Shown: one piece after another, positions 1 to 46,432 of the stretch
Position numbering within the stretch: position 1 is the stretch's first letter
How the letters are laid out: each line of letters starts with the position of its first letter
Virus record (IMG/VR): IMGVR_UViG_3300013126_000004
Span: 1 to 46,432 of that record
Direction: 5' to 3' (one strand)
Source: a virus
DNA: 46,432 bases
Program-made: the position numbers and the translations under genes
The notes under the pieces: model-generated
Database searches by the model: none
What the model was told of the DNA's origin: nothing
Seen by the model: only the letters and a program-made list of their open reading frames with translations

Positions 1-57
1 AATCAACTGGAAAGAGATCTATCGGAGCTCAGGGATAAAAATAAAAAAGCCTGTTAA
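1..57 (+). CDS. 3' end of the XRE-type repressor (copy across the join)
   Basis: This is the last 18 codons and the TAA stop of the gene that is complete at 46022-46366. It appears here only because the window repeats 123 bp at its two ends. It is not a separate gene and should be merged with the full copy when the genome is closed. Confidence 0.9.
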   Translation, partial: NQLERDLSELRDKNKKAC

Positions 58-87
58 AAGTCGTTCATTCAATTTATTGCCAAAAAT

Positions 88-123
88 AAAGCGCACTGGT
101 TGCGCGCTTTACCTCTTTTTTCA
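88..123 (+). terminator. Rho-independent terminator of the repressor gene
   Basis: AAAGCGC at 88-94 pairs with GCGCTTT at 104-110 and is followed by a T-rich run ending at 121. It lies 30 bp after the repressor stop codon on the same strand. The second copy is at 46397-46432, inside the terminal repeat. Confidence 0.75.
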
Positions 124-315
124 TAACTCAATCCGCAGCAATCCAAAACTCCGCCCAAAACATATCATAATACGCTGACAGAGTTCTTTTTAAAAACGTT
201 CATTAAATCAAATGTTTAGGGTTTTGCTTAATATTAATTATATAACATTTTCAAAAACATCTGCACCTGATTATCAATAATTTAAAAAAGTAAAAAGCTG
301 ATTAATTTTCCTGCT

Positions 316-843
316 ATGCGAAAAATAAGAATTGAAAACCTTACAAAAGCCGACAAATCAAACCATATAACAAAGCAAAGAAAGCATCAAGTTTTCCTCG
401 GTAACAATGTAACCGTTTATTTTTCAGACATGAAAAAGGCAAAAGCATTTCTTACCGTTACAAATTATTTTTTGAACCGGAAGCTTTTTGAGATCAATGC
501 GCTATACATTGACATTTTTACAGAATACCGGAAGGCCTGGTTTTACTCTTCGGGTGAATACGACAGGCAGATGCATTTTATCAATGATAATTTCGTTTTT
601 AGGGACATTGAAATCATCGACAGAAAATTTTCGCTTATGGTTTCCAGGTCACATTTTGAAAACGGGTCAAGCATCGTGTGGCATGGAATGTATATTATTA
701 TTGAATGCTGTGAAAGCACTATCGGTAAACTTACCGATTTATACAAAGCAAAAAAACATTATGCCGAAGCACATCAATTAAATGTAATAGCCGAACGGCT
801 TGGTATCTTAAAATTACAATTAGATGAATATGGTAAGGACTAA
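316..843 (+). CDS. Hypothetical protein, the only rightward gene besides the repressor
   Basis: This 175-residue protein has no family I recognise. It is rich in Lys, Ile and aromatic residues, has no signal peptide or membrane segment, and looks like a soluble mixed alpha/beta protein. It follows the repressor on the same strand after a terminator and a 190 bp A+T-rich gap, and it ends tail to tail with the tape measure gene (4 bp overlap). Its place beside the repressor and away from the leftward operons suggests expression in the lysogenic or maintenance state, but that is inference. The start is the first ATG of the frame, within an A+T-rich leader with no clear ribosome-binding site. Confidence 0.75.
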   Translation: MRKIRIENLTKADKSNHITKQRKHQVFLGNNVTVYFSDMKKAKAFLTVTNYFLNRKLFEINALYIDIFTEYRKAWFYSSGEYDRQMHFINDNFVFRDIEIIDRKFSLMVSRSHFENGSSIVWHGMYIIIECCESTIGKLTDLYKAKKHYAEAHQLNVIAERLGILKLQLDEYGKD

Positions 844-3800
844 ATTTTCCCGAGCTCTTGTAATAAAGCAATCTCATCTTCATACCGGGATAGATCGTCA
901 TGAACGATAATAGCCCTTCTGTTTTTCGGATCCTTCATGTATTGTAAGAGCTCATTATTTTGCTCTATGAGCCTGTCGAGACGGCTGTAATCGGCAGTTG
1001 AATTTTTGTAAAAATCATTTTGCCGGGCTGATGTTCTGCTTTCATAATATTCCGGACCAACCGGCGAACGGAAAACATTATCAGCAGGTTCACCAATTCT
1101 TACCCGTTCCAGATCGCGGATCACCGGGTTAATATATGGGTGTTCGGTCATCCAGTTGGGCGCAATCCATTCCTGGCCTTCTTCGCCGGCGCGGTACATT
1201 TTGTCGCCGTGCGTAAAACCACCTTCAGCATACTCGGGTACTTTTGGCAGGGCAGCTAATTGAGCAGCTCCAAGGGCCGCCGCAAGAGCCATCATAATTA
1301 ATCCAAGAGGCATAAATGGTTGTGTAGTTGCGGCATTCATAACCGCCATACCCGTGCTCAATAATATTTGGAATATTGCAGCAATTCTTTGCCTTTTCGC
1401 CTGTTCCCGTTCTAATTTTCTTTTTTCTTCATCATACTTACTATCAAGCTCCTCAACTTCAGTATTATATTTTTCCTGGCTTATCAATCCCGCTTTTAAC
1501 TGTTTATCGAGAGCTTTCTTTTTGTCCTGGGTATTCCTTTCAAAACGCAGGAGGCTTTCATTTTCCTGGTTAGCCAGCCTTGTATTTATTGCGCTCCAAA
1601 TATCTCCAATTTGCTGAGCAATCGTCAATGCCTTACCTACGTTTTCCCAAAGTTTTTCCCAGTCATCAGGATTCATTCCAAATATATCAGATTCTTCTTC
1701 CTTCTGAAGCCTGGCAGCGTCCGCATTAAGCTCCGAAATCTTAACCTTCAGTTCCTCAATTTTAGAAAGTAAAGCCTCTTTCTCTTCATCGGTTAACATG
1801 GCATCGGCTATTCCTACACCTTCCAGCCCTCCGGATTGCAAAATTTCTTCGGTTTTGGCAATTAATTCCTGCAGGTGAGCAGCCAGCCTGAGCGCTTCAT
1901 CCCGTTTAAATTTCTGATCGAGCGCTTTTTTGGCCTCTTCATCTGTCCCGAGCGCAGCCATTTCGTTGTTATGGGCTATTTGCCTTATGTTGGCTTCCTG
2001 CTGGTATGACTTTTCAAGGTCGAGAACGATCTGATCGCGGCTGTCTTTATAAGCGACTTCTTTTTGTTTGTTAAGTGAAATAACGGAATTAATATCGAAT
2101 TCAAGATATGGCTTTTTGGTTTTTTTACCTGGATCGGTTCCGCCACCACCTACTTTTGGAGTTTTTGGCTCATGCAAATATGCTGCATCAGGCGGACCTA
2201 TAAATTCGTCAGGGTTTCCAAAAATTCGGTTATACAAGTCGGTATAACTTTTTAAAGACTTATTCAATTGTTCCTGAAGCGACAATTCTTCAGCTCTCAA
2301 TCCGGTTACCTTGTATGCAGTATTAGCTGCAGTAGTACTCAGTGATGCAGCCATTTTGTTCTGATGCAAAATAGCATCAGCAATTTCGCGGGCTTGTTTA
2401 TCTTTATCCAAAATATCCGACTGACTGATCAGAATGTTTTCCATGTGCTTTGCCGCTTCCTGATCTACTTTAGCAATTTTCTCCTTCAACTTAAACAATT
2501 CATTGGTTAGATCGAGTTCAGCCTTTGCCCTTTCTCCCACAACCTTCCCATATTCATTTCTTTTATCGACAAGTGTTTCTTCACTCTCCTGTATAGCAAT
2601 CTTTTTGATCATTTCATCATTATACTTAGCCAGATTACCCCTGAGAATTTCGATACTTATGTTTTCAGCATCGATATTTGCAACCACATCCGGAGCGATG
2701 CCCTTCAGCTCATTATAAATTTCATTCCTTCGCTCAGCGGTCGTATTGGCGTTGGTCATTTCAATGGCGAGAGAATTGACCTTTATTCGCTCCACTTCCA
2801 TTGTTTCGGATACCGGAATTTTTACATATTCTGCGGCTTTATTTACAAGATTTTCGAAAAATGTCATCAAATCGGAATTCATCCATTTGGCATTGATCCA
2901 TTTACTGATCTTTTCGAGTTTGGCTGCCATGTTTTCATTCTTTTTGTTGAATTCTTCAGTGAGTGAAGTTCCTTTTTCGAATTCGTCATTGGCAAGTTTC
3001 TGCTGATCTCTTAAAAGCTGTGTGTTGTTTGCCAGAACGCCAAGAACACTTATCGAACGCTTCCCATCAAGCTCAAGGGCGTCGAGTTTTTCAACCAGGG
3101 TTGTGAAACCTTCGTTGTTGCCTTTCAACCCTTCGAGTACTTTAATGAACGCCTCATTTGCATCGGTATTCAGGAGGTTGGTAAAATCCTTTACAGACAT
3201 ACCGGCCACATCCGCATAAGTGGCAGTGTCTTTAAACATATCAGGAATTACCTGCGAAAATACCGTTGATGAAACCTCCGACTGCTGGCCGAGTTGATCG
3301 AGCGTGGCGCCAAGACCTAAGACACTTTCAATGGAAATATCTGCCATGGGCGCTACCCCGGCAACCCTCTTTGCAAATTCAACAAGATATGCTTCACTGG
3401 CTGTTGATGCGGCCCCAAGGGCATTAATTGCGCTACCGGTTTTAAGCATCGACTCTTCGAGAGTAAATTTTTCTTTCAATTTAAACACATCAACCAGTTT
3501 TCCAATATGATTGATTGCTTCTTCGGCATTTCCGCCAAGATCTTCGGAGAGAGCTACATTAATCTGATCGGCCGCTTTTACAAAATCAAAAATATTCTTT
3601 TTACCCTCGATCCCAAGTTTTCCGGCAATACGTGCCAGATCGAGCAATTCTTTACGACTCGATCGTGTATCAATATTTTTGAAATCTTTATGTAATTCCT
3701 TTACCTGGTCCGAAGTAAGTCCTGTTGTTTTGGCTACATCTGCAAATTTATCATCCAGTTTGGCAAGACTGCTGATAAGGTTTGGAATGGCCATTGAAAT

Positions 3801-4091
3801 GCGGTTAAAAAGTGAGGTAAGAATATTCCCGCCAACAACCCCATACATGATTTGTTTTATATTTTGCCATGCCTTTCCTACTCTTCCCAGGTGTTTATTA
3901 TGATCATCCAAAATATTTTTCAACCTTTTTATTTCCTGCGCATGTTGATAATATTCTTTGCTGCCGCGGATCATCCGCGACTGCTCATTGATCATTTTAA
4001 AATATTCGTTACGGATTGACTTTATTTCATTCTTAACCTCCTTACCATTTATATAAAGATTGATCCGCCTGTTTTCCGATTTTGAAGCCAT
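840..4091 (-). CDS. Tail tape measure protein
   Basis: At 1083 residues this is the longest protein in the window. The N-terminal 100 residues are basic and helical. A TP901-type core follows (about 110-400), including DVAKTTGLTSDQVKEL and repeated Ala/Gly-rich helices of the 'VAGVAPMADISIESVLGLGA' kind. A long charged coiled-coil zone covers about 680-900, and a hydrophobic helix about 905-950 ('IFQILLSTGMAVMNAATTQ'). The C-terminus has the YAEGGFTHG / AGEEGQEWIAP pattern seen in many tape measure proteins. These proteins set tail length and leave through the tail during DNA ejection. By the usual rule of roughly 1.5 angstrom per residue, the tail would be about 160 nm. It is the last gene of the leftward structural operon. 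Confidence 0.9.
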   Translation of the reverse strand: MASKSENRRINLYINGKEVKNEIKSIRNEYFKMINEQSRMIRGSKEYYQHAQEIKRLKNILDDHNKHLGRVGKAWQNIKQIMYGVVGGNILTSLFNRISMAIPNLISSLAKLDDKFADVAKTTGLTSDQVKELHKDFKNIDTRSSRKELLDLARIAGKLGIEGKKNIFDFVKAADQINVALSEDLGGNAEEAINHIGKLVDVFKLKEKFTLEESMLKTGSAINALGAASTASEAYLVEFAKRVAGVAPMADISIESVLGLGATLDQLGQQSEVSSTVFSQVIPDMFKDTATYADVAGMSVKDFTNLLNTDANEAFIKVLEGLKGNNEGFTTLVEKLDALELDGKRSISVLGVLANNTQLLRDQQKLANDEFEKGTSLTEEFNKKNENMAAKLEKISKWINAKWMNSDLMTFFENLVNKAAEYVKIPVSETMEVERIKVNSLAIEMTNANTTAERRNEIYNELKGIAPDVVANIDAENISIEILRGNLAKYNDEMIKKIAIQESEETLVDKRNEYGKVVGERAKAELDLTNELFKLKEKIAKVDQEAAKHMENILISQSDILDKDKQAREIADAILHQNKMAASLSTTAANTAYKVTGLRAEELSLQEQLNKSLKSYTDLYNRIFGNPDEFIGPPDAAYLHEPKTPKVGGGGTDPGKKTKKPYLEFDINSVISLNKQKEVAYKDSRDQIVLDLEKSYQQEANIRQIAHNNEMAALGTDEEAKKALDQKFKRDEALRLAAHLQELIAKTEEILQSGGLEGVGIADAMLTDEEKEALLSKIEELKVKISELNADAARLQKEEESDIFGMNPDDWEKLWENVGKALTIAQQIGDIWSAINTRLANQENESLLRFERNTQDKKKALDKQLKAGLISQEKYNTEVEELDSKYDEEKRKLEREQAKRQRIAAIFQILLSTGMAVMNAATTQPFMPLGLIMMALAAALGAAQLAALPKVPEYAEGGFTHGDKMYRAGEEGQEWIAPNWMTEHPYINPVIRDLERVRIGEPADNVFRSPVGPEYYESRTSARQNDFYKNSTADYSRLDRLIEQNNELLQYMKDPKNRRAIIVHDDLSRYEDEIALLQELGKI

Positions 4092-4092
4092 A

Positions 4093-4536
4093 TTAAAGAA
4101 TTTTTAATCTCGTCGAATTTATAAACGTATCTGCCCTGATCCCCGCAAGTTCATCGGCCAGCTCCGCTATGGAATTATCAATTTCCACATTCATCCAGTC
4201 CTTGGGTATCCTTATGCCTTTCTGGATGCCCGCGGCGGTCCGTACTACTTTGCCGCTTAACATTTTCCATCCTCTTCCTACTCCCTTGTGCACGAATACC
4301 CCATGCCTCGGAAACTGGAAACCAACCATATTAATCTCACCGTAATCTTTCCGGGTTTGTGAAGTTATTGCATTTGCAAGTTTTAATTCAGTTTTTTTTG
4401 TTTTCAGGTTCGAATAGCTTCCCGCCTTGCCCTTTCCTGTCATTCGTAAAACATTGCTTATGGCTTTTTTGTGCACATCGTTCTTCCAGTAAATGATTAC
4501 CTTGTTGAATTTGCCGGTATCGGTTTTATCTGCCAT
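4093..4536 (-). CDS. Hypothetical tail-region protein
   Basis: This 147-residue basic protein (many Lys and Arg, calculated pI clearly high) has no family I can name. It has a Gly-rich central motif 'FPRHGVFVHKGVGRGWKML'. Its start overlaps the end of the upstream 738-residue gene by 11 bp, and its stop is 1 bp before the tape measure start, so the three are translationally linked. The position suggests a minor tail or tail-completion role. That is based on context only. Confidence 0.8.
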   Translation of the reverse strand: MADKTDTGKFNKVIIYWKNDVHKKAISNVLRMTGKGKAGSYSNLKTKKTELKLANAITSQTRKDYGEINMVGFQFPRHGVFVHKGVGRGWKMLSGKVVRTAAGIQKGIRIPKDWMNVEIDNSIAELADELAGIRADTFINSTRLKIL

Positions 4537-6742
4537 CGGTATAAGCGTTTGATTTAAGCATAATTATTTCAGCCTGGTCTATACCCTCATTGGTTAAAAT
4601 GAATGTGGCTTTTTTTGGAAGACAAATCATATTGTCAACCATAATCTTCCGGCATTCTACGCCTTTTTGCGGTAAAAACATAGAGGTGATATTAAGAAAA
4701 TCAACCGCGTTGCAGTGAAAATATCGTTTTATTTCCTCCGATCCACCCAAAAAAGTGTACCAACTTTGAAGAAATTTGGCATAAAGGCCATTGTCGCCGT
4801 TCATTTTTAACTGATAATCGCCAATTTCATTTCCCAGGCGATCATAATTAACGCAGCTTGCCATGGGATATTCATCGCCATCGGCGTTTTCCTGCATGCC
4901 ACGATAAAACAGTAACGTTAATGCAAAATCATTATCGCCGGTCTCGAAGGCAGGCGAGCTGGCAATGACTTTTGTTTGTGCTGTAAGCAGGTTGTTCCCT
5001 ATGTGCATGGCAAGCGTACTGAAATCGGCCGTAATGGGTTCAATACCGCCTCCTGATTTAACGGGATAAATATTATCCGACCAGTAAAACCAGTCGAAAA
5101 TATTAGAATCAGGATCCTTTCTGTAAATAACTATTGTGTTTGAGCTCTTTTCCAATGCAATTTTATTTACATTATCCGGCGTAGGCAGTTCATCCCACGT
5201 GTCAAACTCTCCTATGAATTCATAATTGTCAAAAGTATAAACATCCCTGTCAAAGGCTATATCAAGTTTATAGCCATTGTTTTCAAGGATTTCGGTTTCC
5301 TTATCGGTTGATAGAACATTATGGCTCAGGTCAAGATATTTTTTTGAATTAAAAATATCATTTACAAGAGAAAACTGAACATTATTGTTTATAAAATCGA
5401 AGAAAATGCCGATTCCAAAAGCCTTGGTTAAAGTATTGAAAAAAGTATTGATTTCAACCGGTGGCAAATGGTTGGCAATATTCAGAATATTGCTGAACTG
5501 ATTCAGGTTCTGGTAGCTCGAATTATAGGCAATGAAATGTTCATTCCAAATAGCTCCAAAATAATCAGTTGAATCACCAACTATAAATTTAAACCAGAAA
5601 TGATACTCTTTATTTATATCACCTGTATTAAAAAATATTTCAAATTCAAATAAAAGATCATGATACGTTAAATCATTGTCAACAATAAATTGTTGTTCAA
5701 ACTCGATTACGCCCAATTCATTCTTAAGACCTAATATACATTTAACAGTTGTATAGTTTACATTATAATCTGGTTTTGCCCTTAACCACAAGTTAATAAT
5801 ATGATAACCACTATTTTTAACTGTATATTTGTTTGTCGAATTATTCCAGCAGCCGTCAACATCCTGGTTTTCTCCAGTTGTTTCATCCGGATAACCAAGC
5901 ATATTACCTCCCTCTTCTATGAGATGATAAGCTTCATCTTCTGCCTGAACGTAATATTTTTTATATTTTTCATCCAACGGAAAATTATAAAAAATGATCA
6001 ATTTATGAAGCTCTTCATTATCGAAAAACGAGCCGAAACAACCAAAGTTTTCATCATTGAATATTTTTCGGATTAAATTATGAACGAAAGGATGCGGGAC
6101 CATTGCGGCGACATTATCATTCAAAGGATCTTCGCGGATCATATTGATAGGGAAAGCGCCTGCAGCCGCATTATAATTATTAATGTATCTGCCCACATCT
6201 CCTGATCCCTCATCGCCCCCCCAGTCGGGATTATATTCTGTAAGATCATCATCATCCGGTTCGCCGTAAAAATTCTCGGCAAATATTACCGGGAAAGTAT
6301 AATCGGCTTCAACAAAACCCTTAACGATTTGTTCCGCATGGTAAGCTACATTAGTAGCTGAATGTGGAGTTCCTCCGATATCGATATCCTCGTAAACCAG
6401 CTCATTGAGCTTCTTGGTTTTGAAATCGTCCGAAAAACCGTTAAACACAATACTTCCACGGTAATAGTCTTTTGTGAGGGTTTTAATATAGAATTTTCCT
6501 TTCAAAACAGGAATATCGTCGAAATACATTGTAACATTAAAAACAATTGCTCTTTGCTGCAGAAGAGTAAGGTGCGCAAAAGAAAAAATACTTACATTTT
6601 TTTTAATCGGTATATTGAATGGATAAATTATCGGAACCGGTATTCCCTCCGAATCAAAGTAAGGCATCTGATATTCGAGCCTCAGGCGGGTGCCCTTATC
6701 CAGGTAAACCTGGTATTGATTATCAACCATTAACCTGATCAT
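4526..6742 (-). CDS. Large tail or baseplate-region structural protein
   Basis: This is a 738-residue acidic protein. The N-terminal 130 residues (for example 'YPFNIPIKKNVSIFSFAHL' and 'LKGKFYIKTLTKDYY') resemble the beta-rich N-domains of large tail-tip or distal tail proteins found beside tape measure genes in Bacteroidota prophages. The rest is rich in Asp, Asn and aromatic residues, as expected of a beta-rich virion protein. Its ATG overlaps the stop of the upstream gene (ATGA). It lies two genes upstream of the tape measure gene. No enzymatic motif is visible. A tail-tip or receptor-side role is inferred. Confidence 0.7.
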   Translation of the reverse strand: MIRLMVDNQYQVYLDKGTRLRLEYQMPYFDSEGIPVPIIYPFNIPIKKNVSIFSFAHLTLLQQRAIVFNVTMYFDDIPVLKGKFYIKTLTKDYYRGSIVFNGFSDDFKTKKLNELVYEDIDIGGTPHSATNVAYHAEQIVKGFVEADYTFPVIFAENFYGEPDDDDLTEYNPDWGGDEGSGDVGRYINNYNAAAGAFPINMIREDPLNDNVAAMVPHPFVHNLIRKIFNDENFGCFGSFFDNEELHKLIIFYNFPLDEKYKKYYVQAEDEAYHLIEEGGNMLGYPDETTGENQDVDGCWNNSTNKYTVKNSGYHIINLWLRAKPDYNVNYTTVKCILGLKNELGVIEFEQQFIVDNDLTYHDLLFEFEIFFNTGDINKEYHFWFKFIVGDSTDYFGAIWNEHFIAYNSSYQNLNQFSNILNIANHLPPVEINTFFNTLTKAFGIGIFFDFINNNVQFSLVNDIFNSKKYLDLSHNVLSTDKETEILENNGYKLDIAFDRDVYTFDNYEFIGEFDTWDELPTPDNVNKIALEKSSNTIVIYRKDPDSNIFDWFYWSDNIYPVKSGGGIEPITADFSTLAMHIGNNLLTAQTKVIASSPAFETGDNDFALTLLFYRGMQENADGDEYPMASCVNYDRLGNEIGDYQLKMNGDNGLYAKFLQSWYTFLGGSEEIKRYFHCNAVDFLNITSMFLPQKGVECRKIMVDNMICLPKKATFILTNEGIDQAEIIMLKSNAYTDGR

Positions 6743-8256
6743 GCTTCAGGGCTTAAAATTCCTTTGATCGTGTACCGGTAATCGAATTTTACTGAATACA
6801 CATCATCGGCCTCATCGGTCAGTTCTATAGTATCCGGCTCAATAACTACAGGCACGAACTGGATTTCAGCTAAAATATAGGCGTCGTTATTTCCCAAAAG
6901 CTCAGCTAAGTGTTCAGCATCCGCTTTTTTCATAAACCCGGTTCTGACAGTAAATTTATTTACTGCCGATTCGGGCAAAACAGCTATTTCGCCATCGGGC
7001 AACTGGTAATTATATTCAAGTGATTTTTCGATGAACTTGTTTTTAAGCTCAAGTTTATTCGTAACTTTTTCAACGATCAATATTTCATAAATTCCGAAAT
7101 CATTACGTATGAGAAATTGTTTATGATAGGACAGCTCCGAAATCACCGTAAATTGAAAATCCTCGGTAATCGGCTCATACGGAGCGGAATCAAAAACTTC
7201 AGCCAAAAAAACTTCATATTTCCAACAGTCGCCTGTTGTGCCAACCAAAAGCTGATCATGTCCGGCCGGGATAATTACTACATCATAAGGCGCAATATCA
7301 TTAAGCCAATCCCTGACCATTATCATGGGCGAAGATGGAACCGCCTTACGCCATGCTTTAACAAAAACGCCGATTTGATCAATTGTTGCTCCTGTAGTAT
7401 TTACCCAGTATAGGAATTGCTGAGCCGATTTATATGTTTCAACGGGCCGGATGCGATTTGTTAAAAATCGTTTCGAAACCTGAATATCTCCAATAAAATC
7501 GTGACCGGGGAACTGGTCGAATGGGAGCATGCCATTAATAGCATAAAGAACATCAGAAGTATGAAGTTTTTTGGCTACCGGATCGGTACCATAAACTTCG
7601 GCAAAATTGAAATAATAGGAATATAGAGCCTCGGATGCAATTTTTAAAAATTGAGTATTGAAGTCCGGCAGCTCGACAGTATCGAAAAAATGTTTCATCA
7701 AATCATTTACATGAATTAGTGCGACGCCGTTTTCATCAACGTCGGCATATTGCTCAGGCAAACTATCATAAAAAATCTGAAACCTTGCTTTAAAAAAGGG
7801 CTGAAAAAGGATTTTGTAATTGGGGTTTGTAGATGTATCAACGCCCGCAACTTCTGTTTTGGTGAGGGCGGCGCATCCGGTTAAATCTGCAGTAATAGTA
7901 TAGGTTGCACCGGGTTCCTTTGACATAATTTTAATTTTGTCATGAGACACCGTCGTAATGTCAAAATATTTGGTCAGTAAAAAATTATAACACATGTAAG
8001 TGAACATTTGGTCACGGGTAGCTCCTGCAGGAATGAATAAACCCGTGTCGGAATAACCCGTTCCAATCAAAAATGTCAGTTCATAATCGAGGAAACTAAG
8101 ACTGAAATATTCTCCACCGGTGAGGGTGCCCGTTTTCGATAACTGTACATAGGAATATACGCCCGCCGAAATAATATAATTATCACCGATAATACTAAAA
8201 GCAAGCGGATTGCCAACAAAATCAATTTCCTTAGGTTGAATTTCAATTTCAATCAT
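6739..8256 (-). CDS. Tail structural protein
   Basis: This is a 505-residue protein if translation starts at the second in-frame ATG (8254-8256), which sits inside the end of the upstream gene in the compact order AATGATTGA. A longer start at 8280 would overlap that gene by 32 bp and is less likely. The sequence is beta-rich and acidic ('TLTGGEYFSLSFLDYELTFL', 'DVYSVKFDYRYTIKGIL') with no catalytic motif. It belongs to the cluster of large proteins before the tape measure gene and is probably a virion protein of the tail or baseplate. I cannot name the family. Confidence 0.7.
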   Translation of the reverse strand: MIEIEIQPKEIDFVGNPLAFSIIGDNYIISAGVYSYVQLSKTGTLTGGEYFSLSFLDYELTFLIGTGYSDTGLFIPAGATRDQMFTYMCYNFLLTKYFDITTVSHDKIKIMSKEPGATYTITADLTGCAALTKTEVAGVDTSTNPNYKILFQPFFKARFQIFYDSLPEQYADVDENGVALIHVNDLMKHFFDTVELPDFNTQFLKIASEALYSYYFNFAEVYGTDPVAKKLHTSDVLYAINGMLPFDQFPGHDFIGDIQVSKRFLTNRIRPVETYKSAQQFLYWVNTTGATIDQIGVFVKAWRKAVPSSPMIMVRDWLNDIAPYDVVIIPAGHDQLLVGTTGDCWKYEVFLAEVFDSAPYEPITEDFQFTVISELSYHKQFLIRNDFGIYEILIVEKVTNKLELKNKFIEKSLEYNYQLPDGEIAVLPESAVNKFTVRTGFMKKADAEHLAELLGNNDAYILAEIQFVPVVIEPDTIELTDEADDVYSVKFDYRYTIKGILSPEA

Positions 8257-8749
8257 TATCCGACCATTTTGAATTATCAATAATGTGTGTTTGTCTTACG
8301 GCAACCGTATATGTAAACCGCATCCCATAAGCCCTTCCCGGCTCATTAGCCAGGGGCTGCATGACAACCGAATTAAAATCAAGCTTTATAACAATATTCT
8401 GCCTTGTAAATTTTTCATTATAGATACGGACCAGTATTTCGGTTCCAATTCTTTCGCATTCATCCCATATCTCATGAACCTCGTTCTTATCCTGCTCATT
8501 TTCGAGATGTTTCAGAATCGCAAAAGCGCCATTGATGTTTTTCAGAATGTTGTTTGTTTCCCGGTCGAAAAAGGTACAATCATACGATTCGAGCATCAGA
8601 CAAGGATAATTTACTTCCGATGTCAGGCTTATCATATATTCCTCAGGATCGAGCCTGAAGAAATGTTTTTCTGAATCGGTATGCAAAATATCCCTATGAA
8701 CCCTTGCAAGGTTCTCAAAATAGCCTACATAATCGCTTATAAAACTCAT
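8249..8749 (-). CDS. Hypothetical tail-region protein
   Basis: This 166-residue acidic protein has an N-terminal half of alternating helix ('YVGYFENLARVHRDILHT') and a beta-rich C-terminal half ending in a 'FTYTVAVRQTHI' strand. It overlaps the next gene by about 8 bp and the upstream 72-residue gene by 4 bp. Size and position between the putative tail chaperone-like pair and the large tail proteins would fit a tail completion or terminator protein. No diagnostic motif was found. Confidence 0.75.
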   Translation of the reverse strand: MSFISDYVGYFENLARVHRDILHTDSEKHFFRLDPEEYMISLTSEVNYPCLMLESYDCTFFDRETNNILKNINGAFAILKHLENEQDKNEVHEIWDECERIGTEILVRIYNEKFTRQNIVIKLDFNSVVMQPLANEPGRAYGMRFTYTVAVRQTHIIDNSKWSDND

Positions 8750-8964
8750 GATTCCTCCTCGAGTATTTGAAGATTATCTATTGCCTCATATAGCAATTCG
8801 GTTGTCGGCGATCCCATCATTGATATTACGGTTTTTAAGGTTGTTTTTATTCCAACGATTTTCAAATTATACCAATCCGTAATATCTGTGGCTAACGCCT
8901 CCTGTAATTCTCTATTATCAATATATTCAGCAGCAATATCTGCCGGTGTTTGCAAGGTTGCCAT
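8746..8964 (-). CDS. Small hypothetical protein
   Basis: This 72-residue acidic helical protein follows the 265-residue gene after 1 bp and overlaps the next gene by 4 bp (ATGA). The position after a mid-sized soluble protein and before the tail proteins recalls the tail-assembly chaperone pair of many long-tailed phages, but no slippery frameshift site was seen at the boundary. Function unknown. Confidence 0.7.
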   Translation of the reverse strand: MATLQTPADIAAEYIDNRELQEALATDITDWYNLKIVGIKTTLKTVISMMGSPTTELLYEAIDNLQILEEES

Positions 8965-8965
8965 A

Positions 8966-9763
8966 TTATCGTTTTTTCATTTTTGCGTTTTCTCTGATTT
9001 TTTTATTCATGTCATACATCACTGTATGCATAAGGGTTTGCATGATCTTCTCCTGATTCACATAATCACCGCCTATTATGATACCTGCAAAATCCCTCCA
9101 CGGCGATTTGTTTTCCTTTTTTTCCGATCCGGATCCGGATGATTTCGGAAACAGCCAACTATATTTATCCTGAATCCAGCTCCTGACATTTTTGTAATTG
9201 AATACAACCGCCGCTTTTACACGGTCATCAACCGAAGAAAATAATTCATATCTTTCATCAATGTGTTTTGGGTTGAATTTAATCCGGTCATCATCTACCG
9301 TCGAATCCGGATCGGGATTTTCAATTACCGGCCGGTAATAAACAGCCAGGAAACGGTTGAGTAAATCCGGCTCGTTCCGGTCAATGTAACTCAGGAAAAA
9401 GGAATCCCCGAATATAAATTCGCCGATCGTAACGTTCCTGAACCGGTCGAAAGGTCCCAGCATTATTTGCCCGCCGGCAACCAGATGTTTCACCACCCAG
9501 GTTGTCAGCGGATAGTCTGTTTTTATGAACTCATGGAGTTTTTTTATTTCATCCGGGAACCCGGCTAAGGGTTCTTTCAGATCCAGAAGCGAATTGATGA
9601 GTTTATCGTGATTTTCTTTAGTATAAGGACTGTTTAAAAATTCGACCACGTCTGCAAATTGGAATAAATCCAACTCTCCCCAGCTTGATGGGTGAGAGGC
9701 TTTTATGGTTTTGCCGAATGGTAGCCATGCGATAGGACGATATCTGAATTCAACGGGGATCAA
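8966..9763 (-). CDS. Hypothetical protein, possible tail assembly factor
   Basis: This 265-residue protein starts with a proline/aromatic-rich segment ('FRYRPIAWLPFGKTIKASHP'), has a helical centre, and carries a Ser/Gly linker ('SSGSGSEKKENKSPW') before a C-terminal helix ending in basic residues. Its start overlaps the stop of the 196-residue gene. No catalytic residues are evident. The domain-linker-helix layout and position upstream of the tail cluster would fit an assembly chaperone. That is inferred from context. Confidence 0.7.
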   Translation of the reverse strand: MIPVEFRYRPIAWLPFGKTIKASHPSSWGELDLFQFADVVEFLNSPYTKENHDKLINSLLDLKEPLAGFPDEIKKLHEFIKTDYPLTTWVVKHLVAGGQIMLGPFDRFRNVTIGEFIFGDSFFLSYIDRNEPDLLNRFLAVYYRPVIENPDPDSTVDDDRIKFNPKHIDERYELFSSVDDRVKAAVVFNYKNVRSWIQDKYSWLFPKSSGSGSEKKENKSPWRDFAGIIIGGDYVNQEKIMQTLMHTVMYDMNKKIRENAKMKKR

Positions 9764-10350
9764 TTTTTCTTTTTGAATTGAATTTTATAAAAACCTTTGA
9801 GGATAACCATTTTATTGAAAGGATCATAACCGGCATCTAGAGCCAGTTTGCTTTTTGGAATTAAAAGAATGTCAGCGGAAATCCCAGGGCTTCCGGGAAT
9901 CATATTTATCCCTCCTCCAAGGTAGAGCATCAAACGCCGTTTTGCAGTCGGGTTAATGATCGTAGTATTGATTTGCTTCACCCGCTTGTTTTGAAAAAAC
10001 AGTTGATCATAATATAGCCGGTTGCCTGTTACATGGCTCTGCAACCGGATAAAAGCTGATGTGTCATTCATCAGCGTATCATCATAGCCATATTTAGCAA
10101 AATAATCCTTCAGAATTTCGAAGGTATCAATTGGCAGCATTCTCCAGTGAGTGGAACCTGTATCAATATAAACGGGAACGGGTATTTTTCTGTTGATCTC
10201 AACAATATATGGAACGCTGTCACCCGGAATTGTATCTGTGAAAACAATCGTATCATTTGCCGGAGCCTCAGTTCCGGGACGTGTGCACTCACGATTAAAA
10301 ATAAATACAATCAATCCGGCTATGGCAATATAGAGTACCTTGTTTTTCAT
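9760..10350 (-). CDS. Membrane-anchored periplasmic protein, possible spanin-like lysis protein
   Basis: This 196-residue protein has one N-terminal hydrophobic segment (residues 5-18, 'VLYIAIAGLIVFIF') followed by a Thr/Asp-rich extracytoplasmic region. It resembles small anchored proteins found next to DUF5675 and holin genes in Bacteroidota prophages (DUF6808-like). It overlaps the beta-helix gene by 4 bp and the next gene by 4 bp. Membrane topology and location in a holin neighbourhood suggest a role at the end of lysis, perhaps like a spanin, but it has no lipobox partner that I can see. Confidence 0.6.
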   Translation of the reverse strand: MKNKVLYIAIAGLIVFIFNRECTRPGTEAPANDTIVFTDTIPGDSVPYIVEINRKIPVPVYIDTGSTHWRMLPIDTFEILKDYFAKYGYDDTLMNDTSAFIRLQSHVTGNRLYYDQLFFQNKRVKQINTTIINPTAKRRLMLYLGGGINMIPGSPGISADILLIPKSKLALDAGYDPFNKMVILKGFYKIQFKKKN

Positions 10351-11750
10351 TTTGGAAAAATTGATCTTTTAAATTCATAACATCCAATATCGCGGAATCT
10401 TCCCTGGGGAACATCAGTTCCTGAAATATCCTTGATTTTTTCCATCGTAATAATATTCACACCTTTATCTATGATTTCAGCCGACTGCCTTGTCGGTCTG
10501 AAATCACCGGTATAGATATTCTGAAACTTCAGCCGGTCAAAAGCTTGAATATTATTTGAATATATTTCAACATTGTTTTCCTTGTGAACATTAGCCCCGC
10601 CGTTCATCCCGTCATTAACCAGCCTGGTTCCTTCCGGCATCAGGAAAATATTGTTTTTTAAGTAAACCGGCTTATTTGCCGATTGAAAGAAAAATGTTTC
10701 ATTACCCTGTAGATAAAAATAAATTGTATTATTAGTAAACTGATACGCTTGAATTTCTGAGGATCCTGCAATATAACCTATGTAATCGAAAAGATTATAT
10801 GAAATATCGGCTGTTCGTACCCTGAAAACGCCGCAGGCTGTTGATTCATCGCCTTCCGGCATTTGCGAACCGATGATTTTATTGCACGTAAATTTTACAT
10901 CCCCAAGGATTTGAAAATAAATAGCGTTACTTGACCATACACTATGCTGATTAGGCGGATAGATGGTATTGTTCCGGATCACGGCGGTCTCGGTATAGGT
11001 GCGCCCGATCACGATAAGCGAAAACTTGTAACAGGATCCCCTCCGGTCAAGGGTATTATTCTCGATCAATACTTTATCCGCCCTGAGCAGGTGAATACAA
11101 TCGCCATCGCAGGTCCCGTTCTGAAGCTCCAGCCATTTTTGGTTTACGTCATAAACATGACAACCACGGATGGTGATACCTTCATAGTTTTCATTTCCGT
11201 TTGATTTGGCAAAAATCCCATCGGTTGAACATCCGTGAATGATACAATTCTCGATCAGAAGGTTGCCGATATGCCCGGTTTCGGGTTCCCATACCTCAGA
11301 GTTGATACCTCTCCACCCGCCGATGGTTTCACAATTCCGAATGGTCTGAAAGCTGGCTGATCTTCCCTGATGTGCCCCAAAACTAACGACTCCCGCGGGT
11401 CCGTTCTCGAATGTAAATCCTTCAACGTGCAAATTGGAAGCTCCGTCACCATTAACACAACATTGACCTCCAGTGTAAATTATATGCGGTCTGTCGCCTG
11501 CTCCATATGTGCTCAGGGTAACATTATTTTTCCCAACGACATTGATTGTTGCCGCATTTGAACACGAAGTACCTCGTTTCATCAGATAGGTATTATTACT
11601 CTGGATCGAAAAATCCGACCAGGAATCATAAGGGTGGTTGATCGAACCGCTCTGCGCCGGATCGGATGAATTTCCAGGATCGACATAAATGGTATTTTGC
11701 CCAATTACGGATCCGCAAACTAAAGTCAGTATTAAGAAAATGTTTTTCAT
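10347..11750 (-). CDS. Secreted right-handed parallel beta-helix protein
   Basis: A clear signal peptide (residues 1-17, 'MKNIFLILTLVCGSVIG') is followed by 'NTIYVDPGNSSDP', a classic start of pectate-lyase-like beta-helix proteins. Repeated short strands of the kinds 'IENCIIHGCSTDGIFAKSN', 'IRGCHVYDVN' and 'IENNTLDRRG' cover about 40-430. Such folds occur in polysaccharide lyases, glycoside hydrolases and tailspike depolymerases. A signal peptide argues for export from the infected cell and against simple incorporation in the virion. It lies between DUF5675 and the anchored 196-residue protein, so it may help degrade host capsule or cell-wall polysaccharide during lysis. The catalytic residues cannot be assigned. 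Confidence 0.8.
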   Translation of the reverse strand: MKNIFLILTLVCGSVIGQNTIYVDPGNSSDPAQSGSINHPYDSWSDFSIQSNNTYLMKRGTSCSNAATINVVGKNNVTLSTYGAGDRPHIIYTGGQCCVNGDGASNLHVEGFTFENGPAGVVSFGAHQGRSASFQTIRNCETIGGWRGINSEVWEPETGHIGNLLIENCIIHGCSTDGIFAKSNGNENYEGITIRGCHVYDVNQKWLELQNGTCDGDCIHLLRADKVLIENNTLDRRGSCYKFSLIVIGRTYTETAVIRNNTIYPPNQHSVWSSNAIYFQILGDVKFTCNKIIGSQMPEGDESTACGVFRVRTADISYNLFDYIGYIAGSSEIQAYQFTNNTIYFYLQGNETFFFQSANKPVYLKNNIFLMPEGTRLVNDGMNGGANVHKENNVEIYSNNIQAFDRLKFQNIYTGDFRPTRQSAEIIDKGVNIITMEKIKDISGTDVPQGRFRDIGCYEFKRSIFPK

Positions 11751-12196
11751 GTGGATAGTATTTCTATGGTTATTTTGTTTCCTCTTAGTAACGCATCCCT
11801 GATTTCAGGGTAAATTCTCTCGTAGGCAATGCGGCTGTCGAGTAAATTATAGATTTCGCCGTTGCGTTTGTAATCCCTTCCTACCAGCAGGCAGCCTTCA
11901 GTATCTTTATTCGAATTCCCGCAATGGATCAGGATATATTCAAAGCCCTGAACATTCATGAGCTGAAGCATACCCTTATGGTATTCCGGTCCGTACCGGA
12001 CTAACTGTTTTTCGTGAAAACCTCCTACGGTCCTGAATTGAATTTCATAAGTGCCTTCAGGTATCCGGGTTTCACCCTTAACCTTTATTTCACGCTTTTC
12101 GTCTTCAAGCGTAAAACACTTAAAAACGCCGTCGATGAACAATTTTCCGATTGTTTCATCTTTAGCATGAATAAATCTTTCAATCCTGAGTTTCAT
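11747..12196 (-). CDS. DUF5675 family protein, candidate cell-wall-active lysis enzyme
   Basis: This 149-residue protein matches the DUF5675 family in layout: an N-terminal 'FCLEDE'-like strand (here 'KCFTLEDEKRE'), 'RIPEGTYEIQFR', then 'ILIHCGNSNKDTEGCLLVG' at about 104-122. The His and Cys arrangement recalls the active site of YkuD-type L,D-transpeptidases. DUF5675 genes commonly sit in lysis cassettes of phages lacking a classical lysozyme. Here it follows the holin by overlap (17 bp) and precedes the secreted beta-helix gene. Family assignment is firm; enzymatic activity is inferred. Confidence 0.85.
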   Translation of the reverse strand: MKLRIERFIHAKDETIGKLFIDGVFKCFTLEDEKREIKVKGETRIPEGTYEIQFRTVGGFHEKQLVRYGPEYHKGMLQLMNVQGFEYILIHCGNSNKDTEGCLLVGRDYKRNGEIYNLLDSRIAYERIYPEIRDALLRGNKITIEILST

Positions 12197-12638
12197 CGGT
12201 TTTAATTTTTCCTTTTAAATCAAATTCCTTAAGTCTTTTCAAAAGCCATCCCGGAACAGCCTGCGGATAAATACCCGCAATGTTTTCGAGAATAGAAATA
12301 GCTTCCCTTACAATCATAGCAGCATAAGCCATATCATCAAACCAGATAAATATTTTTGAAGGATCGCCATGCACTTTGTAATGTGTCAATACATGTGTGA
12401 GTATCAGTATCGACATATAGCTGATCAGCTTGAGGAATATCTGTGCAAAACCCCTGCTGTGAAGTTTATGATCTTTCCATGCTTTGATAAATCCCAAAAA
12501 AGTATCCCCTGCAACCAATATAGCAAGGAATCTTACAAATTCCCAGTCACAAAACATATAACTTTCCAACCAGCCGATAAGCGGAGTCAGCAGCGCGGAT
12601 GATCCAATCCATATTCCCAGTTTAGTCATTTTCATTTC
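12180..12638 (-). CDS. Phage holin
   Basis: The protein has about 152 residues if it starts at the ATG of 'MKMTKLGIWIG' (12636-12638), which overlaps the stop of the upstream gene. A longer form from 12662 is possible. There are three to four hydrophobic helices, with the family-typical 'ILVAGDTFLGFIKAWKDHKL' segment and a charged C-terminus ('RLKEFDLKGKIK'), matching the Phage_holin_4_1 / toxin-secretion holin family. Holins make the membrane holes that time lysis. The gene is flanked by another membrane protein and by DUF5675, so this is the lysis cassette. Confidence 0.85.
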   Translation of the reverse strand, partial: EMKMTKLGIWIGSSALLTPLIGWLESYMFCDWEFVRFLAILVAGDTFLGFIKAWKDHKLHSRGFAQIFLKLISYMSILILTHVLTHYKVHGDPSKIFIWFDDMAYAAMIVREAISILENIAGIYPQAVPGWLLKRLKEFDLKGKIKTDETQD

Positions 12639-13161
12639 GTTTAATATAAAACTTACGTACAACCAGAATGGTAGAGATAATCAGAGTTACCACAATGATC
12701 CATGAAACCCATTGTTCTTTAAAGCTCTGCATCAGTGTTATTGTAATAAATTTAAATAGTTTAAGGGGATACCAAAACATAATGAGAAATAAAATAATGA
12801 CATATACTGGAAGATAAAGCTTTCCAAACCATATATCCATGACCGACTTTGTTCCTGATTTTTTGGTTCCAAAATAAAACCAACCCTCACCGTTGAGCTG
12901 GTTATAAAGGATATTATACACCACGAAAAACCAGAACCCGGCGAAGATCACATCGAAAGTTATATTTTCCGCGCTGATATCTATTTTTATTCCAGCTGCG
13001 ATTATAAAAACTATCCACAAAAACCGGATGAATCCCCCTGTTCTGTGAACAAGTTTATTATAATACTTATCCCTTACAGTAGCCATAGCAAAAGCCCAGG
13101 CGTTGTAAAACGCCAAGGCTATTCCTATCAAACTGGTAAAGACTACCAATAAAGTTTGCAT
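12622..13161 (-). CDS. Multi-pass membrane protein next to the holin
   Basis: This 179-residue protein has about five hydrophobic helices (around 3-25, 45-62, 68-86, 115-133 and 149-167) and positively charged loops. No family is recognised. It overlaps the holin start and lies between the tail fibre region and the holin, so a lysis role (second holin or antiholin) is the simplest guess. It could also be a superinfection-exclusion protein. Confidence 0.7.
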   Translation of the reverse strand: MQTLLVVFTSLIGIALAFYNAWAFAMATVRDKYYNKLVHRTGGFIRFLWIVFIIAAGIKIDISAENITFDVIFAGFWFFVVYNILYNQLNGEGWFYFGTKKSGTKSVMDIWFGKLYLPVYVIILFLIMFWYPLKLFKFITITLMQSFKEQWVSWIIVVTLIISTILVVRKFYIKRNEND

Positions 13162-13164
13162 GGA

Positions 13165-13416
13165 TTAATCTTTAGCATCAGTAGCGGCATCGCAGCATGC
13201 CGAAGATGCAGGATAATCAATGGTTAAAACTTCGCCCTCCAACTGGTTATATTCCGGCTGGGTTGTGATAATAATTTTGCTTGCATCCAATGGTTTGCTA
13301 CCAGGCGGCGGCATCATTGGGCTGTTTACATGCAGCTCTCCGTTAAAAATAAACGTACTCGCTTTGGGGACGTTCAAAACATCTACCCTTTTAAATTTGA
13401 TTGTTTCTTTTGTCAT
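13165..13416 (-). CDS. Small hypothetical protein
   Basis: This 83-residue soluble protein is Pro- and Ser-rich in its centre ('NSPMMPPPGSKPLDASK') and ends with a small Cys pair ('SSACCDAATDAKD'). No known domain was recognised. It sits 3 bp upstream of the membrane protein and 21 bp downstream of the tail fibre gene, within the same operon. Confidence 0.65.
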   Translation of the reverse strand: MTKETIKFKRVDVLNVPKASTFIFNGELHVNSPMMPPPGSKPLDASKIIITTQPEYNQLEGEVLTIDYPASSACCDAATDAKD

Positions 13417-13437
13417 GATTGAAATATTTATATAAAT

Positions 13438-14646
13438 TTAAGATAATTGAAAATAAAGATAACCGCCAATATAAACTGAAGTGGGGTTTGTTGCCCATGT
13501 CGGATGTATAATTTTTATTTCAAAATAATCATCAATATTAAACGCAGTATTAAGTAATGTATTCGAAAATATCTTTATATTTTGGCTATTGCCGATGGTA
13601 GCTATTAAAATATCTTCAGAGTTATTTTTTCTGATATAAATAGAAATATTTTCATTGGTACCAGCAGCTCCTCCTGCTGTCCATGTCAATTCCGCAATTT
13701 TTAAAATACAATTTTTTCTTACATATACAGGTCTTGTATTTACTAAAACACCAGGAACTTGAAAGGCATTGCTGAAATAATATGTAGTATTATCAATCGG
13801 CCCATAATTTAAACAACCAATTGCGATTGTAAACCCCCTCTCCTTATCCTCATGGCTATGACTTGCTATTTCCCCAGTTAACTTAGCCTCAATCTCCTCC
13901 TTGGTAATATCCGAATTCTTTTGCGCATTAGCCGGCGCATGCGCGCTTTGGCTATGATCGTAAGCCGTTTTCCCCCTGTCGCCCCGATATGCCGTCGCCG
14001 ATGTTTCGCCCAAAGCCAAGCTTTGGCTTATTTCCACATACCCGGTTCCGCTCCAGCGATAGGTTAAGTTGGTATCTTTAACAACATAAATTTTACCAGC
14101 CTCTCCCAATTCTGGTAAATCAGTTATTCTTTCAAATTCCAAAACATCATCCACATAACCCGGTAATTGAGCGGCGGGAACTACCCCATCTTCCAGATCG
14201 GCTTTTCGGCTTAAATCCGGTTTGTTTAATATCATATCCGGTCCGTTTTCAGCATTCCAGTCCGAATTGGTTCTGCTCACCTTTACATAAGCGCTGCCAC
14301 TCCATCTGTAAATTATATCATTGGTTAAATCAACATAAAGTATATCCGACGAACCCTCAATGGGGAAAAAGGTATAATCGATGCCCTCTAAAATATTATC
14401 TTTTGCTCCGACAGGTGCATGTTCACTCAAACTGTGATCATGCGCGGCTTCAATATTTTCCCGTTCTTCATTCGTTAAAATCAGTGCATCTTCAGCCTCC
14501 TTCATATTTGACATATCGAAAGCGTCACCCTCGATCAAGTCGGGATCATAAACCGCTTTTGTCATATCTCCCTCTGCGGGAATGCCGCCGCCACCCGTTG
14601 GCTCGCTGGTTATCTGTTTTTTCGGAAATGTAACTTCTACGATCAT
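13438..14646 (-). CDS. Tail fibre-like protein
   Basis: This is a 402-residue protein with modular repeats typical of phage fibres. 'DIIYRWSGSAYVKVS' and 'NLTYRWSGTGYVEIS' form one pair, and 'DHSLSEHAPVGAKDN' and 'DHSQSAHAPANAQKN' another. The motif 'LGETSATAYRGDRGKTAYDH' is shared by many tail and neck fibres of Bacteroidota and Firmicutes phages. The C-terminal 130 residues are beta-rich without repeats and probably form the receptor-binding head domain. It starts within the end of the 126-residue gene (ATGA overlap), in line with a fibre and adaptor pair. Confidence 0.8.
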   Translation of the reverse strand: MIVEVTFPKKQITSEPTGGGGIPAEGDMTKAVYDPDLIEGDAFDMSNMKEAEDALILTNEERENIEAAHDHSLSEHAPVGAKDNILEGIDYTFFPIEGSSDILYVDLTNDIIYRWSGSAYVKVSRTNSDWNAENGPDMILNKPDLSRKADLEDGVVPAAQLPGYVDDVLEFERITDLPELGEAGKIYVVKDTNLTYRWSGTGYVEISQSLALGETSATAYRGDRGKTAYDHSQSAHAPANAQKNSDITKEEIEAKLTGEIASHSHEDKERGFTIAIGCLNYGPIDNTTYYFSNAFQVPGVLVNTRPVYVRKNCILKIAELTWTAGGAAGTNENISIYIRKNNSEDILIATIGNSQNIKIFSNTLLNTAFNIDDYFEIKIIHPTWATNPTSVYIGGYLYFQLS

Positions 14647-15023
14647 GACTCTTCCTCCAATTCTTCCGATTTAATTTTCACATCTTTTATGGTGACCATT
14701 TCGGTTACTCCTATGGTGGTCTGAATGCCACCCTCAAGATCGCTTTCTGTTTCGAAAATTGCTACTTCGAATTGGAGTTTTTTGTTCGGAATGTCAACAG
14801 TAAAGGATTTTGGTAACCAAAGCCTGGCAAAGGTCTCCTGAAGGATAATATTATCAAATCCGGGTGAGCCAGGCGAAGATCCCTTTAAAAGAATATTTTT
14901 GTCAGTATCCAGAACATAAATTTTCATCCCGGCCAACGTAGTGGGATCAATTACGGCTCCCTCATCATCTTTCAGTGTAAAGTCAACTGGGATATCCTCT
15001 CCTGTATATCTTATTGTGGTCAT
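14643..15023 (-). CDS. Fibre-associated or baseplate adaptor-like protein
   Basis: This 126-residue protein has a predicted all-beta, Ig-like layout ('TTIRYTGEDIPVDFTLKDDE', 'NKKLQFEVAIFETESDLEG') similar in style to the N-domain of BppU-type baseplate proteins that hold receptor-binding proteins. It overlaps both the DUF6712 gene and the fibre gene by 4 bp. The adaptor role is inferred from fold style and neighbourhood. Confidence 0.65.
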   Translation of the reverse strand: MTTIRYTGEDIPVDFTLKDDEGAVIDPTTLAGMKIYVLDTDKNILLKGSSPGSPGFDNIILQETFARLWLPKSFTVDIPNKKLQFEVAIFETESDLEGGIQTTIGVTEMVTIKDVKIKSEELEEES

Positions 15024-16018
15024 GTCCAGAATGTTTTTTTGTCCGTATTATCCCTGATCTGAGCTGCATTGGTTGAATCATAGGCAGCAGATTCCGCATA
15101 AGTAGCATAATCATTAATATTATTATGAAGATGGTTCTTAAGTAAAGAAAGGTAGGAATTACCAGCCTCGCGTGCCTCCTGGTAAAGCTTCATAACATCA
15201 TCAGGACGAAGTGCCTTTTCATCCTGGTAATCAGACTGACCACCAGTGTCGGACGAATAGAATACCCCATTGTCTGTAATAGTCATTCCAAGTTGATGAA
15301 TTCCCCGATAAATGGCAAAATTGGCCACCGCCTTCCGAATATAATCTATCGGAACCTCATTGGTTTCGGCTATATCATTGTCGCTGATCTGTTCTTTGAG
15401 CTCATCGAAATACGCCCTCCCGATTAATGGAATAATATGAAAATCTTCCGCCTGCCGGATAAATGGTTTTAATTTTAGAAAAACCAGTCGGCTGCCCCCG
15501 ATTTTATATCCTTCTTCGAATTCAGCTGTGGTATTAATAAAAGAATCTTTGAAAACAGTATAATTTTCCGATTCCGAAAACAGCGGGAATAGGTCTATAT
15601 TACTTTCAAGATATTCCAGAACTGAATCAAGCCCGTTGAACCCATCTGCTTTAAACATTCTGTATAAACCCTTTTCCTGGTATTTATAAGGACCTTTCTG
15701 GGTTTCTGTCTCATTCCTATAAGCCCCGCCATCACCCATTTTAATTACCAGAATAGGAAATCCCCGGTAATATGCCAGATTGATCAGCGCCTTTTGGACC
15801 AGCCTCAGAAGATCATCCAACCTTTCCTCTGACGCCTCATGACCTTCGTAATACTCAACCATCTCATCATATTGATCCTGTCCCAACAGCTTCAGAATAT
15901 ATTCCCGCTCTGCGGTTTCGATGTATGGCTTAATAGTTCCGTAATTGGTCGAAACGTTCACGGAGATAAACTTCTTTATCTCCTCAGCCTTTACATTTTT
16001 TACTTCGTTGAATAACAT
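15020..16018 (-). CDS. DUF6712 family protein, likely head-tail connector region
   Basis: This 332-residue protein matches DUF6712, a family found next to portal genes in Bacteroidota phages. It is an internal duplication: residues 29-110 (with 'IKPYIETAEREYILKLLGQD' and 'NLAYYRGFPIL') resemble residues 183-262 (with 'LKPFIRQAEDFHIIPLIGRA' and 'NFAIYRGIHQL'). Its stop overlaps the next gene and its ATG overlaps the portal stop. All-helical proteins in this position often form the adaptor ring under the portal. A structural role is likely; the exact one is inferred. Confidence 0.8.
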   Translation of the reverse strand: MLFNEVKNVKAEEIKKFISVNVSTNYGTIKPYIETAEREYILKLLGQDQYDEMVEYYEGHEASEERLDDLLRLVQKALINLAYYRGFPILVIKMGDGGAYRNETETQKGPYKYQEKGLYRMFKADGFNGLDSVLEYLESNIDLFPLFSESENYTVFKDSFINTTAEFEEGYKIGGSRLVFLKLKPFIRQAEDFHIIPLIGRAYFDELKEQISDNDIAETNEVPIDYIRKAVANFAIYRGIHQLGMTITDNGVFYSSDTGGQSDYQDEKALRPDDVMKLYQEAREAGNSYLSLLKNHLHNNINDYATYAESAAYDSTNAAQIRDNTDKKTFWT

Positions 16019-17385
16019 CAGCTCACTATTTTTTGAGTTCCCTTACCCTTGTCCAGGGTAGTCAATATCGTATTTCTGAACCTCAGCTCAACATCCTTCA
16101 CCCCGTTAAAAGCCAGCATGGTTTCAAGTGGATCGAGAACATTTTGCCTGTCCAACCATGCAAGGGCTACATTCACCAGGAACGACTCCCGGATATCCGA
16201 GCCGCCCGTTTTACCGGCATAAGGTCCTGCGCCGGGTAACCCGGCTCCCATCGTTGTCGGGTTCACCCCTATTGAAAACAGAATATTCGAATCAGCCACA
16301 GCCGATTCAATCATCTGCTGATCACTCTTGTATTTATTATCGAGTGGTTCGATGATCCATTGTTCCTCCGGTTTACCCTGATTATTGAGTTCAAAATGAG
16401 TAAAAATAGCTTTACGAGCTCCTTCGGTTCCTGTCAGGTTTTCCTCTATCTTATCCATATCAGCCTGAATGAGGTCTTCTCTTGCTTTTTTATCCCTATA
16501 TTCATTCGTTGGATATTTCTTTTCCCAGTAAGCATACGGAATCTTCACATGCCAAAGCCAAGTAATTTGGTTTACATAAACTTTCTTCAGGAACTCAGGC
16601 ACCTTTGCCGAAATTTCAAACCACCCCGCATTATAAGCCGTCATCCAGTCCGGCGAAGGATAATAATCGTTGTTTGAAAAATAATTTCCGATAGGATAAA
16701 CAAAGTTTTTACCGGCAATTTTGCGCCCAAGCCTCAATCTTTCAAGATCAGCATCCGGATCGTATGAATCCAGAATCCGGTGCGTTTTGTATTGATCTTC
16801 CGATGGGGTCGCGGTCGAAAGTCCAGAACGATCTGTAAAATATTCCGAAACAATCAACGTGTCAATGACACCTTTTACTGCCTCTGCAAACCGGCAATGT
16901 CTTGCATTAATCACATTAATGCCAATGATTTTGGAGCCATCGCTGTTAAAGATCAGTTCCGGGTAAGCGATCCCGAACTTTAAAACATCCCTGAAAGAAT
17001 TCTGCAAATATCTTCTCACCATCCGGCTACGAATGAAATTCGTAATCCCAGCTTCTTTCACAATTTCAATCGTTTCCTCACCTTTTTCATCATAACCTAT
17101 CACCCGGCAAGGGAAGATTCCCTGACCCATGAAAAGCTGAAGCTTGTATTTCAAACCCGACCAGGCAACAGGGGCTTTACCCAAAGTAGTCTCAACCGTT
17201 ATCGGAAAATCATTGTTCGATCCCCAGGGAACTACCTTGATATCATTCTTCAAAGTAATCTGGTTGTCCGACTGCTGAACCGGGCTACTGGTTTTAACAG
17301 ACGGCCCGCCGGTGGTTGTCATCAGGTAACTGCGCCCGAAACCAATCAGCGGCACGCCCTTATCGTTAAATATTACATCTGACAT
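16018..17385 (-). CDS. Portal-like protein
   Basis: This 455-residue protein has features of a phage portal: an N-terminal region leading to a basic helical segment ('FIRSRMVRRYLQNSFRDVLK'), a central part with 'NARHCRFAE', and the C-terminal 'DSNILFSIGVNPTTMGAG' followed by a Gly-rich loop and 'ESFLVNVALAWLDRQNVL', typical of portal stem and wing helices. Portals form the dodecameric DNA entry ring of the capsid. It lies upstream of DUF6712 and is unusually far from the terminase and capsid genes, which are in separate transcription units. Confidence 0.8.
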   Translation of the reverse strand: MSDVIFNDKGVPLIGFGRSYLMTTTGGPSVKTSSPVQQSDNQITLKNDIKVVPWGSNNDFPITVETTLGKAPVAWSGLKYKLQLFMGQGIFPCRVIGYDEKGEETIEIVKEAGITNFIRSRMVRRYLQNSFRDVLKFGIAYPELIFNSDGSKIIGINVINARHCRFAEAVKGVIDTLIVSEYFTDRSGLSTATPSEDQYKTHRILDSYDPDADLERLRLGRKIAGKNFVYPIGNYFSNNDYYPSPDWMTAYNAGWFEISAKVPEFLKKVYVNQITWLWHVKIPYAYWEKKYPTNEYRDKKAREDLIQADMDKIEENLTGTEGARKAIFTHFELNNQGKPEEQWIIEPLDNKYKSDQQMIESAVADSNILFSIGVNPTTMGAGLPGAGPYAGKTGGSDIRESFLVNVALAWLDRQNVLDPLETMLAFNGVKDVELRFRNTILTTLDKGKGTQKIVS

Positions 17386-17672
17386 TAAATCGAAACTTTG
17401 AATCCGTTATATTCTATGATTTTCCAAATACATACCGGTGTCGGGTGCCCTATCCAGTTGCCATCCCCATCCACAGCCACAACGCCCTTCATCATTTTAG
17501 AATACATATTGAACCTCAGCCCCGTTTTCATTGCGCGGCGAATAAATACAAGCTCGCCGTTTTTCAGCACATATTTAATTGAAAAAGTTTTGATTTTGCC
17601 ATCCGGAAGTTTTTTTACCTCCATATCCGCCAGAACAACCTGAAGTTTGATCGTATCCATGGACACAAACAT
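17385..17672 (-). CDS. Small hypothetical protein, first gene of the portal operon
   Basis: This 95-residue basic protein is mostly beta ('GKIKTFSIKYVLKNGELVFI'). It is the first gene after the TGTCCTTTT motif at 17690-17701 and overlaps the portal start by 1 bp. A second in-frame ATG (codon 5, 17658-17660) gives a longer leader and may be the real start, because the first ATG lies only about 18 bp after the motif's T-run. The function is unknown. Confidence 0.7.
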   Translation of the reverse strand: MFVSMDTIKLQVVLADMEVKKLPDGKIKTFSIKYVLKNGELVFIRRAMKTGLRFNMYSKMMKGVVAVDGDGNWIGHPTPVCIWKIIEYNGFKVSI

Positions 17673-17689
17673 ACTTCAGCGAAGCTTTT

Positions 17690-17701
17690 AAAAAAAGGAC
17701 A
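17690..17701 (-). promoter_or_regulatory. TGTCCTTTT late-operon motif, copy 1
   Basis: On the minus strand this reads TGTCCTTTTTTT and lies just upstream of the 95-residue gene that opens the portal and tail operon. Three similar copies precede other late units (28624, 29819, 33382). A bidirectional terminator stands immediately upstream, as expected if a new transcript starts here. Candidate phage late promoter element. Confidence 0.5.
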
Positions 17702-17713
17702 CCATTTTGGCAT

Positions 17714-17741
17714 AAAAAAACCGGCTATTCGCCGGTTTTTT
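17714..17741. terminator. Bidirectional intrinsic terminator
   Basis: AAAAAAACCGGC and GCCGGTTTTTT form a GC-capped stem with a run of A on one side and T on the other, so it can work in both directions. It overlaps the stop of the 80-residue gene (17725) and separates it from the portal operon. Confidence 0.8.
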
Positions 17742-17967
17742 CTTTCAACAACCACCGAAACTCATTATTAATTATCGTGTACCCGAACCCCGCCCCTTCC
17801 AGCGCCTCAAACAGTTCGGTAATCGTACAATCACTCTCCCCATAGAATTCATCAATCTTTTCTTTGATCTCGTTGGTAGTCATCTGCTCATCAGAACCCG
17901 CTGGGTCTTGAGCCGGTTCATAATGCTGAAGGAAAAAATTAAATATCCTTCTTGTAATTTCATTCAT
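17725..17967 (-). CDS. Small hypothetical protein, possibly winged-helix-like
   Basis: This 80-residue acidic protein begins with an amphipathic helix ('EITRRIFNFFLQHYE') and ends with 'GFGYTIINNEFRWLLKE', a beta hairpin as in small winged-helix domains. It is a single-gene unit between a structured RNA element (17985-18051) and a terminator. The isolated setting suggests its own regulation. DNA binding is only a guess from the predicted fold. Confidence 0.65.
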   Translation of the reverse strand: MNEITRRIFNFFLQHYEPAQDPAGSDEQMTTNEIKEKIDEFYGESDCTITELFEALEGAGFGYTIINNEFRWLLKEKTGE

Positions 17968-17984
17968 TTCAATTTCTCCTAATG

Positions 17985-18051
17985 AAAAAACCCTGCAACG
18001 TTCTCGCTGGTGACTAAACCAGTCCCGCGTAAACGGGAGGACATTGCAGGG
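17985..18051 (-). ncRNA. Three-way-junction RNA element upstream of the 80-residue gene
   Basis: On the minus strand an 8-bp closing stem (CCCTGCAA, 18051-18044, with TTGCAGGG, 17998-17991) encloses two hairpins: TCCCG/CGGGA (18023-18027 with 18034-18038) and CTGGT/ACCAG (18007-18011 with 18018-18022). It is followed by six U residues. It could terminate the upstream 171-residue gene, act as a leader controlling the 80-residue gene, or be a small RNA. It is more elaborate than a plain terminator, and I do not match it to a named RNA family. Confidence 0.55.
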
Positions 18052-18120
18052 TTTCCCCTATTTAGGTGAAAATTAATACGTATCATTTAGTCGTTTTCGA
18101 GATTAAGGCAAAAATAACAA

Positions 18121-18636
18121 TTATTCAATTAAACTTAAAGCCTCTTTTATTTTTTGATAATTATTAATTTTCAAATCATCTTCCAGGTAACCAATGCTGG
18201 TATAAATCCTGAATTTTGTTGAAACATTATTTTTAAGCTTATTGAATTGTTCCTTAGTCATGGAATAAGTAGTTTTGATACCCTCTGTCTTACTTCCGCT
18301 AATGCTTATTGATCCACATACAATGCAAGTTAGGGCAAATTCAACGTTTGGCATCTCAATTACTTCAGAATTTTCAAGTTTAAACATGAGCAAATCACCC
18401 TGGTTAATTGAAAATACCCTATTATTACTCATCGCCTTCAAATCAAAGTATAAATCTTCATTGATTTTTGATATTCTGAAATAAACAACCATCCTCATGT
18501 TTTCACAAATTGTTTTCCATGATGTACGTTTAATGTGGGCGCCAGTAAACTCATCAATGCCATCTTCAACTAATTTTTGAGATTGTGATTGATAAAATGC
18601 AATAAAAAGTAAGAATACAATTATAAGTTTTTTCAT
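18121..18636 (-). CDS. Secreted hypothetical protein, likely moron gene
   Basis: This 171-residue protein has a clear signal peptide (residues 1-19, 'KKLIIVFLLFIAFYQSQS') and a mature beta-rich domain with 'FALTCIVCGSISISGS' in the middle and a helical C-terminus. Similar small secreted proteins occur in Bacteroidota chromosomes. It lies alone between two terminator-like structures, has its own A+T-rich leader, and is not overlapped by neighbours. That is typical of a lysogenic-conversion cargo gene expressed separately from phage operons. Function unknown. Confidence 0.7.
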   Translation of the reverse strand: MKKLIIVFLLFIAFYQSQSQKLVEDGIDEFTGAHIKRTSWKTICENMRMVVYFRISKINEDLYFDLKAMSNNRVFSINQGDLLMFKLENSEVIEMPNVEFALTCIVCGSISISGSKTEGIKTTYSMTKEQFNKLKNNVSTKFRIYTSIGYLEDDLKINNYQKIKEALSLIE

Positions 18637-18661
18637 AACAATAATTTTATCCGGTAAAATT

Positions 18662-18689
18662 AAAAAATCCCGCCCAATTACAAGCAGGG
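18662..18689 (-). terminator. Probable terminator after the HTH protein
   Basis: On the minus strand CCCTGC and GCGGG can pair with a bulged T, followed by ATTTTTTAATTTT. It lies about 37 bp beyond the stop of the 97-residue HTH gene and would end the helicase / PAPS-reductase operon. The stem is short, so this is less certain than the other terminators. Confidence 0.45.
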
Positions 18690-18725
18690 TTACAAACTAA
18701 AATTCAAAGAGACAGGCTTTCGCCG

Positions 18726-19019
18726 TCATTTTTTATAAGGATCCTTTTCAATCATCTTTTTAATGATGTGATCCTTATCCAAATGTTTTCCTTCTTTCTC
18801 GGCAAAAAAGACATACATGTCCAACGCGTGAATGATCAGAAGCAATGAATCAATGGTATAATTCTCCGATCCTGTAAAGACAGCCTTGATCTGCTTACCC
18901 TGAAGCCCGGTAGTTTTCTCCAGATGATAAAGTGACATCTTTAATTCGTCTGCTCTGTTTTTGAGAAATTGCCCAAGAACCTCCCTCGCTGTCTGTGTAA
19001 CTAATTTATTTACTCCCAT
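18726..19019 (-). CDS. Helix-turn-helix protein (XRE/Cro type)
   Basis: This 97-residue protein has a helix-turn-helix at about residues 30-60 ('SLYHLEKTTGLQGKQIKAVF', then 'NYTIDSLLLIIHALDM'). That is the usual pattern of XRE-family DNA-binding proteins, with a basic C-terminal tail. It is the last gene of a tightly coupled operon and overlaps the ParB-like gene by 10 bp. It may control this operon or bind DNA together with the ParB-like protein. Confidence 0.75.
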   Translation of the reverse strand: MGVNKLVTQTAREVLGQFLKNRADELKMSLYHLEKTTGLQGKQIKAVFTGSENYTIDSLLLIIHALDMYVFFAEKEGKHLDKDHIIKKMIEKDPYKK

Positions 19020-19591
19020 GATTTTGAAAATTCTTTGTCTTTAAAAGCCTCGGCAAGGCCTGTTATTTGTTTTAATCGTAATACTTCATCGGGGTCCATC
19101 CCGATTTCTTTTCCAATACGCGCATCCGTCCAATTATGTTTCTTCAAAAATACAACTAATTTCGAAGATAACTCCACCTGATGAGTTCCCCTGGCAAGGT
19201 TATGCCTGACGGTTGATGTTACTCTTTCCTCAAGATTCTTATCAAGCTTTGATACAGGTAAGTATCCTTTCAGACTTGCTCTGACATCTTTGGAATACGC
19301 TGCTACGGTGGTCCGGTGAAATCCATCAACGACAATCCATGATCCATTCTCAACCTCAGAAGATACTACAACCGGCATAGTCATGCCATCCCTACGAATA
19401 GATAGTTTCAGCAACTCCATTTCAGGGGGCGCTACTTTATTGGGATTATAATCATTCCCTTTCACCATATCAACGGGAACCAACTGAACATTAAGGGCAG
19501 GATGGTTCAATCCTATCCAGTCATAAAGCTGTTGAGTAATCTCATTAAACATCTTAACCTTTTCATCGAAAGGTAAATCAGGCAAATTCAT
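19010..19591 (-). CDS. ParB/Srx-like nuclease-domain protein (IbrB-like)
   Basis: This 193-residue protein carries a ParB-like N-domain: 'VQLVPVDMVKGNDYNPNKV' is the entry strand, 'SIRRDGMTMPVVV' the helix and strand, and 'WIVVDGFHRTTVA' the signature GxHR box (about residues 85-97). The C-terminal part has an HTH-like region ('WTDARIGKEIGMDPDEVLRL'). Phages and enterobacteria pair such a protein (IbrB) with a PAPS-reductase-like partner (IbrA), which is the gene directly upstream here (4 bp overlap). This family acts as a CTP- or ATP-dependent switch or nuclease; the substrate here is unknown. Confidence 0.8.
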   Translation of the reverse strand: MNLPDLPFDEKVKMFNEITQQLYDWIGLNHPALNVQLVPVDMVKGNDYNPNKVAPPEMELLKLSIRRDGMTMPVVVSSEVENGSWIVVDGFHRTTVAAYSKDVRASLKGYLPVSKLDKNLEERVTSTVRHNLARGTHQVELSSKLVVFLKKHNWTDARIGKEIGMDPDEVLRLKQITGLAEAFKDKEFSKSWE

Positions 19592-20784
19592 AATAATTCA
19601 CTGTATTTGGTTATTAATTCTACTTGTTTTTCCATTTCTTTCTTTGTCTGGCTGAAGGATAAGCCTTTGCACCAGTAATCATTCTTGAGTAATACTTTGC
19701 AAATCCGTCTCCAGCTTGGAGCTTTCTTTGCAGCTTCCATCTTTAAATCAGAAGTTTCAGGAATGTACTCAAAACCTGCTGCACGCCAATAACTCATGAA
19801 TCGGTCAATCTTCTTTTTGTAGTGTTCTGCTAAATATGGAGGCATTGTGGAAAGCAGGAATTTAGCATAGCTTTCATAAGTATGGCCGGGTGGAAGATTT
19901 ACTTTAAAATTTCCAAGAACGGTTTTATCAGTATCAACATACCGGTTGCCAAAATTTGCTCCCTCTACCCTATTAACTACTTTCTGCCATGTTTCAGGTT
20001 CTATAATTTTAAAGAGATATAATCCTTTCCGCTGATCATCGCCATAAGGCTGGCATAGTCTCATTTGGTGGATTGTTAAACCAGCCATGTACATAAGGTC
20101 ATAAATCCTGTTATAATCATAATTCATCCGGCCATTAGCTATCCAGACATCTTCAGTTCTGAAATCATAGATCGGATAGAAATTATAAAGATGATCATCC
20201 ACCTTTGTACTCCATCGTTTTTCACTAAACATTTGCTTTTCCTGGACGGCAATTGTCCGGAACCGGTTCAGGCTTTCGTCTGACCTGATCCCCACCAGGC
20301 AGGCAGCATCCTGATCACCGGCAAACCACTTTCCGAAAAGAGGCACAAACTCTTCGAACTCCATACCGCGCCGGAAGAATGGGAAATAACTCTCATCGCT
20401 AATCACTCCCGGATGATTAGGTAAATGTCGTGTCCAGGCATCTTTCTTATCTGGGTCCCAGCACAACCAATGAGGTTGGTACTGGCTTACTGCATTGCGA
20501 AGGTGAAGCGGAAGACAAACCCAATACGCATTTACTTCCGGCAGGCTTGCCATTCTGTAAACATAATCAATTGTATGTTTATATTGGGCTTCAAGGTCAA
20601 TTATCAGGACATTTACAGGCAATTTATTGGCTTTTCTGGCAGCATTAATAGCCATATTGAGCATTACACCGCTATCTTTTCCACCAGAAAAAGAAACATA
20701 AACCTTGCTGAAATTGGCATATACATAATCAAATCGCTCAACAGCAGCTTCAAAAACATTCTTATCCCGGTTATATTTCTTCAT
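19588..20784 (-). CDS. Phosphoadenosine phosphosulfate reductase-like protein (IbrA-like)
   Basis: This 398-residue protein has the PP-loop motif SGGKDS at residues 33-38, used by the adenylating PAPS reductase / ATP pyrophosphatase family. 'LVGIRSDESLNRFRTI' follows at about 165-180 and 'DVWIANGRMNYDYNRIYDLM' at about 212-231. The length and the ParB-like partner fit IbrA-type proteins more than metabolic CysH. DndC of the phosphorothioate DNA-modification pathway is also a member of this superfamily, so a DNA or nucleotide sulfur chemistry is possible. The role in phages is not established. Confidence 0.8.
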   Translation of the reverse strand: MKKYNRDKNVFEAAVERFDYVYANFSKVYVSFSGGKDSGVMLNMAINAARKANKLPVNVLIIDLEAQYKHTIDYVYRMASLPEVNAYWVCLPLHLRNAVSQYQPHWLCWDPDKKDAWTRHLPNHPGVISDESYFPFFRRGMEFEEFVPLFGKWFAGDQDAACLVGIRSDESLNRFRTIAVQEKQMFSEKRWSTKVDDHLYNFYPIYDFRTEDVWIANGRMNYDYNRIYDLMYMAGLTIHQMRLCQPYGDDQRKGLYLFKIIEPETWQKVVNRVEGANFGNRYVDTDKTVLGNFKVNLPPGHTYESYAKFLLSTMPPYLAEHYKKKIDRFMSYWRAAGFEYIPETSDLKMEAAKKAPSWRRICKVLLKNDYWCKGLSFSQTKKEMEKQVELITKYSELL

Positions 20785-21989
20785 AGTTCCTCCATTACTT
20801 TCATTCCTACCCTCTTAAAGTAATCAAGTAGGTCTGTTTTTTTTTCAATATTCGAATTAATAAGACTTTCCAATCCAACATCACCGGTCAGGTCATAATA
20901 ATAACATGTATCTTTTTGTCCGGTTCTGAATATCCGGCGCTCAGCCTGCAGGCGCTGTGCATAATCGAAAGTCTTGTCAAAAAAGATGATCACATTATAA
21001 TCCTGCAAGTTCAGCCCGAAGCTGTGCATACCATAACTCATGATCCTGACACCTGTAAAACGTTTCTCACATTCCTGACGGCTTACAATATACTTGCAAT
21101 AGATTAGACACTTTTCTTTTGGAATATCCCTGATAATTTGATTCACCTGTGTAAATTTATCTTCTGTGCAGCAGTACAAGTGCTGCATTTTCTGAGTAAG
21201 TTCAAGAAAAATGTTGTTATTCATTGCCATCAGCTTCTCGTTATCCAGGTACTTTTCTTTAATGAAATAGTATTCCTTCTTCGTATCTTCATCAATGTGA
21301 TACTCCAGATCAAGGTACTGCTTTCCGATTTCTAATTGCAGGTCACATTCATACACATAGTGCCCTATCAGACTGTAAAGGTAATCTACATTGTGATACT
21401 TCTTTATAAACTCCCGGGTCCATTGCCGATGTCCGATCCGCTTGGTTACCTTGATATATTCGCAAAAAGTATTCTTAAACTCAGCCAAACACATGCCGAG
21501 GATCTTCGAGCTTAAAAATTCCATCTGTGCCCAAACATCAAGCAAATTTCGGCTTATAGGAGTACCATTCAAAACCAGCTTGTATTGCGCTAATTTGCCA
21601 AGCTCAATGATACGCTTCGTCCTGATCGCGTCCCAGTTCTTTATCTTCAGGCTTTCATCCACGACTATGAACGGGCACGATGCTTTTGAAAGGCTATCCG
21701 TCAACTTCAGGTAAGTACTGTCAGATAAAGAAAGCGTTTCAATTCCTACAATTTCACATTTATCTAAAAAAAAATTAGTCTCTTCATCGCAATGTTTTAA
21801 TTCCGTAAAAAGATTTCCTTTAGTTTGAAATGGCGTAAGCCAGAGAATGTAATCGCATTCGTGAACCGATCTTATAAGCTCATACGCAGCCCTTGTTTTC
21901 CCGGTACCTGGCTCCATGAAAAGCGCTCCGACTTTATATTGCTGTAGCTTTTCAATAGCCGTCAATTGATTATCTAACAAGGCTTGCAT
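20781..21989 (-). CDS. SNF2-type DEAD/DEAH helicase
   Basis: This 402-residue helicase has a Walker A (MEPGTGKT, residues 25-32), a Walker B variant (VVDES, 109-113), motif III (LNGTP, 140-144), and a C-terminal 'RLQAERRIFRTGQ' motif VI, which is the SNF2 signature QxxRxxRxGQ. It is a compact phage-type form lacking large insertions. It overlaps the PAPS-reductase gene by 4 bp. Such helicases in phages are linked to replication, recombination or DNA remodelling. In this operon it may act on DNA together with the ParB and PAPS partners. Confidence 0.88.
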   Translation of the reverse strand: MQALLDNQLTAIEKLQQYKVGALFMEPGTGKTRAAYELIRSVHECDYILWLTPFQTKGNLFTELKHCDEETNFFLDKCEIVGIETLSLSDSTYLKLTDSLSKASCPFIVVDESLKIKNWDAIRTKRIIELGKLAQYKLVLNGTPISRNLLDVWAQMEFLSSKILGMCLAEFKNTFCEYIKVTKRIGHRQWTREFIKKYHNVDYLYSLIGHYVYECDLQLEIGKQYLDLEYHIDEDTKKEYYFIKEKYLDNEKLMAMNNNIFLELTQKMQHLYCCTEDKFTQVNQIIRDIPKEKCLIYCKYIVSRQECEKRFTGVRIMSYGMHSFGLNLQDYNVIIFFDKTFDYAQRLQAERRIFRTGQKDTCYYYDLTGDVGLESLINSNIEKKTDLLDYFKRVGMKVMEEL

Positions 21990-22293
21990 CGGGTTCTGTT
22001 TTTATGGCTTCAACTTTATTAGGAATATGCTTTTCAATATGATAAGTAGGAAGCATCCTCCTGGTATCCTGGTCGAACCATGCTTCTTTTTTATCAGAGT
22101 ACTGGATATTTTTCTTTTCAAGAATCCATGCGGAGATCCACCATGCATCAGATTTCTGAACATCATAATCGCGTCCATAAACCTGGCTGGCTGGGATCAG
22201 ATCCTCACTGCCGTCGAAGGCGGTTGCTTTATAGCATTTATCGGAAATATGCGTGAGGCTGTGAAGCCTCACGCTGTAGCATTTAGTTCTCAT
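21970..22293 (-). CDS. Hypothetical protein upstream of the SNF2 helicase
   Basis: This 107-residue protein has beta-rich N-terminal strands with 'CYKATAFDGSEDLIPASQVY', then 'SDAWWISAWILEKKNIQYSD'. This is a pattern I associate with small proteins found next to SNF2-type helicases in Bacteroidota phages, perhaps as a co-factor. It overlaps the helicase by 20 bp and the upstream gene by 11 bp. Function unknown. Confidence 0.75.
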   Translation of the reverse strand: MRTKCYSVRLHSLTHISDKCYKATAFDGSEDLIPASQVYGRDYDVQKSDAWWISAWILEKKNIQYSDKKEAWFDQDTRRMLPTYHIEKHIPNKVEAIKTEPDASLVR

Positions 22294-22741
22294 TTGACTT
22301 GCTCAATAAAATTTGACGTAATTCCTTTTGAGCAGCATAAATAATCCTGTCAATGGGGTTATTATGTTTCAAAATTTCATTAATTTCAAGTTGCTTTTTT
22401 TCAGACCAGGATAAATACTCTTTGTATTCTTTACTTTTTTTACTTGTGTATTCAGGTCCTTTTTCCCAGCCAGGATACGATTTTAATTGAGCTTCGTTTG
22501 ATGTTATAACATTCTGTAATTCACAGATTCTTTCAAACTCATCTTTAGAATAATCAACTTCATTCACACTGAAATACCTTCCGCTATCTGAGCAAATGGC
22601 ATTATTCCAGTAATTAATATCTTGAGGATAGTTCCTGCCTCTTGGATAAATTAAACATCCATAATATTTACCTTCAGTGAAAATAAAAACTGAGGGTTGA
22701 TTCATTCTGTACTCCGTGCTGATAATTAAATGTGCATTCAT
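22283..22741 (-). CDS. Hypothetical protein, first gene of the helicase operon
   Basis: This 152-residue protein begins with a beta-rich domain ('AHLIISTEYRMNQPSVFIFT') and continues with a long charged helix ('KSKEYKEYLSWSEKKQLEIN'). It has no family I recognise. It is the first gene after the candidate promoter at 22770-22801, so it leads the unit that includes the SNF2 helicase and the PAPS-reductase, ParB-like and HTH proteins. Confidence 0.75.
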   Translation of the reverse strand: MNAHLIISTEYRMNQPSVFIFTEGKYYGCLIYPRGRNYPQDINYWNNAICSDSGRYFSVNEVDYSKDEFERICELQNVITSNEAQLKSYPGWEKGPEYTSKKSKEYKEYLSWSEKKQLEINEILKHNNPIDRIIYAAQKELRQILLSKSNEN

Positions 22742-22769
22742 CTCTTTAAATTTTAAAATATTTGTGTTA

Positions 22770-22801
22770 CAAAGATGGGTTATTTATTTAACCTGTGCAA
22801 A
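22770..22801 (-). promoter_or_regulatory. Candidate Bacteroidota promoter
   Basis: On the minus strand TTTG (22801-22798) is followed after 20 nt by CATCTTTG (22777-22770), matching TTTG-N19-21-TAnnTTTG in all but the first base. Its start point would lie about 20-25 nt before the ATG at 22741. The same TTTGCACA context occurs in the promoter at 24181-24212. Confidence 0.6.
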
Positions 22802-22939
22802 TTATTTTCAATATTTATTTTGTTAAAATGTAAAATATTTATTCAAAATAATGATAGTTTGGCACGGTATCCAATCCGTTAGGATTTAATCAAGTAAAGT
22901 CCGATAGAGTGCTGGCGACGATAGGAGCTATTTTTTTGC

Positions 22940-22965
22940 AAAAAAAATTCCGGCTACTTGCCGGA
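22940..22965 (-). terminator. Intrinsic terminator after the ArdC-like gene
   Basis: On the minus strand TCCGGC (22965-22960) pairs with GCCGGA (22954-22949) around a 5 nt loop, followed by eight T residues. It ends the SymE-like / ArdC-like unit. The remaining non-coding bases 22742-23036 hold this hairpin, the promoter at 22770 and a small AATCC/GGATT dyad at 22873-22886. Confidence 0.8.
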
Positions 22966-23036
22966 CTGCACGGAATACCTATTTAAGCGCCGCAGGCCCG
23001 CCGCATATAAGCAGCTTGCCTTTCAGCCTGGGTAAA

Positions 23037-23405
23037 TTAATCTACCTGCATATTACTGAATAAATGAGAGATTGGAAAATACTTTGCCTCCTCCTTGGTT
23101 GCCGGTTCTCCTTCCTCTGCCTTGATAACTCCCAGAGGCCTGCCCCAGATAATAAAACCTTTCTCTCCTCTCCTTATATTTGCGCCGGTTTCCTTCCACT
23201 GGTTGAAAGTTTTAAATTCACTATGTCCGTTTTTCTTATAAAAAAACTCAATGATAATGCTGTTCAATGTTCTGCCGGCTGCGCTCAGGGCGCTGGCATT
23301 GTCCCCGGCTTTAATTGCCCGTTTAACTAACTCCTCCCTGATCTCCTTTGCCTGATGGCTTAGGTTTGATAACACAAGCCTTTTCTGTCTTATTTTCTCG
23401 TTCAT
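23037..23405 (-). CDS. ArdC-like N-terminal (ssDNA-binding) domain protein
   Basis: This 122-residue protein matches the N-terminal domain of ArdC antirestriction proteins. 'FKTFNQWKETGANIRRGEKG' is close to the family hallmark of this domain (about residues 63-82), and the C-terminal 'YFPISHLFSNMQVD' matches the end of the domain. The protease domain of full ArdC is absent, so this is a stand-alone N-domain. ArdC N-domains bind single-stranded DNA. A role in protecting or handling incoming or replicating phage DNA is likely. It follows the SymE-like gene by 7 bp. Confidence 0.75.
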   Translation of the reverse strand: MNEKIRQKRLVLSNLSHQAKEIREELVKRAIKAGDNASALSAAGRTLNSIIIEFFYKKNGHSEFKTFNQWKETGANIRRGEKGFIIWGRPLGVIKAEEGEPATKEEAKYFPISHLFSNMQVD

Positions 23406-23412
23406 AGCTTTT

Positions 23413-23607
23413 TTATTTTGAAATTATTACTCTGTTTGTTTCTTCGGTTATGGTCACCAGGTCACCGGGTTTAAATCCGATTTCCTGTAACCATTTGCCT
23501 TTAATAATTAATGAAGGATAAATTTTTCGATCCCTCCTGATCACCGGATCAGTTAAAAATGAATTAACCTTTATCCGGCGTTGTTTTGCATTTATGGAAT
23601 TATTCAT
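23413..23607 (-). CDS. SymE-like protein (SpoVT/AbrB-fold)
   Basis: This 64-residue protein ends in 'SLIIKGKWLQEIGFKPGDLV' followed by 'TITEETNRVIISK', the signature of the SymE family, which has the AbrB fold. In E. coli SymE is an SOS-controlled toxin with an antisense antitoxin. In phages small SymE-like proteins may act as DNA-binding regulators. It is followed by the ArdC-like gene in the same unit. No antisense RNA gene is evident from the sequence. Confidence 0.75.
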   Translation of the reverse strand: MNNSINAKQRRIKVNSFLTDPVIRRDRKIYPSLIIKGKWLQEIGFKPGDLVTITEETNRVIISK

Positions 23608-23673
23608 AATTTTGGTGTCTCTTTAAATTTTATTGCGGGGGTAAACATTTACAGATGTCCCCCCGCTTTTTTA

Positions 23674-24114
23674 TTACTCGCTTATTTCAGCTTCCAATTC
23701 CATGATCTTAACATTGATTGCATCAATGATGAAAGCAATACAATTTTGAATAATCACAGGATTTGAAAGTGAAAATAATTTTGTTCCTTCACTATATTTG
23801 GCAGCTCCGTTGGTTAACGTGATTCTAAATTCTGAATTTTCAAAATCACTAGTATCTGCCAGATTCTTTGTTTTTTCATGGGCTTCGGTTAATGTTGTCC
23901 GGGTATAGTTGAACATATCCAGATCATCAATTTTCTGTTTTTTCTCCTGAAAATACCTGATTTGTTCCTCAAAACTTCTCGGCTCCCGGTTTAACCTGGC
24001 TGTGAGTTCCTCAACTTTTTGTTGTAATTCCTCGACGGTTGGTTGTACTGCCGTCAAATTTTCGGATGTGTTGTTTTCTTCCGTCTGTGCGGAATCAGAT
24101 TTTTTTGTTTTCAT
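23674..24114 (-). CDS. Coiled-coil hypothetical protein
   Basis: This 146-residue acidic protein has an N-terminal disordered segment (Ser/Thr/Asn-rich to about residue 22), then a heptad-rich helix ('VEELQQKVEELTARL' and following) and a C-terminal helix. It is the first gene after the promoter at 24181-24212 and precedes the SymE-like gene. No domain was recognised. Confidence 0.7.
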   Translation of the reverse strand: MKTKKSDSAQTEENNTSENLTAVQPTVEELQQKVEELTARLNREPRSFEEQIRYFQEKKQKIDDLDMFNYTRTTLTEAHEKTKNLADTSDFENSEFRITLTNGAAKYSEGTKLFSLSNPVIIQNCIAFIIDAINVKIMELEAEISE

Positions 24115-24180
24115 CTCTTTAAATTTTAATAAGTAACTTTTTTTAATTGCGGCCTCAAGGTTACAGCCTTGAAACTGAAA

Positions 24181-24212
24181 TAAAAATACAACATTTATTT
24201 TTATTGTGCAAA
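24181..24212 (-). promoter_or_regulatory. Candidate Bacteroidota promoter
   Basis: On the minus strand TTTG (24212-24209) and TATTTTTA (24188-24181) are 20 nt apart, close to TTTG-N19-21-TAnnTTTG. The leader to the ATG at 24114 is about 60 nt and holds a small hairpin (CAAGG/CCTTG at 24156-24160 and 24167-24171). The upstream word TTTGCACA is shared with the promoter at 22770-22801. Confidence 0.5.
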
Positions 24213-24439
24213 TTTATTTTTCTTTATTCATAAGCCTTTCGGAGATATTGGTTTAAATTTCCCGTTCAGAATTAATAGCCTTTCTCCACATAGTTTATAA
24301 TTTTTTTTTGACCATTTTTTTCAACCACAATCACAATCATTCAACCTAATTCATTTAAACAATTGCTTATTTAGACTAAATATAAATTCACGTCATGTAT
24401 TTTCCAGTTTATTTATTTGTACTTCAAAGGTTTTCAGGC

Positions 24440-24468
24440 GACTAAGATTTTTTTTCAAAATCTTAGTC
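24440..24468. repeat. Perfect 12-bp inverted repeat
   Basis: GACTAAGATTTT and AAAATCTTAGTC flank a 5 nt loop. It lies in the non-coding region downstream of the terminase large subunit. No run of T follows on either strand, so it is not a clear terminator. It may be a protein-binding or packaging site. Confidence 0.6.
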
Positions 24469-24643
24469 CGTTTGTCTCTTCTTATTAACAAGCCTTGCCC
24501 TATCCAAAATGCAATTGTCTTTTTTTCTTTTTTTAGGAAATATGAAACGGCGGGGGGGCGTCCTTATGTGCGTGGAATGGGGCAGTGCTTATGTGTGAGG
24601 GGTATAGGGCAATCCTTAATATCATCGCCAGGGGCGATACCGC

Positions 24644-26317
24644 TTAATAGCGAGCAGGAACGAATGAGCTGGATGATTTGCTTTGTTTGTGGTATTTATA
24701 CCAGATGATTTTATCAGCCGCATCGGTTGAATGCGTTGCTTCCTCCGGAGGAATAACATCACTGGATTCACTGGACTTATCCTTCTTGAATTTATTATCC
24801 TTTTCTATTACCCGGGTATTCTTGGCTGCAATGAGAAAGTACTTGCAGTTGTTTCCGTTGATACGGACCTTAATGAATCTGGGATTGTTTTCCTTGAGAA
24901 TATTGCCCCAAAGCAAATACTTATCATGATGAGGCGGCTCTTTGCCTCTGTATTCCTGAACATCTACGGTCCAACCGCGCTGTCGAAGCCTGCCAATAGC
25001 CTGTTGATTATATGTCTCGGATGAGTTAGCCAGCTTCTCATCACCATACTTATCTCGCCAATAGAACACACACTTATCATTGTGGTCATTATAGTATTTA
25101 CAGAACTCATCAATCAACGCATCGATCATGACAGTACCGCGCTCAGGCTTCACAAAGAATTCATTGAGAAAATTGAATGATCCTTCGCGCTCCACTCTTT
25201 TGTTCTCCTGACATGAAAACATATAGGAGATATTACTTCCCCAGTCAAATACGACCTCGATAGGAGCATTATGATCCACATCGCTGCACATCTGACTAAC
25301 CGGAATGGAAAGCCTCTTGAAATCGTAATTGGTATTTTCGGCAAGATCCCGAAGATACCCCTCTTCATAAGCATCATAATACACATGCCGATCGGGATCC
25401 AGATTGTAATAACAGTCCTCAACCTTATCCGGGATCCAGTTCATGATCTCAATCATGAAGATCAGCCTGGTCAGCTTATTGTATTCCCTTTTAATGTAGG
25501 ATAAGCCTACATTATCAAGATTATCAAAAGCATTGGAAAGTGTAAATAATATGCCCTGTTTGGAGACAAACGGGGTTATTTGCTTTTTTACCCTGGCAAT
25601 TTCATTCCAGTGATTTGCGAATTCTCTGGGATCAGTAATCTCAAGCAGGTCGAGCTGCATTTTAACAATGCGGTTCCAGGTTTCAAATAATCGGATTCCT
25701 GCTTCTTCCTGGTAATAATTGCCAAAATCGAGCAGCCATTTTTGCTCAGCAGAAAATGGCATGGATGAAACATAATGAAAACCGTGATGCCTGGCCACCG
25801 GTGCCGGAGATTTTGGGCCCCACTTATCAAGATTACCTCGGTTTGTAGGGGATACCTCCTGATCATACATTTCTTTATTAATGGTTAGAGCTTCATCGAT
25901 GATTTCCCGATCGGTGTTCGGTCCTCTTGATGATCCAGTGCGATCCTGGCTGAGCATTAAATAGCCAGCACCATTTATGAAACTTATGAAATTATCATAC
26001 TTGAGAATCTTTTCATAGGGATCTTTAAAATTGGATGGCGGTTTTCGGTTGATTACATAATGAATGTCCTTCACATAACCGAAGTATTCTTCCATGAATT
26101 TGAGTGTGCTTGGCAATGTCCTGGTAAGAAGCTGACCATAAGTTTTACCTGTGATGGATGTAACCGACCGGGGCATGAGCGTATTGGTAAGATGAATATC
26201 ATGGCCAATGATTGCGCTTTTACCGAATCCACGGCCAGCAATTGATATTTCCGACTTAGGATTAAGGATGACACAGGGTAATTGCCCGGGATTGTAATTG
26301 ACAAATTTATTCGCCAT
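24644..26317 (-). CDS. Terminase large subunit
   Basis: This 557-residue protein is a DNA-packaging motor. Its ATPase half has a Walker A-like AGRGFGKS (residues 27-34) and the Walker B 'EIIDEA' (138-143). The C-terminal half has nuclease-type acidic residues in 'VVFDWGSNIS', 'VMIDALIDEFCKYY' and 'STDAADKIIWY'. It overlaps the upstream small-subunit candidate by 11 bp. Together with the portal it packages the genome into the capsid. Confidence 0.92.
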   Translation of the reverse strand: MANKFVNYNPGQLPCVILNPKSEISIAGRGFGKSAIIGHDIHLTNTLMPRSVTSITGKTYGQLLTRTLPSTLKFMEEYFGYVKDIHYVINRKPPSNFKDPYEKILKYDNFISFINGAGYLMLSQDRTGSSRGPNTDREIIDEALTINKEMYDQEVSPTNRGNLDKWGPKSPAPVARHHGFHYVSSMPFSAEQKWLLDFGNYYQEEAGIRLFETWNRIVKMQLDLLEITDPREFANHWNEIARVKKQITPFVSKQGILFTLSNAFDNLDNVGLSYIKREYNKLTRLIFMIEIMNWIPDKVEDCYYNLDPDRHVYYDAYEEGYLRDLAENTNYDFKRLSIPVSQMCSDVDHNAPIEVVFDWGSNISYMFSCQENKRVEREGSFNFLNEFFVKPERGTVMIDALIDEFCKYYNDHNDKCVFYWRDKYGDEKLANSSETYNQQAIGRLRQRGWTVDVQEYRGKEPPHHDKYLLWGNILKENNPRFIKVRINGNNCKYFLIAAKNTRVIEKDNKFKKDKSSESSDVIPPEEATHSTDAADKIIWYKYHKQSKSSSSFVPARY

Positions 26318-26906
26318 CTTTCAATAGTTCAATGGCCGCGTCCTCGGTCATAGGACGGGTAAAGATTGCATCGGCTAGTTGTTTCCGGGTTGCCTCGGGA
26401 AGAGATTGGAAAACGCTGAAATCAGCCTTGACAGGTTTCCCATCGATATTAATGACAGTATAAAAATTATGTTGCTGCAGGATCTCCGGATCCAGCTGCT
26501 CGATTTCCTTCTGATCGAGGCCGGTGGCTTTGATCAGGTTCGCATGTGCAGCGTTCCAGGCTTTGAATCCTTTCGTACCCCATTTCTTGGCAGCTTCGAT
26601 AAGTTTAAAAATATCATTGACAAGCCAGCGCCGCAACCAATCCTTATCAATTCCTTTGTAATTGTTCCAGAGTTTTTTTGCATTCTGAAAATCATTGTAA
26701 ACCTGTGAGTCCGATAACTCAGGATATTTGGCTTTAAAAAGCTTTACGGCATCCTTCAGATTCGGATACTTATCTAGAAGGTCATCCGCTTTTTTCCATC
26801 GCTCGAGTATCTCCTGGTATTGCGGAGCAAGCTGGCTTGTTTCAGGAGATAAAAGATGATCAAGAATCTTTTCGTAGGCAATATCTCTTAATGCAGGCTT
26901 AGGCAT
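26307..26906 (-). CDS. Terminase small subunit candidate
   Basis: This 199-residue helical protein lies directly upstream of the large subunit with an 11 bp overlap. It has long amphipathic helices ('LFKAKYPELSDSQVYNDFQN', 'NDIFKLIEAAKKWGTKGFKA') and a C-terminal segment of the sort that contacts the large subunit. Small subunits bind the packaging site. The frameshifted 87-residue gene upstream (26923-27185) has a second HTH-like candidate, so which one binds DNA is unclear. Confidence 0.65.
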   Translation of the reverse strand: MPKPALRDIAYEKILDHLLSPETSQLAPQYQEILERWKKADDLLDKYPNLKDAVKLFKAKYPELSDSQVYNDFQNAKKLWNNYKGIDKDWLRRWLVNDIFKLIEAAKKWGTKGFKAWNAAHANLIKATGLDQKEIEQLDPEILQQHNFYTVINIDGKPVKADFSVFQSLPEATRKQLADAIFTRPMTEDAAIELLKDGE

Positions 26907-26922
26907 TTATTTGGGATTGAAC

Positions 26923-27185
26923 TTATGAATCTTCTTTTATCTTTAGCATTAATTGCTGGGCCGGATGACTGCCGTGTTCGGCAGCTGTCATTATTCCGGT
27001 CCTTAACTTGAAATCACCCCTGATCTTTCCGGAAGTGTATGCTTTCCAGGCTTCACTTCCTTTGATATTTACTTCCTGAACAAATTCATCTACATCGACT
27101 TCAATATTGATAGCAATATCCTGGGTGTAAAATACACTTCAGCCATTAAGCTTATAGTTTCTATTTGTTCAGGAGTTAATTTCAT
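26923..27185 (-). pseudogene. Frameshifted small gene upstream of the terminase
   Basis: The reading frame from the ATG at 27183-27185 gives 'MKLTPEQIETISLMAEVYFT', then PR, and then goes out of frame. Adding one base near 27120 restores an 87-residue protein through 'IEVDVDEFVQEVNIKGSEAW' to its stop at 26923-26925. The two halves read continuously as an HTH-like segment (PRDIAINI) followed by a charged helix, so the break is a single-base loss in CCCAGGAT. It may be a sequencing error, a real mutation, or a minus-one frameshift that rereads the G. It probably belongs to the packaging module, as a small terminase-like DNA-binding protein. Confidence 0.7.
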
Positions 27186-27741
27186 TGTTTATCCAGCTAT
27201 GATCGAATTCAAAAATATCCCTGAATGGAAAAATAATTCCCCTTTCGATTCTGGGATTGTTCGTTAAATTGGCGCTGGCCACGACTGAAATATTCCATGA
27301 ATCATTCCAGATAAGTGTTACCTTGGCGTGGCATGCTTTCAGTTTGTAATCGAAATTGGCTGCAAGCATTTGCAGCGGTTTTGGATTACGGACCTTTACC
27401 CTGGGGTCGATCAGGAACCGGACGGTCCGGATCAGTCCTTCGGTATGCTTTTGCACAATCTGCCGGATGGCGAGCTCCGATATTGACCAGGTACTTACAA
27501 GGACATCAGCCGGGCCTGTTTGGTTCAGAATATATAAAAGCAAATCATGCATTGAGAATCGACCCGAGGTTATAAAATGAATAGCCCGATCGTACTGTAG
27601 TTTTCCAATGTGTTTTTTCAGGCTTTGATCAGCAAATCCGACAAAATCAGATTGAACCGATGCCTGGTTGATTGTTTCTACAGTGTGATCGGGCGGTTCC
27701 TGCCCGGCTTTATTTTTTATTTCCTTTAGATTTACCAGCAC
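27169..27741 (-). CDS. Phospholipase-D-like domain protein
   Basis: This 190-residue protein has one HKD-type half-site: 'CHAKVTLIWNDSWNISVVAS' then 'ANLTNNPRIERG' (about residues 135-166). His, Lys and Asp/Asn are arranged as in PLD-superfamily nucleases of the Nuc type, which work as dimers. An earlier 'LLYILNQTGPADVLVSTWSI' strand-helix is also typical of PLD folds. It lies just upstream of the frameshifted gene and the terminase, which suggests a role with DNA ends in packaging or with host DNA. The function is not known. Confidence 0.7.
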   Translation of the reverse strand: MLVNLKEIKNKAGQEPPDHTVETINQASVQSDFVGFADQSLKKHIGKLQYDRAIHFITSGRFSMHDLLLYILNQTGPADVLVSTWSISELAIRQIVQKHTEGLIRTVRFLIDPRVKVRNPKPLQMLAANFDYKLKACHAKVTLIWNDSWNISVVASANLTNNPRIERGIIFPFRDIFEFDHSWINNEINS

Positions 27742-28564
27742 GATTTTCTAATATCCTTGTTAACTCTTCGATTTCCTCTTTCCTGGTTGCGACTTTTTTT
27801 TCAAGCGCGTCGCGTTTTGGTCCTGCCGGCATCGGATCCTCATTTTGTTTGGCTGAAACGCTGTTATACTTAAGCTTGTTTAAATCCTTGGTAAGGTACG
27901 ATCTCAGGTTTGTCAACCGGTTTTTCAGATCTATGTCGTTCATTTTCGAATAATCCGGAAAATTGGTTTTTTGTTTGGTAGGGTTTATGTCCCAGTTAAG
28001 AAAATCCTCCCCGGGAAGGGTTTTATTTTTTTCATAATGCTCAAGGGCACTATAAATAGCGTCGATGCGCTGCGCAATATGCTCAATTTTATCACCGAGC
28101 ATAGCGCGCAAAACAATATTTTCAGGAGTATTTTTTTCACCAGTGGCAGTAAGTTTTTCATGGAGAATTTCACGGTCGCGGTATAACCTTCCCCTTTGTT
28201 TTATTATCTCCTGGATGATCAGGGGCAACTTATTAAAAGTTACTTTGATTCCGGCTACTGCTATAACTTTTTTAGCCTCTTTTTTTTGAACCGGTTTTTT
28301 TGGTTCGGCTTTTACTTTACCAGGCACAGCAGGAGCGGGCTTGTTTTCAACGGGTATTATCTTCGAAAGCGAAAGATATTCATTACTCCGGCCGGATAGC
28401 TTTAACAACTCATAAAGCAGCTTATCTGCTTTTGATTTGTTTGGGTTCATAGACAGGATTCGGACGATGGTTTTGTTTTTTGAATACTTCGATAAAAGTA
28501 AAAGACCTAACTGGTAATCGCGCTTTTTTAACCAGGCTGAAATTTCATTATTAATTGTTTCCAT
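27710..28564 (-). CDS. Hypothetical protein with coiled coil
   Basis: This 284-residue, highly charged protein has a helical N-domain (1-70), a Pro/Lys-rich linker ('KPAPAVPGKVKAEPKKPV'), a long helical domain (100-190) and a C-terminal coiled coil with basic tail. No domain was recognised. It is the first gene after the TGTCCTTTT motif at 28624-28635 and overlaps the PLD-like gene by 32 bp. A role in packaging or head assembly is inferred from context. Confidence 0.7.
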   Translation of the reverse strand: METINNEISAWLKKRDYQLGLLLLSKYSKNKTIVRILSMNPNKSKADKLLYELLKLSGRSNEYLSLSKIIPVENKPAPAVPGKVKAEPKKPVQKKEAKKVIAVAGIKVTFNKLPLIIQEIIKQRGRLYRDREILHEKLTATGEKNTPENIVLRAMLGDKIEHIAQRIDAIYSALEHYEKNKTLPGEDFLNWDINPTKQKTNFPDYSKMNDIDLKNRLTNLRSYLTKDLNKLKYNSVSAKQNEDPMPAGPKRDALEKKVATRKEEIEELTRILENRAGKSKGNKK

Positions 28565-28623
28565 GATAATTTACTTATAAGTTAATTTTTAAAGAAATTC
28601 AAAAATAAATCAAGGCAATTGTT

Positions 28624-28635
28624 AAAAAAAGGACA
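28624..28635 (-). promoter_or_regulatory. TGTCCTTTT late-operon motif, copy 2
   Basis: On the minus strand it reads TGTCCTTTTTTTAACAATTG and begins immediately after the stop of the first glycosyltransferase, about 60 bp upstream of the 284-residue gene. The CAATTG extension is shared with copy 3 (29819-29829). Confidence 0.5.
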
Positions 28636-29253
28636 CTAAGAACCGAAATCTACACATCGGCCATGGAGTCCTGTATTTCCTGTTTTTACAATAATCCTGT
28701 CAAACCATATTTTATTTGGAATTAATTCAAATAATTTGTGAAAAAACCTAATATCGGCGGCTTTTTCTCCATCAAAAGAAAGATTACCGGTGAGCGAATG
28801 ATGAAAAATAAAACAAGGCATTCCGATTTGTCCTCTTACAGGAAGCTTTTTCCAATAATCATCTGATGGAATAATTCTCCCGTTAGGCCAAATCATTTTG
28901 CATATTAAAAGGGCTTCCGGATTTGTAAGCTTCTTTGAAATGTCCACGAGGCATTGATCATCAGCCAGGTGATCATCATCATCGAGGATTAAGATGAATC
29001 CGTCATCAACAAGTTCGCAAAGGCAATTCAGGTATAAATTATACGGGAAGCTGCATTGCGGAGTAGGTTTAAGTTTGTTAACCAAAATATGTTCTACATC
29101 ATAGTTACGAACATAATTCTGTGTTTTCAAATCGTCAGCGCTTACAATGATGCGATAATTTTGATAAAACTGGCTTTTAATGCTTTCAATGCACCTATAA
29201 AAGTATTTAGGGCGATTACTGGTCCTTATAAGTATGTTGATCAGAGGATTCAC
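28636..29253 (-). CDS. Family 2 glycosyltransferase
   Basis: This 205-residue protein starts 'LINILIRTSNRPKYFYRCIE', the classic first strand and helix of GT-A glycosyltransferases, and has 'FILILDDDDHLADD' (about residues 86-99), the DXD metal- and nucleotide-sugar-binding region. The length is close to a minimal GT2 catalytic domain. It overlaps the second glycosyltransferase by 4 bp. Phage glycosyltransferases may decorate virion proteins, modified DNA bases or host surface glycans; here a capsid-side role is suggested by the neighbouring head genes. Confidence 0.8.
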   Translation of the reverse strand: MNPLINILIRTSNRPKYFYRCIESIKSQFYQNYRIIVSADDLKTQNYVRNYDVEHILVNKLKPTPQCSFPYNLYLNCLCELVDDGFILILDDDDHLADDQCLVDISKKLTNPEALLICKMIWPNGRIIPSDDYWKKLPVRGQIGMPCFIFHHSLTGNLSFDGEKAADIRFFHKLFELIPNKIWFDRIIVKTGNTGLHGRCVDFGS

Positions 29254-29789
29254 ATTAAATGTTTTTTAGATTTTGAACCCTCTAAAAAACGATAGTAATG
29301 CATCAAGTAAACTCCCTTCATTAATTTTATATCATAGCCCTTCGCAATCAGATCATCACAATATTGAAAGTCAACGCCAAGCAACCCATCGCTGAATTTA
29401 ACCTGTTTCCATGTTTTTTTCCGAACCATCATCATAAGGCCTGAACAATGCTGATTAAGCGGTTCGATATCATAATAATGATTTTGCTGAAGGCGGCAAG
29501 CTATACGCCTGTGATAACCCATATCGCCATTAGCCGACATAATACCATCCTTTCGCTGTTTAAGGGTTCCGACACGATTGGTCATACATGTAAACATCCC
29601 TGTATCGGGATAGAGCGAAACAATGTAATGAAGCTGGGCGCCCCAGTTGGGGGCAAGAAACATTGTGTCGCCATCGAGTAAACAACACCAATCCTGATCG
29701 CGCCTGATCAGGCTCATATAATGATTGTATGCTTCTCCGAGATTTTTTTCGAGGCTGTAAGGGGTGAAATAATAAATTTTGAAATTCAT
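29250..29789 (-). CDS. Second glycosyltransferase-like protein
   Basis: This 179-residue protein has 'DWCCLLDGDTMFLAPNWG' (about residues 33-50) with a DGD motif, as in GT-A enzymes, and 'CSGLMMMVRKKTWKQVKFSD' (acceptor side) followed by 'VDFQYCDDLIAKGYDIKLMK', the usual C-terminal layout of this fold. It precedes the GT2 gene with a 4 bp overlap. The two probably act in one pathway. Its upstream leader contains copy 3 of the TGTCCTTTT motif. Confidence 0.75.
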   Translation of the reverse strand: MNFKIYYFTPYSLEKNLGEAYNHYMSLIRRDQDWCCLLDGDTMFLAPNWGAQLHYIVSLYPDTGMFTCMTNRVGTLKQRKDGIMSANGDMGYHRRIACRLQQNHYYDIEPLNQHCSGLMMMVRKKTWKQVKFSDGLLGVDFQYCDDLIAKGYDIKLMKGVYLMHYYRFLEGSKSKKHLM

Positions 29790-29818
29790 ATTTCAAAATA
29801 AAAAAAGACAATTGTCAC

Positions 29819-29829
29819 AAAAAAGGACA
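29819..29829 (-). promoter_or_regulatory. TGTCCTTTT late-operon motif, copy 3
   Basis: On the minus strand it reads TGTCCTTTTTTGTGACAATTG and lies between the head-operon terminator (29832-29856) and the second glycosyltransferase gene (start 29789). The word GACAATTGTC just downstream is a perfect 10-bp palindrome (29809-29818). Confidence 0.5.
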
Positions 29830-29831
29830 AA

Positions 29832-29856
29832 AAAACCCCGCAAGAAGCGGGGTTTT
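29832..29856 (-). terminator. Intrinsic terminator of the head operon
   Basis: AAAACCCCGC and GCGGGGTTTT form a 10-bp stem with a 5 nt loop, followed on the minus strand by a T-run. It ends the head operon (genes down to 29881) and separates it from the glycosyltransferase unit. Confidence 0.85.
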
Positions 29857-29880
29857 AAAATCGATATGGATTGAGAAGAA

Positions 29881-30138
29881 TTATGATTTGACTTTCTTTT
29901 GCGGAATCGTTTTGTGTTTGGGCGCCGCGGGCTTTGAAATAATCAAATGAGGCTTATATTTCTTGATTCCTTCATCGGTGAGTTCAATATTTTGAACTCC
30001 CTGATCATAGAGCGCCTTGACGATTTCGATCTGAAGGTTTTCATTATTAAGGTCAACTATTCCCTGGTGACCGGCAACGGCAAACCTTGACGAAAAACCA
30101 TCCTTAATCCTGAAATATTTAAACCATTTCGTTTTCAT
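29881..30138 (-). CDS. Small hypothetical protein of the head operon
   Basis: This 85-residue basic protein has an N-terminal beta segment ('GFSSRFAVAGHQGIVDLN') and a Lys/Pro-rich C-terminal tail. Its start overlaps the stop of the 233-residue gene by 1 bp, and it is followed by the terminator. It is probably a minor virion or head-completion protein; no motif supports more. Confidence 0.7.
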   Translation of the reverse strand: MKTKWFKYFRIKDGFSSRFAVAGHQGIVDLNNENLQIEIVKALYDQGVQNIELTDEGIKKYKPHLIISKPAAPKHKTIPQKKVKS

Positions 30139-30839
30139 TAGCTGTCAGCTGGTAATGGGATTGCTATTGTTCCGGGAAGAATTGGAATAGGCCCGTTGCC
30201 ATAACTTTCAAAGCTCATTGTTGCGCCGCTTTCTCCTTCAGGACCTTCTCCCGATCCTGCCGATCCTCCGGATACCTTACGCATCGGATAAGCCTGCGAT
30301 CCCATCCAGTTCATTCTGCCCTGGGCGTCGGGAATGACAAAAACCAATTCCTGGTTATTTGTGGCACGTACAAAGCCTCTGATACGTGCTGCCATATCGC
30401 CCCTAAAAAACTTCAGGATATATTTTTGGCAGATACCACCTTTATTACCTACATCTTCAGATGATATCGAACATTTATCCACCTCCATCTTGAATGGAAA
30501 AAATGTTTTACCTGATTTCATTACCAACGATCCTGTCAATTGCTGAATGCTATCCATAGATGTTGAGCTGGATGGAATAGTTGGCCACGTATCGATGTCG
30601 TCTGCCAATGCAATATATCCGGTATGCTGAACTCCGCCCATATTATCGAGCGGAGCAACATCATCCATACTCATAAGGTCATATCCGAGTGATTCGCGCG
30701 GCGTATATTTTGCAGCAAGGTAAAGCCCGGGTACAACAAAGGCCATAACTGCAAGCATGGGTAACCCGGTTCCATCGGCAAACAATATGGAAATGATTGC
30801 CGAGAATAAAACAAGAGAAATTATTTTAACTGTTTTCAT
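30138..30839 (-). CDS. Head-operon structural protein with hydrophobic leader (DNMGG family)
   Basis: This 233-residue protein has two hydrophobic segments in its first 45 residues ('IISLVLFSAIISILFA' and 'LPMLAVMAFVVPGLYLAAK'), then 'PLDNMGGVQHTGYIALADDI', a motif shared with the 163-residue protein at 33413. The rest is beta-rich with a Gly/Ser-rich loop ('GGSAGSGEGPEGESG') before the C-terminus. The DNMGG domain probably marks a virion protein; the leader suggests the precursor is membrane-bound or cut. It lies between the major capsid and the small 85-residue gene. Confidence 0.7.
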   Translation of the reverse strand: MKTVKIISLVLFSAIISILFADGTGLPMLAVMAFVVPGLYLAAKYTPRESLGYDLMSMDDVAPLDNMGGVQHTGYIALADDIDTWPTIPSSSTSMDSIQQLTGSLVMKSGKTFFPFKMEVDKCSISSEDVGNKGGICQKYILKFFRGDMAARIRGFVRATNNQELVFVIPDAQGRMNWMGSQAYPMRKVSGGSAGSGEGPEGESGATMSFESYGNGPIPILPGTIAIPLPADS

Positions 30840-30862
30840 CGCATTTCGATTTAAAGTTATTA

Positions 30863-31948
30863 TTAGGACTGAGCTGCAATATTAGTCCAAACGACTTCAT
30901 TGATACCAAAACCAACACCTTCCCACCAGTCGGTTAAGAGTTTTACCTGGCGATCGACACCCTGAAGTTCAAACCTGGTTTTATTAATATCCTTTTTAGT
31001 AATCCATAAAAGGTTTTCTTTAGGTGTGGCAAATATTTCGCCACTTCCGCTCATTGAAGGAAGTGAAACCATTGATTGAGGAGTAAAGTCAATGCCATTA
31101 TCAATATCCTTTTCGGAGAATTTTTGATAAAAGCCCTGTGACCGTTTGTCGCGCATGTAATATTTATATATGACCGGATCACAGAATATATTCATTTTTA
31201 CTCCCTGATATAATTCGGCAATACCATCAACAAATTCTTCAATTTGGTCAAAGGCATTCGAGCTTGAAAATGGATCCAACGCTATTGAATTGATTGTTCC
31301 TGCATCAACTCCATCCTGTATAAGCTTTTGAAGTCCATCCATAGATGTACCTGTTGCTCCGGCGACATTAGGAGTCGGTGAGGCATATACACCCTTGTAA
31401 ATCTCCTTCAGTTCCATGTTATCCTTAATCTTTGGAAGCAAATAATCTTCCCAAAGGAACCTGATAAGAGGCCAGTCCTTTCTTGGGAGATCATTGGAAG
31501 CAAGAAACCCTAGCCATGTTGCTTCAATATCATCCGGATAAACTGTGAAGTCAGTTTTAATATGGAATAATTGAACCGGCATAGGCTTAAAGGTTACAGT
31601 TCCTTTTTCAGTAAATGCTTTTTGAAAAGGTTGTACCAGGTCATTTACCGTTCCGTTTGCAAGTTTAAAAATGGTATCATCCGTCTTGATTGCGGTCATA
31701 AAACCCGCAGTAATCTCCGGTTGAAGCAACATTTTCAAAATCCTGTTTTTGTTTTGGCTTGCCTTTTCATAATAAGCACCGTACTCGGTTACAACATCGG
31801 CTACCGTAAGCGCCATGCCGATTTGTATACCATCGGCAGGCTTAATCCAATCGTGAAAGTTAATAATGGAACTTGCGTCCACCAACCCGGAACTAAAGAC
31901 AACAATGATCCCTAAAAGAATCATTGCTATAAATCTGAATTTTTTCAT
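30863..31948 (-). CDS. Major capsid protein with N-terminal hydrophobic leader
   Basis: This 361-residue protein has the order and style of an HK97-fold capsid protein: 'GAYYEKASQNKNRILKMLLQ' (N-arm side), 'PEITAGFMTAIKTDDTIF', 'FLASNDLPRKDWPLIRFLW', and the 'MNIFCDPVIYKYYMRDKRSQ' region typical of Bacteroidota phage capsids. Before this, residues 5-25 ('FRFIAMILLGIIVVFSSGLV') form a signal-peptide-like hydrophobic leader. A second ATG (M45, at 31816) opens the usual start 'MALTVADVVTEYG', so either start is possible. It follows the protease and scaffold candidates. Confidence 0.8.
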   Translation of the reverse strand: MKKFRFIAMILLGIIVVFSSGLVDASSIINFHDWIKPADGIQIGMALTVADVVTEYGAYYEKASQNKNRILKMLLQPEITAGFMTAIKTDDTIFKLANGTVNDLVQPFQKAFTEKGTVTFKPMPVQLFHIKTDFTVYPDDIEATWLGFLASNDLPRKDWPLIRFLWEDYLLPKIKDNMELKEIYKGVYASPTPNVAGATGTSMDGLQKLIQDGVDAGTINSIALDPFSSSNAFDQIEEFVDGIAELYQGVKMNIFCDPVIYKYYMRDKRSQGFYQKFSEKDIDNGIDFTPQSMVSLPSMSGSGEIFATPKENLLWITKKDINKTRFELQGVDRQVKLLTDWWEGVGFGINEVVWTNIAAQS

Positions 31949-31995
31949 ATTAGTTTAAATTATTGTTTTAAATTCTTGCTGATTTAGTTAAGTTA

Positions 31996-32436
31996 TTACA
32001 ATTGATTGGAATCAAACTCCCTGTTATGGGGCAGATTATCAATCGTTTCCTGATCAATTTCGTTCAGTTTGGGATCTGAATCTTTCGCTGTGACGGAAGT
32101 GGTACTTGTTCCTGGTTTTGCAGCCAGCAAAATCCTTACGGCTTCTATTTTAGCGGTCGTATCCTTAGCTTCCTTAACAGTGGCTCCCAGCTCATCCAGT
32201 GACCCGTTAACCTTTGCAAGAGCATCCTGAGCGGTTTTCAGTTTTGATTCGGCATCCTTTATCTTCTGTTCGGCTTCTGCCACAGCTTCACTGCCGGCAT
32301 TTTCGATGGCCGTCAAAACTTCTTCGGTTTTAGCCTCTTCCTTCAGAGCAAGGGCTTCAGTAATTTGCTTCCGTTCGGCAACCAGGTTGTCATGAGCGGT
32401 CTGAAGAGCGTCGAATTTTTCTTTTGTGATAAACAT
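31996..32436 (-). CDS. Coiled-coil protein, scaffold candidate
   Basis: This 146-residue acidic protein is almost all Ala/Glu/Lys heptads ('AEAEQKIKDAESKLKTAQDA') from about residue 10 to 110, with a disordered Ser/Thr/Asp-rich C-terminal part. Its place between the S49 protease and the major capsid protein is where scaffold proteins usually lie. No sequence-specific domain is present. The scaffold role is inferred from position and composition. Confidence 0.6.
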   Translation of the reverse strand: MFITKEKFDALQTAHDNLVAERKQITEALALKEEAKTEEVLTAIENAGSEAVAEAEQKIKDAESKLKTAQDALAKVNGSLDELGATVKEAKDTTAKIEAVRILLAAKPGTSTTSVTAKDSDPKLNEIDQETIDNLPHNREFDSNQL

Positions 32437-32450
32437 GTTATTATTTGATT

Positions 32451-33335
32451 TTAAAAAGAATTTTGAAGTGATTTAATAATATCAGAAAGAGAAGCGATTT
32501 CGTCGATCATTCCAAAGCTGAGAGGATCCTGAGCGAACCATGTTTTACCTGTACCCCACACGGTTTCCGCCGCTGTTAATTTTTCAGCGCGGTCCATGGA
32601 TATCCCCTGCAGGAAAGCTTCATTGAATGTATTTACCTTAGTCTTTAAAAGCTCAACATTGCCTTTTATTGCCTGAAGATATTCCTGATTTTTATCTTTT
32701 GATTTATCAGCGTAAATGTCCCTAAATATAATACCCATGGCTTTCCAGTATTCTTCATCGTCATAGATTGTTGTATAGGTTCCAAGGCTTCCAAGCATGG
32801 CCAGATTAGAATTAGCAGCGCACCAATCACAGGCCACTAATATTCTGTTTGCAGCAGAAAAAGCATAATTCTGTACGAATCCGATAACCGGCTTTTCAAC
32901 GGAATGAATTGTGTCGACTATTTTTTCACTTGCATATACCTCTCCACCTTCTGATCTGATCTGAAGAATAATTGTATTGATATTTTCATTATTCGACATC
33001 CTTGTTATTAGATCGGAAATAGTTTCAGCGCCCGCTGGACCGCAAAACTGGTCATTATAAGTAATGATTCCATATATTTTTATGAGACCGATTGAATCCG
33101 GAGGAGCATTCTCAGGCGTAAGTTTTTTCTGGTCATCCTCAGGTGCAGGCATAACCTGATAAACGTTATTGTGAAGAGTAAAATAATCCGGCCGTAGTTG
33201 TTGCCTGGCTTTTGAAAAATCAGCCTCTTTAAGCTTTCCTTGAAGAAGATTGATGATTAAAGGCTTTGCCGTTTCTGCATAAGCCTTGTTAATATGCCAA
33301 TAACCATTAACAACCTCCTGAATAAGACCGACCAT
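32451..33335 (-). CDS. S49-family prohead protease
   Basis: This 294-residue serine protease has the SppA/ClpP-like core: 'TIILQIRSEGGEVYASEKIV' (residues 121-140), 'IGFVQNYAFSAANRILVA' (151-168) with Ser160 in the nucleophile position, and 'DIYADKSKDKNQ' with candidate Lys211 or Lys213 for the Ser/Lys dyad. Such peptidases mature capsid precursors by cutting scaffold and capsid N-termini. It lies directly upstream of the coiled-coil and capsid genes and follows copy 4 of the late motif. Confidence 0.85.
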   Translation of the reverse strand: MVGLIQEVVNGYWHINKAYAETAKPLIINLLQGKLKEADFSKARQQLRPDYFTLHNNVYQVMPAPEDDQKKLTPENAPPDSIGLIKIYGIITYNDQFCGPAGAETISDLITRMSNNENINTIILQIRSEGGEVYASEKIVDTIHSVEKPVIGFVQNYAFSAANRILVACDWCAANSNLAMLGSLGTYTTIYDDEEYWKAMGIIFRDIYADKSKDKNQEYLQAIKGNVELLKTKVNTFNEAFLQGISMDRAEKLTAAETVWGTGKTWFAQDPLSFGMIDEIASLSDIIKSLQNSF

Positions 33336-33381
33336 TTTGCGTCCTTTAAAAACGCAATATTACCACACACTGTAGGTTTAC

Positions 33382-33390
33382 AAAAGGACA
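33382..33390 (-). promoter_or_regulatory. TGTCCTTTT late-operon motif, copy 4
   Basis: On the minus strand it reads TGTCCTTTTGTAAACCTACA, about 45 bp upstream of the S49 protease start at 33335. A GCGTTTTTAAAGGACGC dyad overlaps the end of the leader (33341-33357). Confidence 0.45.
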
Positions 33391-33412
33391 ATAAAACGTA
33401 AAAGGCAATCAA

Positions 33413-33904
33413 TCAGGTTGGTAATGGAGCCTCCGGTAATGCTTCGATAAATGGCGAACGACTCCTTAATTTTCGCTGAAATGTGATTTTATAGCCGTTT
33501 AAACCAGACTCTATCTGTCCCGAATCGAGATCAGCTTCTATATTCAGTGGTTCGTCGGGCGTTCCTATTACTTTATAATACCCATTGTTGTCCTGATAAA
33601 CGACAATATAATGAGTTGTTTCAAACGTATTTACAAGCCTTTGAAGTTCAATACGGTCTGTGGGCGTAAATACTTCAAGCCTGGTTTCGTAATATGTACC
33701 ATCGGCGCTTTCTTTTTTTTCCTGGCTGAATTTTATCATATCTTTAATGACATAAAGAAAATCATAATTCAATCCTTCAAGTATTGTAAAATTATTGATT
33801 TCTGCATTATACACATCATCAAATGCATCAATGATTGAAACGGGAATCGGGTATATTTTTTGGATTCCTCCCATATTATCGAATGGTGATGTTGTTGTTC
33901 CCAT
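33413..33904 (-). CDS. Head or tail structural protein with DNMGG motif
   Basis: This 163-residue beta-rich protein starts 'TTTSPFDNMGGIQKIYPIPV', a motif shared with the 233-residue protein at 30138. A central strand-rich part ('THYIVVYQDNNGYYKVIG') and 'GLNGYKITFQRKLRSRSPF' near the end suit a phage tube- or connector-type fold. It lies just upstream of the protease unit and follows the 34443 gene. Exact role unknown. Confidence 0.7.
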   Translation of the reverse strand: MGTTTSPFDNMGGIQKIYPIPVSIIDAFDDVYNAEINNFTILEGLNYDFLYVIKDMIKFSQEKKESADGTYYETRLEVFTPTDRIELQRLVNTFETTHYIVVYQDNNGYYKVIGTPDEPLNIEADLDSGQIESGLNGYKITFQRKLRSRSPFIEALPEAPLPT

Positions 33905-33912
33905 GGTTTTAA

Positions 33913-34443
33913 TTATATAAACTGTCGGTTTTCCGACAGATTCGTTACTAATATTTTTCGAAATTTTCTCAAATAGTCAGTTAATGTATTATCTTTTAGA
34001 TATATAGTATTTCTTTGAAAGTCCTTATAAATTGTATCATACGGGAAAACTTCTTCCGGAAGGTTGTACTCCTTCTGAAAATCGCGGATAGCCGTATTTA
34101 TCGGGATACCCATGCTTTTCATAATAAAAATATAATTCCTCGAGAGCGCTTTAACAGAACTTTCTACCCTGTTGTTGACCATTAATATGTGTGTTTTGCT
34201 GATCATCCATCCATGGGTATAAAAGTCATGTTGAGAGATAATAACCCGGCATTCGATCGGGAGGTTTTTAAGATTAATTTTTGAATCGTTGTGATTTTTT
34301 GGTCTCTTTAGGCATGTTTTAATGAAGTCCATTAAATCTTTACCTTCAGGGCAATATAGATCAACCGGATCACCGAACCTGTTAACCAGGTGCTTGGCAA
34401 CATAAGGTTTGAGGTTAATACCGACTGTGAACTGGTCTGACAT
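33913..34443 (-). CDS. Hypothetical protein of the head operon start
   Basis: This 176-residue basic protein starts at the ATG of 'MSDQFTVGINLKPYVAKHLV' (34441-34443). The upstream frame (to 34512) overlaps the 102-residue gene almost entirely and is probably not translated. The N-terminal part ('NLKPYVAKHLVNRFGDPVDL') and the C-terminal helical half ('FQKEYNLPEEVFPYDTIYKD') recall proteins often found at the start of head operons in Bacteroidota phages. DNA binding is possible from its basic charge, but there is no clear HTH. Confidence 0.65.
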   Translation of the reverse strand: MSDQFTVGINLKPYVAKHLVNRFGDPVDLYCPEGKDLMDFIKTCLKRPKNHNDSKINLKNLPIECRVIISQHDFYTHGWMISKTHILMVNNRVESSVKALSRNYIFIMKSMGIPINTAIRDFQKEYNLPEEVFPYDTIYKDFQRNTIYLKDNTLTDYLRKFRKILVTNLSENRQFI

Positions 34444-34723
34444 TTTTAATTTTTTTTCTGTTTCCTGTTGTGCCTGCGGACATGCAATAATAGCAGTCGC
34501 GGATAAGATCAAATATGGTTATAGGCTTATAATGCAATTTGACGGCTGCATAATTGTATTTTTTTATATAGGTGTTGTTTACACAAGTAAGCCTGTATTT
34601 GCTTTTCGGTATGACAAAATACCGTTTTCCGGTGAGATAATGAAGCCTGTTGGCTTTCCACTTACACATTTCGAATGAAATGAGGTTAAGAAGATAAATG
34701 AGCTGGTCTTTAATCCATTTCAT
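34415..34723 (-). CDS. Small hypothetical protein, first gene of the late region
   Basis: This 102-residue basic protein has 'KANRLHYLTGKRYFVIPKSK' followed by 'NNTYIKKYNYAAVKL' and a short Cys-containing helix ('IRDCYYCMSAG'). The first gene after the operators at 34738-34772, it starts right after them and overlaps the next gene by 29 bp. Similar small genes open the late head region in related prophages. No function is established. Confidence 0.65.
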   Translation of the reverse strand: MKWIKDQLIYLLNLISFEMCKWKANRLHYLTGKRYFVIPKSKYRLTCVNNTYIKKYNYAAVKLHYKPITIFDLIRDCYYCMSAGTTGNRKKIKNVRPVHSRY

Positions 34724-34737
34724 AATCTGCGAATATC

Positions 34738-34772
34738 GTCAAATTTATTTGACATTGTCAAATTTATTTGAC
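34738..34772. promoter_or_regulatory. Twin palindromic operator sites
   Basis: GTCAAAT-TT-ATTTGAC (7-bp perfect dyad, 34738-34753) is repeated exactly at 34757-34772, with centres 19 bp apart, about two helical turns. They lie 15 bp upstream of the first late gene. This is what a dimeric repressor binding side by side would use. The sequence differs from the dyad near the CI-like repressor, so a different regulator is likely. Confidence 0.75.
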
Positions 34773-34926
34773 TTTTTATTCAACATTATTCCACTTTTAT
34801 TGCATTAACCTGCAACTAAAACTTAATTTTTATTTCAGTTTTGTGTTCATTTTAATTGCCTGGGTGACTTACCGCAAAACTTACAAAAAAAGTGTACGAC
34901 CGTACGGAGGCCGGTTTTGAGCATAT

Positions 34927-34949
34927 AATTAATTGAATCACAATTAATT
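34927..34949. repeat. 9-bp perfect inverted repeat
   Basis: AATTAATTG and CAATTAATT flank a 5 nt loop, between the first and second iteron-like repeats. It is A+T-rich, so it may be easily melted or bent DNA within a candidate origin. Confidence 0.55.
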
Positions 34950-34972
34950 TACTCCGTACTCTTTTTCTGTGC

Positions 34973-34997
34973 AAAACAGTGTTTTTTGCACTGTTTT
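34973..34997. repeat. 9-bp inverted repeat with T-run loop
   Basis: AAAACAGTG and CACTGTTTT flank the loop TTTTTTG. It resembles an intrinsic terminator stem but is not followed by a T-run. It may be part of the same origin-like region. Confidence 0.5.
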
Positions 34998-35410
34998 ATC
35001 ATTTTCCAGATCACTTTTTCGAAAACCGTGCAAAAGTGTACGATTGTACAAACCCGTTCAGTTTTAATAGTGCGCTTAAAATGCCTGATAATTAATTATT
35101 TATATTGCTCTGTACGATTGTACTGTTTTTTATCTATATTTTTAAGAAGTCAATTTTGTAAAAAAAGAGGATAAAATAAATAATATAGTATATATATAGG
35201 TGATTGTGAACTTTTTAAAAACTGTACTATTGTTCCATTTTATATTATGGAAAAAAAGGGGGCGCGGAAAAATGCAAGCCTTAGGGGAAAGATGATAAGG
35301 TATGAAAGCTCCCTCCGCTTTCGCGTCGGTTTCTTTCATGTATTTAATTACTGGCTTCGCCAGGCTGAATGGGAATTGAGATCGTAATGAGAGAAGGGTA
35401 TAATACCAAA

Positions 35411-35437
35411 AAAGCCCTGCGTTCAATACAGAGCTTT
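35411..35437 (-). terminator. Terminator of the replication operon
   Basis: On the minus strand AAAGCTCTG pairs with CAGGGCTTT (one mismatch) around a 9 nt loop and is followed by T residues. It lies 15 bp after the stop of the 106-residue gene. Confidence 0.7.
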
Positions 35438-35451
35438 AAAATGAAAATCCG

Positions 35452-35772
35452 CTAACTCCCGCTAAAACCCATAAAAAAAACGGGTTTTAGCTCTTCGTTA
35501 GCTTTCAAACAATAAACCCTGTCACCCTTTATAAACTCAATCAGTAATTCACTTATCCTTCCAGAGCTTCTGTAGCATTCAAACTTTTCAGAATAATAGG
35601 AATGGACCAGGAATGGGGTTTTTGGTTTAAAAACTCCGGCGCTGATATCATTCATGGTGGCCAGCCTGGTTCCTTCGGGTTGTTCCGAGTAATACCACAA
35701 TCCATTTTTGTCCTGGACCGGTTTCGCGCTCTCCTTTTTGCCGATGCTTATTGCTTCCTGGATTAATCCCAT
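35452..35772 (-). CDS. Hypothetical protein after the primase-helicase
   Basis: This 106-residue protein is beta-rich ('FLVHSYYSEKFECYRSSGRI', 'FIKGDRVYCLKANEELKPVF') with no recognised domain. It begins 9 bp after the primase-helicase and ends before the terminator, so it is the last gene of the replication operon. Confidence 0.7.
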   Translation of the reverse strand: MGLIQEAISIGKKESAKPVQDKNGLWYYSEQPEGTRLATMNDISAGVFKPKTPFLVHSYYSEKFECYRSSGRISELLIEFIKGDRVYCLKANEELKPVFFMGFSGS

Positions 35773-35781
35773 GATTAAAAA

Positions 35782-38700
35782 TTATTTATGGTAATCATCG
35801 TTAGCGATTGTAAAATATTCCACTCCTCCTGACTTATCATCCTCGATGGCCTTGCCATGCTTATCGAAGCGGAGCGGAACACCATCCTTATCGTACAGGT
35901 GCGGATTAAAAGTATATTCCCTGAACTCACAATAGGCCTTAACCTTCTTTTTGAATGCATTGGGCGTTTCGTACCTCCGGGCCGACTGGACCTTATCCAT
36001 ATAGTTGTCCCATATCTCCTGGCGCGGGATGGCAGCATTCAAGTTTTGTGGCAGGCAGAAGTATTCATCTGCCCAGAGCAGGAAGTTTTCACCCATTACC
36101 TGCCGGAGATTACGCATTTCGAGGCGCTTCATCGGGGCCTTAACCAGGCCGTATTTAAAATAGAGCTTCAGGCAGGTGGCTGCCAGGTTGTAAGCCAGGT
36201 TCCACTGCCGGTGATCCCATTCATCGAAAAAATTTACCCCGAAATCATCAACCGGTTTGTGATGTTCACTGTAAAAATCGGAGAAAGCCAGTAAAAAAAC
36301 CCGGTCCCTCAGGGATCCTCCGGCATCGTTTATTCCGTGGTTAGTTGTAAAGATCAGCTTGGGCTTGCTGTTATCGGGAAGGATGAACCGTTTCTCACCC
36401 AACGGCCTTACGGCAAACTTACCCGTAATGTGAGGGTAAAAGAATTCGATATCGATGTTCGCCCTTACGTCATCGAAAAATACATTCCTGGTCTTTTCAG
36501 TTACGCCTTCAAAAAGGAATGGATCCTCTGTAAGTTTCTTTTGCTTCGATCCGATATACACCTGTGGTATGATGTTGCCGATATAATTCCCCAGGATCGA
36601 TTTACCGGTCCGGCCATTGCTCTGCCCCACCTCCGACATTTTTCCGTCCATGGCGATCACCGCCTTGGCTATGCTTTTGTTATGATAGTCATGCAGTAGG
36701 TACCCGATGGCTGTGAGCTTGCTCAGCAGATGCATACAGGTTTCGAACTTTTCATCCAGCGTGCGTTCATCCTGCTTCAGCTTCCGCGATCTGGCATCAA
36801 TCATTTTCCTCCAGGCAAACTCGGATGTATTTAGCAGGAAAACAAGAAAATCACAGGCTTTGCCATCCTCTGTAAGATTGATTTCAAACTGGCCAACATA
36901 GTGCCTGGCTTCCTTTTGCATGTCCTTTTCAACTTTAGCCAGGTCATCTTCGGTAAACTGCTTTACGGTGATCAGTTCTTTGCTTACAAGGCCGGCATCA
37001 AAATCAATGATCTTATCCGACCATATAAAATTTGAAAGCTGGTTCAACGGCTTCTCTTCAATTTTATCTGCAGATATCTCCCAGTACTTGTCTTTAAAAA
37101 AAATCGACTGGTGATCCCGGTCGGGTATGGTGAACACGGGCGACATTTTTGCCATGTTGCCAAGGGAGTCCGGTCCAAGGTACATACGTCCTCCCCTCAG
37201 GATCATATTCTGAACGTCCTTGGGTGCAATTTCTTCGGTAAATTCAACCACAAAATCCTTTACTTCGCCGGCGTCAACATTCTGAATCACCTTTCCGGCC
37301 GTACGGGCAAACAGGTATTTTCCGTTGGCCATCATGATCCTTCCGAAACCACGGTTCCGGAGGAAGTTTTTCAGGTTGACATAGTCGAACTGAAGCTTCT
37401 TCTTTTCCTGGCCTCGGTTATCGTCCCAGGTAATTTCCTCCCAGTACTGCTCATCAGGAGTGAGGGGCTGAGCCGGCTGAAAATCTTTCTTCTCTTCATC
37501 GTACCTCCATTCGAGCCTGCCGATCTTGAACACTTCTCCCCGGGGAAAATAAACCATCAGATCTTCACGGTACTTCTTCAGGAAAGATTTGGCGTTCTCA
37601 ATGCTCCAGAACTGCATGATCTGGTAATCGGTAAGGGTGGTTATCTTGTGGATCTGAACGTAGTCGCCGGCGCCGTCTTTTTCTTTGATGTCATTTACCA
37701 CCCGGTCGAAATCCCTGGACAATTCAATTTCCTTTCCTTTCAGGGTATTGGTTAGCAGATCATCGATGCCTTTATCTTTCTGATCGGTTTCTTTGATGTA
37801 CGCAAAATAAAGCTCAAGGTAAATACCGATGTTGTTAAAAGCTTTGAAATAATCCCTGAAATTACGGACCGCATAAAAAAAGTTAGCGGGCCGCTGATCG
37901 ACCCGGTCGCCGGATTTAAGCTGGTAGGATAGCTGGTCCCAGTCAGCATCCAGGACGAACACAACTTCCTCCACTTTACACGTCTGAACGATCAGCTGCA
38001 GGTCGTGCGGAAGCTTTCCTTCATGGGCAATGTTCTGAATACCCATAATTCCGACAGATGGGATGCCGTGGATGCAAGCCTTTTCAGCTTTCTTTTCGCC
38101 TTCCTGGATGTACAGGCGCTTGATGATCCGCTTGTCTTTATAGATCGAGCGGATCACCTGAGGGATATAAAGATGGCTCCCCGATCCGGACGGACTCTGG
38201 TACTTGATCGGCTTTCCGTTTTTGTCGGGATGGTTCTCGGGTATCTGCCAACGGATCCTGTACAGATGTTCAAACTTCTGCGATTTCGGTTTGCGGAAAA
38301 GGGTGGGCTTTCCTTCAAGATCATAATACCAGATGATCATGTCGTCACCCGGTATGATCCTGCCGAATTGGTCGCGGGTACCGGGTTCATAAACATCAAC
38401 CATCCTGGTTGTTTTATCATCAACATATTCGGCGCACTGAGTCATTTTCACATCCTGAAGCAAACCGCTATCCTCGAGCTGCTTGTCGCAAAATGATTTT
38501 TCGCAGGTTCTTGTCTTTCGCTGTGAACCTCTCCGGGTTGTTTGTTCCTCGATGATGATATTATATTTTCCGGACAGCCATTCGAGCGCTTCCGGATAGG
38601 ATTTACCCTGGGTCTCCATCAGCAGGTTAACCGCCGATGTTCCTCCGAAGTCGCAGGAAAAGCATTTGTAAATTGCCGGTTTCGAATTGGAACCGGGAGT

Positions 38701-38853
38701 AATGATCAGTCCCTTTCCTTTGCCTGTTTTTCCACACTTAGGGCAAGCGGTGTAATATGACTTGCCTGCTTTTTGCAATGTAAAAAGGTCGCCTGCCACT
38801 TCCACCAGGTTGGCGGCATCGAGGATCTTGTTTTTGGTTTCGTCGGGGATCAT
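35782..38853 (-). CDS. DNA primase-helicase
   Basis: This 1023-residue protein is the replication enzyme. The N-terminus has a CHC2-like zinc finger (CPKC at 37-40 and CFSC at 64-67). A Toprim-like part follows at about 240-310 ('IKRLYIQEGEKKAEKACIHG'). In the C-terminal half the Walker A GQSNGRTGKS is at about 745, with Walker B 'NVFFDDVRANIDIEFF' and the sensor 'PKLIFTTNHGIND', as in the helicases of phage and plasmid primase fusions (SF3/D5 style). It would prime and unwind the origin, and the iteron-rich region lies just downstream. No polymerase was found, so the host enzyme is presumably used. Confidence 0.88.
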   Translation of the reverse strand: MIPDETKNKILDAANLVEVAGDLFTLQKAGKSYYTACPKCGKTGKGKGLIITPGSNSKPAIYKCFSCDFGGTSAVNLLMETQGKSYPEALEWLSGKYNIIIEEQTTRRGSQRKTRTCEKSFCDKQLEDSGLLQDVKMTQCAEYVDDKTTRMVDVYEPGTRDQFGRIIPGDDMIIWYYDLEGKPTLFRKPKSQKFEHLYRIRWQIPENHPDKNGKPIKYQSPSGSGSHLYIPQVIRSIYKDKRIIKRLYIQEGEKKAEKACIHGIPSVGIMGIQNIAHEGKLPHDLQLIVQTCKVEEVVFVLDADWDQLSYQLKSGDRVDQRPANFFYAVRNFRDYFKAFNNIGIYLELYFAYIKETDQKDKGIDDLLTNTLKGKEIELSRDFDRVVNDIKEKDGAGDYVQIHKITTLTDYQIMQFWSIENAKSFLKKYREDLMVYFPRGEVFKIGRLEWRYDEEKKDFQPAQPLTPDEQYWEEITWDDNRGQEKKKLQFDYVNLKNFLRNRGFGRIMMANGKYLFARTAGKVIQNVDAGEVKDFVVEFTEEIAPKDVQNMILRGGRMYLGPDSLGNMAKMSPVFTIPDRDHQSIFFKDKYWEISADKIEEKPLNQLSNFIWSDKIIDFDAGLVSKELITVKQFTEDDLAKVEKDMQKEARHYVGQFEINLTEDGKACDFLVFLLNTSEFAWRKMIDARSRKLKQDERTLDEKFETCMHLLSKLTAIGYLLHDYHNKSIAKAVIAMDGKMSEVGQSNGRTGKSILGNYIGNIIPQVYIGSKQKKLTEDPFLFEGVTEKTRNVFFDDVRANIDIEFFYPHITGKFAVRPLGEKRFILPDNSKPKLIFTTNHGINDAGGSLRDRVFLLAFSDFYSEHHKPVDDFGVNFFDEWDHRQWNLAYNLAATCLKLYFKYGLVKAPMKRLEMRNLRQVMGENFLLWADEYFCLPQNLNAAIPRQEIWDNYMDKVQSARRYETPNAFKKKVKAYCEFREYTFNPHLYDKDGVPLRFDKHGKAIEDDKSGGVEYFTIANDDYHK

Positions 38854-38868
38854 ATCATCCGTTGGCTT

Positions 38869-39573
38869 TTAGCTATTAATTGTTGGCTTTTCGGTTAATT
38901 CGAATGTATAGGCAAATACCCAGGGATTTTTATCCCAGCTGTCCTTACCATTGATTTTTATCCACAAAGATTTATAGGATCGCTGTGCAGGGCTTAGTTC
39001 ATTATCGCCAGTTACAAAATAATGATTACCAAGATAATTTTGATAGCCTTGGACCGGAACGTCAAATTCCTGGTCTATGACTACCATATTCTTAATCCCT
39101 TCAGCAATACAATCCTCATGCGATATATCCTGAAGTCTTTCCACCTTCACCCCCTTTATCCTGATGAAATATCTGGCATATTTGGCTGGCATAAAGAGCT
39201 TATTTTTCCATGTTCTGCCACCCGCGATATCATTATTAAATTTATAAACGACAATTGGTTTGTCATCAAAATCACCTTCATAATGATATGGCTCCTTCAG
39301 GTAAACGATTTCGCCGGGTTTATATCTCGAGCCGGAATTATCGTAAATCTTTGGAGCATCTTTACTAAAACAAGCCCGGCCTGTTCTTGGGCTTCTTAAA
39401 AAGTACCATTCAGCTTCTTTTTCGGTGCATCTTACCTGGTGTGCAGGATAGTCATTCATTTCCATTTTAAACCATTCGGGATCCGGCTGAGGGTTCAGAA
39501 GACGACGAGTCTGTGTCTTGGTTTCAGCAACAACTGCGCGGAACATGGGTTCGGTAAATAGGATGCCTTTCAT
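38869..39573 (-). CDS. ASCH/PUA-like phage protein
   Basis: This 234-residue protein starts 'ILFTEPMFRAVVAETKTQTR' then RLL, the N-terminal strand and helix of a family of phage proteins with an ASCH/PUA-like fold. The other conserved parts are 'YKPGEIVYLKEPYHYEGDF' and 'YFIRIKGVKVERLQDISHED'. These are often found in early regions of phages of several hosts. ASCH domains bind RNA or modified nucleotides. It lies upstream of the primase with 15 bp between them. Confidence 0.7.
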   Translation of the reverse strand: MKGILFTEPMFRAVVAETKTQTRRLLNPQPDPEWFKMEMNDYPAHQVRCTEKEAEWYFLRSPRTGRACFSKDAPKIYDNSGSRYKPGEIVYLKEPYHYEGDFDDKPIVVYKFNNDIAGGRTWKNKLFMPAKYARYFIRIKGVKVERLQDISHEDCIAEGIKNMVVIDQEFDVPVQGYQNYLGNHYFVTGDNELSPAQRSYKSLWIKINGKDSWDKNPWVFAYTFELTEKPTINS

Positions 39574-39576
39574 AAA

Positions 39577-39813
39577 TTAAGGGATTATGAATGTAATATC
39601 TCCAAACATAATACTCATCACTGTTTTGGCTTCAATACGTTTAACAGCGCCCGGATAGCTTATGCCATTTTCCTTGGCATATTGGCTGATAGTTTTGAGT
39701 TTAAATCTTTCAACCAAATATTCAAGAATGTTAAGCTCATCGGTTATAGAAATCTTGCCTTCGGTTGACGACTTTATAAATCTAACAGACACATCTTTAA
39801 GTAATTCAGGCAT
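39577..39813 (-). CDS. Small HTH-like protein
   Basis: This 78-residue protein has 'YLVERFKLKTISQYAKENGI' followed by SYPGAVKRIE (about 32-61), a helix-turn-helix-like stretch as in small phage DNA-binding proteins. The short beta tail ends in 'MFGDITFIIP'. It lies between the cassette array and the ASCH-like gene, 3 bp from the latter. A regulatory or architectural role is inferred. Confidence 0.65.
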   Translation of the reverse strand: MPELLKDVSVRFIKSSTEGKISITDELNILEYLVERFKLKTISQYAKENGISYPGAVKRIEAKTVMSIMFGDITFIIP

Positions 39814-39873
39814 AGTTTAAAATATTAAAGTGTATATATAAAGGAGTTAGCTGCAAGCATAAAAACGAGCCAC

Positions 39874-40164
39874 CTAAAATGGCAGCTCATCATCTTGCAC
39901 TTTGACTTTGGATAAAATTTCCTCAGCTTCCTCAATTTGAGCAAGTGTGTGGTTACGTTTATCGTCCATCACTTTTTTAGCTTTCTCGATTGTATAATCG
40001 GATAGTTTTTCAACTGCAATTCGTTTTTCAACCCAATTTTTTGCAGATTCGTAAACATCGGCTGCCTTTTCACCTTGTTCAACTTCTAATTCAATTTCAA
40101 TTTTGGCATTTTCATAATTGCCTTTTGAAATTAATCGACTGTAAGTTACTTTTAATGCTTTCAT
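39874..40164 (-). CDS. Cassette gene with SSB-like C-terminal tip
   Basis: This 96-residue protein is a conserved phage type ('MKALKVTYSRLISKGNYENA', then a Glu-rich segment and a helical C-half). It ends in DDELPF, close to the SSB tip DDDIPF, which binds replication and repair partners. The gene lies inside the unit bounded by GTTAGCTGCAAGCAT (39846-39860) and ATGCCAGCAGCTAAC (40181-40195). SSB mimicry is inferred from the last six residues only; no OB-fold was recognised. Confidence 0.7.
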   Translation of the reverse strand: MKALKVTYSRLISKGNYENAKIEIELEVEQGEKAADVYESAKNWVEKRIAVEKLSDYTIEKAKKVMDDKRNHTLAQIEEAEEILSKVKVQDDELPF

Positions 40165-40180
40165 TTTGAATTTTAAATAA

Positions 40181-40321
40181 ATGCCAGCAGCTAACCCGTG
40201 GTATAGTTAATTGCCGTGTTAGTAAAAGTTTGAAGCGTTACCACCCGCTTGTAAGTTTATCTCGTGTGATACGGACGTGCCACGCAATCGGCAACTAACC
40301 ATACCACCATTCGTTATCAAA
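40181..40321. repeat. attC-like site 1
   Basis: It starts at the unit end GCAGCTAAC (40187-40195). Its arms are GTGGTATAGTTAATTGCCG (40198-40216) and CGGCAACTAACCATACCAC (40289-40307), which pair at 17 of 19 positions around a 72 nt loop. It ends at GTTATCAAA (40313-40321), the start of the next unit. Two mismatches leave bases out of the stem, as in attC sites. Confidence 0.7.
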
Positions 40322-40341
40322 CATTAAAACGCTTTGATAAC
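40313..40341. repeat. Empty cassette unit A
   Basis: GTTATCAAA, then CATTAAAACG, then C, then TTTGATAAC. The two ends are exact reverse complements, and no gene lies between them. The inner word CATTAAAACG is identical in empty unit B (41285-41313). Confidence 0.75.
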
Positions 40342-40618
40342 ACTGCATAAAAGCAATGCTATCCTTTTCGTAATATCCAGTACCCTCCATAATCAATTCC
40401 TTTTTTATCACATAGTTTACAGAAGCAATTATAGCATAGCGTATTTCCGTTGGGTATTTCGTCTTTAATTTGTTCCCATACTTTATTAGGTGCTTGATAA
40501 TCTCTTACATCTACTCCACATTTTCGACAAAAGGAATTGATTAAAAAGAACCTTCGTAATATCAATTTAATTCTTGCTTTCATATCCGCACTGCTTTTAT
40601 GCTTTTCCGTTAGCACAC
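40333..40618. repeat. attC-like site 2, with a gene in its loop
   Basis: The arms GCATAAAAGCAATGC (40345-40359) and GCACTGCTTTTATGC (40588-40602) pair at 14 of 15 positions. The loop holds the whole 74-residue gene; its stop codon starts on the last base of the left arm and its ATG is 4 bp from the right arm. It is followed by GTTAGCACAC (40609-40618), the start of the next unit. Confidence 0.65.
40359..40583 (-). CDS. Small zinc-ribbon protein inside a hairpin loop
   Basis: This 74-residue basic protein has CRKCGVD and, 28 residues on, CYNCFCKLCDKKG, which is two Cys pairs of a zinc ribbon. The ATG of 'MKARIKLILRRFFLINSFCR' (40581-40583) is a better start than the upstream GTG at 40616, because that GTG lies inside the next unit's GTTAGC border. 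It fits exactly between the arms of attC-like site 2. Such small zinc-ribbon proteins may bind nucleic acid. No family could be named. Confidence 0.6.
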   Translation of the reverse strand: MKARIKLILRRFFLINSFCRKCGVDVRDYQAPNKVWEQIKDEIPNGNTLCYNCFCKLCDKKGIDYGGYWILRKG

Positions 40619-40912
40619 ATTGAGAAACTTCCTCAAGTGGCTCATACCTTCATTTTTTTCAACGATCGACATCCAGGCTGTAAGCCGATCAGCCTGCCCA
40701 TCAACTCCGATCTGGCAAATTTGATGACCATTACATTGTTCTTTGCATCTGCTACAGCAGCCTTCACATTCTGATGAAAAATGACACATCATACAAACTT
40801 CCTTGTTAGTTGGCTCACGGTGATAATCAACGTGTGCTAACATGCGGTCATGCTTAATGCCGTTATCGGCTTCGTTGAAAAGACTGAGCTGTATGTAAGT
40901 TTCCTGTTTCAT
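40610..40912 (-). CDS. Small Cys-rich cassette gene
   Basis: This 100-residue protein has 'CMMCHFSSECEGCCSRCKEQ' then CNGHQIC, a Cys cluster that could bind two zinc ions or an Fe-S cluster. Its TAA stop is part of GTTAGC (40609-40614), the border of the unit. An internal ATG (codon 24, at 40843) lies right at the inner border GCTAAC, so the real start may be there. With the longer start, the N-terminal 23 codons cover attC-like site 3. Confidence 0.55.
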   Translation of the reverse strand: MKQETYIQLSLFNEADNGIKHDRMLAHVDYHREPTNKEVCMMCHFSSECEGCCSRCKEQCNGHQICQIGVDGQADRLTAWMSIVEKNEGMSHLRKFLNVC

Positions 40913-40961
40913 ATGATTATTTGTTTACGGCACTAAGCATACCGCCAGCCCGTTAGCAAAC
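40832..40961. repeat. attC-like site 3
   Basis: It begins with GTGTGCTAAC (40832-40841). The arms GCGGTCATGCTTAATGCCG (40844-40862) and CGGCACTAAGCATACCGC (40928-40945) pair with one extra C in the left arm and one A/C mismatch. It ends in GTTAGCAAAC (40952-40961). The extrahelical C is the type of base that sets the strand used by integron integrases. Confidence 0.7.
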
Positions 40962-40964
40962 ATT

Positions 40965-41183
40965 TTAGAGCCACCGCCCTGTGAGAATGTCTGCATCTCC
41001 CATTTCATAATCTACCTGTTCGGGTTCTCTTGTTTCTCCCCAGGTTTCTTTTTCAGCATCCCACCCGCATTTAGAGCAGGATTGACATTCGTAGTCAATT
41101 TCATCATATGACCGCCCACATTTCGGGCAATCTCTGTATCCACTTTCTTCATCGTCAAAATAATCGTCATCAAAATCTTCCAT
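40965..41183 (-). CDS. Small acidic zinc-ribbon cassette gene
   Basis: This 72-residue acidic protein has CPKCGRS and CQSCSKCGWD, two pairs of Cys that make a rubredoxin- or zinc-ribbon-like knuckle, and an Asp-rich N-terminus. The stop codon directly precedes the border AATGTTTGCTAAC as read on the gene's strand. The ATG follows the other border (41194-41203) by about 10 bp. So the gene exactly fills a cassette unit. Function unknown. Confidence 0.65.
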   Translation of the reverse strand: MEDFDDDYFDDEESGYRDCPKCGRSYDEIDYECQSCSKCGWDAEKETWGETREPEQVDYEMGDADILTGRWL

Positions 41184-41193
41184 AATAAAAAAC

Positions 41194-41293
41194 GTTTGCT
41201 AACAGGTCGGTATAAACAAGCCGCCAAGTCAGCGGGTTAATAAATTGAACAGTCTTGTAAGGCGGCCTGTTCATACCGCCGGCCGTTATAGCA
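41194..41293. repeat. attC-like site 4
   Basis: It starts with GTTTGCTAAC (41194-41203). The arms CGGTATAAACAAGCCGCC (41208-41225) and GGCGGCCTGTTCATACCG (41261-41278) pair at 16 of 18 positions around a 35 nt loop. It ends at GTTATAGCA (41285-41293). Mismatches are five bases apart, as in site 1. Confidence 0.75.
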
Positions 41294-41313
41294 CATTAAA
41301 ACGATGCTATAAC
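41285..41313. repeat. Empty cassette unit B
   Basis: GTTATAGCA, then CATTAAAACG, then A, then TGCTATAAC. The ends are exact reverse complements. The inner ten bases are the same as in empty unit A (40313-40341), though the ends have changed together, which is compensatory covariation. Confidence 0.8.
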
Positions 41314-42008
41314 ACGGGCTATATGCAATGCTTAGTTCCGTGCTTCGTATCGAGTTTTGTGCTAATTTGACCATAATTTTAATTTTTTTTCCCACGCTCT
41401 TCTGCATTCGCAGTTAAGGTTTTTAATTCTTCTAAATACTTTATTGGGTTTCCGTAATATAAGTTTTTCAGCCCTTCGTAAAATCCAACAATTTCTTCGT
41501 GAGTTTTAAAAACTAATGTAGGCAAGTGAAATGTGTATTCCTGTGTGTAGTCAAATTCTATTTTGTTACCATTTCGATAAAAATCTAATAATCTTTTGAG
41601 GATAGTTCTTGATTTATCCGAACAGCATCCACGCCCTTCATATTTTTCTATCAACTTAACAAAGTTGCTTTCAATAAATTGTGAATGTTGCAGTAAAAAT
41701 ACAACATCTCTGTTATTTGATAATTCAATTCTTATCAGCCCTGATATAAATTCTTCAAACGGATAAATCAATCCGAAATAAAATTCTTCAATATCGGTTA
41801 TGTTTTCGTAGCATTTCTTATCAATTAAACTTTGATACAATTCTATCTGCTCTTTAGATATATTGTCAATCATTCCGTTTAAAACTTCTTTTATCTTATC
41901 TTTTTTCATTTTATTTTCCTCCCTAAAAAATTAAAATTATTACTGTTGTGCTTCGTATCATCATCTGTGGTTATATTCGCACTGCATATAGCCCGATAAC
42001 GTTAGCGG
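41305..42008. repeat. attC-like site 5, with a gene in its loop
   Basis: The arms CGGGCTATATGCAATGC (41315-41331) and GCACTGCATATAGCCCG (41979-41995) pair at 16 of 17 positions. The 650 bp loop holds the 176-residue gene. It is followed by ATAAC-GTTAGCGG (41996-42008). A 12-bp direct repeat (GTGCTTCGTATC at 41340-41351 and 41948-41959) sits inside the loop on both sides of the gene. Confidence 0.7.
41379..41909 (-). CDS. Hypothetical cassette gene in hairpin loop 5
   Basis: This 176-residue acidic, Ile/Leu-rich protein is mostly helical ('KEQIELYQSLIDKKCYENIT', 'IEFDYTQEYTFHLPTLVF'). It has a leader with a good ribosome-binding site (GGGAGG just upstream of the ATG), which is unusual in this phage. 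It is also lower in G+C than its neighbours. The base composition and the flanking direct repeats suggest recent gain. Function unknown. Confidence 0.7.
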   Translation of the reverse strand: MKKDKIKEVLNGMIDNISKEQIELYQSLIDKKCYENITDIEEFYFGLIYPFEEFISGLIRIELSNNRDVVFLLQHSQFIESNFVKLIEKYEGRGCCSDKSRTILKRLLDFYRNGNKIEFDYTQEYTFHLPTLVFKTHEEIVGFYEGLKNLYYGNPIKYLEELKTLTANAEERGKKN

Positions 42009-42436
42009 TCAGCTTGAGAAAGCCACTGCAAACAGTCAACTATTGCCAAAAATGTTGCTTCAATAAGCGTATCAGCTTGAAATAATTGAAATCCGTCAAG
42101 CCTAACCATTATTTGTCCAGTTTCTTCGTTTAGCATTCCAAAAGTTCTTGGAGTTGCATATTTCACGTATGTAATTCCGTCACCTATTTCTTTTCTGCAA
42201 AGTTTTTCTAATACAGGCATAAGCCAATCCCAGCGAGTGTGAAATTCTGCATTCGAGATTTGTTCACTTATCCAACCTGTATTTTCTTTGTCATCAATAT
42301 TATAAATAGGATAAAGGTTTGGGAACTTATAAGTAGTTCCATCTTCGTATTTCTCCCAACCCATAAAGTCAGCAATTAAAGCCGAACCGCTAACAATATG
42401 TTTATGCAATTGGGGTTTTTGTGGTAATTCGTTCAT
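42002..42436 (-). CDS. Hypothetical protein in the array
   Basis: This 144-residue protein is conserved in style with phage-encoded helper genes: 'IADFMGWEKYEDGTTYKFPN' near the N-terminus, then 'EFHTRWDWLMPVLEKLC'. The layout (Trp and Pro rich, soluble) is common in environmental phages and cassettes. The stop codon TAA lies in GTTAGC (42001-42006), as in the 100-residue cassette gene. No domain name applies. Confidence 0.65.
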   Translation of the reverse strand: MNELPQKPQLHKHIVSGSALIADFMGWEKYEDGTTYKFPNLYPIYNIDDKENTGWISEQISNAEFHTRWDWLMPVLEKLCRKEIGDGITYVKYATPRTFGMLNEETGQIMVRLDGFQLFQADTLIEATFLAIVDCLQWLSQADR

Positions 42437-42520
42437 AATCTGTATTTATTAAGTTTATACTATTTCGATAGTGCAGTGGTTTCTACTCCCCAACTGCACA
42501 AACATTTAACGTTATCCCGG
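42437..42520. repeat. Right-end hairpin of the array
   Basis: GTGCAGT (42471-42477) and ACTGCAC (42493-42499) make a 7-bp stem with a 15 nt loop, followed by GTTATC (42511-42516). The stop codon of the Gp37/Gp68 gene (42512-42514) is inside that GTTATC box. This may be the edge where the array joined the older operon. Confidence 0.55.
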
Positions 42521-43306
42521 CCACTCATTCCACTCCCTGCCATCCAGAAGCCGACCAGTGACCTTTTTACCTAATTTATCAAAACGCCAATGGCCATTCT
42601 CATCTTGGCTTGTATGCCCAAATTTCCCCCATCCTTTAAAGAAAAACTTAACATCAGCCGCCTGGCACTGATCCCTAAGTGATCTCGCCCAATCCGGGTG
42701 CATCGGCCGGGCTTTCGGTCCGGATTCACCACCGCAGATAACCCATCCAATTAATTTATTTGTTGAATCCTTTTTAAGGAACCCGCTAAATGGTATTTTA
42801 GAAAAATCAACTGGCCCCAGCAGTGGCTCGCAACTTACAAACCTGACGGCGGCGGGTATCTGCAGGAGGATGGGTATTCTCGCATTCGCGGCATCCTGGT
42901 TCTCGGCGGTAACTCCGAGCCAGATATTAGGCGCCGTTGCCCGGATAAACTGGTACCATTCGAGTAATCGTTCCGGGCGTTTGGTCAGAACCATAAACGT
43001 ATGTTGTTTATTTCTGGCCATACAGCGCCAAATCATATCCAGCATTTCAAGCACCACATCTTCGTGAAAAAGGTCTCCCATGGAGCACACGAAAACGCGG
43101 CACGGCTTTTTCCATTTCCGCAGTTCATCCAACCTGTCAGGGTGGAATGTTACCCTGAAAGGCTCTTCATAGTGATAACCAAAGCGTCCTTTCATCCGGA
43201 CTGCCATACGCTTTGCGTAGCAGTTTGTACATCCGGGACTAACCGGCGAGCATCCTGTCACCGGGTTCCATGTAAGATCCGTCCATTCGATTTTTGATTT
43301 GGTCAT
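42512..43306 (-). CDS. Phage Gp37/Gp68 family protein (DUF5131)
   Basis: This 264-residue protein is clearly in the Gp37/Gp68 family. The N-terminus has 'IEWTDLTWNPVTGCSPVSPG' followed by CTNCYA (Cys19, Cys26, Cys29), a radical-SAM-like Cys cluster. 'PCRVFVCSMGDLFHEDV' and 'TFMVLTKRPERLLEWYQF' complete the TIM-barrel-like pattern, and 'VICGGESGPKARPMHPDW' is near the C-terminus. The activity is not known; an Fe-S enzyme on a nucleotide or RNA is possible. It overlaps the upstream gene by 4 bp, and its stop lies in the GTTATC box of the array edge. Confidence 0.85.
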   Translation of the reverse strand: MTKSKIEWTDLTWNPVTGCSPVSPGCTNCYAKRMAVRMKGRFGYHYEEPFRVTFHPDRLDELRKWKKPCRVFVCSMGDLFHEDVVLEMLDMIWRCMARNKQHTFMVLTKRPERLLEWYQFIRATAPNIWLGVTAENQDAANARIPILLQIPAAVRFVSCEPLLGPVDFSKIPFSGFLKKDSTNKLIGWVICGGESGPKARPMHPDWARSLRDQCQAADVKFFFKGWGKFGHTSQDENGHWRFDKLGKKVTGRLLDGREWNEWPG

Positions 43307-43506
43307 TGTTGCTTTTCATTTAAAGGTATAAATTCAAAATCATCAAGCATGCCTAATTTTACTGTAGTATCCCATTTGACATAATATGTATTCCACTTAA
43401 AGCCGTCACGTTCGTGGCTCATAGCAAATTTTTCAATAGTTCCGATTTCTCCGAAAGAATCTTTACCTGTATATTTTATTTTTTGACCAGGATTATATGT
43501 GTCCAT
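43303..43506 (-). CDS. Small SH3-like protein
   Basis: This 67-residue protein begins 'YNPGQKIKYTGKDSFGEIGT', with the glycines and spacing of a KOW/SH3-like beta barrel. It lies upstream of the Gp37/Gp68 gene with a 4 bp overlap. The function is unknown. Confidence 0.65.
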   Translation of the reverse strand: MDTYNPGQKIKYTGKDSFGEIGTIEKFAMSHERDGFKWNTYYVKWDTTVKLGMLDDFEFIPLNEKQQ

Positions 43507-43509
43507 AAT

Positions 43510-43728
43510 TTAATCCTCCACAATTTTAGAATCCTTTAGTAATTTTTTGACTCTGGTATCGCGTTCGGTAACGCCAGTAAATAAATATTCACGGCTATGC
43601 CATTCCCGGCGCTCCGGAGTCTTCTGGAATATTTCAAACCGCTTGGGTTTATTCATCCGGGTGAAGTCGCGCTTCCGGATGATGATAAATCCGGCGTCCA
43701 ATACTTTTTGCTGATCTATTGCTGTCAT
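43510..43728 (-). CDS. Small basic hypothetical protein
   Basis: This 72-residue basic protein has 'KRDFTRMNKPKRFEIFQKTP' then 'EYLFTGVTERDTRVKKLLKD', a mix of strands and helices with high charge and no Cys. The spacing of 3 bp to both neighbours shows it is part of the early operon. Function unknown. Confidence 0.65.
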   Translation of the reverse strand: MTAIDQQKVLDAGFIIIRKRDFTRMNKPKRFEIFQKTPERREWHSREYLFTGVTERDTRVKKLLKDSKIVED

Positions 43729-43730
43729 GG

Positions 43731-43973
43731 TTATTCTTTAATGTATTTTTCCCCGCATAATGGGCAAAATGAAAAGTTGAGATAGGTCCGCCATTTTTTA
43801 TTTTTCCCTTTAAATAGATAGGTAGCTTCTGCGGTTGTAGATAATTGAGTTATACCCAATTTAATATTAATTGATTTCCCCTCGATTTGAACGTAAACCT
43901 TATCCTCAACATTAATTTCACTTTCGAATTGCTCAGTTATTAATTTTTCAATTTCTTCAATACAATTGCACAT
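43731..43973 (-). CDS. Small hypothetical protein
   Basis: This 80-residue protein starts 'MCNCIEEIEKLITEQFESEI' and has the C-terminal 'SFCPLCGEKYIKE' that makes a second Cys pair, so it may coordinate a metal. It follows 2 bp upstream of the 72-residue gene. Small early proteins of this style often act as host inhibitors, but there is no direct evidence here. Confidence 0.65.
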   Translation of the reverse strand: MCNCIEEIEKLITEQFESEINVEDKVYVQIEGKSINIKLGITQLSTTAEATYLFKGKNKKWRTYLNFSFCPLCGEKYIKE

Positions 43974-44005
43974 AATATAAAATTTTAAATTATTGTAAAT
44001 TAAAA

Positions 44006-44212
44006 TTATTTTACCGGTTTATCTTCCCGGATCACATCATAGTTATCCGGCCAGACAAGGCATTGGAAATTTATACCTTCAAAATAATGGTAAAAATAAA
44101 CCTGACCCATTGTGCTAGTTTTTTCTGACGTAGCATTTTTAATTGTTTGCCCTGGCTTTAATCTTATCCGGGTGAGCTCGGGATCCAGTTCACCTTTTAA
44201 TCGAAGGATCAT
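44006..44212 (-). CDS. Small hypothetical protein
   Basis: This 68-residue protein, 'MILRLKGELDPELTRIRLKP' plus a beta-rich second half ('QVYFYHYFEGINFQCLVWPD'), is probably a small beta-fold early protein. It is separated by about 60 bp from the next gene upstream and 32 bp from the next downstream. No function. Confidence 0.6.
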   Translation of the reverse strand: MILRLKGELDPELTRIRLKPGQTIKNATSEKTSTMGQVYFYHYFEGINFQCLVWPDNYDVIREDKPVK

Positions 44213-44270
44213 TGCTTATATGGGGTTAATTCTATTATTAATTTTGGGACAAATACCATATTTTCTTTTT

Positions 44271-44582
44271 TCATAGATATTGGTATATTTCAGATTTATC
44301 CTTTATTTCATTAAATACGGCAAGTTTTTCCTGGTCATCATTTTTTATAAGGAACCTTATATTTTCAAGGTTCGCAAGGAAGAACCGGGCGGCTCCTCTT
44401 TCGGTGAAGTTTACCCGGTTGTTGTTATTTTCGAGAGCTTCGATGATTGAAAGCGCTGTCATTTTATTGATATCTGACTTTTCAGCGTTTATCAATAATC
44501 TTGCATGCCTTATTACCTTTTTAATAAAGGTATTAACCCGCAGGTTCAGCGGTGCCGGCCTGAAAACTTTTGTTGTTACCAT
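44271..44582 (-). CDS. Basic hypothetical protein
   Basis: This 103-residue protein is helical and basic ('TFIKKVIRHARLLINAEKSD', 'ALSIIEALENNNNRVNFTER'). It overlaps the 87-residue membrane protein gene by 7 bp. Such basic helical early proteins may bind DNA or host factors. No known domain is visible. Confidence 0.65.
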   Translation of the reverse strand: MVTTKVFRPAPLNLRVNTFIKKVIRHARLLINAEKSDINKMTALSIIEALENNNNRVNFTERGAARFFLANLENIRFLIKNDDQEKLAVFNEIKDKSEIYQYL

Positions 44583-44839
44583 GCCGGGTAGATTTCGTCT
44601 ATTTGGAAAACCCTCAAATATTCGCGGCCAGAATCATCGGTATATTTTACCTCGATTCTATCGCCAACTCTTTCTTCAATTTTACCACGGCATAAACATT
44701 CATCGTGGTAAACAGAACATGGAAAACCATTTTCGGCCTCAGCGCGAAAACGGTTAACTCGGAGAACATTAATCACAACCATAATGATTGTGAAAACGAT
44801 ACCTCCGGCTACGGCAATTAATAATGTTTTGAGTATCAT
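44576..44839 (-). CDS. Small membrane-anchored protein with SH3-like domain
   Basis: This 87-residue protein has an N-terminal membrane helix (residues 4-24, 'KTLLIAVAGGIVFTIIMVVI') and a cytoplasmic or periplasmic beta domain with two Cys ('CSVYHDECLCRGKIEERVGD') then 'YTDDSGREYLRVFQIDEIYP'. It overlaps the 66-residue gene by 4 bp. An early membrane protein may be involved in superinfection exclusion, which is inferred. Confidence 0.65.
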   Translation of the reverse strand: MILKTLLIAVAGGIVFTIIMVVINVLRVNRFRAEAENGFPCSVYHDECLCRGKIEERVGDRIEVKYTDDSGREYLRVFQIDEIYPAW

Positions 44840-45036
44840 AGCTGATTATTTATTATGCCTGGGACGGCTGTTATTTCATGATCAGGATAGAGGATTCCAC
44901 CGGGTTTGAATTTAAGTTCTTCTGACATTTTACGGACCTTGTCGATCAGCTCGTGGGATTCATCAATTAATTCAATCATCTTCTCCTCCTTTTCCTGCTG
45001 ATCGAAGAGATCAGCCTGTTGTTTTTCTGTATCCAT
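44836..45036 (-). CDS. Small acidic coiled-coil protein
   Basis: This 66-residue protein is charged and helical ('KQQADLFDQQEKEEKMIELI', then 'DKVRKMSEELKFKPGG'). It sits directly upstream of the membrane protein and downstream of the tRNA. Function unknown. Confidence 0.6.
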   Translation of the reverse strand: MDTEKQQADLFDQQEKEEKMIELIDESHELIDKVRKMSEELKFKPGGILYPDHEITAVPGIINNQL

Positions 45037-45113
45037 ATTTCAGTTTGAGCCCCATCCGGGGGGAAATGCCGGCTGTCTGACGGGCGGCATTTCCACAGTT
45101 TGGGAAAACTTTG

Positions 45114-45185
45114 TAGCGGATGAGAGAATCGAACTCTCCCCTGCGGCTTATGAGACCGCTGACTTAACCATTTGTCCTATCCGCT
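45114..45185 (-). tRNA. tRNA with anticodon CAT (Met or Ile2)
   Basis: On the minus strand the acceptor arms AGCGGAT (45185-45179) and ATCCGCT (45121-45115) pair over seven bp, then a discriminator A. The D arm, the anticodon arm GCGGT-CTCATAA-GCCGC (loop CTCATAA, anticodon CAT) and the T arm GAGAG-TTCGATT-CTCTC are all intact. No CCA is encoded. It lacks the C1-A72 mismatch and three G-C pairs of initiator tRNA, so it is elongator Met or an Ile tRNA modified with lysidine. It may help translation of early genes or survive host tRNA damage. Confidence 0.95.
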
Positions 45186-45190
45186 TTCTT

Positions 45191-45307
45191 TCATAACAGA
45201 AATACTAAAACTACCGTCGCTCCCATTAATGCGCCTAAAGCAAGAAGTAAAATAGTTTCAATGATTGTGAAAAAATTCAATTGTTTTAAGGGATCTTTTG
45301 TTTTCAT
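45191..45307 (-). CDS. Very small membrane protein
   Basis: This 38-residue open frame encodes 'TKDPLKQLNFFTIIETILLL' followed by an Ala/Gly/Met/Val-rich helix, one transmembrane segment. It starts at an ATG and ends 6 bp before the tRNA. It is between two genes of the same operon. Its length makes it easy to miss. Support is only from composition and position. Confidence 0.5.
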   Translation of the reverse strand: MKTKDPLKQLNFFTIIETILLLALGALMGATVVLVFLL

Positions 45308-45310
45308 ATA

Positions 45311-45673
45311 TCAATTTTTTAAACAGATTATTCCTTTGCCCGAAAACGGGCAATTATTTGTGTGCTTATGAGGGCACTCAACCGATTCAAAGTTGAGTGC
45401 CTGGTCTGAAATGTCCCATTTCCGATCTAAAACAGTCCAATTGCAATGAATGAACTGCTTTAGGATATCCTTCTTCCCGGTATGGATGTAACGGCTCATG
45501 TGAAGTAATGCCTCGTGAGCCTTGGGGCTCAAATCAATCATACTTTTGAAGATCGTTTCTATTTCCTCGGGCGTAAGATTTTCAAAATCTTCCCAGCCAG
45601 GACGGTCGCCAAGCTTGAAATAGATTTTCTTCTGAAAGAACCCAGAATGGTCGAAATAGAATTCGATTTTCAT
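45311..45673 (-). CDS. Hypothetical early protein
   Basis: With the start at the second ATG (45671-45673), directly after the stop of the upstream gene, this is a 120-residue protein. It begins 'MKIEFYFDHSGFFQKKIYFK', and has a C-terminal Cys/His cluster ('ECPHKHTNNCPFSGKGIICL') that could bind zinc. The longer frame from 45697 overlaps the previous gene and is less likely. Function unknown. Confidence 0.7.
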   Translation of the reverse strand: MKIEFYFDHSGFFQKKIYFKLGDRPGWEDFENLTPEEIETIFKSMIDLSPKAHEALLHMSRYIHTGKKDILKQFIHCNWTVLDRKWDISDQALNFESVECPHKHTNNCPFSGKGIICLKN

Positions 45674-45674
45674 A

Positions 45675-45875
45675 TTAATCAGTATATAAATCCTCAATCT
45701 CTTTTTTCAGGTGGGCTGAAATTACATTTAAGCTTTTCAGATGGCAGAGCCATGGATCATTATCATTGATCCATCTTTCGATTGTCGACACAGATCTCTC
45801 CCAAGTATCCTCGAGGCCTCTTTTGGCCTCTTTGTTTTCCTTTAATTCTGATAAAATGTTGTCTTTTAGCTGCAT
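45675..45875 (-). CDS. Cro-like or HTH early regulator
   Basis: This 66-residue basic protein has a helix-turn-helix-like region ('LEDTWERSVSTIERWINDND'). It is the first leftward gene, transcribed away from the XRE repressor, as Cro is in lambdoid phages. It probably represses the repressor or its own operon. The HTH assignment is from pattern, not from a known family. Confidence 0.65.
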   Translation of the reverse strand: MQLKDNILSELKENKEAKRGLEDTWERSVSTIERWINDNDPWLCHLKSLNVISAHLKKEIEDLYTD

Positions 45876-45929
45876 AAATTATTTGGTATTTACTTTGTTG
45901 ATTGCATTATTGAATTTATATTTACAATG

Positions 45930-45961
45930 CAAATATAAACTAATATTTATACGCAAATCAA
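45930..45961 (-). promoter_or_regulatory. Early leftward promoter candidate
   Basis: On the minus strand TTGA (45961-45958) is 20 nt from TATATTTG (45937-45930), a perfect match to the Bacteroidota minus-7 element TAnnTTTG. The ATG of the Cro-like gene is 55 bp downstream. It lies beside the palindromic operator at 45969-45983. Confidence 0.65.
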
Positions 45962-45968
45962 GTTTAGT

Positions 45969-45983
45969 TTGAATTAAATTCAA
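45969..45983. promoter_or_regulatory. Palindromic operator between repressor and early genes
   Basis: TTGAATT-A-AATTCAA is a perfect 7-bp dyad with one central base, located between the leftward early promoter and the rightward repressor gene. This is where a CI-like dimer would bind to control both directions. Confidence 0.7.
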
Positions 45984-46021
45984 CTTTAGATGTAATAAAT
46001 AATTATTCTAAATAATTCTGC

Positions 46022-46366
46022 ATGAACTACAATAAGTTACAAACCTTGATTGATAAAAAAAATGTGATGCGAAAATCCATCGCAGAGAAACTTAAAGTGA
46101 GTGGCCAGGGTTGGGATAACATGATGAAGAATCACACACTGACAGTAAAAAGGCTGGAAATGTTATCGGAATTGCTTGGCGTAAGCCCAGGATATTTCTT
46201 TGATGATAATGAAAACATCCTGCAGGAACCAGCCCAGGAATATTTTAAATCATTAAAAAGTATGAGCGTAAACCTGCAGGAGGACCTAAAATACTTCAGG
46301 GAAAGATGTAATCAACTGGAAAGAGATCTATCGGAGCTCAGGGATAAAAATAAAAAAGCCTGTTAA
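46022..46366 (+). CDS. XRE-family repressor-like protein
   Basis: This 114-residue protein has an N-terminal HTH domain of the lambda-repressor type (residues about 14-60, including 'RKSIAEKLKVSGQGWDNMMK' and 'TLTVKRLEMLSELLGVSPGY') and a C-terminal coiled coil (residues 75-112, 'NLQEDLKYFRERCNQLERDL') that would mediate oligomer formation. It is transcribed away from the early operon, with the dyad operator between. There is no LexA-like peptidase domain, so induction would differ from lambda. It is complete here and repeated in part at 1-57. Confidence 0.85.
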   Translation: MNYNKLQTLIDKKNVMRKSIAEKLKVSGQGWDNMMKNHTLTVKRLEMLSELLGVSPGYFFDDNENILQEPAQEYFKSLKSMSVNLQEDLKYFRERCNQLERDLSELRDKNKKAC

Positions 46367-46432
46367 AAGTCGTTCATTCAATTTATTGCCAAAAATAAAG
46401 CGCACTGGTTGCGCGCTTTACCTCTTTTTTCA

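Follow-up and report, generated by a model that had tools for sequence, protein, structure and literature searches.

Integrons are known as bacterial gene-capture platforms, in which tandem cassettes with self-complementary ends are joined by hairpin attC sites, recombine at G|TT and are inserted at an attI site next to a gene for the tyrosine recombinase IntI, with the array on the 5' side of the integrase gene. Cases in phages were read as occasional passengers: 17 CALINs (clusters of at least two attC sites without an integrase) were reported in phages by Qi et al. 2023 (PMC9892861), where they were interpreted as bacterial integron sites taken up by phages, with no phage-specific integrase or attI recognised, and phage attCs, one of them from a Polaribacter phage, were shown to be used by IntI1. 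Variable metagenomic islands in cryoconite phages (PMC7468147) involve near-identical phages with exchanged genes, five of them annotated as integron gene cassette, with frequent MTases, and the passages that we found name no cassette integrase or site. We investigated a cassette array in the IMG/VR virus record IMGVR_UViG_3300013126_000004, analysed over its whole stretch of 46,432 nt (hereafter the window), which a preliminary description had interpreted as a CALIN-like array of six small genes.

The cassette array and its hairpins

The array described in the preliminary account is real, and all of the unit borders that it listed are present. A scan of the window for GTTAnnnn with its exact reverse complement within 600 nt returned exactly six pairs, all in tandem within the array and delimiting the six cassette bodies of Table 1, of which the last had not been listed previously; dinucleotide shuffles of the region gave a mean of 0.19 and a maximum of 3. 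Six hairpins join the units, and were recovered by a search for complementary arms, against about 0.1 per 3.4 kb elsewhere in the phage. A covariance model (R1), built from 53 sites of other phages and without any window sequence, identified five of the six hairpins, all on the minus strand, with nothing outside the array reaching E 1, and gave 0 hits in 905 kb of other phage loci; the relatives of the DUF5131 gene (L001-L080; loci examined here are numbered with the prefix L) served as a control and carry no such sites. The remaining hairpin, attC 5, was found by the arm search only. In contrast to the preliminary description, two units of 29 nt read as empty are not empty cassettes, as each is the body of a cassette whose gene lies inside the loop of its hairpin.

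Table 1. Features of the array, with positions in the window.
Feature	Position	Strand	Description	Support
attI-like site	39828..39848	+	AAGTGTATATATAAAGGA|GTT region; left end of the array	resembles TATATATAATA|GTTA, found directly 5' of integrase genes in L084, L085, L131, L112, L121, L139, L210 and prophage G149
cassette 1 body	39846..40195	+	GTTAGCTGC..GCAGCTAAC	border scan
gene 1	39874..40164	-	96 aa, function unknown	
attC 1	40187..40321	-	loop 78 nt; recombining strand inferred to be minus	AAC/GTT 40193/40313; R1 53.5 bits, E 6.7e-9; 82% identical stretch in huge phage LR756500
cassette 2 body	40313..40341	+	29 nt, GTTATCAAACATTAAAACGCTTTGATAAC	border scan; pattern in at least 120 IMG/VR stretches
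attC 2	40333..40617	-	gene 2 in its 228-nt loop	AAC/GTT 40339/40609; R1 E 0.003
gene 2	40359..40616	-	85-aa frame, GTG start; 74 aa from an internal ATG; in the loop of attC 2	
cassette 3 body	40609..40841	+	GTTAGCACAC..GTGTGCTAAC	border scan
gene 3	40610..40912	-	100-aa frame; stop in the border box, first ATG in the loop of attC 3 (an internal start is possible)	
attC 3	40833..40960	-	loop 65 nt	AAC/GTT 40839/40952; R1 52.6 bits, E 1e-8
cassette 4 body	40952..41203	+	GTTAGCAAAC..GTTTGCTAAC	border scan
gene 4	40965..41183	-	72 aa, weak zinc-ribbon match	
attC 4	41195..41293	-	loop 39 nt	AAC/GTT 41201/41285; R1 48.8 bits, E 6e-8
cassette 5 body	41285..41313	+	29 nt, GTTATAGCACATTAAAACGATGCTATAAC	border scan; shared with L099 and L205
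attC 5	41305..42009	-	gene 5 in its 649-nt loop	AAC/GTT 41311/42001; arm score 15.25 of 16; L099 has the same arms and loop ends around a different gene, a glycosyltransferase
gene 5	41379..41909	-	176 aa, phrog_32020, function unknown	
cassette 6 body	42001..42394	+	GTTAGCGG..CCGCTAAC	border scan; same body 89% identical in L290
gene 6	42002..42436	-	144 aa; stop in the border box, start codon in the loop of attC 6	
attC 6	42386..42519	-	loop 76 nt; right end of the array; stop codon of the DUF5131 gene lies in its R' box	AAC/GTT 42392/42511; R1 75.2 bits, E 1.9e-13

The sites share the imperfect inverted repeats R''-L''..L'-R' of integron attCs, as judged from complementarity and covariation. 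Across the 53 sites, 17 of 18 stem pairs showed double changes, with a covariation of 0.85 against 0.18 when shuffled; these sites were chosen for arm pairing, which inflates the covariation figures, although not the fixed G.T pair found at one position in 52 of 53. In another count the mismatches comprised 66 A/C against 1 C/A and 2 top-strand G.T. Canonical integrons have conserved extrahelical bases in the attC stem; single bulges occur in attC 3 and attC 6 of the window, although the 53-site consensus has a G.T pair instead of a conserved bulge. None of the six R' boxes of the window (GTTATCA, GTTAGCA, GTTAGCA, GTTATAG, GTTAGCG and GTTATCC) fits the canonical GTTRRRY. All six window genes, and 27 of 27 loop ORFs in phages, run antisense to the attC top strand, whereas canonical cassette genes lie on that strand, driven by Pc, and the gene-holding loops extend up to 1.2 kb.

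Integrases and cassette exchange in related phages

The same units occur in at least 120 IMG/VR stretches, against 5 matches in 257 Gb of genomes, of which 3 are genuine; L201 and L202 were rejected as chance matches because their arms are not complementary. In some of these phages the array starts at an attI-like site beside a tyrosine recombinase of 265-280 aa, which lies 5' of and antiparallel to the array in 10 of 10 loci holding both. These integrases score 136-164 bits for TIGR02249 (cut-off 265), in two stretches that skip about positions 180-239, indicating that they lack the IntI-specific domain, and form a clade separate from IntI. We found no integrase in the window, which has only an attI-like sequence, and 31 of 41 array-bearing contigs also show none, although many of these are fragments.

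Natural isolates suggest that the system works. Six compared Polaribacter phages Freya (Freya_1, 2, 5, 6, 8 and 9) share a core of 43,113 bp with 0-4 SNPs and differ by whole cassettes, with the compared junctions overlapping by GTT, GTTG or GTTGGTA at attI and attC, indicating crossover at G|TT; the Danklef_3/5 junction also supports this position, although the integrase of Danklef looks broken and yet its isolates differ by one cassette. The same attI has different first cassettes in L112 and L208, and in L121 and L139. We additionally found the body of gene 6 of the window in another phage (L290), with unrelated flanks of 33-35% identity. Segment boundaries are enriched at GTT (37-48% against about 8% random), but the gene-6 exchange ends at the R'' box at one end, and boundaries are also moderately enriched at R'' (20/114 left ends against about 8-9% random), which a simple crossover at R' alone does not explain. 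The cargo in other phages includes MTases, Mom, a glycosyltransferase and an RNA ligase and is largely DNA modification, suggesting an exchange of counter-defence functions.

Interpretation and alternative origins

The interpretation in the preliminary description, of integron-type cassettes clustered in a phage without an integrase, is supported only in part. The array with attC-like sites, the absence of an integrase from this record, the location in a phage and the exchange of cassettes between phages were supported. The two outcomes that had been set beforehand as counting against it did not occur, as the covariance search, run with our own model, scored far above background and related phages do not keep the genes in a fixed order. 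A fragment of a classical integron, in contrast, was not supported, and the suggestion that such arrays in phages are rarely reported holds only for this type, given the CALINs already described (PMC9892861).

We consider it highly likely that 39846-42519 is a six-cassette array of an integron-like recombination system of Bacteroidota phages. In this view each cassette, from one G|TT to the next, ends in an attC hairpin whose minus (bottom) strand would fold, with strand choice set by the G.T pair, and a tyrosine recombinase encoded by related phages next to an attI-like site would cut at G|TT, excising cassettes as circles or inserting them at attI or attC. Genes in the cassette body or the hairpin loop would be carried antisense so that phage transcription towards attI reads them, and the array would serve to swap small accessory genes, largely counter-defence in relatives. 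With the attI-like site, five to six attC sites by our own model and no integrase, the phage studied here would be a CALIN-like member of this system, and its cassettes would be either stable or moved by an integrase from a co-infecting phage or prophage. The array, the covariation, the integrase linkage, the GTT junctions between isolates and the cassette exchange are evident from the sequences, whereas the single-strand folding and choice of strand, the excised circles, the role of this integrase as catalyst, the mobilisation in trans and the counter-defence role are inferred. We think it somewhat more probable than not that Bacteroidota phages own a distinct class of integron, with a dedicated integrase without the IntI domain, its own attI and antisense cassettes often inside the hairpin loop, used during infection to trade counter-defence genes, with integrase-less members such as this phage mobilised in trans by co-infecting phages.

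A classical CALIN, captured from a bacterial integron and moved by a canonical IntI of the host, appears unlikely. It would account for six attC-like sites without an integrase, and is consistent with the use of phage attCs by IntI1 (PMC9892861) and with chromosomal Bacteroidota arrays of the same attC type. However, it does not fit the R' boxes, the reversed genes, the genes in loops or the array-linked integrases; R1 did not hit the class 1 integron region of phage P1, and the 29-nt body motif is almost absent from bacterial genomes. Polaribacter phage P12002L, one of the phages with a reported CALIN, holds sites of the same shape by arm search, with MTase genes nearby, although R1 does not hit it at E 0.1.

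We regard two further alternatives as very unlikely. RNA hairpins acting as terminators, or in RNA stability or translation control, within an operon would be compatible with the wobbles as G.U pairs in the coding strand and with the several genes that start in the loops, but not with the gain and loss of whole units at GTT between near-identical isolates, the cassette exchange between contigs, or the integrase and attI linkage; a secondary RNA role is not excluded. Exchange by homologous or illegitimate recombination or homing nucleases, with the hairpins as bystanders, is conceivable given that phages recombine freely and that HNH genes lie near the Freya array, but the overlaps are of only 3-7 nt, always starting at GTT and at attI or attC, and boundaries are enriched at GTT.

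These results describe a widespread phage-borne relative of integrons that has its own integrase and attI and is apparently active, which would explain how phages swap methyltransferases and other counter-defence genes quickly. The Polaribacter phages Freya and Danklef offer culturable models, and at least some integrases taken as signs of lysogeny in such phages may be cassette integrases. Genes inside attC loops exceed the attC lengths for which current finders are built, so such arrays may be under-counted.

Wider distribution and further searches

A search of Rfam returned only a chance microRNA match, a literature text search for the core ACATTAAAACG returned nothing relevant, and a search for related loci with gene 5 returned no relative. 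The nearest phage relatives by primase have such sites 3' of the primase or none found nearby, indicating that the position of the array in the window is not conserved. Finally, an initial impression that the system is restricted to phages was dropped after we identified the same attC type (E down to 6e-11 with R1) in integron-like arrays of Bacteroidota chromosomes (L291, L294 and L299), next to XerA-type recombinases that are related to the phage integrases and lack the IntI insert. In these arrays the genes lie on the attC top strand (18 of 19 ORFs), the array lies 3' of the integrase, and the integrase often has an N-terminal extension.

Borders, hairpins and gene placement in the array

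We scanned the whole window for GTTAnnnn with its reverse complement within 600 nt, and identified six pairs, all in tandem in the array, whereas shuffles of the region gave 0.19 on average. The borders are exact and sit only here, and the observation made in the preliminary description held. Between the borders lie six hairpins with 16-nt arms. A covariance model (R1), trained on 53 sites from other phages, found five of these hairpins (E 1.9e-13 to 0.003) and nothing else in 46 kb, and found nothing in 905 kb of other phage loci. The sixth hairpin, which has a 649-nt loop holding gene 5, was found by arm search (arm score 15.25 of 16).

Written on the + strand, a cassette runs from one G|TT to the next, and consists of a body (GTTAnnnn..nnnnTAAC) followed by the attC. 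All six genes are on the minus strand. Genes 1 and 4 lie in the bodies, while genes 3 and 6 run through the body and have their first ATG in the loop of their own attC. Genes 2 and 5 lie in the attC loop, leaving a 29-nt body that the preliminary description took for an empty cassette. A short direct repeat, GTGCTTCGTATC, was noted near both ends of the loop that holds gene 5, and is also present in L099, another locus with such sites. The left end of the array, GTGTATATATAAAGGA|GTTAGC, resembles the attI-like sequence TATATATAATA|GTTA of related phages. We identified no tyrosine recombinase in the record.

Coordinates of the array and of further features identified in the window and in related sequences
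Feature	Sequence	Coordinates
Six tandem border pairs	window	39846-42394
Direct repeat near the ends of the gene 5 loop	window	41339-41350 and 41948-41959
Gene-6 exchange with a boundary at R'', not R'	L290 and window	L290:652-1171 and window 42002-42396
PAPS reductase-like gene (phrog_2302)	window	19588-20784
At least a dozen attC-like sites within 16 kb, in two orientations	L216 (LR756500.1, 462-kb uncultured phage)	394359-410483
attC site 3' of the primase	L277 and L280 (nearest primase relatives)	12060-12156

Distribution of the sites and the linked integrase

The 29-nt pattern occurs in at least 120 IMG/VR stretches, mostly with complementary arms. In contrast, it matched five times in 257 Gb of bacterial and archaeal genomes, of which three matches are genuine and lie on short contigs of Bacteroidota MAGs. 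The uncultured phage L216 holds the closest relative found of window attC 1. The nearest primase relatives of the window's phage, L277 and L280, carry an attC site 3' of the primase, so the position of the array differs from that in the window.

Of 118 sites, 68 have a strong second arm. The 45 distinct ones have loops of 70-1235 nt, with 647 Watson-Crick pairs, 66 A/C mismatches (G.T on the bottom strand), 1 C/A and 2 top-strand G.T, and the A/C lies 15 nt after TAAC in 43 of 45. In the 53-site alignment one pair is G.T in 52 of 53, while 17 other pairs vary with double changes. These sites were selected for arm pairing with symmetric scoring, so the covariation totals are inflated, although the fixed wobble and its polarity were not imposed. 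The natural reading is a strand-choice mark that favours the bottom strand. Every ORF of 40 aa or more in a loop is on the bottom strand (27 of 27).

Ten of 41 array-bearing contigs tested carry a tyrosine recombinase. In ten loci that hold both, the integrase is antiparallel to the array motif and on its 5' (attI) side, and in the closest cases the first cassette starts 12-60 nt from the integrase gene. The integrase scores below the curated cut-offs of both XerA (220) and integron integrase (265), and skips the IntI-specific region, a domain that is treated as defining IntI (PMC9668308). A tree places the phage integrases, with those of Freya and Ingeline, in a clade apart from IntI (100/99) and from XerC/D (100/100), next to Bacteroidota recombinases, although the clade itself has moderate support (91/85 without Leef). 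An AlphaFold model (pLDDT 79.5) matches VchIntIA (2a3v) best, followed by XerA, albeit with low TM-scores. A further integrase was identified in L268, a prophage-like region in chromosome G149, where it is followed by an attI-like site, a methyltransferase-like cassette gene, and three copies of a 426-aa ORF that by eye looks like a group II intron reverse transcriptase, near attC hits.

Whole-cassette differences between near-identical isolates and exchange between phages

Polaribacter phages Freya_1, 2, 5, 6, 8 and 10 share a 43,113-bp core with 0 to 4 differences, and differ, by gain or by loss, in whole cassettes between the integrase and a core gene. Relative to Freya_10, junctions of Freya_1, 2, 5 and 9 join attI (..TATAGGGGT|GTT) to a downstream G|TT with an overlap of exactly GTT, while Freya_8 joins two attC sites with overlap GTTG. 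Freya_6 and Freya_5 differ by one 472-bp cassette at attI. Similarly, Danklef_3 and Danklef_5 differ by a 781-bp cassette at GTTA, even though the integrase gene of the Danklef phages (L229, L231 and L232) looks broken, with only a C-terminal piece annotated. The authors who described the Freya phages read the integrase as potential for temperate life, and the word integron does not occur in their main text (PMC8776804).

We additionally identified exchange involving the window. The body of cassette 6 recurs at 88.9% identity in L290, a contig from another phage, bounded by GTTAGCGG and CCGCTAA, with 33-35% identity outside. The gene there is fused in frame to a different N-terminal leader that starts in a different attC loop. 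L099 shares arms and loop ends with window attC 5, but holds a glycosyltransferase gene instead of gene 5. Across loci, near-identical segments end at G|TT in 37% (left) and 48% (right) of cases, against about 8% at random. However, the boundary at R'' in the gene-6 case, and a weaker enrichment of boundaries at R'', are not explained by an R'-only crossover, and attCs also seem to reassort against bodies.

Cargo genes and the wider Bacteroidota setting

Of ten large loop genes in other phages, seven have Pfam matches: C5 and N6/N4 methyltransferases, two Mom proteins, a TET-associated glycosyltransferase and an RNA ligase. This points to counter-defence. The window's own genes are unassigned except for weak matches.

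The array works, as far as can be inferred from sequence, like an integron, but it is not a member of the canonical family by integrase, R' consensus or gene orientation. The interpretation of the preliminary description is supported in part: the array is integron-like and without an integrase in this record, but it is not a fragment of a classical integron. The array itself, the linkage of such arrays to an integrase, the GTT junctions between isolates and the exchange of cassettes are seen directly in the sequences, whereas the choice of the bottom strand, recombination by this integrase and the counter-defence role are inferred.

Integrons are recorded in Bacteroidota in the literature (PMC8618304). 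The same attC model scores strongly beside related, XerA-type recombinases in Bacteroidota chromosomes (L291, L294 and L299, which hold chromosomal integron-like arrays), but there the gene orientation is canonical, with genes on the attC top strand (18 of 19 ORFs), and the array lies 3' of the integrase. The phage form is thus a reorganised branch of a broader Bacteroidota system.
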